Of a stretch of 32,927 bases of DNA, positions 1 to 32,927 are shown one piece after another. This DNA is from Candidatus Cloacimonadota bacterium (GTDB lineage Bacteria > Cloacimonadota > Cloacimonadia > Cloacimonadales > TCS61). The stretch lies in NCBI GenBank assembly GCA_021736135.1, contig JAIPGO010000044.1:1-32927 (forward strand), read 5' to 3'. The position numbers were made by a program, and so were the translations under genes. Each line of letters starts with the position of its first letter. Position 1 is the stretch's first letter. Under the pieces are notes generated by a model that had not been told where the DNA came from, ran no database searches, and saw nothing but the letters and a program-made list of their open reading frames with translations.

Positions 1-311
1 TTTGTTTCCATAAATAAATAATAAAGGAGAATTCCTATTTCGTAAACAATTAATTGTGATTATAACTCATATTGAATTATATATAAAATATTCAGTAAAA
101 ATTATTATCTCTTTAACATACATCTAATTAAGTTGTTATGAATATTTTATAAATTTGAAATTATTGTTTGATTACTTTACCTGTAAACACGTAACTTCCT
201 GATAATGAATAGAATAAATATTCCACTGATTTATTTTTGGGGGGATGCGTGAAAAATAAGATACTTTGATTGACAGTCCTAATGAGTTGCCGGCTTAAGT
301 CATTGCCGAAG
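1..311. other. AT-rich intergenic stretch, no gene seen
   Basis: No open frame with a recognisable protein, no tRNA-like cloverleaf and no strong hairpin was seen. The first 240 bases are strongly AT-rich and change abruptly to a more GC-balanced composition near 280, where the palindromic repeats begin. The window edge cuts the region, so it may be the upstream region of a gene further left. Confidence 0.5.
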
Positions 312-490
312 CCTTGCGGAGGTTAAGAACCATCCGTAGAATGTTTCGACCGGGTGGTCTGGTCAGCCATTAAGTTACCTTGCGAATGGTCGGATGACCT
401 CCGCAATGGTGACGACCTTTATATCTCATTTTCATAACCAGCAACTGCCATTTTAAAACCATTGCGGAGGTCTGCAACCATCCGCAAGGT
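312..490. repeat. Three copies of a REP-like palindromic repeat
   Basis: Copies lie at 312-339, 377-410 and 458-490. Each is an imperfect palindrome with TTGCGGAGGT on one side and ACCATCCGCAA on the other, separated by about 5 bases. Copies 1 and 3 point the same way and copy 2 is inverted. Copy 2 and the reverse complement of copy 3 agree over about 33 bases with a few differences, so 377-490 can fold into one long stem with a loop of about 47 bases. The group sits just past the stop codon of the minus-strand gene at 509, where it would be in the 3' tail of that transcript and could protect or end it. The repeat reading is direct; the role is inferred. Confidence 0.75.
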
Positions 491-508
491 CTCTGTTTTG
501 TTACAGTT

Positions 509-1279
509 CTATAACTCAGCTTCCAGCACTAAAGCCAGGTGATCGGAGCACCCGGCAGAATCGGGAATGTGGATACTTTGCACTTTCTGCAGAAAGTTTC
601 TGTTCCCCCAGAACTGGTCGATGCGTTTTTTGGGTAGATCCGCCGGAAAAGTATAGCCATTACGATCAGGATGCTTTATATGCCAGATATCAGTCAGACC
701 TGCCTCCCTAAGTATCATCATCGCCCTTGTGTCTGGAGAACTATTGAAATCACCGCCCGTAATAAAAGGCATCGCCCAAAACCTGTCAGCCAGTTTGGCA
801 AGAGCTATTGCCTGCAGATCATGATTCTGCAGATCAGTGCTCCAGTGCAGGTTGCAGCAGCCAATTTCTTTACCGTTATGCAGCAGGTGCAGCCACATCA
901 GGGTGCGTTTATTACGGTCAACATTACCTTCTGATTCCGGTAGAAATACGCTGCCTGCTTCCAGAACCTTCAGGCTGGTCAGCATGGTTTTGCCTTCCCA
1001 GAAAATGCCGTTTTCAATATCACGGTAGTGCATACTGGGGTGCGTAAATATCTGGTGTTTCTGATAAAAATCGTCTTTATGCAGTTCTGCCAGCAGTTCT
1101 TCGCCACTATTTAGATAAGATGCCGCACAGCTCTTCTGCTGCGGATGGAAGCGTACTTCCTGCAGCATAACAAGGTCTGCCTGTTCCTGCCGTAATAGTT
1201 CCGTTAATTTCTGTTTACGCCGCTCCCAGCCGGGATGGTCATCATAATTAGCAATATTACAGGTTAAAATTTTCAGCAT
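509..1279 (-). CDS. Endonuclease/exonuclease/phosphatase family protein
   Basis: The 256-residue protein has the EEP (DNase I/ExoIII-like) fold signature. It opens with LKILTCNIANYDD, the N-terminal strand and metal-site Asn. QEVRF near residue 42 carries the catalytic Glu, GGDFNSSPDT near 175 the Asp-x-Asn pair, and SDHLAL near the C-terminus the Asp-His pair. All core residues needed for a Mg-dependent phosphodiesterase are visible. The substrate (nucleic acid, phosphoinositide or sphingolipid head group) cannot be told from sequence. There is no signal peptide, so it is probably cytoplasmic. The ATG overlaps the end of the upstream L,D-transpeptidase gene by 23 bases, making it the last gene of a three-gene minus-strand operon. 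A weak GGGAG sits about 9-10 bases before the ATG. Confidence 0.85.
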   Translation of the reverse strand: MLKILTCNIANYDDHPGWERRKQKLTELLRQEQADLVMLQEVRFHPQQKSCAASYLNSGEELLAELHKDDFYQKHQIFTHPSMHYRDIENGIFWEGKTMLTSLKVLEAGSVFLPESEGNVDRNKRTLMWLHLLHNGKEIGCCNLHWSTDLQNHDLQAIALAKLADRFWAMPFITGGDFNSSPDTRAMMILREAGLTDIWHIKHPDRNGYTFPADLPKKRIDQFWGNRNFLQKVQSIHIPDSAGCSDHLALVLEAEL

Positions 1280-1916
1280 CTTTGATCTGCTCCCTGATAT
1301 ATACTTTTATATGCAGGTCCGGCAGACTTTTCAGATAGTTTACCAGTTCCAGCAGATCTTTATTATGCATTCTCAGGCAGCCGCGGGAAATGCGAGTGCC
1401 AATGGAGTCTTCTTCATGTGTGCCATGAATGCCAATCCCCGTCCACTCTTTACCGGAAAAGGTCTGGTCGACATGCGTTTCCAGTCTTATGAACCAGGGA
1501 CCATAAGCATTAACGTTACCCTTGCCGTCTCCGTAATCATATACCCAGTGTGCCGAAGGCTCGATCCCCTCAATCCGGAAATCCCCCAGTGGAGTGCGGC
1601 AATCTCCTACCATTCGCTTGTCTCCGGTATTCTTGCCTGTAGCTATTTTATATTTTTTCAATAATTTATCATCCTCATAAAGATACAGGCGGAAGTTTTT
1701 AATATCAATTACCAGATATTGATTCATAATGCTATCCTCCATCGTTGCCCGTTGCAGGGTATCGCTCTGTACAGAAACGTCTACGGAATCCGTTTCCTCT
1801 TCAGCCTGCCGGAGTGTATCAGGAACTACGGAAACATCTGTAGTATCCGGCTTTTCTGCTGTGAGCAGCAGCATTGTTATCATTAAACCGATTATCAAAG
1901 CAATTCTCATGTTCAT
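1257..1916 (-). CDS. L,D-transpeptidase (YkuD domain), membrane-anchored or secreted
   Basis: YkuD-family L,D-transpeptidases cross-link peptidoglycan stems or attach proteins to them, using a Cys nucleophile in the periplasm. Here the catalytic motif is complete: His at about 164 in IGIHGTHE and Cys at about 180 in SRGCLRM. The N-terminus (MNMRIALIIGLMITMLLLTA) is a signal peptide or anchor. It is followed by a low-complexity linker with two near-copies of an Asp-Val-Ser-Val...Asp-Thr-Leu unit, then the YkuD domain from about residue 64. The start at 1916 is preferred over one 13 codons upstream because its ATG overlaps the stop of the hexosaminidase gene as ATGA, giving translational coupling, and puts the hydrophobic segment at the terminus. 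Confidence 0.88.
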   Translation of the reverse strand: MNMRIALIIGLMITMLLLTAEKPDTTDVSVVPDTLRQAEEETDSVDVSVQSDTLQRATMEDSIMNQYLVIDIKNFRLYLYEDDKLLKKYKIATGKNTGDKRMVGDCRTPLGDFRIEGIEPSAHWVYDYGDGKGNVNAYGPWFIRLETHVDQTFSGKEWTGIGIHGTHEEDSIGTRISRGCLRMHNKDLLELVNYLKSLPDLHIKVYIREQIKDAENFNL

Positions 1917-3229
1917 TCCATTTTGAGGCAGGGAGTAATTCCCAGCATTTCCCAAAATCCCTGCTGCGCCTCAACCCTTTTTACTAAATTATGAAATTCC
2001 CTCTTTTCCCCTGTCCAACCGGTTTCCGCTATTGCCAGGGCTCGCGGGAATGCCATATAAAATAACTCTTTTTCTGTTATAATCCGTTCCGTCCAGATAT
2101 TTCCCTGTAAACCGAGAACCAGGTTTTCAGTTTCAGGATTTACGGCTGGATTGTATGAGTATGTTTTGCTTAAAGACGTTATTCCAAAACTGCCATGTTC
2201 GTTGTCGGCAGCGGTTTGTTTCCAGTCAAAATAACAATAGAAATTAGGACACATGATCATTGACTGCTGCTTGGCCAGCGCCTTTTTCCGGGCGTCTTCG
2301 CCGTCCCCACGCCAAATCATGACTACTATTTCACTATTTACCGCGCTATCCATGATCTCATCCCAGCCCAGAGGAATTTTGCCCTTTTCCACTAAAAACT
2401 GCGCCATCTCATCCATTAGCCAGCCCTGCAAAGCGCTTTCATCTGCCAACCCTGCATCTCTGATCCGTTTCTGACAATGCGGACATTCTTTCCAGCGCGC
2501 GCGCGGGCATTCATCGCCGCCGATGTGCAGCCAGCGTCCCGGAAACAGCTCACAAACCTCGGAAAGCACGTCTTTGAGAAATTCCACCGTTTCATCCTTA
2601 CCCGGACAGTAAACATCCTCAAACACGCCCCAGCGCGTTTCCATATCCAACTTTACGCCTCGGCAGGAATATTGCGGATAGGCTGCCAGTGCCGCCACAG
2701 AATGACCCGGCAGTTCAATTTCAGGAATGATCTCTATATGAAGTTCTTGTGCATAAGCGACCAGTTCCCTGATCTCGTCTTTAGTATAATACTCGCCGTA
2801 ACCCGTTAGCAGAGGATATTTATCAATCGGCAGCCGCCAGCCCTGATCATCCGTAAGATGCCAGTGAAACCTGTTCAGCTTGTAATATGACATTGCCTGC
2901 AGCAGTTTCCTGATAGTACTAATGGGAAAGAAATGCCGGCTCACATCCAGATGCAGTCCCCGCCACGCAAACCGCGGGGCATCTTTAATCATTATATCCG
3001 GTAAAATTTCACCAAATTGCCGGCGCAATTGTGACAGGGTCTGTTCACCATAAAAATATCCTGACGCACCACTGGCATTAAGCGTCACTTTCCCGGCATT
3101 AACCTGCAAAACATAAGATTCCTCCGGCAGATCGCAGCTGCTTGCAATTTCCTGCATATCAGCGGCAAAACTCACCTCCGCCGGAAAAGGCAATAACATC
3201 AGATCCGTTTTCTTTATTTCCATATTCAT
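1913..3229 (-). CDS. Beta-N-acetylhexosaminidase, glycoside hydrolase family 20
   Basis: GH20 enzymes remove terminal GlcNAc or GalNAc by substrate-assisted catalysis. The 438-residue protein has the N-terminal GH20b domain (about 1-80) and the TIM barrel. The barrel begins around AWRGLHLDVSRHF; FHWHLTDDQGWR and PEIELPGH follow, and HIGGDECPRARW carries the catalytic Asp-Glu pair at about 239-240. WDEI and the late Trp residues that line the sugar pocket are also present. The start at 3229 is chosen over one 14 codons upstream because GGAAG precedes it at good spacing. No signal peptide is visible, so it may act in the cytoplasm on imported or recycled amino-sugars, though an unusual export route cannot be excluded. 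It is the first gene of the hexosaminidase, L,D-transpeptidase, EEP operon. Confidence 0.9.
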   Translation of the reverse strand: MNMEIKKTDLMLLPFPAEVSFAADMQEIASSCDLPEESYVLQVNAGKVTLNASGASGYFYGEQTLSQLRRQFGEILPDIMIKDAPRFAWRGLHLDVSRHFFPISTIRKLLQAMSYYKLNRFHWHLTDDQGWRLPIDKYPLLTGYGEYYTKDEIRELVAYAQELHIEIIPEIELPGHSVAALAAYPQYSCRGVKLDMETRWGVFEDVYCPGKDETVEFLKDVLSEVCELFPGRWLHIGGDECPRARWKECPHCQKRIRDAGLADESALQGWLMDEMAQFLVEKGKIPLGWDEIMDSAVNSEIVVMIWRGDGEDARKKALAKQQSMIMCPNFYCYFDWKQTAADNEHGSFGITSLSKTYSYNPAVNPETENLVLGLQGNIWTERIITEKELFYMAFPRALAIAETGWTGEKREFHNLVKRVEAQQGFWEMLGITPCLKME

Positions 3230-3349
3230 TTCTTCCTTTCTGTAAACTATTCCTGAAAATATCACTCTCACTGGTCAAGCAGAATTACCTCGGCTTCCTA
3301 AAATCATCACAGATTAACTGCAAATTCTCCCAAAGCCCGGGAAAAAACT

Positions 3350-3403
3350 ATCAGACCAGGATTGGTCTGCATTCTTAAGTATCCAGACCATCCCTGGTCT
3401 GAT
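3350..3403. repeat. Nested inverted repeat built from CAGACCA/TGGTCTG hairpins
   Basis: The arms 3350-3369 and 3384-3403 are reverse complements with a single mismatch over 20 bases. Each arm is itself a small hairpin: CAGACCA-GGAT-TGGTCTG on the left and CAGACCA-TCCC-TGGTCTG on the right. The right side (3389-3410, 22 bases) recurs exactly at 9296-9317, so this is a dispersed repeat family. Its role is unknown. Confidence 0.75.
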
Positions 3404-3543
3404 TTGTCTTTTACAAAGCTCTCAATGAAATATCTTCAATAAGAATATAGATATTAGAATAATTATTGACAAATTATACTCTAAATCCTTTATTTAATCA
3501 TACTAATCAAGTTTCGATATTCCAAATAAGAGATTCAGTACAT

Positions 3544-3617
3544 CTTAAGTACCACCTGCACAGTGCACGGCATAACAAAAAAATGTTATGCCGTGCGCTG
3601 TGCAGGTGGTACTTGAG
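3544..3617. repeat. Long inverted repeat with 33-base arms and 8-base loop
   Basis: The left arm 3544-3576 and right arm 3585-3617 pair along their full length around an A-rich loop (3577-3584). Only two positions are not Watson-Crick, and both are T facing G. RNA from the plus strand would keep them as G-U pairs while RNA from the minus strand would have A-C mismatches. It lies between divergent genes, so it is not a simple terminator for either. It may be a non-autonomous palindromic element or a structured RNA; neither can be settled from sequence. Confidence 0.85.
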
Positions 3618-3811
3618 ATTTTCAAACGAACCATATAAGTAAATTACTTGGTATAAGTAACCGGGGAATTAATAATTTAAGACAAAACATAAAGCAACTA
3701 TTTTATAAAATCTTAATTTTGTTATTATTTGTCAAGCCTGATTTCGGGACTGGTGTAGCCTTCACTATTCACTATACACTAATCCCCTATTTTATTGGCA
3801 TTTAGCAACTA

Positions 3812-3829
3812 TGTTAGTTTTGTCTAACA
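3812..3829 (+). promoter_or_regulatory. Candidate metal-regulator operator before feoAB
   Basis: TGTTAG-TTTTGT-CTAACA is a perfect 6-base-arm palindrome ending 6 bases before the predicted -35 box of feoA. The TTAG...CTAA arms resemble binding boxes of the DtxR/IdeR/MntR family, which respond to Fe(II) or Mn(II). The palindrome is seen directly; the regulator is an inference and no such gene lies in the window. Confidence 0.45.
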
Positions 3830-3835
3830 ATATTC

Positions 3836-3863
3836 TTGACATCTGGAGTAAGGTGATTATCTT
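3836..3863 (+). promoter_or_regulatory. Predicted promoter of feoAB
   Basis: TTGACA at 3836-3841 matches the sigma70 -35 consensus exactly. TATCTT at 3858-3863 is a fair -10 at 16-base spacing. The feoA start lies shortly downstream at 3887, giving a short leader. Confidence 0.45.
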
Positions 3864-3877
3864 TTGTTATGAAGTTC

Positions 3878-3882
3878 GGAGG
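3878..3882 (+). promoter_or_regulatory. Ribosome binding site that fixes the feoA start
   Basis: GGAGG lies 4 bases before the ATG at 3887. An in-frame ATG six codons earlier (3869) has no such site before it, so 3887 is the likely start. Confidence 0.75.
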
Positions 3883-3886
3883 TATA

Positions 3887-4177
3887 ATGAAATTTGGTGG
3901 CGGACATGGTAAAGGACGGCATTGCCGGAGATTGCTGAAAGAGCAGCGACATCTGCAGGATGGCAGTTCTTATAAGATTACGGGTTACCGGGGTGAAAAC
4001 TGTGAATTCCGGCGGAAACTGCTGAATCTGGGATTGTTTCGCGGAGAGGATTTTCGTGTTATGGGCAGAGCGCCTATGGGCGATCCCATAGAAATTAAGA
4101 TCAACGGATACCGGCTTTCTATCCGCGCCGCTGAAGCTGATGAACTTATTACCGAAAAAATAGAGAATGAAAAATAG
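3887..4177 (+). CDS. feoA: FeoA-type ferrous iron transport accessory protein
   Basis: FeoA is a small SH3-like cytoplasmic protein that works with the FeoB iron channel. The core motif is clear: LLNLGLFRGEDFRV, then the APMGDPIEIKINGYRLSIR block and the EA dipeptide that FeoA proteins share. At 96 residues it is longer than the usual 75-85 because of an N-terminal extension rich in Gly, His, Arg and Lys (MKFGGGHGKGRHCRR), which includes two His and one Cys that could contact metal or nucleic acid. The gene overlaps feoB by 11 bases, so the two are translated together. A palindromic operator-like site and promoter lie directly upstream. Confidence 0.9.
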   Translation: MKFGGGHGKGRHCRRLLKEQRHLQDGSSYKITGYRGENCEFRRKLLNLGLFRGEDFRVMGRAPMGDPIEIKINGYRLSIRAAEADELITEKIENEK

Positions 4178-6416
4178 TATAACCATTGCTTTGGCAGGAA
4201 ATCCCAATAGTGGCAAAACCACGGTATTTAATGTTTTAACCGGTTCAAGGCAGGTTGTGGGCAACTGGCCCGGCGTGACCGTGGAGCTGATGGAAGGTTA
4301 TTTTGAAACCGAAAACCTGCGGGTACGCGTGGTTGATCTGCCCGGGATATATTCTCTGGCAGCGAATTCCGAAGATGAAAAAGTAGCCCGGAATTTTATA
4401 CTTTCCGGCAAAGCAGACCTCGTTGTACAGATCATTGATGCTTCCAATCTGCAGCGCAATTTATATCTTACTACCCAGATCATGGAGCTGGAGGTTCCGC
4501 TGATCCTGGTGCTGAATATGATGGACCTGCTGGCTGCCGGTAAACTGGAACTGGAAATTGAGCATTTTGCCCGGCATTTAGACTGTCCCGTGCTGGAAAT
4601 GACTGCCAGCAAAAAGACCGGTGTCCCCCTGCTCAAGGAACAAATCGCAATATCGGCATTAGAAAAACATGTATCCCGCACCTGCATCAGTTATGACAGC
4701 GTTGTGGAAAGCGAAGTGCATAAACTGCAGCCTATGGTAAAACAGCATGCAGATGAGCAAAAGGTTTCTGTACGCTGGCTCACGCTGCGCCTGCTGGAAG
4801 ATGCCGAAGTCCGCACCCGGATTGATGATCAGGCATTAGTGCAGCATTTCGAAGATGCCATAAAGCGCATTGAACATCATACCGGTGACCCGATGGACGT
4901 GGTTATGGCAGACGGGCGGCATGGGTTCGTCAAGGGACTGGTGCGTGATACTTTGCGTCGGCATAAGACAGAACTGCGTGACCTGACGGATACCATAGAC
5001 AAGTTCGTGCTTAACCGCTATCTGGGGATACCGCTGTTTCTGCTGGTGATGATGGGTGTCTTCTATCTGACCATGAGCGTTGGTTCACCTTTCATTGATT
5101 TTTTTGACGGCTTGATGGGTACTATATTCGTGGATGGATTCCGGGTATTGCTGACATCACTTTCTCTGCCAGTCTGGCTGATCACGCTGCTGGCTGACGG
5201 GCTGGGCGGTGGCGTGCAAACCGTTTCCACTTTTATACCACCAATATTTTTTATCTTTCTGGCGCTGTCCGTTCTGGAAGATTCCGGTTATATGTCCCGC
5301 GCCGCCTTTGTAATGGACAGATTCATGCGCACTATCGGTTTACCCGGCAAAGCATTTATACCTATGCTCATCGGTTTCGGCTGCAATGTGCCGGCAATTA
5401 TGGCCACTCGCACCCTGGAAAATAACCGTGACCGCATCCTGACAATTATCATGAATCCCTTTATGTCCTGTGGGGCTCGTCTGCCGGTATATTCCATATT
5501 CGTCGCTGCGTTTTTCTCACAAAGAGCAGGCTTGACGCTGTTTTCTATCTATTTCACCGGAGTAGTGCTGGCGATTTTCTCCGGACTGTTATTCAAATCG
5601 ACTATTTTAAAAGGTGAAATTTCCACCTTCGTGATGGAACTACCGCCTTATCATATTCCCACGATCAACGGCATAATGCAGCATACCTGGCTACGCCTGA
5701 AGTCATTCATCCTCAGAGCCGGACAGGTGATCATTATCATTGTGCTCATTCTCAGTTTCCTTAATTCCATCGGCACCGACGGCAGTTTCGGCAACCAGCA
5801 TTCCGATAAATCTATTGTCTCCTGGATCGCCCAGCGGATTACTCCCGTTTTTCGCCCCATGGGTATTCAGAATGATAACTGGCCCGCCACAGTCGGCTTG
5901 ATCTCTGGAGTATTTGCCAAAGAAGCCGTGATCGGTTCCCTGGATGCTCTTTACAGTCATATTGATGCTGAAGTGCGTAATGAGTTATCGGAAGGTGGAG
6001 ATAAATTTCACTTCTGGCAAGGCATTGCCGCTGCTTTTATAGCAATACCACAAGGATTCGGGATAATATCCGCCAATGGTGAAAGTGACAAGGGCTATCT
6101 GACAGGACTGGTGCAGAAGGGCTTTAAAGGGGACCGCTATGCCGGCTTTGCCTTTATCCTTTTCGTACTCATATATGCCCCCTGCGTCGCCGTTATCGGT
6201 GCCATATACCGCGAAACCAGCCCCGGCTGGGCTGCCTTCGTGGTTGCCTACCTCACCTTCTTAGCCTGGATCGTGGCAACTTTATACTATCAGACTGCCA
6301 CTTTCCTGCTGCATCCTGCCTCTTCCATGATGTGGATTGTTATCTGCTTCGCTCTCTTCCTGCTTTTCTATATCATCCTGAAACTAAAGCCCTCAAAATT
6401 CCTGAAGAAAATTTAA
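4167..6416 (+). CDS. feoB: Ferrous iron transporter FeoB
   Basis: FeoB is the inner-membrane Fe(II) transporter with a cytosolic GTPase domain. The 749-residue protein has G1 GNPNSGKT (11-18), the GNWPGVTVE switch region, G3 DLPG (57-60) and G4 NMMD (117-120), then a helical GDI-like region to about 280. The membrane half contains the two Gate blocks, one being the conserved LIGFGCNVPAIMATRTLE and the NPFMSCGARLPVY segment with their conserved cysteines. The C-terminus is a hydrophobic helix ending in a Lys-rich tail. Length and order are normal for the family. No feoC-like gene follows; the next 366 bases are non-coding. Confidence 0.97.
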   Translation: MKNSITIALAGNPNSGKTTVFNVLTGSRQVVGNWPGVTVELMEGYFETENLRVRVVDLPGIYSLAANSEDEKVARNFILSGKADLVVQIIDASNLQRNLYLTTQIMELEVPLILVLNMMDLLAAGKLELEIEHFARHLDCPVLEMTASKKTGVPLLKEQIAISALEKHVSRTCISYDSVVESEVHKLQPMVKQHADEQKVSVRWLTLRLLEDAEVRTRIDDQALVQHFEDAIKRIEHHTGDPMDVVMADGRHGFVKGLVRDTLRRHKTELRDLTDTIDKFVLNRYLGIPLFLLVMMGVFYLTMSVGSPFIDFFDGLMGTIFVDGFRVLLTSLSLPVWLITLLADGLGGGVQTVSTFIPPIFFIFLALSVLEDSGYMSRAAFVMDRFMRTIGLPGKAFIPMLIGFGCNVPAIMATRTLENNRDRILTIIMNPFMSCGARLPVYSIFVAAFFSQRAGLTLFSIYFTGVVLAIFSGLLFKSTILKGEISTFVMELPPYHIPTINGIMQHTWLRLKSFILRAGQVIIIIVLILSFLNSIGTDGSFGNQHSDKSIVSWIAQRITPVFRPMGIQNDNWPATVGLISGVFAKEAVIGSLDALYSHIDAEVRNELSEGGDKFHFWQGIAAAFIAIPQGFGIISANGESDKGYLTGLVQKGFKGDRYAGFAFILFVLIYAPCVAVIGAIYRETSPGWAAFVVAYLTFLAWIVATLYYQTATFLLHPASSMMWIVICFALFLLFYIILKLKPSKFLKKI

Positions 6417-6782
6417 GAGAAGATTTTTAACCCCCGAAAGACATGTATTCAATTAATGATTAATAATGCTAACTTCACTACACTACGCCTCGGCAGGCAG
6501 AAGGTGCGAAAGGAAGAGAAGAGAAAATATGATTACTTGACTACTTGAAAACAGGACAACACGCGCATCAGCCGTCAACAAGTCTATCAGTCACTCAGTC
6601 AATCCTTTTCTCTGTGTCTCTGTGGTGAAAAAGAGAGCTTAAATATAAATGGACAGACACATTAGTCTGCCCCTTAACCGGGAGTGATTACGATTTCAGA
6701 TAAATATCGGGGAGAATACCAGGTTGCGGAAAGAAAGGATTGACAGTTGATAAATAATTTATTTTAAGAGTTATAAGGAAAA
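6417..6782. other. Intergenic region with degenerate short repeats
   Basis: No gene is supported in these 366 bases. The segment 6531-6604 is built from slightly varying units such as GATTACTTGACTACTTGA and later TCAGTCACTCAGTCAA. A phrase TCTCTGTGTCTCTGTGGTGA (6609-6628) follows. A candidate promoter for the next operon lies at 6740-6768. No clear rho-independent terminator for feoB was found. Confidence 0.5.
6740..6768 (+). promoter_or_regulatory. Predicted promoter of the acylphosphatase operon
   Basis: TTGACA at 6740-6745 is a consensus -35 box, followed at 17 bases by TTTAAG (or TTTTAA at 16). The -10 match is only fair. It is placed just before the AAGGA ribosome binding site and the ATG at 6783. 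Confidence 0.4.
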
Positions 6783-7088
6783 ATGGTATCAGGAAAAGTA
6801 ATGCAGAAAGCGGACAGATGCGAGTATAAGACTTTGGAGATCATAGTCCAGGGTCGGGTGCAGGGAGTGGGTTACCGCTATTTCACGCGGCAGCAGGCAC
6901 AGCTCTATGGCATTAGGGGCACCGTAAAAAACCAGGTGGACGGGAGCGTGATGGTAAAAGCCCAGGGTGAGAACTTAACTGCGTTCTGCGAGCGTCTGCG
7001 TGAGGGTCCTGCTTTTGCCCGTGTTAATGAACTAATAATTACGGAATTGACTGTTTCAGAGAAATATGAAGGCTTCCGGATCGTTTAA
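6783..7088 (+). CDS. acyP: Acylphosphatase
   Basis: Acylphosphatase hydrolyses carboxyl-phosphate bonds in small cytosolic metabolites. The family signature VQGRVQGVGYRYF holds the catalytic Arg at residue 32. GTVKNQVDGSV holds the catalytic Asn at residue 50. The 101 residues match the family size apart from a short N-terminal extension of about 12 residues. AAGGA lies 5 bases before the ATG. The 3' end overlaps the start of the M23 peptidase gene by 23 bases, so the pair is likely cotranscribed. Confidence 0.95.
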   Translation: MVSGKVMQKADRCEYKTLEIIVQGRVQGVGYRYFTRQQAQLYGIRGTVKNQVDGSVMVKAQGENLTAFCERLREGPAFARVNELIITELTVSEKYEGFRIV

Positions 7089-7998
7089 GATATTTCTGGT
7101 GATATTATTGTTTACAGCACAACTGGCTGCTTTCAGCAGGCGTCCTTTATACGTGACTCCTTCCGATAAATATCATATAGTTCAGCCGGGTGATACGCTT
7201 TACCACATCAGCCAGCAAAGTGGAGTTAGTGTGGAAGATCTGAAGCTTTGCAATAATCTGCCCTCAGATAATATTACTGTTGGTCAAAAGATATATTATG
7301 AACCGCGAGATCCCGTGAAGCGCACTTCTTATATTACAGAACGCCCGTTACCGCCGGATAAGAAGCACGTAGTTCAAAAGGGCGAGACTCTAACGATAAT
7401 TGCCAATATTTATAATCTGGATCTGCTGGATCTGCTGCATTATAATACCATAAGCAACTGGGAATTGAGCGAGGGTCAGGTGATCAACCTGGCAGGGGGT
7501 ATGCTTTCTCAAGAACCGGCAGAACCGGTACCGCAGGAAACTGTTGCCAAAACGGGGAAAAAAGAAAAGAGAAAGCCGGAAAAGAAAGTGACTGAAAAGC
7601 AGGCAATGGTGCCCATTAAAACCGGAGATTTCATTTCCCCACTGGAGCAATACCGCATCAGTCAGCATTATAACAAGGATGAGCGGCACCAGGGTATAGA
7701 TCTGGCAGCTCCGGCAGGAACACCCGTCCTGGCGGTTATGGAGGGTACGGTGATTTATTCCGGTACCCAAAAAGGATATGGTAACCTGATAATCCTGGAA
7801 CACGAAAACCGGCTGATGACAGTTTATGCACATAATGAAAAGAATCTGGTTCCGGCAGGAGATAAAGTGAAACAGGGCGAGCAGATTGCCACGGTGGGCA
7901 GTACCGGACGTTCCACGGGAAACCATCTGCATTTTGAGATCCGGCAGGAAGGACATGCTGTTGATCCGGAGCCATATATCATCAATCCGGGCAGGTAA
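7066..7998 (+). CDS. LysM and M23 (LytM) domain murein endopeptidase
   Basis: The 310-residue protein is exported: residues 1-22 form a signal peptide ending near AAFS. Two LysM peptidoglycan-binding domains follow (about 36-79 and 100-144), then a Lys/Glu-rich linker and an M23 domain from about 190. The zinc site is complete: His208 and Asp212 in RHQGIDLA, His256 in VYAHN, and His289 of HLHF; His287 of the same motif is the usual catalytic partner. It should therefore be an active metallo-endopeptidase rather than an EnvC/NlpD-type activator lacking zinc ligands, though such a role in division cannot be excluded. It overlaps acylphosphatase and is followed after one base by the MerR gene. 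Confidence 0.93.
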   Translation: MKASGSFKIFLVILLFTAQLAAFSRRPLYVTPSDKYHIVQPGDTLYHISQQSGVSVEDLKLCNNLPSDNITVGQKIYYEPRDPVKRTSYITERPLPPDKKHVVQKGETLTIIANIYNLDLLDLLHYNTISNWELSEGQVINLAGGMLSQEPAEPVPQETVAKTGKKEKRKPEKKVTEKQAMVPIKTGDFISPLEQYRISQHYNKDERHQGIDLAAPAGTPVLAVMEGTVIYSGTQKGYGNLIILEHENRLMTVYAHNEKNLVPAGDKVKQGEQIATVGSTGRSTGNHLHFEIRQEGHAVDPEPYIINPGR

Positions 7999-7999
7999 A

Positions 8000-8299
8000 A
8001 TGAAAGAGAAAGAATTTATTAAAATTGGAGAAGCGGCAAAATCTATTCACATCCATGAACAGACAATCCGTGACTACGAGCGTAAAGGTTTGATCAGAAT
8101 CAGACGTTCGGAAAACAACACCCGTATGTTCAGTAGCGATGATCTGCTGAGAATTGATATAATAATTACTTTAACCCAGGAACTGGGCATGAATCTTAAT
8201 GGAGTGAAACTCGTTTTTGCCCTGCAACGAAAAATGGAGATGGCTGATGATGAGCTTCTGGACTACATCACAGATAATATTAATGATTTTCGAGTTTGA
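8000..8299 (+). CDS. MerR-family regulator, HspR-like
   Basis: The 99-residue protein carries an N-terminal winged helix of MerR type: FIKIGEAAKSIHIHEQTIRD, then YERKGLIRIRRSENNTRMF. It is followed by TLTQELGMNLNGVKLVF, which closely resembles the HspR subgroup of heat-shock repressors. It has no effector-binding domain, only a short C-terminal helix, which also fits HspR. An upstream in-frame start (7886) would lie inside the M23 gene and lacks sense; the ATG at 8000 begins one base after the M23 stop. No dnaK, clpB or HAIR-type operator is seen here, so the target is open. The neighbouring sigma factor is an attractive candidate. Confidence 0.82.
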   Translation: MKEKEFIKIGEAAKSIHIHEQTIRDYERKGLIRIRRSENNTRMFSSDDLLRIDIIITLTQELGMNLNGVKLVFALQRKMEMADDELLDYITDNINDFRV

Positions 8300-8313
8300 A
8301 ATAAAAACAAATA

Positions 8314-8342
8314 TTGACTTATTACAATATAAAAATAATTGT
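8314..8342 (+). promoter_or_regulatory. Predicted promoter of the sigma factor gene, overlapping a small palindrome
   Basis: TTGACT at 8314-8319 and TAATTG at 8337-8342 have 17-base spacing. A palindrome ACAAT-N9-ATTGT (8324-8342) covers the spacer and the -10 box. Such a position is usual for repressor sites and for MerR-family sites, and a MerR gene ends just upstream. The region is AT-rich, so a chance palindrome is possible. Confidence 0.35.
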
Positions 8343-8392
8343 TGTATCGGTTAAAATATTGAAGGTTTTGGGTAAGAAAGAGGGTATGTTGA

Positions 8393-9253
8393 ATGAGTGA
8401 GAATGTTTTCGATGATCGTGGATTGCAGATCTATCTGGGGCAGATAGCCGCCATTCGACCTTTAACGCGGGAAGAAGAGCAGGAATGCGCCAAACTCGCC
8501 AAAGAGGGAGATAAAGCGGCCATAAACCGGTTAGTGGAAGCTAATCTGAAGTTCGTGGTTAAGATAGCCTCGCGTTATCAGAACCGGGGATTGACCTTAA
8601 CGGAACTGATCAGCGAGGGCAACCAGGGATTATTGAAAGCGATAGAGAAATTTGAGCCGGAACGTCATAATAAATTCATATCTTACGCCGTGTGGTGGAT
8701 CAAGCAGAAAATAATATCTGCCTTAACTGAGAAAAATAACCTGATCCGTATACCGCTTGATAAAGCAAATCTTATCAATCGCATCAAGACCGAGAAAGAC
8801 CGGATTTACCGGGAATCAGGCGAAGTGGCACACATGGGCAGGATATCCACGAATGTGAATGTGCCTCTGAAGCAGATCAGGAAAGCCAATTTACAGAATG
8901 TCAATACCTTATCAATAGATGAAAATGCTCATAACAGTCATAATGATCCGATAAATTTTAATGAGTTTCTAGCTGATCCGAGCATAACAGATCCCAAGCA
9001 GCTATATCTGGCGGAGCGTCGGGAAAATAAGATTGAAGAGATACTGGGCGAACTGCCGGCGCGGGATTCCTTTATAATCAGAGAATACTTTGGACTGGAA
9101 GGTAAGAAGGGGAAGAATTTTGCCCAGATTGCCGAAGAACTGGGACTTTCACGGGAGCGCGTGCGCCAGATACAAAAACGTGCCCTGGAAAAAATAGCCG
9201 AATCTCTTGATTATGACTTTGAAGATACCTTCATTCTGGAGGGAGGAATCTGA
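8393..9253 (+). CDS. rpoD: Primary-type RNA polymerase sigma factor (RpoD-like, short form)
   Basis: Sigma70 proteins direct RNA polymerase to promoters. This 286-residue protein begins directly with region 1.2 (LQIYLGQIAAIRPLTREEE). It then has a full region 2 (about 44-112, with the -10-binding FISYAVWWIKQKI segment), region 3, and region 4 (about 215-270) with the -35-binding helix-turn-helix near 242-262 (LSRERVRQIQKRALEKI). It lacks region 1.1 and the non-conserved insertion of longer primary sigmas. That compact form is known for primary sigma factors in Bacteroidota and related phyla, but a group 2 paralog is also possible. AGAGGG lies about 9 bases before the ATG. Confidence 0.88.
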   Translation: MSENVFDDRGLQIYLGQIAAIRPLTREEEQECAKLAKEGDKAAINRLVEANLKFVVKIASRYQNRGLTLTELISEGNQGLLKAIEKFEPERHNKFISYAVWWIKQKIISALTEKNNLIRIPLDKANLINRIKTEKDRIYRESGEVAHMGRISTNVNVPLKQIRKANLQNVNTLSIDENAHNSHNDPINFNEFLADPSITDPKQLYLAERRENKIEEILGELPARDSFIIREYFGLEGKKGKNFAQIAEELGLSRERVRQIQKRALEKIAESLDYDFEDTFILEGGI

Positions 9254-9442
9254 ATAATTGACGATGGACAATGGATGATGGGTAATCGGTGAAAACATCC
9301 CTGGTCTGATTTGTCTTCCGAATCTCAAATTTCGGATTTAGGATTTCGATTCACTGTTCACTTCTCACTTTTCCCGGTTTTCTTCTAAAAATATCTTTAC
9401 AATAGAAGGGGTATGATTTAACTGCAAATTGGAGGAAAGCCA
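9254..9442. repeat. Intergenic repeat mosaic with a copy of the 22-base dispersed repeat
   Basis: Right after the sigma factor stop there is a run of GA(T/C)GGA-like units (9258-9289). It is followed by a 22-base exact copy (9296-9317) of 3389-3410, then a partly palindromic CCGAATCTCAAATTTCGG and a TTCACTGTTCACTTCTCAC run. No gene, preQ1-type riboswitch or clear terminator is seen. A TATGAT at 9412-9417 could be the -10 box for queD but lacks a good -35. Confidence 0.65.
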
Positions 9443-9811
9443 ATGTTTAAGCTGAATGTAATATCAGATTTTTCTTCAGCTCACAGACTGCAGGGTTATG
9501 AAGGTGCCTGCCGTAATCTGCATGGGCATAACTGGAAAGTGAGAGTAGGAATAAATGCGAGTAAAACTGATACCGTCGGTATGACCGTAGATTTCGGAGT
9601 AGTGAAGCGTCATCTTACAGAGTTGATGGATGCGCTTGACCACCGGTATCTGAATGAACTGGAATATTTTAAGGAAATGAATCCGACTTCGGAAAATATC
9701 GCCCGAGTGCTTTTTAACGAGCTCAGCAAGCGGCTTAACGGCGATTTCGTAAGAGTATGTGAAGTGGAAATCTGGGAAAGTGAACGTTCCTCAGTAGTTT
9801 ATTTTGAATGA
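9443..9811 (+). CDS. queD: 6-carboxytetrahydropterin synthase (QueD/PTPS family)
   Basis: QueD converts dihydroneopterin triphosphate to 6-carboxytetrahydropterin in the queuosine/7-deazaguanine pathway. Zinc ligands are His14, His27 and His29 in the NLHGHNW motif. The catalytic Cys23 sits four residues before HGH, and the Asp66-His67 pair and late Glu residues complete the site. The 122 residues match bacterial QueD rather than longer animal PTPS. GGAGGA precedes the ATG closely. The stop overlaps the engB start as ATGA. No other queuosine gene (queC, queE, queF) is present in the window. Confidence 0.9.
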   Translation: MFKLNVISDFSSAHRLQGYEGACRNLHGHNWKVRVGINASKTDTVGMTVDFGVVKRHLTELMDALDHRYLNELEYFKEMNPTSENIARVLFNELSKRLNGDFVRVCEVEIWESERSSVVYFE

Positions 9812-10413
9812 TAAGAATCACAGCTTCGGAATTTATCAAGAGCGCCGTCAAGCCTGACCACTATCCTCCCGCCCAATATGCGGAAATAGCCTTTGTGGGG
9901 AAATCAAACGTGGGGAAATCATCATTGATCAATGCGCTTTTAAACCGGAAAGCACTGGCAAAGGTGAGTCGTCAGCCGGGTAAAACAAGGCTGCTGAATT
10001 TTTTTCAGGTGCGTTTCAAATCGGGCGAACAGGATGGTTTTTTTACGGCAGTGGATCTGCCGGGTTATGGTTTTGCCAAAGTAAGTGAGCAGGAAAAAGA
10101 ATCCTGGCGAGTAATGATAGAGAGCTATTTCAGAATACGTCAGGAGCTGCGCGGGGTATTCGTGCTGGTGGATATTCGTCACAAGGCAGACGTGAAAGAT
10201 ATGGCTATGCTTGACATGCTGCGCAGCCTGGGAATACATTTTGCCATTGCTGCGACGAAAAGCGATAAAATCGCCCAGGCAAAAGTGGGTATTGCTTTAC
10301 AGAAACTGGCAAAAGGACTGCAATTGCAGGATGAAAAAATAATGCCGTTTTCGGCTTTAAAGAAAACCGGACAGACCCGGATATTAAATTGGATAGAAGA
10401 GCTTATACTTTAA
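9808..10413 (+). CDS. engB: Ribosome biogenesis GTPase EngB (YsxC/YihA)
   Basis: EngB is a cytosolic GTPase needed for large ribosomal subunit assembly. The 201 residues are the normal length. G1 is GKSNVGKS (31-38), the G2 Thr lies at about 60 in PGKTRLLNFF, G3 DLPG (83-86) is followed by the family-typical YGFA, G4 is TKSD (150-153), and the final SALKKTG acts as G5. The ATG overlaps the queD stop (ATGA), indicating coupled translation. dxs starts 16 bases downstream. Confidence 0.95.
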   Translation: MIRITASEFIKSAVKPDHYPPAQYAEIAFVGKSNVGKSSLINALLNRKALAKVSRQPGKTRLLNFFQVRFKSGEQDGFFTAVDLPGYGFAKVSEQEKESWRVMIESYFRIRQELRGVFVLVDIRHKADVKDMAMLDMLRSLGIHFAIAATKSDKIAQAKVGIALQKLAKGLQLQDEKIMPFSALKKTGQTRILNWIEELIL

Positions 10414-10429
10414 GCAAAAAGGAAAAATA

Positions 10430-12313
10430 ATGATTCTGGAAAAGATAGACAACCCGAGTAAAATCAAAGCCCTTTCTCTGGGGGAATTACGCAAATTAGC
10501 GGAGGAAATCCGCAAACGCATAATAGAAGTTACCGCGTTAAATGGCGGACATGTGGCACCTAGCCTGGGCGCTACGGATATTGCAATTGCGCTGCTTTAC
10601 GTCTTTGATCCGCTGCAGGACAGGATCGTCTGGGACGTGGGACATCAAAGCTATGCTTACAAGATATTAACGGGCAGAAACGAGCGCTTCGGTACGCTGC
10701 GTCAGTATGACGGCATCAGCGGTTTCAATAAGATGAATGAAAGCAAATATGATGCTTTTGGAGTAGGACATGCCAGCACATCTATTTCGGCGACACTGGG
10801 AATTGCCGTTGCCAAGGAAAAGCTGGGGGAAAGAGGGAAGGCAGTAGCGATAATTGGAGATGGCGCTTTAACCGGCGGGATGTCTTTTGAAGCGCTAAAC
10901 CATGCCGGGCACCTGAATAAGAACCTGATAGTGATCTTGAATGACAATAACATGTCCATATCTTCCAATGTGGGTGCATTACAGAAATATTTTGCTGACT
11001 TCCTGGTCAGCCGCTCCTATAATCAGTTAAAGGGGAAAGTCTGGGACTTTCTGCAGAACCTGCCAACCTCCGATCATAACCGCAGACGCCTGGTGCATTT
11101 TATTCAGAAGTTTGAAGGTAACTTGATCAATATACTGGCACCGAATGTAATCTTTGAGGATCTGGGCTTTAAATATGCCGGCCCTATAGATGGTCATAAT
11201 ATTGCCCGGCTCATCCGCATATTCAGGCGAGCCAAAGACAATATGGAAGGACCAGTGCTTCTGCATGTAGTCACCCAGAAAGGGAAAGGCTATGAGCCGG
11301 CAGAAGATAATGCTTCCAAGTTTCATGGTTTGGGACCATATCAGGTGGAAACGGGAGAATGCGTTGACAAGTCAGGAATTTCCTATTCGCGCATATTTGG
11401 TGAGAAATTAATGCAGCTGGCAGAGGAAAACGATAAAATAGTTGCCGTAACGGCCGCCATGACAGATGGAACCGGGCTGGCAGGTTTTGCCATAAAATAT
11501 CCGCAGCGTTTTTTTGATGTGGGAATAGCGGAACAGCATGGAGTAACCTTTGCTGCCGGAATGGCAACACGTGGATTGAAGCCGTTTATCGCGATATATT
11601 CCACTTTTCTGCAGCGTGCTTTTGATCAGGTGATCCATGATGTGGCGTTACAGAAACTTCCGGTAGTATTCTGCCTGGATCGTGCCGGATTAGTAGGCGA
11701 AGACGGGGCTACTCATCATGGCAGTTTTGATATTTCTTACCTGCGGCTGATCCCGGATGTGGTGATAATGGCACCCAGCAGCGGAGATGAACTGGAAAAA
11801 ATGCTGGATTTTGCTGCCGGATATGAAGCGGGTCCTGTTTTTATCCGCTACCCGCGTGGTAGTGCCCTGCGCTGTAATCAGGAGTATCCGCCCCTGGAAA
11901 AAGGAAAAGCTGTAATTGTTCAGGAAGGGATAAATATTGCTTTGCTGGGAACCGGAAAGTTTCAGCAGGAAGCCAGGGAGATGGCGCAACTGATCAAGGA
12001 TAAATACTCTCTGGATGTGATGATCATTGACGCCCGTTTTGTGAAACCTCTCGATACCGAACTCCTGAAAAAACTGGAATCGACGATCAGGGTCATGGTT
12101 ACCCTGGAAGATAACAGCCTTGCCGGTGGAATCGGGGAAAGCATAAAAAGCTTTTACTGTAACAGCGCCATGCAGGTATATAATTTTGGCATACCGGACA
12201 GTTTTGTCACCCACGGCAAAGTTAATATATTACTAAAGTCGCTGGAACTGGAAGCAGAGCAGATCCTGCAGAAACTGGAAGCAGCAGGGATTTTTGAGAG
12301 TGGAATTTTATAG
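10430..12313 (+). CDS. dxs: 1-deoxy-D-xylulose-5-phosphate synthase
   Basis: Dxs condenses pyruvate and glyceraldehyde 3-phosphate, the first step of the MEP isoprenoid route, using thiamine diphosphate. The 627-residue protein has the N-terminal GGHVAPSLGA and DVGHQSYAYKILTGR motifs, the ThDP/Mg site GDGALTGG (143-150) with NDNNMSIS (171-178), and DVGIAEQHG with the catalytic Glu. The Dxs-typical LDRAGLVGEDGATHHG follows, and a C-terminal transketolase domain ends the protein. No truncation is seen. It sits between engB and mnmE in a tight plus-strand run and overlaps the start of mnmE, so regulation is probably shared. Confidence 0.96.
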   Translation: MILEKIDNPSKIKALSLGELRKLAEEIRKRIIEVTALNGGHVAPSLGATDIAIALLYVFDPLQDRIVWDVGHQSYAYKILTGRNERFGTLRQYDGISGFNKMNESKYDAFGVGHASTSISATLGIAVAKEKLGERGKAVAIIGDGALTGGMSFEALNHAGHLNKNLIVILNDNNMSISSNVGALQKYFADFLVSRSYNQLKGKVWDFLQNLPTSDHNRRRLVHFIQKFEGNLINILAPNVIFEDLGFKYAGPIDGHNIARLIRIFRRAKDNMEGPVLLHVVTQKGKGYEPAEDNASKFHGLGPYQVETGECVDKSGISYSRIFGEKLMQLAEENDKIVAVTAAMTDGTGLAGFAIKYPQRFFDVGIAEQHGVTFAAGMATRGLKPFIAIYSTFLQRAFDQVIHDVALQKLPVVFCLDRAGLVGEDGATHHGSFDISYLRLIPDVVIMAPSSGDELEKMLDFAAGYEAGPVFIRYPRGSALRCNQEYPPLEKGKAVIVQEGINIALLGTGKFQQEAREMAQLIKDKYSLDVMIIDARFVKPLDTELLKKLESTIRVMVTLEDNSLAGGIGESIKSFYCNSAMQVYNFGIPDSFVTHGKVNILLKSLELEAEQILQKLEAAGIFESGIL

Positions 12314-13652
12314 AGATACTATTGCTGCCATATCAACACCATCCGGAAAAGGGGGCATACACCTGATCCGGGTAAGCGGCGAGGCTGCTATTGCAGTAGT
12401 AAACAAGATATTTAAAGGTAAAAACCTGCACCTGCTGCCGAGTCATAAGATAACATTCGGCAGAATTTATGACAAAGAAGAGCTCCTGGATGAAGTGCTC
12501 GTGACCATATTCCGGTCACCTCACAGCTATACCGGAGAAGACGTTGTGGAAATATCCTGCCATGGAAACCAGTTCGTGGCGGAAAGAATTCTGGGAATAT
12601 TGCTGATCCGGGTACGACTGGCACAGCCGGGAGAATTTACGCAGCGGGCTTTTTTGAATGATAAGATGGATTTGACGCAGGCGGAAGCAGTTGGTGACCT
12701 GCTGGCTGCATCCACGCGCCATTCACAGCGCCAGGCACTCAATCAGCTGGAAGGTAGACTGGCAGCACGGATCAGGGAATATGTGCAGATTTTAACGCAT
12801 TACCGGCTGTTGCTGGAACTGGAAATAGATTTTTCCGATGATGACACAGAGGAGCTTGATTATGCGGCACTGGCTAATGCTCTTTCCAGCCTGGAAAAAG
12901 AACTGGAACAACTGGCAGCCAGTGGAAGGGATGGTTTGATATTACGTGAGGGTTACCGTGTTTGCCTGGTGGGTCAGCCGAATGTAGGGAAATCAAGTAT
13001 TTTCAATAAAATCCTGGAAACAGAACGGGCCATCGTCACGCCTGTTCCGGGAACCACACGTGATTACCTGGAAGAAGCCCTGGCGTTAGAAGGATTTTTA
13101 GTAAAACTTTATGATACTGCCGGGATCAGGGATACAGAAGACGAAATAGAAAAAATAGGAATTACTCGCAGCTATGACATCATCAAGGAAGCCCATCTGC
13201 TTGTTTATGTTAATGAGGGTACCGATGATGCTGAAGATCTGAAAATACTGGCAGAACTGGCAGGAGAAGATAAAATAATTAAGGTTTTGAATAAAAGTGA
13301 TATTCTCTCTGAAGATATAAAAAATAGTTTTGCCGGGAGGGATTACTTACTGTGCTCAACATTTGATGCCAACGGGCTTCAGCCATTGAAACTGGCCATG
13401 CTGAATAAAATAGCCATCGATCCGAGAGATATACCGGAAACATTACTGAGCAACAGCCGTCAAATTGCCGCCGTGCAGAAGGCTCTGGCAAATATCCACC
13501 TGGCAAGTGAAGCGCTGGAAAACAAGGTCAGCGCGGAATTTATTGCCTTTGATCTGCAGGAAGCCAGCAGAAACCTGGAAGACATAACCGGAATGATCAC
13601 AACTGACGAAATACTCAACCGGATATTTGCGGAATTCTGCATCGGCAAATAA
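12300..13652 (+). CDS. mnmE: tRNA modification GTPase MnmE
   Basis: With MnmG, MnmE modifies the wobble uridine of certain tRNAs (5-carboxymethylaminomethyl). The N-terminal formyl-folate-binding domain opens with DTIAAISTPSGKGGIHLIRV. The G domain is inserted in the helical domain, with G1 GQPNVGKS (225-232), G2 PGTTRD, G3 DTAG and G4 NKSD. The diagnostic C-terminal CIGK, whose Cys is functionally important, is intact. No ATG fits: GTG at 12300 is preferred, since it gives the family-typical start and has AGGGA 9 bases upstream; TTG at 12294 is the alternative. The gene overlaps the dxs 3' end. mnmG is not in the window. Confidence 0.95.
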   Translation: MEFYRDTIAAISTPSGKGGIHLIRVSGEAAIAVVNKIFKGKNLHLLPSHKITFGRIYDKEELLDEVLVTIFRSPHSYTGEDVVEISCHGNQFVAERILGILLIRVRLAQPGEFTQRAFLNDKMDLTQAEAVGDLLAASTRHSQRQALNQLEGRLAARIREYVQILTHYRLLLELEIDFSDDDTEELDYAALANALSSLEKELEQLAASGRDGLILREGYRVCLVGQPNVGKSSIFNKILETERAIVTPVPGTTRDYLEEALALEGFLVKLYDTAGIRDTEDEIEKIGITRSYDIIKEAHLLVYVNEGTDDAEDLKILAELAGEDKIIKVLNKSDILSEDIKNSFAGRDYLLCSTFDANGLQPLKLAMLNKIAIDPRDIPETLLSNSRQIAAVQKALANIHLASEALENKVSAEFIAFDLQEASRNLEDITGMITTDEILNRIFAEFCIGK

Positions 13653-13670
13653 GGTGCCGGTAAAAATAAA

Positions 13671-13699
13671 TTGATATAAATCTGAGAATAAAAAATAAT
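13671..13699 (+). promoter_or_regulatory. Predicted internal promoter before the YchF-like GTPase gene
   Basis: TTGATA (13671-13676) and AATAAT (13694-13699) are each one base from the sigma70 consensus at ideal 17-base spacing. The 85-base gap after mnmE is one of the few breaks in the long run, so transcription may restart here. Confidence 0.5.
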
Positions 13700-13737
13700 T
13701 GCCACTGGCAAAGAGACTTGAGAAGGAACAGTGAAAT

Positions 13738-14817
13738 ATGAAAATAGGCTTGATAGGACTGGAAAATTCAGGTAAGACTACCATCTTTAATGCCTTGACC
13801 GGGCTTAATGCGGAAGTAACCTCCTATAGCAGTCAGAAACTGGAACCCAATATCGGGGTTGTGAATGTTGATGATGAGCGGATTACCTGGCTTTCGGAGC
13901 TTTATATGCCCAAGAAAACCATATATGCTCACATCGAGTTCACCGATTTTGCCGGATTAACTTCGGGCAGCAAGGAAGGCGAGGCGTTTTCGGCAGCATC
14001 CATGGGTTTGATAAAAACAACAGATGCCCTGGCACTGGTCGTACGTAATTTTACCGACGATATTATATATCAAAGCCTGGGGAAACCAAAACCGGTGGCG
14101 GATATAACTAATATTTGCGATGAGATGATATTGAGCGACCTGATGATCACGGAAAAGCGCTTGGAACGCATTGAGAAAGACAAAAAACGCGGTTTGAAAA
14201 ACGCCGAACTGCTCGTGGAAGAGCATACGCTTCTGCGTATTCAGGAACAGCTTAACAAAATGCTGCCCCTGCGTGATCTGGAACTTGCAACTGATGAAGA
14301 AAAAGCAGTACGCGGATTCCGCTTTCTCACTCAGAAACCGCTGCTGGTCATCTTGAATTCAGATGAAAATAACTTTGGCAAACAGCCGGAACTGCTGGCA
14401 GAAATAGAAAAAGATTATAATGTCATTGAAATGGCGGGAAATTTTGAGATGGAATTGAGCAAACTGGATGAAGAGGAAGCAGATATGTTCATGTCTGATA
14501 TGAATATCAAAGAATCCGCTGTAAATCGTCTGGTGACATTTGCCTATCGCATCCTGGGATTGATCAGCTTTTTTACGGCCGGAAAAGATGAGGTGCGCGC
14601 CTGGACGATTGCCAATGGTGAAACTGCCGTGGAAGCGGCAGGCACGATCCATTCCGATCTGGCTCGGGGATTTATCCGGGCTGAGTGCTTTAATTATGAA
14701 GACCTCAAGGCTGCCGGCTCGGAAAAAGCCGTGAAAGAATATAATAAAATGCGGCTGGAAGGTAAAACCTATCACGTGAAAGATGGCGATATTCTTAACA
14801 TTCGCTTCAGTGTGTAA
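13738..14817 (+). CDS. Divergent YchF/OLA1-like P-loop NTPase
   Basis: The 359-residue length and the C-terminal DUF933/TGS block (FFTAGKDEVRAWTI, RGFIRAECFNYEDL, MRLEGKTYHVKDGDILN) identify the YchF/OLA1 family. These are ribosome-associated NTPases that prefer ATP because the usual NKxD motif is replaced; here the matching position reads NSDE, which fits. The P-loop is GLENSGKTT rather than the common GLPNVGKST, and the G3 region is DFAGLTSGSKEGE. It is therefore a divergent member, perhaps a paralog of a standard YchF encoded elsewhere. ftsK starts 2 bases after its stop. Confidence 0.85.
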   Translation: MKIGLIGLENSGKTTIFNALTGLNAEVTSYSSQKLEPNIGVVNVDDERITWLSELYMPKKTIYAHIEFTDFAGLTSGSKEGEAFSAASMGLIKTTDALALVVRNFTDDIIYQSLGKPKPVADITNICDEMILSDLMITEKRLERIEKDKKRGLKNAELLVEEHTLLRIQEQLNKMLPLRDLELATDEEKAVRGFRFLTQKPLLVILNSDENNFGKQPELLAEIEKDYNVIEMAGNFEMELSKLDEEEADMFMSDMNIKESAVNRLVTFAYRILGLISFFTAGKDEVRAWTIANGETAVEAAGTIHSDLARGFIRAECFNYEDLKAAGSEKAVKEYNKMRLEGKTYHVKDGDILNIRFSV

Positions 14818-14819
14818 TT

Positions 14820-17165
14820 ATGGAAACTAACAATGCGCTAAACCTTAAGAACATTCTGCTTTGGCTGGTGCTTTTGATCATTGCCGTGCTGCTACTCGTC
14901 GCAGTAAGCAGCAATGCCGAACAGATGCTTTCCGACTACCGGATAATTTCTGAAAGCGGGATGAATTTATGGGATATACTCAGCCTGGATTTTCCTGATC
15001 TGCATAATCCTATTGGACCCTTTGGTGCTATCCTTGGTTACTGGCTGTCCTATCTTTTTGGTAAAATTCTATGCGTTTCACTGCTTATCGGCCTGGCGCT
15101 GCTTTCCTTCTTTAATATTTTCACTATTTATCGGGAAAATGTGGTTTTAAAGCTCATCAGTTTTGTGATCATGGCATTTTTCATAAACATAATAGTTCTC
15201 ACGATGCGTAACAGTAAACCACTTTTGACCGGTATAATCACTAATTTTGTCCTGACTCTGCTAAATAGACTTTTTGATGTGGCGGGTACGATCATTATAT
15301 CGAGTGTTATCATAATCGTGATGACCATAATTATCTTTGAACTGGGTCCTTTGTGGCGGGCAATGGTCTGGTTGCTGGACACATTAAAAAGCTTCTTCCA
15401 CTGGATTTTTAAGAAAAAAGAAAAAGCAGTCAAAGAGAAAAAACTGGATAAAATCATTAAAATACCCAAAGCACCGCACTTGAAAGTACATAATGATCCG
15501 GAACCGGCATTGGATTATGAAGATGAGCCTGTGATTCCCACCGTAACTGACGAGCCGGAAGAAAATCAGAGATTTAAGCCGGTTGTAAAAAAAAAAATAC
15601 CAATCAATAACAGTGAACCTGTAGTACCTTTCCCGGAAGAGAAAGACGAAACGGCAGCTAAATCGAAAATTAGGGCTGAAAATAAATATTCTCCCCCGCA
15701 GGACGGTAATTACACCGTACCGAATATTGAGGACTTTCTAAAACCACATACTTCACAGCAGTCAAACAGGGAAGAACTGAAAGAAAACATTGCCCGGACC
15801 AGTGAAGTCCTGATGAATAAGCTGGCGGAATTTCAGGTGGAAGCAACGGTAAAGAATGTAAATATCGGTCCCATCGTAACTCAATATGAACTGGAACCCG
15901 CCCCGGGCGTTAAAGTTAATACCTTTAATAATCTATCCAAAGACCTGGCGCTGGCCCTGAAAGCAAACAGCCTTAGAGTGGAAGCACCGATCCCGGGACG
16001 TGGACTGATAGGCATTGAACTCCCAAATGAGCAGCGGGATATAATTTATCTGCGTGATATTATGCTTTCTAAAAGCATGAGAAATATGGAAAGTATCCTG
16101 GCTTTCGGCCTGGGAAAAGATATCTCCGGCAATCCGGTAGTGGCGGATCTGGCAAAAATGCCGCATCTTCTCGTGGCAGGTGCCACCGGCTCCGGTAAAA
16201 GCGTTTGTGTTAATTCCATTATCGTAAGCCTGCTGCTGCGTGCCAAACCTTCGGAATTACGCCTGATACTTATTGACCCTAAAAGAATTGAATTAGCCGG
16301 TTATGAGGGAATTCCCCATCTTATTCAGAATGTTGTCACCGAGCCCGAACACGTGATGATCACCTTGAACTGGGCCGTCTCTGAAATGGACAGACGCTAT
16401 AAGCTGCTCCAGATCTATGGCGTGAGAAACCTGCAGGATTACAATATAAAGATCAAGGAAATGCGAAAAGCTGACCCGGAACTGGAAGAAAAGGAATTAC
16501 CCTATATCGTGGTAATTATTGATGAGTTCTCCGACCTGATCATGACTGCAACCAAGGAAATAGAGCGGCCTGTTACCCGGCTGGCGCAGATGGCGCGTGC
16601 CATAGGTATTCACCTGATCCTGGCCACGCAACGCCCTTCCACCAAAGTTATCACGGGATTGATCAAGGCCAATTTCCCTTCCCGTATCGCGTTTAAGGTT
16701 ACCCAGAAAATAAACTCCCGCGTTATTCTCGACGTTAATGGCGCAGAACAGCTTCTCGGTAAAGGTGATTCTCTTTTTCATGGTCCCGGTCAGCCGGCAC
16801 CGGTGCGCATCCACGGCGCTTTCGTTTCTGACATTGAGATCAATAATCTGGTGGATTATCTGCGGGTGCAGCCGCGACCTGATGATGATATTACTATAAT
16901 CAGTGATACTCAGGAAAACCTGGCAGAATTCGATTATGATGACGACCTTTTCCCGGAAGCTGCTTTTATTATTGTTAATGCCGGTTCGGCTTCCGTTTCC
17001 ATGCTGCAGCGGCATTTCAAGATCGGATATGCCAGAGCCGGAAGATTGATTGATCTGCTGGAACAGGCAAGAATAGTGGGACCGCACCTGGGCAGCAAAT
17101 CCCGCGAAGTGCTGGCTTCGGAACAGGACTTGAGAGATAACGGACTGTGGTTAATTGATAATTGA
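14820..17165 (+). CDS. ftsK: DNA translocase FtsK/SpoIIIE
   Basis: FtsK pumps DNA at the division septum during chromosome segregation. The 781-residue protein has about four membrane helices (near 12-30, 67-97, 109-127, 152-175), then a charged linker of modest length (about 200-300). The motor domain has Walker A GATGSGKS (454-461) and Walker B VVIIDEFSDL (Asp568-Glu569). A C-terminal winged-helix gamma domain (about 708-770, SVSMLQRHFKIGYARAGRLI) reads orienting DNA sites in known members. The last residues and the stop are encoded by a short intergenic-type repeat. lolA follows after 14 bases, an order also known from Proteobacteria. Confidence 0.96.
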   Translation: METNNALNLKNILLWLVLLIIAVLLLVAVSSNAEQMLSDYRIISESGMNLWDILSLDFPDLHNPIGPFGAILGYWLSYLFGKILCVSLLIGLALLSFFNIFTIYRENVVLKLISFVIMAFFINIIVLTMRNSKPLLTGIITNFVLTLLNRLFDVAGTIIISSVIIIVMTIIIFELGPLWRAMVWLLDTLKSFFHWIFKKKEKAVKEKKLDKIIKIPKAPHLKVHNDPEPALDYEDEPVIPTVTDEPEENQRFKPVVKKKIPINNSEPVVPFPEEKDETAAKSKIRAENKYSPPQDGNYTVPNIEDFLKPHTSQQSNREELKENIARTSEVLMNKLAEFQVEATVKNVNIGPIVTQYELEPAPGVKVNTFNNLSKDLALALKANSLRVEAPIPGRGLIGIELPNEQRDIIYLRDIMLSKSMRNMESILAFGLGKDISGNPVVADLAKMPHLLVAGATGSGKSVCVNSIIVSLLLRAKPSELRLILIDPKRIELAGYEGIPHLIQNVVTEPEHVMITLNWAVSEMDRRYKLLQIYGVRNLQDYNIKIKEMRKADPELEEKELPYIVVIIDEFSDLIMTATKEIERPVTRLAQMARAIGIHLILATQRPSTKVITGLIKANFPSRIAFKVTQKINSRVILDVNGAEQLLGKGDSLFHGPGQPAPVRIHGAFVSDIEINNLVDYLRVQPRPDDDITIISDTQENLAEFDYDDDLFPEAAFIIVNAGSASVSMLQRHFKIGYARAGRLIDLLEQARIVGPHLGSKSREVLASEQDLRDNGLWLIDN

Positions 17166-17179
17166 TAATGGATAATTAA
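17151..17179 (+). repeat. TGATAAT-type short tandem repeat at the ftsK stop
   Basis: The segment reads as TTAATTGATAATTGATAATG plus GATAATTAA, a degenerate tandem of about 7-8 bases. It supplies the last codons and the TGA of ftsK and fills the spacer before lolA. Similar units occur in other gaps of the window. Confidence 0.6.
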
Positions 17180-17785
17180 ATGAAAAAAATATTATTTGCT
17201 TTTGTAATTCTCTTAGGCTCCTGCGCTGCTTTTGCGGACATGGAGCAACTTTATGAAGATATCATGGCATATTACCAGGGGATCACAACTTTTCAGGCTG
17301 AATTGTTACAGGAAAATTACTGGCAGGAAATTAATATCAGCAAAACCTCACGCGGTATGATCTATTATAACCGCGACTCACTCCATATTGCTTACTTAAA
17401 ACCTGATGAACAGCAGCTTTTCGTGCTGCAAAACGATATCCTGATCTACGAACCCGCTACCGCTCAGGCAATCTGGATGGATAAGGGAGATTTTAAGATC
17501 AAACCAGAGGAAATATTGTCCTTTTACTGGGAAAGCAGTGAGATTGAAATAATCTCTCAATCCGGTAATGAGACTATTCTGCTTCTTACTAATCCTGCCG
17601 AATCCATTGAAATCGTACTGGATAAACTGTTTATCCGGTCAGTTCAGATCACTGATGGTGAAGGAAATATAGTCAAATACTCCTTTCAGGCGGAACACAT
17701 AAATCTGCAATTACCCTCTGGTATATTTACTCTGCAGCTGCCGCCTAAAACGAATGTTATTGATAACCGCAACGGAGGAAATTAA
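17180..17785 (+). CDS. lolA: LolA-like periplasmic lipoprotein carrier
   Basis: LolA ferries lipoproteins from the inner-membrane Lol permease to the outer membrane. The 201-residue protein starts with a signal peptide (MKKILFAFVILLGSCAAFA). The mature part has the LolA pattern: an amphipathic start, YYQGITTFQAELLQ, then a beta-rich barrel with GMIYYNRDSLHIAY and IWMDKGDFKIKPEEI. LGSC at 12-15 could be read as a poor lipobox; cleavage after AAFA looks more natural. Identity is weak at residue level but supported by the position after ftsK and by the LolC/E-type permease at 25121. manC starts directly after the stop. Confidence 0.8.
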   Translation: MKKILFAFVILLGSCAAFADMEQLYEDIMAYYQGITTFQAELLQENYWQEINISKTSRGMIYYNRDSLHIAYLKPDEQQLFVLQNDILIYEPATAQAIWMDKGDFKIKPEEILSFYWESSEIEIISQSGNETILLLTNPAESIEIVLDKLFIRSVQITDGEGNIVKYSFQAEHINLQLPSGIFTLQLPPKTNVIDNRNGGN

Positions 17786-18844
17786 TTGATAGCTCTCATT
17801 ATGGCCGGGGGGATCGGCTCACGCTTCTGGCCCCTGAGTCGCAAAAAAAATCCTAAACAATTCCTGCCGATTGTCAGTAAAGAATCTATGATCCGGCTTA
17901 CGGTTGACCGACTGCTCCCAAAAATCAATGTTGCTGATATTTACGTGGTTACAGCACTCGAACAGGCAGAACTTGTGCGAAAACACCTGCCGGAACTTCC
18001 AACGGAAAACATCATCTGCGAGCCTTTCGGAATGAATACTGCTCCCTGTATTGGACTGAGCCTGGCCTGGCTGGAAGGTAAATATCCTGCTGACGAAACT
18101 ATGCTTGTGGCAGCAGCAGACCACCAGATTACCAATACTTCCGCTTTTTATGAATGCCTGCAAACAGCTGCAAATGCCGCTCAAAAAGGCTACCTGGTCA
18201 CTTTTGGCGTTTTGCCTGACTACCCTGCCACCTGTTATGGTTACATAGAATGCGGCAGAGAAATAATGGAAAATACTATACAGGTATTGCGCTTTAAAGA
18301 GAAACCCAAACTGGCAAAAGCCAGGCAGTATCTGCAAACCGGTAATTTTCTCTGGAACAGCGGTATGTTCTTATGGCAGTTGCAAACTATTCGCCGGGCT
18401 TATGAGGAGTTACAACCTGAAATCTGGAATTTAATGGGTCAAATCCGTCAATCCCTGGACGATAACCTGCCAGAACAGGCCATTGCTGCTCTTTATGCTC
18501 AAATGCCTAAAATACCCGTGGATGTTGGTATTATGGAAAAATCCACCAATATTGCCGTGGTTCCTGCTGGCATCGGCTGGAGCGACGTCGGCGGCTGGAA
18601 GGCGCTGGCTGAATTATCACCCGCTGATGCAGAGGGTAACTTCTGCCAAAATCCATTGTCCCAAATAATTGATTCCCGGAATAATTATGTTTTTTCTGAT
18701 AAGATGGTCAGTCTTATTGGCGTAAAAAACCTGATCGTGGTCGATACCGGTGACGTACTGTTAATCATGAACAAAAAACGCTCAGAAGATGTGAAAATCA
18801 TTGTTAACCGGCTCAATGAAGCAGGAAAAGAAGAGCTTCTCTAA
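17786..18844 (+). CDS. manC: Mannose-1-phosphate guanylyltransferase
   Basis: The enzyme makes GDP-mannose from mannose-1-phosphate and GTP, feeding O-antigen, capsule or exopolysaccharide synthesis. The 352 residues begin with the nucleotidyltransferase signature GGIGSRFWPLSRKKNPKQFL (8-27). NTAPCIGLS, FKEKP, WNSGMFLW, VDVGIMEKS and WSDVGGWKAL follow, all typical of the ManC catalytic domain. It lacks the C-terminal phosphomannose isomerase cupin of bifunctional forms. The start is TTG, supported by GGAGG seven bases upstream and by immediate adjacency to the lolA stop. The glycosyltransferase and epimerase at 28502-30777 could be downstream users. Confidence 0.93.
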   Translation: MIALIMAGGIGSRFWPLSRKKNPKQFLPIVSKESMIRLTVDRLLPKINVADIYVVTALEQAELVRKHLPELPTENIICEPFGMNTAPCIGLSLAWLEGKYPADETMLVAAADHQITNTSAFYECLQTAANAAQKGYLVTFGVLPDYPATCYGYIECGREIMENTIQVLRFKEKPKLAKARQYLQTGNFLWNSGMFLWQLQTIRRAYEELQPEIWNLMGQIRQSLDDNLPEQAIAALYAQMPKIPVDVGIMEKSTNIAVVPAGIGWSDVGGWKALAELSPADAEGNFCQNPLSQIIDSRNNYVFSDKMVSLIGVKNLIVVDTGDVLLIMNKKRSEDVKIIVNRLNEAGKEELL

Positions 18845-18848
18845 TCTT

Positions 18849-20516
18849 ATGGAATCAGAACTGTTAATAATGCAGGATCTAAAGGTTCTTTATTGTGAAG
18901 ATTCAGAACCGACTGTAAGTTCACTGCGTAATTTTCTTTCTCACCGTTTCAGTCAGGTCTTTTATGCTGTTGACGGCATAGAAGGTCTGCAACTGTATCA
19001 TAAACAAAAGCCTGATCTTATCATAACTGATATCAGAATGCCTCGCCTGGACGGTCTGCAGATGGCTCGCAAGATCAGGGAAATAGATATTCACGTGAAG
19101 ATCATCATCATTTCCGCCCATACCGAAGTGAACTATTTTCTGGAAGCTATTGATTACGGCATTAGCGCCTTTATTAAAAAACCGGTGGCTTTAAAGATTC
19201 TGGAAACCCAGATCAATGAAATGCTGGAAGAACTGCAACTGCAGAAACGCATTAAAGAAGAAGAAACGCGCAGATTGAAAACCCAGCAGGATAAGGATAA
19301 ACTCTTTGCAGAAATAAGACAGGATATCGCGCTGGCGCGTTCCGTGCAGGAATACCTGTTGCCGGACTGGCTGCTGCTGCATGATCAAATTGTTTTTTCC
19401 ACTGCCTATATGCCCTCACTGGAAGTGGGTGGCGACCTTTTTGGTTACTTTCCTGTTAATGAAAGCAGTTATGTCTTTTTTCTGGGTGACGTTTCCGGGC
19501 ATGGGCTTAAATCTGCCATGCTTATGATGGCGGCAAATTCCACAATTACTATGCTTCTGGAACAGGAAAAACCCAATATCAATCCCGCCCGCCTGGTAAA
19601 CCGCCTTAATAAAATACTTAGCGTTAATCTGCTAAGAGATAAAAACTATATGACCTTTATTCTGGGTGTAATTAACACGCAAAGCGGAGAAGTGAATTAT
19701 ATCCGGGCCGGACATCCCGAAATTATTGTTTTTGACCATAATACCAGAAAAGCGGAACTGCTGCTTAATGAAAGAGGCACCATTCCCGTCGGCTGGCTGG
19801 AAAATTACAGTTATACCGATGCCGATATTGATAGCTTTATCATAGATGAAAACAAGACCTGCTTTATCTATTCGGACGGGCTTTTCGAATGCAGCCTGCA
19901 AAACGGTGACCGCCTGGGGCAGGAAGGCTTGCTGGAACTGCTCGAACAGAAAATTCCTCAAACGAATTCACTTACCACGTCCCTGGAATTTATGGAATTT
20001 CTCAAAGATGAAGGTTATGACATCAGCCAGGATGATTTTACCCTCGTCTCTTTCTTTCAGCCTACTGCCACCACGATACCGGGTTTAAAGAATTCACTGC
20101 AGGCAATTGTGCCGGAAAATATTGATCTTGATGAAATCGAGTGCCGCCAGTTCCTCCTGGATAATACCGGCAACAGCGATTTTGCCGAGACTTTTGAAAA
20201 GGATATCAATACGCTCTTTCAATCGGAAGACTTCCAGAAGGCAAGCTACTTCATTTCCAGCTTTATTCTACTTCTCATTTACAGCGATAATCGCATCGAA
20301 TGCCGCTTCTGGATAAAAAAAGACCTCGAAGAAGATAATGTTTTTAGTAATAAACAGATATTAGATCATCAAGCCGTCGCAACTGCTTTTCAACAGCTTG
20401 ATATTTATATATTAAATTACTTGAAAGACCTTAAATTTAAAAACCTGGGTGATTACCTCGAAATTAACTGTATCCTCACCCCGAACCCTGAACGAAGTGA
20501 TGCTACTATCATTTAA
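18849..20516 (+). CDS. Response regulator with PP2C-type (SpoIIE/RsbU) phosphatase output
   Basis: The N-terminal receiver has an acidic pair ED in VLYCEDSE, phospho-acceptor Asp61 in DLIITDIRMPRLDG, Ser/Thr in IISAHTE and Lys in FIKKPV. A coiled-coil linker (about 130-165) leads to a PP2C SpoIIE-like domain (about 170-400) with GGDLFGYF, GDVSGHGLKSAM and IYSDGLFE metal-site motifs. A further 140 or so C-terminal residues match no domain I recognise. Such proteins dephosphorylate anti-sigma antagonists in partner switching; no STAS antagonist or anti-sigma kinase lies nearby. The start at 18849, four bases past manC, is preferred; a start at 18801 would overlap manC by 44 bases. Confidence 0.88.
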   Translation: MESELLIMQDLKVLYCEDSEPTVSSLRNFLSHRFSQVFYAVDGIEGLQLYHKQKPDLIITDIRMPRLDGLQMARKIREIDIHVKIIIISAHTEVNYFLEAIDYGISAFIKKPVALKILETQINEMLEELQLQKRIKEEETRRLKTQQDKDKLFAEIRQDIALARSVQEYLLPDWLLLHDQIVFSTAYMPSLEVGGDLFGYFPVNESSYVFFLGDVSGHGLKSAMLMMAANSTITMLLEQEKPNINPARLVNRLNKILSVNLLRDKNYMTFILGVINTQSGEVNYIRAGHPEIIVFDHNTRKAELLLNERGTIPVGWLENYSYTDADIDSFIIDENKTCFIYSDGLFECSLQNGDRLGQEGLLELLEQKIPQTNSLTTSLEFMEFLKDEGYDISQDDFTLVSFFQPTATTIPGLKNSLQAIVPENIDLDEIECRQFLLDNTGNSDFAETFEKDINTLFQSEDFQKASYFISSFILLLIYSDNRIECRFWIKKDLEEDNVFSNKQILDHQAVATAFQQLDIYILNYLKDLKFKNLGDYLEINCILTPNPERSDATII

Positions 20517-20745
20517 AATTCATAATTCATAATTATTGTAATTGGACGTTCACCTGGGCGCAGCATGGGAAATGAACACGACTCACGATTCACGTCTTCT
20601 CCCTTATTCATACGTTCATTCTCTTTTCTATCAATTCATTTTACGTAGCCTTTTCCTGTGACTTTTTCCGTAATTTTCCCATATTTATTACGTTATCTTA
20701 CTTTCTCATAACTATATATACATATTTACCGCCCTTAAAGCAAGG

Positions 20746-20766
20746 ATGCTATGGGAATGCTATGGG
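20746..20766 (+). repeat. Two tandem 11-base units ending ATGCTATGGG
   Basis: The core ATGCTATGGG occurs at 20746-20755 and again at 20757-20766, giving an 11-base period. It is too short to assign a role. Confidence 0.5.
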
Positions 20767-20982
20767 TTCTTAACGGCAGCAATTTAATATTGCCACTTAT
20801 CATCACGAAATAGAACTATTGTTCTAATATTGTATTTTCATTGTTCAATTATAATTGTCGTTTTTTCGTGTTTTTCGTGCCTTCTTGATGAGGCGGAAGC
20901 TTGCGGAGACAATTCGTGGTTAAATATCTTACTTCTTTCTCGAAAGAGTACTTGCTTAACCGTGAATTTCAGGGGAAAGCAA

Positions 20983-21175
20983 AGCATTTCACAGACGGGG
21001 ACGTCTGTGCTACAGGAAGGTGACAGCTACTTTAATTACACAAAGTTTCTCAAGTTATAAAACTACTTGTAGCATAGACGTCTCGTCTGTGTGTGTGTTT
21101 ATTTGCTGCGGGCTTTGCTGGAAATTTCGTAGTTTGGCAGAGCATTTCACAGACGGGGACGTCTGTGCTACAGGA
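20983..21175. repeat. Three copies of a CACAGACG/CGTCTGTG palindromic repeat
   Basis: Two direct copies of 35 bases (20983-21017 and 21141-21175) are identical. Each contains the perfect hairpin CACAGACG-GGGA-CGTCTGTG followed by CTACAGGA. A third, shorter and diverged copy (21068-21092) lies between them in the opposite direction. The cluster sits between convergent genes and could end transcription from either side, although no U-tract follows the stems. Confidence 0.8.
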
Positions 21176-21235
21176 TGATAATAACTGCGTTTTCTGCTGA
21201 AAATATCATTGGTTAAAATGAGTATCTGTTAAAAT

Positions 21236-22129
21236 TTAATATAATCTTGATCTTTTCATGAGATAGTCGAAGAGGCTTTTTTCAAAGGGGGTGGAAGTGG
21301 TGATGGGATTATATTCAATACCGGCTTCAAAGCAACGCTGTTTGAGCTTTTCAGTGAAGCTGGTGTATTCCGCCTGGTAATCTTTTCTGATCAGCCAGGG
21401 ATTGACGATGATCTTCTCTCCACTTTCCGAATCAATGAACTCCGTTTCCTGTTTAAAGTCAAAATTCAATTCTTCTTCATCCTGCAGATGAAAAAGGATC
21501 ACTTCATGCTTCTGGTGCCGGAAATGCTGCAATCCCGAAAAAAGGCTGTCCATATCATCCAGCATATCTGAAATCAAAATAATGAGCCCGCGCTTGCGTA
21601 CCTGTTCTGCGAGTTTATGCAGCACGGCAGCAGTCGCGGTTTTTTTTCTACCCTGCAGATTATAGAGTCTTTTAAATATTTCATCAAGGTATGAGCGCAG
21701 GGAACGCGGTGGCAGATAATCCGTGATTTCTTCATCATAAGTAAGTAGCCCCACGGCATCCTGCTGGGTCATCATCAGCCAGGCAAGAGCAGAGGCGAGT
21801 GCTTTGGCATATTCCAGCTTGGTGATACCCTTTCTGCCAAAAGCCATGGAAGCACTGTGATCTATTACCAGGTAGCATTTGAGATTGGTTTCCTCTTCAA
21901 AGCGCTTGATATAGTAGCGGTCTGTTTTGGCAAATACTTTCCAGTCAATAGCTGACACGGGGTCACCGGGATTATATTGCCGGTGATCAGAAAATTCCAC
22001 ACTAAAGCCATGGTAAGGTGATTTATGCAGTCCTATTTTAAATCCTTCCACGATGAGCCGGGCACGCAGATTGAATTTATTCAGACTGGCAATGAATTCA
22101 TCCGAAAGAAATTCCCGATTATCCTTCAT
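21236..22129 (-). CDS. DUF58 / von Willebrand A-like protein
   Basis: The 297-residue protein has the DUF58 core: GFSVEFSDHRQYNPGDPVSAIDWKVFAKTDRYY split as SDHRQYNPGDP and IDWKVFAKTDRYYIKRFEEE. It continues into a vWA fold with MIDAS motif DHSAS near residue 100, a Thr-containing ATAAVL block and ISDMLDD. DUF58 proteins usually accompany MoxR AAA ATPases and act in assembly of large complexes; no MoxR gene is in the window. No membrane segment is seen. The ATG overlaps the small membrane-protein stop as ATGA. It is the last gene of the four-gene minus-strand unit. Confidence 0.9.
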   Translation of the reverse strand: MKDNREFLSDEFIASLNKFNLRARLIVEGFKIGLHKSPYHGFSVEFSDHRQYNPGDPVSAIDWKVFAKTDRYYIKRFEEETNLKCYLVIDHSASMAFGRKGITKLEYAKALASALAWLMMTQQDAVGLLTYDEEITDYLPPRSLRSYLDEIFKRLYNLQGRKKTATAAVLHKLAEQVRKRGLIILISDMLDDMDSLFSGLQHFRHQKHEVILFHLQDEEELNFDFKQETEFIDSESGEKIIVNPWLIRKDYQAEYTSFTEKLKQRCFEAGIEYNPITTSTPFEKSLFDYLMKRSRLY

Positions 22130-22332
22130 TTACGGCGTTTTATCTTTTCATCGGCATTACTGCGGTTTACTCCGGTAATAATGGCGGCAGGAAAAAGGAC
22201 CACATAAGCTATAATGAGCATTATCGGGGAAATAGTATTTTCGCCGGTACCCATAATAATATAGGCGGCAGTAGTAACAATAATTGCCACCAGCAGCAAT
22301 ACCACGTTCAGTTTATTAAATACAAAGCGCAT
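22126..22332 (-). CDS. Small two-helix membrane protein (DUF3098-like)
   Basis: The 68-residue protein has two hydrophobic helices (about 8-27 and 36-54) and a basic tail. The pattern FNKLNVVLLLVAII, then IMGTGENTISPIM and IAYVVLFPAAII, resembles DUF3098 small membrane proteins of Bacteroidota-like bacteria. That resemblance is from memory and unconfirmed. It starts 12 bases after the TPR gene stop and its stop overlaps the DUF58 start (ATGA), so it is a real coupled gene rather than a chance frame. Function unknown. Confidence 0.72.
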   Translation of the reverse strand: MRFVFNKLNVVLLLVAIIVTTAAYIIMGTGENTISPIMLIIAYVVLFPAAIITGVNRSNADEKIKRRK

Positions 22333-22344
22333 TTATTCCTCCAG

Positions 22345-24255
22345 TTATTCTTTATCTAAGGCTGCCAGATGCTTATTTGCTTCAGTCAGCATTTCCTCGT
22401 CTTCAGTTAAAGTTATCACAAGCTGCAGATATTCCCGGGCTTTGTCCGTATCTCCATTACTTGCCAGAATTATACCGTAATGCAATGCGATATCGGCATT
22501 AACCTGAGCAACTTCCGTTGTCTTCAGCATAGCTGTTTTTGCTTCAGCATAATGACCCATCCGGTAATAAAGCCAACCGAGACTGTCCCAGTACATGGCA
22601 TTATCAGGCTCCAGTTCCAGTGCTTTCAGCAGGGCTGGTTTTGCCTTGTTATATTCATTTGCCCATTGCAGGTCTGCTGCCATATAGCCATAAAAATTTA
22701 GCATAACTGCTTCCTCCGGATAAAGAGCTACAGCCTGTTTTAATATTCTGTGCAATTCTTCCTCGTCGCCGGCTTTTTCCAGAATATTACCATACATCAG
22801 GAGCATTTCCAGAGAATGCTCTCCCTCCAGCAACGCTTGACGCATACTAAACAGCGCCTGTTCATCATCTCCGATATAATAATAGAAAAGTCCTGCCAGT
22901 AAAGGATTCTGTTGTAAAAAGGAAATATAGAATCCCTTTTCCCCAGCTTCCACATTACCCGTCTCTTCATTAAACGGCAATGCCAGCAGCACAATTAGAT
23001 CATGTTCCAGCACATACTCAGGATCCAGCAAACTGAGCAGTTCCGGTATGCGTGACTCATTGCCGGCATCGCGGTTCGCCAGTAGCAGCAGAAATAGTGC
23101 ACCGCTGCTGTCTTCCGCATTCTGATAATAATACTCCAGAAAAGATACCACATCGTTCCAGGCATTAAGTTCCTCGGCAACCATTTTAATGATCACATAC
23201 TGCTGACGCAAGTCTTTGATCATGCTCAGATAACGGGCTGCTTCCTTCAGGTTGTCGCGCGAAAGTTCCATTTCCCATAATTTACCCAGGATCAGGTAAT
23301 GCTGATCAGGAGAAATCCCCTCAAGCAGCAGTAACAGGTTACCCACCTCAATTGCCATTTCGTAAGCCTGGGACTCTATGGCAGAGAGATATAGTATTTT
23401 TAGAATATATTCATCACCAAGACGGCGGCATTCCTGTTCAAGTGCAATCACTTTCCCATATTCCTGTTGTGTGTAATACTCTGTAACCAGATACTCCAGC
23501 AGTTGCGATGACAGATTTCCTGCTGCCAGCAGGTTCAACAGAATGCTTTCAACTTTGTCATCAAGGTGTTCCTGATATTGCTGTAAAGCAACCAGGTTCT
23601 GTAAAATATGCGGTTCTTCCCAGCGGAGATAGGCTTTATAGAGCAGGTCATAAGCCAGGCTGTCTTCACCATTTTCCTTGTAAATATCCGCCACGCGATA
23701 GATGATATCTTTATCCTTATCTGCCCAGGGTTCAGCTATGGCTTTGCCCAGCAGAAGCGTATCGGCAGGGGGGTTATAGAGCTTTTCAAACATATAATAA
23801 GTGAGGTAACATTCCTTTTCCGCCTCTTCATATAGACTGGCAGCCAGATATATGTCTGCTTCTGCTAATTCTCTGCGATAAAGGCTTAGCTCCCCCAGAG
23901 AAAACATAATCCTGCTGTTATAGACACCTGAAGCATACCACTGTGCCCCGAGCTGAAGCATATACTGCGCAGCTGTACTGTCCCGGAAGGCTTTAGGAGA
24001 AAGATACATTAACATTTTCTCTTTAAGATATATGCTTTCCGGATATGTGTCATGTGCCAGACGCAGTAACTGCCAGGCATTATCAATATCTCCTTCCTGA
24101 AGCGCATATTCCGAAAAATTGAAGTATGCCAGCGCCATGAACAGCCGGCTCTCCTCGTCTCCGACATTTTTATTTGTTACTTCCTCCCTGCCCGTCGTAG
24201 CGCAGGAAAGAAGTAGCAGAGGTAACAGAAGAATGAGTATTTTTTTAATTATCAT
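22345..24255 (-). CDS. TPR-repeat lipoprotein
   Basis: The protein of about 636 residues begins with a lipoprotein signal (MIIKKILILLLPLLLLSCAT) whose Cys would be lipidated. The rest is alpha-helical and rich in tetratricopeptide-like pairs. The clearest are at the C-terminus (AKPALLKALELEPDNAMYWD, SLGWLYYRMGHYAEAKTAM, LHYGIILASNGDTDKAREYL). Such proteins scaffold complexes in the periplasm. ATG at 24255 is preferred; a TTG four codons earlier and a GTG one codon earlier are alternatives with no better ribosome site. It overlaps the end of the upstream outer-membrane-like gene by 11 bases. No enzymatic domain is visible. Confidence 0.82.
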   Translation of the reverse strand: MIIKKILILLLPLLLLSCATTGREEVTNKNVGDEESRLFMALAYFNFSEYALQEGDIDNAWQLLRLAHDTYPESIYLKEKMLMYLSPKAFRDSTAAQYMLQLGAQWYASGVYNSRIMFSLGELSLYRRELAEADIYLAASLYEEAEKECYLTYYMFEKLYNPPADTLLLGKAIAEPWADKDKDIIYRVADIYKENGEDSLAYDLLYKAYLRWEEPHILQNLVALQQYQEHLDDKVESILLNLLAAGNLSSQLLEYLVTEYYTQQEYGKVIALEQECRRLGDEYILKILYLSAIESQAYEMAIEVGNLLLLLEGISPDQHYLILGKLWEMELSRDNLKEAARYLSMIKDLRQQYVIIKMVAEELNAWNDVVSFLEYYYQNAEDSSGALFLLLLANRDAGNESRIPELLSLLDPEYVLEHDLIVLLALPFNEETGNVEAGEKGFYISFLQQNPLLAGLFYYYIGDDEQALFSMRQALLEGEHSLEMLLMYGNILEKAGDEEELHRILKQAVALYPEEAVMLNFYGYMAADLQWANEYNKAKPALLKALELEPDNAMYWDSLGWLYYRMGHYAEAKTAMLKTTEVAQVNADIALHYGIILASNGDTDKAREYLQLVITLTEDEEMLTEANKHLAALDKE

Positions 24256-25033
24256 CACGATAGTCAAAATAATAGCGCAGATTCAGTGAACGGTCAGCTG
24301 CCTGCGTATCGCTACGGTTCTGCAGCAGATCATTAAATTTTAACTGTAAGAGGAAATTGGAACTGAAATAGATGCCCATTCCGGCATTCAGATAACCCTT
24401 TTCCAGATTATCAAAATTCTCCTCTAAGGTTGATTCAAGCCAGTCACTATTGTCGTTTAGCCCCATGTCATATTCCACAGTCGCCACCAATACGTCGCCA
24501 ATCATTTTATCTACCCCGGCAAAGATGTTCAAGTGCCGACTATCATCTGTATTTTCCAGACTATAGTTACATCCCAGATGCGTACCGAGATTGCCAATGA
24601 ATTCAAAATTTTTGCTTGCTACCAGATAAAAACCCTTTGACTTGATATCATATCGACGAAGTTCATTCCCGTCATTATCTTCAATATAAAACCGCCCATG
24701 ACCCTGACTGTCAAATCCTATTGCTAATGCCGGTATGCTGTAACTCTCATCCAGCAATCTGAATTTGCCCTGAAATTCTACTCTGTCATGCCAGTCTGGT
24801 TTCTGATTACCAACCACATTCTCTGCGCCATAACTCATCCCGACCACAAAACGGGGAAATAGTCCCAGCCGCATTCCCACCAGCATTCCGTTATCTTTAT
24901 AAAATTCAGTAAAAAGGCTTGCTTCTCCGCGCTGTAAAATACCGGCAGTGGGAGCATCAACCAACATATCCATCTCATAAGCGTTCAATGATATGAGCAT
25001 ACAAAAAAATATAAACAGGAGTAACCTCTTCAT
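24245..25033 (-). CDS. Outer-membrane beta-barrel-like protein, function unknown
   Basis: The 262-residue protein has a signal peptide (MKRLLLFIFFCMLISLNAYE). The remainder alternates polar and hydrophobic residues with many aromatic and Gly residues, as in small outer-membrane barrels. Examples are GEASLFTEFYKDNGMLVG, FPRFVVGMSYGAE and the C-terminal LNLRYYFDY. It begins with DAPTAGILQRGEA, a start I associate with YjbH-like or surface-glycan outer-membrane proteins, but this is not firm. It heads the minus-strand operon. A consensus-like promoter lies at 25068-25096 and GGAG precedes the ATG. Confidence 0.65.
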   Translation of the reverse strand: MKRLLLFIFFCMLISLNAYEMDMLVDAPTAGILQRGEASLFTEFYKDNGMLVGMRLGLFPRFVVGMSYGAENVVGNQKPDWHDRVEFQGKFRLLDESYSIPALAIGFDSQGHGRFYIEDNDGNELRRYDIKSKGFYLVASKNFEFIGNLGTHLGCNYSLENTDDSRHLNIFAGVDKMIGDVLVATVEYDMGLNDNSDWLESTLEENFDNLEKGYLNAGMGIYFSSNFLLQLKFNDLLQNRSDTQAADRSLNLRYYFDYRDDN

Positions 25034-25067
25034 TTTCTTCTCCTTAAACGGCTCTTTTTAATCCTGT

Positions 25068-25096
25068 AAAATAAAATTGAGGTTTTTACAAGTCAA
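25068..25096 (-). promoter_or_regulatory. Promoter of the outer-membrane/TPR/DUF58 operon
   Basis: On the minus strand TTGACT (25096-25091) and TATTTT (25073-25068) are separated by 17 bases. This is one of the better sigma70-type promoters in the window and sits about 35 bases before the ATG at 25033. Confidence 0.6.
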
Positions 25097-25120
25097 GACT
25101 TTTGCATTTTGAAAAATTCC

Positions 25121-26341
25121 TCAATTGTCTCGTATAATCCTGATTACCGGCATGTTTACTGCTTTCCCGGCTGGCGCTAATGAGGCCAGCAGCACGATCA
25201 GCAACGACAACAGCGGTATCAGGATAAAATCACCGAGCCGCAATTCCACCGGCAGACTGGTAATAGGAAAACCCGTAACCGGTATTTTAATTAGCTGCCA
25301 TTTCATCTGAGCAGATAAGAACGTCAGCGCTCCCAGAAAGCCCAGGCTCGTTCCCGATATTCCCACGTATAGCCCGGTTTGCATGATAATGCTGCGAATG
25401 TATCTCACCTCCACGCCCCAGGCTCGTAGAATCCCGATGTCTCGTCGTTTCTCTGTAACCAGGCGGTTCAGGTTTCCAGCAATATTGAAACCTGCCAGCA
25501 GCACGATCAGCATTAAGACGATTATCATTAAAACCTTTTCCATGCGGATGGCATTAAACAGATTTGCCTCATATTCGCTCCAGTCCTCCACTTTCACTGT
25601 GCTTCCCAGCTCAGCAGACAGTAGTGCCCGGTAATAGGCAGAACGACTGGCATTCTGCGAACGCACTTCAATGAAATCAATCACATCTTTTCCCTGACTG
25701 AAATATTGACCTTCGGCAAGGCTCACATAACTTATATTCTGGTCATATTCCGGTATTCCGGAAACAAAAATGCCGGAAACAACGTAGCGTCTGCTTTTCG
25801 GTAGTAAACCAAACGGAGTTGCCTCTGTTCCAAGTGCTGCCGAAAGCTGCACATATTCTCCAACAGTCACATTCAGCATTACTGCCAGATCCATACCCAG
25901 TATTAAACCCTTTTCAGCAAATGTCTCAGCTGTAGGATTTCCAATCACCAGCTTATTTTCCAGCTCTGTGCTGCCACTGTAACTGACATATTCAATACCA
26001 TAACAGAGAGTGCCGTATATGCCGTCACTGCTCTGGATCAATAGTTCATTTTCCACAACCGGTGTTGCGTGTTTCACATAACTGCAGCCACGTAAACGGG
26101 TAAGTAGTGAGGAGGATGCCTGAGAATTACCATTGATGCCGGTTACTTTGATGTCGCTGCGAAATGCCAGGATCTTATCCCGGATATCCCGGTCAAATCC
26201 GTTCATGACTGAGGTTACAGTTAAAATGGCAAAAACACCCAAACCGATACCGATTATGTTCAGGACATTTATGAAACCAAGTCCGCGTCTCTGCCGTCCC
26301 CGCAGATAACGCCAGGCTATTTTTCTGGAAAATATTTTCAT
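25121..26341 (-). CDS. LolC/LolE-type lipoprotein-releasing permease
   Basis: The 406-residue protein shows the LolC/E layout. One N-terminal helix (about 22-45) is followed by a large periplasmic domain (about 46-265), then three C-terminal helices (near 270-295, 315-340, 375-400) forming the FtsX-like domain. The start RKIAWRYLRGRQRRGLGFIN and VTSVMNGFDRDIRDKIL are typical of the family. It would extract lipoproteins from the inner membrane with a LolD ATPase, which is not nearby, and hand them to LolA (17180). A single permease may work as a homodimer (LolF-like). Related MacB-like permeases are possible but fit the N-terminus less well. Confidence 0.85.
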   Translation of the reverse strand: MKIFSRKIAWRYLRGRQRRGLGFINVLNIIGIGLGVFAILTVTSVMNGFDRDIRDKILAFRSDIKVTGINGNSQASSSLLTRLRGCSYVKHATPVVENELLIQSSDGIYGTLCYGIEYVSYSGSTELENKLVIGNPTAETFAEKGLILGMDLAVMLNVTVGEYVQLSAALGTEATPFGLLPKSRRYVVSGIFVSGIPEYDQNISYVSLAEGQYFSQGKDVIDFIEVRSQNASRSAYYRALLSAELGSTVKVEDWSEYEANLFNAIRMEKVLMIIVLMLIVLLAGFNIAGNLNRLVTEKRRDIGILRAWGVEVRYIRSIIMQTGLYVGISGTSLGFLGALTFLSAQMKWQLIKIPVTGFPITSLPVELRLGDFILIPLLSLLIVLLASLAPAGKAVNMPVIRIIRDN

Positions 26342-26443
26342 AGCGCTCAGATATTAACTCTCAGGTTTTCAGTCAAGCTTGCTTTCTGAAGGAAAAATTT
26401 CAATTAGTTATTTTAACCGCTAGAAGTGTGAAAAGAAAGGGAT

Positions 26444-26866
26444 TTAATTTTCAATCACTATATTGAGGGGTTCGTGGGAACTAGGATCAAGGATAAGAGT
26501 AGCACGTACTGGATTTATTCCATCTTTGCCTATTTCATTACCGGTGCCGGTAATTTCTATGGTGCCATCGGCATTTGCCTTTATCGTATATATTCCGGAA
26601 TCTGTTGCATCTGTATTACCACTCCAGCGAAGAAAAAATTCCAGCGCTTCCTGATCAGATTCATCAATATTATGAGAAGCTCCACCCATACTTTCCGGCG
26701 TTCTCCAGAAACGAATTGCCTGAGATGCAAGAAAATCAAGATCCGTTACAAGCAGCTGACGACTGGTATTAACTGAATGCGAGTGGAATACCACCACGGC
26801 AAAGGCAACTGCAATGCCGACCAGCACTACCGATAATATTACCATTATTATTTGCGATGTTCCCAA
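26444..26866 (-). CDS. Pilin-like membrane-anchored protein, TTG start
   Basis: The chosen product has 140 residues and begins MGTSQIIMVILSVVLVGIAV, a single N-terminal helix with no positively charged leader. It continues with LLVTDLDFLASQAIRFWRTP and a beta-rich C-terminal half. This resembles small pilin-like proteins of FCB bacteria that start with a G-S/T-S-Q segment; this is a memory-based likeness. TTG at 26866 is chosen because AGGAGG lies 9 bases upstream and it puts the helix at the terminus. The ATG at 26929 has no ribosome site and would add 21 atypical residues. There is no canonical prepilin-peptidase site (G followed by F and Glu at +5). Confidence 0.7.
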   Translation of the reverse strand: MGTSQIIMVILSVVLVGIAVAFAVVVFHSHSVNTSRQLLVTDLDFLASQAIRFWRTPESMGGASHNIDESDQEALEFFLRWSGNTDATDSGIYTIKANADGTIEITGTGNEIGKDGINPVRATLILDPSSHEPLNIVIEN

Positions 26867-26875
26867 TTTACAATG

Positions 26876-26881
26876 CCTCCT
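26876..26881 (-). promoter_or_regulatory. Ribosome binding site that fixes a TTG start
   Basis: AGGAGG on the minus strand, nine bases before TTG at 26866. It would lie inside the coding region if the upstream ATG (26929) were used, which argues for the TTG start. Confidence 0.65.
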
Positions 26882-26945
26882 TGTAGAAATCTCATAGTAA
26901 TATGATAAATCCGGAGCTAAGATAACCATATTGATATATCAAAGT

Positions 26946-26974
26946 TAATTTAAGGTTTTAACTTTCACTGTCAA
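26946..26974 (-). promoter_or_regulatory. Predicted promoter of the pilin-like gene
   Basis: TTGACA (26974-26969 on the minus strand) has a weak AAATTA -10 at 17 bases (26951-26946). It lies in the divergent spacer before the PHP gene. Confidence 0.4.
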
Positions 26975-27044
26975 CTAAAATAAGGAATCAAGTATATTAT
27001 TGGACGGTAATTTCCTTGCCTATTCAGTTAAGTTAAGCTTTTTC

Positions 27045-27073
27045 TTTACATTAAATCAAATTTTCAGTTAAAT
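27045..27073 (+). promoter_or_regulatory. Predicted promoter of the PHP/glycosyltransferase operon
   Basis: TTTACA (27045-27050) and TTAAAT (27068-27073) at 17-base spacing, about 55 bases before the ATG at 27128. AT-rich surroundings make this tentative. Confidence 0.35.
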
Positions 27074-27127
27074 GGTTTTGTAGAAATTTGGTCTCTTTAG
27101 AGATAATAACAGGGGTAAGTATTATTA

Positions 27128-27958
27128 ATGGCGAAAATAGATTTGCATATTCATTCGAATTTTTCCGACGGTGTTTTTTCACCTCGGGAACTGCTTGAGC
27201 TGCTGCAGCAATACGAATACGATCTGGTTTCCATTACTGATCATGATACTATTGATGGTTGTCTGGAAGGAATGAAACTGGCACCTCATTACGATATCAG
27301 AATGCTTTCAGGAGTGGAGATCAGCTCGGATGTCAACGGACGCGACGTGCATATTCTCGCCTACGGATTTGATATTCAGAATAAACCCTTCCGCCGTTTT
27401 CTACTGGAAATTGAAAAAGGAAGAACCATCAGAGCACGCAAGATTGTGAAGCTGCTTGATAAACAGGGTATGCGGCTTGATTTTAAAGACGTGATAAATC
27501 TCACCGGTAAATTCAACCTGGTGGGAAGACCTCATATTGCCCGGGCTTTAATTGATGCCGGGCACTGCCGCGACATCAAAGATGCTTTTGATAATTACAT
27601 CGGAGAAGGGCAATCATGTTATATTCCCAAACCGGCACCCTCTGCTCCTCAGGTTCTGGAAGCTATCCGAAAGGCCGGGGGAGTTTCTGTTCTGGCTCAT
27701 CCTTACATCTATCGTGATGACGATATGATCGAAACTCTGATTTCCCAGGGACTGGAAGGACTGGAAGTATTTTACAGCCGTCACACTCCCGAAGAAACAA
27801 GACGCTATGAAGAAATGGCAGATAATAATGGTTTGATCAAAACTGGCGGCAGCGATTTTCACGGGCACGGTTCCGACTTGAATTTCTTCGGATTCTTCAG
27901 CGCACCTCCCGTAGTCGCCTCATACCTGAAACATCTGGTCAAGGAGCCTCCGATATGA
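27128..27958 (+). CDS. PHP-domain phosphoesterase (TrpH/YciV-like)
   Basis: PHP proteins of this type hydrolyse 3',5'-nucleotide bisphosphates or trim RNA ends. The 276 residues have all the metal-site motifs: HIHSNFSDG (His7, His9, Asp14), ITDHDT (38-40), GVEISS (Glu64), HILAYG (His75), RPHIARAL, VLAHPY, and GGSDFHG near the C-terminus. The length and order match the stand-alone TrpH/YciV family rather than the DNA polymerase PHP domain. The stop overlaps the next start as ATGA. The upstream GGGGT is distant from the ATG, so translation initiation may be weak. Confidence 0.92.
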   Translation: MAKIDLHIHSNFSDGVFSPRELLELLQQYEYDLVSITDHDTIDGCLEGMKLAPHYDIRMLSGVEISSDVNGRDVHILAYGFDIQNKPFRRFLLEIEKGRTIRARKIVKLLDKQGMRLDFKDVINLTGKFNLVGRPHIARALIDAGHCRDIKDAFDNYIGEGQSCYIPKPAPSAPQVLEAIRKAGGVSVLAHPYIYRDDDMIETLISQGLEGLEVFYSRHTPEETRRYEEMADNNGLIKTGGSDFHGHGSDLNFFGFFSAPPVVASYLKHLVKEPPI

Positions 27959-28485
27959 AACATTATGAAGAATATCAAAACATTAATCAGCGCAAAGGAC
28001 TGCCTCGCTCCTACTGGTTTAACCAGTTCATCCGCTGGTTTACGATTCTTTTTGCCTCCTTTGCCATAGCCTATGCGTTCTGGCTCATTTTTAAACGGAT
28101 TGATGCCGATTCCAGTACATTTAATAAAGTCGTACCTTTTCTGATCATCTTTTTTGCCATTAATTCTCTCCTGCGAAACCTCTTTTCTCTGAACAGATTA
28201 TTGTTTACGGAGCAATCTCTTACACTTACATACCTGCTCAGAAAGAATGTGAATATACCCTGGCTGAAAATCAGCTCAATTAAAATGACCCCAGCTAGGC
28301 AAAAACTCCTGAAGATTACCTGGCTTGATGATGAAAACAGGGAAATGAATCATGAAATGACTCTCGCCTTTCCCAGAATGCTGGAAATAATAAATGCTAT
28401 AGTGGAAATGTGCCCACAGGTAGAACTTGATGAATTTCTGGATAGCGTGGTCATCAGCGACAGAGAAAAAACCGATCTATCCTGA
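27955..28485 (+). CDS. Two-helix membrane protein with PH-like domain, unknown function
   Basis: The 176-residue protein has two hydrophobic helices (about 26-45 and 58-77). A small beta-rich segment follows (LLFTEQSLTLTYLLRKNVNI, then WLKISSIKM) resembling bacterial PH (YdbS/YdbT-like) domains, and then a helix. The identity is weak. It is translationally coupled to the PHP gene by an ATGA overlap and followed after 16 bases by the glycosyltransferase gene, so it is probably in the same transcript. Confidence 0.6.
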   Translation: MKHYEEYQNINQRKGLPRSYWFNQFIRWFTILFASFAIAYAFWLIFKRIDADSSTFNKVVPFLIIFFAINSLLRNLFSLNRLLFTEQSLTLTYLLRKNVNIPWLKISSIKMTPARQKLLKITWLDDENREMNHEMTLAFPRMLEIINAIVEMCPQVELDEFLDSVVISDREKTDLS

Positions 28486-28501
28486 AGTATAATTCACCAC
28501 A

Positions 28502-29785
28502 ATGCGGAAAGTACTGATAATTACCTATTACTGGCCACCCGCCGGCGGACCGGGCGTTCAGCGCATACTTAAATTCGTGAAATACCTTCCCCAACTCGGT
28601 TGGCAGCCTGTCGTGTTAACGGTCAAAAACGGGAATTATCCGGCTCTCGACGAAATCCTGACAGCAGAAATACCCAGGGAAGCTGAAGTTTTTAAAACTT
28701 TCAGTCTTGAACCATTTGCTCTTTATAATCTCATTAAAGGTAAAAAACCTGATAGCAATATTCCCACTCACATTTTGAGCAGTAGTGAAAAAGATACTCT
28801 GATTCAGAAACTGTTTAAATGGATAAGGGTAAACCTGTTTCTCCCTGATGCCAGAATCGGGTGGATACCTTTTATGATCAAAAAAGGCAAACAGTTAATA
28901 AGAGAATATCAGCCGGATGTGATTTTCAGTTGTTCACCTCCCCATTCATTACAATTAGGCGCAGCGGAACTAAGCAGGTGCAGCGGAATACCTTTCGTTT
29001 GTGATTTGCGGGATCCCTGGACAGAAGCTTTCTGGCTTAAAAGTTTAAACCGTAATCCACTGAGCTGGGTTATTGACCGAAGATGGGAAAGAAACACACT
29101 GAAGCAGACAAATTATATTACTACGGTAAGTAATGGATTTAAGGAAATTTACTCTAAGATTACAACTTCTCCTATTCTTGTTATTCCAAATGGTTTTGAT
29201 GATATTGACTTTAAAAACGTTATAAAATCCAGAAACTCTAAATTTACGATCTGCCATACGGGAAATATAAGAACCGTTCAATTTGCTCAAGAATTTTTCG
29301 ATTCGATAGATGCTTTACCGAAAGAAATTCTGGATAATCTGGAAGTGAATCTTTTCGGAAATGTCCACTTTCAAATAAAAGAATATATTGAAAGCAGTAA
29401 AGCTCATGATTGTTATCATTTCCATGGTTATGTTTCCCATGAAAGAGTTATACAGGAGATTGTTAATGCCGATATGCTGGTTGTTTTTTCAACAAATACG
29501 CCCAATAGTGCCGGTATCCAAACAGCAAAACTTTTTGAATATTTAATAACAGGAAATTTCATAATCGCCTATGGAACCGAAGGTAATGAGATGAAAGATA
29601 CCCTGGATGAAACAGAGTGCGGAGCTTTTTATATTTTCGGTGAATCATGTGAAAAAGATATCTTGAAACTTTACGCGCTTTGGCTTAATGATGCATTACC
29701 TCATTACGGCAATGACCTGGTCTCGAAATATTCACGTAAGAACCAGACTAAAGAATTAGTAACCCTTTTTGAGAAGTTATTATGA
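28502..29785 (+). CDS. GT-B glycosyltransferase (GT4-like)
   Basis: The 427-residue protein starts with VLIITYYWPPAGGPGVQRIL, the N-terminal Gly-rich strand-loop of GT4-type sugar transferases. Later elements are FSCSPPHSLQLGAAELSR, TVSNGFKEIY, IPNGFDDIDF and a C-terminal Rossmann part with HFHGYVSHE and AKLFEYLITGNFIIAYG, where a Glu binds the nucleotide sugar in the family. It would act on a lipid-linked or growing glycan at the inner membrane. The stop overlaps the epimerase-like gene (ATGA), so the two proteins probably act on the same polymer. Codon use looks more AT-rich than in the housekeeping run, by eye. Confidence 0.88.
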   Translation: MRKVLIITYYWPPAGGPGVQRILKFVKYLPQLGWQPVVLTVKNGNYPALDEILTAEIPREAEVFKTFSLEPFALYNLIKGKKPDSNIPTHILSSSEKDTLIQKLFKWIRVNLFLPDARIGWIPFMIKKGKQLIREYQPDVIFSCSPPHSLQLGAAELSRCSGIPFVCDLRDPWTEAFWLKSLNRNPLSWVIDRRWERNTLKQTNYITTVSNGFKEIYSKITTSPILVIPNGFDDIDFKNVIKSRNSKFTICHTGNIRTVQFAQEFFDSIDALPKEILDNLEVNLFGNVHFQIKEYIESSKAHDCYHFHGYVSHERVIQEIVNADMLVVFSTNTPNSAGIQTAKLFEYLITGNFIIAYGTEGNEMKDTLDETECGAFYIFGESCEKDILKLYALWLNDALPHYGNDLVSKYSRKNQTKELVTLFEKLL

Positions 29786-30777
29786 ACCTGAAAAAATCTG
29801 TTTTCATGATTAATAAATTGATTACTGACCTGGGTACTTCCCGCTCTCATTATAATATTGCTGACGATTTGACTAGCCATAAATTAAGCTTCTATTATTT
29901 CTTATTTGATGAAAATAGAGTGGCTGCAGGTAAAGATCAAAAATTAATCCGGCAATTTGATGAAAACGGTATCCCTATGAATAGTACGTATATTGACGTT
30001 ACTGACCAAAAGCTGCTCTACTATCCAATATCAATTGGTCAGATGGGTTTAGCAGTATTTCACACCTGGCTTAATTCTAAGAAAGATGATGATAAAAACA
30101 GGTTTCTGAAATTTGCTGAATGGTTTGCCGCTAATGCAGAAATAACTGAAAACCTGGGTGCACGCTGGCTGACTGACGTTTCATTACCCCAATACCATAA
30201 TCCCGGACCCTGGCAATCTGCATTTTCTCAGGCAAGAGCCATTAATATTCTGCTGCGGGGCTATCAGTTAACCGGCAATAAAGATTGGGCAAATCTCGCC
30301 GAAAAAGCTCTCATATCCTTTACTAAACCTGTCGCGGAAGGGGGCGTAACCAGTTTCACGGAATGGGGTCCATTCTATGAAGAATATACCGCTTCTATAC
30401 CTACACTTGTTCTTAACGGTATGATCTTTGCTCTTTTCGGAATTTATGACTACGTCCGTGTTTTCCCGAAAAATGAACTCGCTGCCAGACTCTTTTCGGA
30501 AGGAATAGCAACCTTAAAAAATATCCTGCCGCAATTTAACCTGGGATACTGGAGCCGCTATAATCTTTGCAGTGCCGAATGGTATCCTGATATTGACCCA
30601 GCAACCATCAACTACCAGAGATTGCATATTGTCCAACTGGAATGCCTGCACCGAATTACTGGGGAAAAAGTAATTAAGGACTATAATTATATCTACAAAA
30701 AGCAGGATAAATTCATCAATGCTCTGAGAATGTATCATCAAAAAATTCAATCTCTGAGAAAGATAGGAAGACTTTGA
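29782..30777 (+). CDS. D-glucuronyl C5-epimerase-like protein
   Basis: The 331 residues match the C-terminal alpha/alpha-barrel domain of heparan/heparosan glucuronyl C5-epimerases. Supporting motifs are YYPISIGQMGLAVFHTWL, QYHNPGPWQSAFSQARAI, WGPFYEEYTAS, LVLNGMIFALFGIYDY and INYQRLHIVQLECL. Tyr residues in EEYT and INYQ fall where the epimerase active-site Tyr are expected. The N-terminal beta domain of animal enzymes is absent, as in known short bacterial relatives. No signal peptide is visible, so it may act on a cytoplasmic or lipid-linked polymer. The gene is coupled to the glycosyltransferase by an ATGA overlap. Confidence 0.82.
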   Translation: MNLKKSVFMINKLITDLGTSRSHYNIADDLTSHKLSFYYFLFDENRVAAGKDQKLIRQFDENGIPMNSTYIDVTDQKLLYYPISIGQMGLAVFHTWLNSKKDDDKNRFLKFAEWFAANAEITENLGARWLTDVSLPQYHNPGPWQSAFSQARAINILLRGYQLTGNKDWANLAEKALISFTKPVAEGGVTSFTEWGPFYEEYTASIPTLVLNGMIFALFGIYDYVRVFPKNELAARLFSEGIATLKNILPQFNLGYWSRYNLCSAEWYPDIDPATINYQRLHIVQLECLHRITGEKVIKDYNYIYKKQDKFINALRMYHQKIQSLRKIGRL

Positions 30778-30972
30778 TTAATACGAAATTCAAAAATATC
30801 TTAGATAATATTATTCACTTTAGGCAACAGGATTTTACAATAAGGCCGGTTTCTGACTCACAGAGAGTTAGATAACAACGCCTGACTTTACTCTCTTCAG
30901 AACATTAGTTATCCATGCAAAACCCTGCTGCACAAAATAAATTTCATCCTCAATTAGATAATCAGTAACTTT

Positions 30973-32178
30973 TTACCTTATAACTGTTTGACAAACCCGG
31001 AATCCCCTATTCTCATTTCCGGAAAAAGGAGTAACGCTTCCACGAAACGCTAACCTGCAAAACGAATCATCATTGGAAAAACTGGCTCCCCGAACTACTT
31101 TGCCTGTTCCGATTTCTGGTCCGGTTGGATTATCCGCAGGGGAAATGTTATAATAGGTCGCGGAATACCAATCACAACACCACTCCCAAACGTTACCACT
31201 CATATCGTATATGCCCGATCCGTTAGCCTGTTTTAAACCAGATATATGGGTATTAGGAGTTGAATTACCTGAAAACCAGGCAACTTCATAACAATTGTCA
31301 CTTCCTGGGTAAATATAATCCGGATCATCAGTTCCACCTCTTGCGGCATACTCCCATTCTGCTTCTGTAGGTAATCTGTATCCATTTGCCCCAAAATCAC
31401 AGCTCCAATCGACAAAATCATAACACGGTTCGAAATTCTGTATTAAACTTAAAAAATTACAAAAGGCAGCAGCACCATACCAGGTTATTTCAATACAGGG
31501 ACACTCGGGTGAAGCAGCGTATCCATTCCCAAAAAATATCAGTTCGTTATCCCAGATTCCAATTGCACAATCGACATCATTTAAATCTATCAACTCTTTC
31601 ATATCACCATAAGCATTAAATAATTCCATACCATTATAATATAGATGGTTATTATGCATTGCCCAGTTGAATACATCCAGAATTTCATGATGTGTTATCT
31701 CGTAAGTCCCAACATAATAATCACTCAGATTAACTGTATGAACAGGCAGCTCATCGTCCTGCCCTAATCCATGGGTATCACCCATTTGAAAACTGCCTGC
31801 TTGAATTAAGGTCATTGCGGGAAAACTTAAATTCCTGTCATCTGCTGTTATTTTTATCATTGCGGGTATATTTAAGGATTCCGGATGATCTCCAGCAAAA
31901 TCCCATACTATATGTTTATTGTTTCCGGATGCTATATCAAGCCCAAAATCTCCGGTGAGAGAATTGATCTGATAAACCCAGGTTGCTCCTTCGTCCATAG
32001 ACGCTCTTAATTCCACATACATTAAATCACTATCTGCGTCTTCAACATCGTAATAGATGTCCACCAGATATGTCCCGTCATCTCTCTGCTCAACACTGAA
32101 ATTACTCACTTCCGGTGGCTCATTACTGAACAAAAAAACACCGGATACAACTAGAACTATAATTAATATATATTTCAT
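30973..32178 (-). CDS. Secreted FGE-sulfatase (SUMF1) fold protein
   Basis: The 401-residue protein has a signal peptide (MKYILIIVLVVSGVFLFS). A beta-sandwich-like region follows (about 20-125, containing DVEDADSDLMYVEL and WDFAGDHPESL), then an FGE-sulfatase domain (about 128-400) with GSFQMGD, YEITHHEILDV, GYRLPTEAEWEYAARGG, GIYDMSGNVWEWCCDW and NRGFRV. In human FGE two active-site Cys (336, 341) bind copper. By eye alignment the first is Asn369 here and the second Cys374, so canonical formylglycine-generating activity is doubtful. The start overlaps the dockerin-gene stop by one base (TAATG), with GGAG upstream, giving coupled translation. Confidence 0.88.
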   Translation of the reverse strand: MKYILIIVLVVSGVFLFSNEPPEVSNFSVEQRDDGTYLVDIYYDVEDADSDLMYVELRASMDEGATWVYQINSLTGDFGLDIASGNNKHIVWDFAGDHPESLNIPAMIKITADDRNLSFPAMTLIQAGSFQMGDTHGLGQDDELPVHTVNLSDYYVGTYEITHHEILDVFNWAMHNNHLYYNGMELFNAYGDMKELIDLNDVDCAIGIWDNELIFFGNGYAASPECPCIEITWYGAAAFCNFLSLIQNFEPCYDFVDWSCDFGANGYRLPTEAEWEYAARGGTDDPDYIYPGSDNCYEVAWFSGNSTPNTHISGLKQANGSGIYDMSGNVWEWCCDWYSATYYNISPADNPTGPEIGTGKVVRGASFSNDDSFCRLAFRGSVTPFSGNENRGFRVCQTVIR

Positions 32179-32654
32179 TATTTATCTCCTTCTGCTGGTT
32201 TTCTTATGCGTAACTGCGCTCTCATATTTGTTGGAATATCCTTTTGGAGTCGTAATAGCACCGGTTCTTCCTCCACAGGGAAAATATTAATCATCCCTAT
32301 TGCATACTGCAAGATCAAGCCTGCATCATAAGCACCGATGAACTCGTCCCCGCTCACATCTGCTATTATCAGCCGCCAGTTTTCCCAGGGAAGTGGTGCC
32401 ACGGGGCCCGGATCTATATTCACTATGTATTGCAAAACCAGAGCCCCATCATAACTCTCAACCTGCGTATTGTTATCAATATCACCATAACGAAGCGTAC
32501 TTAAAAAAATTAACCCTGACGTTGCTTCCCCAATATGATTGCCTTCTTCCATCGAGGAGAGGTAAACAATTTCAGAAGTATCCCAGCCAACAGCGGCCAT
32601 TACAGGTAAGATAAATACTAGCAAAATCAACAAAATAATAAATCGTTTCAACAT
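32178..32654 (-). CDS. Secreted protein with two dockerin-type calcium-binding repeats
   Basis: The 158-residue protein has a signal peptide (MLKRFIILLILLVFILPVMA), about 35 intervening residues and then two F-hand repeats typical of type I dockerins. The first is DIDNNTQVESYDGALVLQY (Asp58 to Asp69) and the second DVSGDEFIGAYDAGLILQY (Asp99 to Asp110), each with Asp at positions 1, 12 and Asp/Asn at 3 or 5. The linker between them is longer than in clostridial dockerins. There is no catalytic domain, and no cohesin is in the window. It leads the coupled pair with the FGE-fold gene. AGGAGG (32662-32667) precedes the ATG. Confidence 0.85.
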   Translation of the reverse strand: MLKRFIILLILLVFILPVMAAVGWDTSEIVYLSSMEEGNHIGEATSGLIFLSTLRYGDIDNNTQVESYDGALVLQYIVNIDPGPVAPLPWENWRLIIADVSGDEFIGAYDAGLILQYAIGMINIFPVEEEPVLLRLQKDIPTNMRAQLRIRKPAEGDK

Positions 32655-32728
32655 CCTGATTCCTCCTTTTTAATTCATAACAATGGGATAAAATTAAATT
32701 CTTAATCCCCACCCAATAATTAAATGTT

Positions 32729-32757
32729 ATTTTGAAGTAAATTAATACCAGTGTCAA
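32729..32757 (-). promoter_or_regulatory. Predicted promoter of the dockerin/FGE-like operon
   Basis: On the minus strand TTGACA (32757-32752) is followed at 17 bases by CAAAAT (32734-32729), about 75 bases before the ATG at 32654. Confidence 0.45.
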
Positions 32758-32927
32758 TATTTTTTTCCTGTGCCGATCTTGTTATCTTGATACTGTTCAC
32801 TTTCAGGCACTCCTTTTCAATAACTTATGCTGAATAATATCAATAATAATGCACAATTATTGTTTTCTGGCAATTTCAGTTCAAGTTAGTACGCTTATAA
32901 GTATCTGTTATAAAGTTACTTATCACT

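What the first reader, a model, noticed from the sequence alone, without database searches (positions are those of the whole stretch)
28502..30777. Glycosyltransferase coupled to a glucuronyl C5-epimerase-like protein
An ATGA overlap ties a GT-B transferase to a protein with the heparosan-epimerase barrel. This suggests that the bacterium makes a uronic-acid glycan with epimerised residues, rarely documented outside animals and a few bacteria. The region looks more AT-rich than its neighbours, hinting at transfer.
Basis: partly seen in the sequence, partly recalled or inferred. Interest (0 to 1): 0.55.

Follow-up and report, generated by a model that had tools for sequence, protein, structure and literature searches.

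The report
Bacterial uronic-acid epimerase paired with glycosyltransferase
Two overlapping bacterial genes encode a sugar-adding enzyme and a small relative of the animal enzyme that turns glucuronic into iduronic acid in heparin; the pair recurs in several bacterial phyla and probably builds an inverted acidic sugar into a cell-surface glycan, although no activity or substrate has been shown.

Summary
ORF 28502-29785 is a GT4-family glycosyltransferase, overlapping by ATGA the ORF 29782-30777, a 331-aa C5-epim_C (PF06662) protein (E 1.5e-41). Its model (pLDDT 93) matches human and zebrafish D-glucuronyl C5-epimerase (GLCE) at Z 33.5-34.1 over 295-299 residues, against 15.4 for the next family. 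All five published GLCE catalytic residues are present (E201, Y202, N212, Y260, Y278). It lacks about 170 residues of GLCE and any terminal membrane span, so it is probably cytosolic. The pairing is conserved across several phyla: the transferase lies directly upstream in 16 of 22 testable loci, with a 4-bp overlap in 12 of those 16. An asparagine-synthase-type gene adjoins the epimerase in 11 of 25 loci, but the divergent type was not found in this genome. Recent transfer is not supported for the epimerase, though its transferase partner has been exchanged. PF06662 is not rare: 40 of 103 phylum genomes. Best reading: a cytosolic uronyl C5-epimerase acting on a nascent surface glycan; substrate untested, heparosan unlikely. 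New member of a known kind.

The parts
28502..29785 (+). GT4-type glycosyltransferase, 427 aa
   Evidence: PF13439 and PF13579 over cut-off; no hydrophobic span found
29782..30777 (+). C5-epim_C (PF06662) uronyl C5-epimerase-like protein, 331 aa; predicted catalytic residues E201, Y202, N212, Y260, Y278
   Evidence: Pfam; PDB sequences; model and fold; residues
29782..29785 (+). ATGA overlap of the stop of the transferase and the start of the epimerase
   Evidence: a 4-bp overlap in 12 of 16 loci with the transferase directly upstream, window included
27955..28485 (+). small predicted membrane protein, 176 aa, directly upstream of the transferase; homologs sit upstream of the transferase in Cloacimonadota relatives
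   Evidence: no Pfam match up to E 0.1
27128..27958 (+). PHP-domain phosphoesterase, 276 aa; same-strand neighbour, overlaps the membrane protein by 4 bp; probably co-transcribed, role in the pathway doubtful
   Evidence: PF02811; same order in all 5 family genomes that have the ortholog

Best explanation
The pair is a glycan-building module. The GT4 enzyme adds a sugar to a growing, probably lipid-linked, oligosaccharide on the cytosolic face of the inner membrane. The epimerase, a minimal GLCE-type helical domain without GLCE's extra ~170 residues and without export signals, then inverts C5 of a uronic acid residue already in the chain, by Tyr/Glu-assisted removal and re-addition of the C5 proton, before export to the cell surface. 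The likeliest reaction is D-glucuronate to L-iduronate, because the active site is that of GLCE and the genome carries a UDP-glucose-6-dehydrogenase-type protein. Shown here (in silico): fold, catalytic residues, conserved gene coupling, lack of terminal membrane spans. Inferred: activity, acceptor, lipid-linked stage, identity of the uronic acid.
For: PF06662 E 1.5e-41; PDB phmmer finds GLCE (E 2.7e-14); model pLDDT 93.2 with GLCE as best fold, Z about 34 against 15.4 for the next family; five catalytic residues kept in 20 of 23 relatives (residues named in PMC13308652); GT4 directly upstream in 16 of 22 testable loci, 4-bp overlap in 12 of 16; no terminal hydrophobic span in the window protein, unlike the genome's second copy; UDP-glucose-6-dehydrogenase-type protein in the genome.
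Against: No activity data. The GT partner has been exchanged within the family while the epimerase stayed, so the coupling is not to one fixed transferase. L042 and L043 have an epimerase with no GT4 homolog in view. No polysaccharide cluster (polymerase, flippase, dehydrogenase) was recognised in the window. The TuaD-model score of the dehydrogenase is below that model's cut-off (568 against 700). A second sugar dehydrogenase resembling UDP-ManNAc dehydrogenases leaves other uronates open.
Confidence: 0.6

Rival explanations
1. Same enzyme type, but the substrate is another uronic acid (mannuronate to guluronate, galacturonate to altruronate, or an acetamido-uronate), in some carriers amidated afterwards by the asparagine-synthase-type neighbour.
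For: The genome has a second nucleotide-sugar dehydrogenase closest to UDP-ManNAc dehydrogenase models (C10) and an NDP-sugar epimerase beside the first dehydrogenase. Asparagine-synthase-type genes adjoin the epimerase in 11 of 25 loci. An amidated C5-inverted amino-uronate exists in Vibrio polysaccharide (PMC4432689 passages).
Against: All five catalytic residues are those of a glucuronate-specific enzyme. The divergent asparagine-synthase-type protein was not found in this genome.
Confidence: 0.25
2. The bacterium makes a heparosan-like glycosaminoglycan and this is a heparosan epimerase in the strict sense, as the finding hints.
For: Closest solved relatives are the heparan sulfate epimerases; the one characterised bacterial relative acts on desulfated heparin/heparan sulfate in vitro (PMC13308652 section 3; PMC4432689 section 10).
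Against: GLCE is reported to need N-sulfated glucosamine next to the target and I saw no sulfotransferase in the window; the partner is a GT4 enzyme; about 170 residues of GLCE are missing. I did not search the genome for a heparosan synthase.
Confidence: 0.08
3. The protein keeps the GLCE fold but does something else (lyase, hydrolase or binding role) or is inactive.
For: The barrel fold is shared with 2-epimerases and glycoside hydrolases at Z 13-15. L051, L052 and L053 lack one or two of the five residues.
Against: All five residues are kept in the window protein and in 20 of 23 relatives; the gap in Z between GLCE and all other folds is about 19 units.
Confidence: 0.1
4. The two genes were recently acquired as a unit from another phylum.
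For: GC z -2.2 and -1.6 in the window; orthologs of 59-68% identity in other phyla, as close as those of its own family; patchy presence (close ortholog in 5 of 40 family genomes).
Against: The epimerase groups with three family relatives at 96/87; the order PHP, membrane protein, GT, epimerase is kept in all 5 family genomes that have the ortholog; orthologs there are not AT-rich for their loci. Older transfer between phyla stays possible; the deep tree is unresolved.
Confidence: 0.07

Closest known systems
Animal D-glucuronyl C5-epimerase, GLCE (PDB 6HZZ, 6I01, 6I02, 4PW2, 4PXQ)
   Same: Fold (Z 33.5-34.1 over 295-299 residues), all five catalytic residues, PF06662 domain.
   Different: About 22-23% identity; about 170 residues of GLCE between query 97 and 141 are missing, where GLCE has its beta-sandwich domain (domain order from PMC13308652); no terminal membrane span; no known sulfated substrate.
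[quoted passage not shown] described in PMC13308652 and PMC4432689)
   Same: Bacterial member with a GLCE-like mechanism according to PMC13308652 section 6.
   Different: Sequence not at hand, so not compared.
Agl32 of Halobacterium salinarum (PMC13308652)
   Same: Single helical domain; acts on a lipid-linked oligosaccharide before export, which is the stage inferred here.
   Different: The paper reports that none of the GLCE catalytic residues are at corresponding positions in Agl32, whereas all five are present here.
Alginate C5-epimerases AlgG and AlgE
   Same: C5 inversion of a uronic acid within a bacterial polysaccharide (PMC4432689 passages).
   Different: AlgG is periplasmic and AlgE extracellular; their beta-helix fold is recalled, whereas this model is a helical barrel.

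Membership tests
C5-epim_C family (PF06662) | Domain score over the curated cut-off | tested here: met
   142.4 bits against 23.3
C5-epim_C family (PF06662) | GLCE-type helical barrel fold | tested here: met
   Z 33.5-34.1 with GLCE structures, next family 15.4
C5-epim_C family (PF06662) | Catalytic Glu, Asn and three Tyr of GLCE | tested here: met
   E201, Y202, N212, Y260, Y278
C5-epim_C family (PF06662) | Uronyl C5-epimerase activity | not testable with these tools
   needs an assay
Animal GLCE (heparosan epimerase proper) | Central beta-sandwich domain in addition to the helical domain | tested here: not met
   About 170 residues absent between query 97 and 141; the model is essentially all helical
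Animal GLCE (heparosan epimerase proper) | N-terminal beta-hairpin that makes the dimer | tested here: inconclusive
   Model residues 1-6 onward align to human 126-130 onward; no dimer was modelled
Animal GLCE (heparosan epimerase proper) | Acts on N-sulfated heparosan | not testable with these tools
   needs an assay
GT4 glycosyltransferase | N-terminal GT4 domain over the cut-off | tested here: met
   PF13439 51.7 bits against 28.5; PF13579 31.0 against 29.7
GT4 glycosyltransferase | C-terminal donor-binding domain PF00534 over the cut-off | tested here: inconclusive
   21.9 bits against 26.4, E 1.4e-4, in the expected place
GT4 glycosyltransferase | GT-B fold | not tested
   no model was made; no solved relative by sequence
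Agl32 archaeal epimerase | Sequence relationship to Agl32 | not tested
   Agl32 sequence not at hand; only the paper was read in part

The most novel reading that the evidence does not exclude
A cross-phylum glycan cassette (GT4, cytosolic GLCE-type epimerase, often an asparagine-synthase-type enzyme) that builds a C5-inverted and, in many carriers, carboxyl-amidated uronic acid on a lipid-linked precursor: a bacterial route to iduronic- or iduronamide-type residues in a cell-surface glycan shared by several little-cultured phyla.
Probability: 0.25. Interest if true: 0.6.

Novelty: new member of a known kind. Interest (0 to 1): 0.38.

Why it matters
According to a 2026 paper, only one bacterial enzyme has been identified that makes iduronic acid (PMC13308652 section 3). 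A well-conserved, soluble, minimal GLCE-type protein tied to one glycosyltransferase type across several phyla gives a defined set of candidates for testing where bacterial iduronic acid comes from; small epimerases are also of practical interest for making heparin-like polymers.

Tried and rejected
Recent transfer inferred from AT content: rejected for the epimerase. Asparagine-synthase-type gene of the divergent kind as part of this genome's pathway: not found, while the same query rings in G012, G101, G104 and G107. My first guess that the ~620-aa neighbours were ordinary AsnB was wrong for the 'MAG...' type: no Pfam match in the three scanned (L050, L054, L042), only remote matches to asparagine-synthase-type models. 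YfhO-type membrane proteins near the epimerase in 6 loci (L035, L038, L041, L045, L047, and L022/L049; in L035 and L038 below Pfam's cut-off) have no counterpart found in this genome (the control search rings in 3 of 14). The structure model of the asparagine-synthase-type protein was too poor to use (pLDDT 53). No solved relative of the GT by sequence. Alginate epimerases are not listed in the VIA second look, which shows nothing by itself. Literature: the searches listed nothing that I recognised, from titles and abstract starts, as describing this cassette; the library lacks most subscription papers, including the two Raedts papers. One of these (title seen in a reference list) surveys putative prokaryotic epimerases, so earlier description of the family's spread is likely.

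Full report
WHAT IS THERE. The window is contig C36 of a 4.14-Mb draft genome. Its family includes a genome (G026) whose contig C253 is 5522 bases long, the same length as the contig of Candidatus Stygibacter frigidus in L037, so the organism is most likely a member of Cloacimonadota (inference). Two + strand ORFs match the finding: 28502-29785 (427 aa) and 29782-30777 (331 aa), sharing ATGA at 29782-29785. The first carries GT4-type domains, the second a C5-epim_C domain. Upstream on the same strand lie a small membrane protein (27955-28485) and a PHP phosphoesterase (27128-27958), which also overlap by 4 bp. The gene downstream (30973-32178) is on the other strand.

THE EPIMERASE. By sequence the only strong solved relatives are zebrafish and human D-glucuronyl C5-epimerase, GLCE (E 2.7e-14 to 8.6e-14). 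The AlphaFold model (23 sequences, pLDDT 93.2, pTM 0.92) matches GLCE structures first in Foldseek (rows 1-8, E 3.1e-11 to 1.9e-10; the next row, a cellobiose 2-epimerase, is 3.1e-4) and in VIA-align (Z 33.5-34.1, 295-299 residues, rmsd 3.4-4.5; next 15.4). The GLCE catalytic residues given in PMC13308652 (abstract and sections 3, 6, 7 read) map to E201, Y202, N212, Y260 and Y278. The alignment shows identity to human GLCE at all five, and the sequence shared by 6i01 and 6i02 has Phe at the position aligned to Y278. All five are kept in 20 of 23 aligned proteins, the window included; L051 and L052 have N212D and Y260F, L053 has Y202I. The human numbering is chain index plus 90, my inference, supported by the fit of all five residues.

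WHAT IT LACKS. Query residues 97 to 141 correspond to about 213 residues in human GLCE, so about 170 residues are missing, where GLCE has its beta-sandwich domain (domain order from PMC13308652). There is no terminal hydrophobic span; the only stretch over the threshold, at 203-222, lies inside the folded barrel. The genome's second PF06662 protein (C52, 345 aa) has hydrophobic spans near both ends and, read by eye from its sequence, the same five residues. So the window copy is probably cytosolic and the other membrane-anchored.

THE COUPLING. 22 relatives were found in named genomes, 20 of them at 44-68% identity, in Cloacimonadota, Fidelibacterota, Calditrichota, Ignavibacteriota, Bacteroidota (Saprospiraceae) and KSB1. 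The neighbourhood count used 25 loci over 40% identity: the window, G004 (L019), these 20 named loci, G106 (L070) and two of G107 (L071, L074). In 3 of 25 the upstream side is cut off (L048, L052, L074). In 16 of the other 22 a GT4 homolog is directly upstream on the same strand, and in 12 of these 16 the overlap is 4 bp. In L036, L046 and L070 a GT4 homolog lies further upstream, in L045 it is on the other strand, and in L042 and L043 none is in view. Near copies are included (L042/L043; L038/L041 with the same arrangement), so these are not independent events. The spread over phyla nevertheless makes chance adjacency implausible.

A CASSETTE IN RELATIVES. In 11 of 25 loci an asparagine-synthase-type gene adjoins the epimerase: 8 of a divergent type (L034, L036, L040, L042, L048, L050, L054, L071) and 3 of ordinary type (L046, L051, L052). 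The divergent type has no Pfam match in the three scanned, remote matches to XrtA-system amidotransferase and asparagine synthase models (TIGR03108 E 2.3e-11, TIGR01536 E 2e-10) and to solved relatives (7ylz E 4.5e-6). Five of the six aligned proteins start Met-Ala and the sixth Met-Met-Ala, where the ordinary ones start Met-Cys (the Cys as glutaminase nucleophile is recalled). By search the divergent type is absent from this genome and from 5 of the 9 relatives tested with it. An amidated or otherwise carboxyl-modified uronic acid is a possible product in its carriers. An amidated, C5-inverted amino-uronate of unresolved biosynthesis exists in Vibrio polysaccharide (passages of PMC4432689).

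HISTORY. In the epimerase tree the window protein groups with three relatives of its own family (96/87), inside which L037 and G004 pair at 99/95. In the GT tree the window GT pairs with L037 (100/100), while the GTs of G004 and L039 pair with each other (100/100) in another part of the tree. GT identity to the window is 64% for L037 but 34% for L039, although their PHP, membrane and epimerase genes are about equally similar to the window's. The GT gene has therefore most likely been exchanged in place while the epimerase stayed. Deep relations between phyla are unresolved (12 of 21 inner branches open). Older transfer between phyla is likely from the identities but not proved. The AT-richness is mild and not seen in the family's other loci.

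HOW COMMON. PF06662 is over its cut-off in 40 of 103 genomes of the phylum (80% completeness or more asked for; of 14 control genomes 2 ring, 1 over the cut-off). The close ortholog is in 9 of 101 genomes at E under 1e-60 and in 5 of 40 family genomes at E under 1e-190. So the family is common in genomes while its activity is little documented: one bacterial enzyme is named as characterised (PMC13308652 section 3; PMC4432689 section 10). Passages of PMC7725333 add that iduronic acid was left out of its survey of sugar pathways.

PRECURSORS. The genome has a UDP-glucose-6-dehydrogenase-type protein (C90; TIGR03026 461 bits over its cut-off of 189.8; TuaD model 568 bits, below its cut-off of 700) beside a nucleotide-sugar epimerase, and a second dehydrogenase resembling UDP-ManNAc dehydrogenases (C10). 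Glucuronate is thus available in principle; other uronates are not excluded.

VERDICT. My estimates: uronyl C5-epimerase activity near 0.8, glucuronate as the residue near 0.5, action before export near 0.6, heparosan as the polymer under 0.1. The protein is a new member of a known kind. Its conserved partnership with a GT4 enzyme across phyla, and the divergent asparagine-synthase-type neighbour in relatives, are the parts that deserve follow-up.

Noticed in passing
L050:5996-7867, L054:5995-7860, L042:5882-7750, L036:5990-7849, L040:5990-7843, L048:846-2729: A ~620-aa divergent asparagine-synthase-type family, starting Met-Ala (one Met-Met-Ala) and with TxGQDSR in place of the usual SGGxDS motif (recalled), encoded directly after the epimerase; no Pfam match in the three scanned.
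   Followed up: partly
L018:3081-4118 (G000 contig C52): Second C5-epim_C protein of the same genome, with hydrophobic spans near both ends, between an adenylate-kinase-like gene and secA rather than in a glycan cluster.
   Followed up: partly
L049:1702-2697 and 3632-4774: Two different C5-epim_C proteins, one soluble-type and one with an N-terminal hydrophobic stretch, in the same cluster of a Cloacimonadota genome, with a short glycosyltransferase-like ORF between them.
   Followed up: no
window 28502-29785 against L019:3165-4445 and L039:3670-5004: The glycosyltransferase gene appears to have been swapped for a distant relative at an otherwise conserved four-gene locus.
   Followed up: partly
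L051:5001-6005 and L052:154-1161: A side branch of the epimerase (44-45% identity) with N212D and Y260F at the catalytic positions, next to an ordinary asparagine synthase; perhaps another specificity.
   Followed up: no
window 30973-32178 and 32178-32654: A formylglycine-enzyme-like (PF03781) protein and a small dockerin-like protein on the minus strand directly downstream.
   Followed up: no
window 14820-18844 against L034:3-3214 and L054:3-3226: In L034 and L054 homologs of the window's 14820-18844 genes (FtsK, a ~200-aa protein, a nucleotidyltransferase-like protein) stand directly before the membrane protein, GT4, epimerase and asparagine-synthase-type genes; in the window the two blocks are about 9 kb apart.
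   Followed up: no
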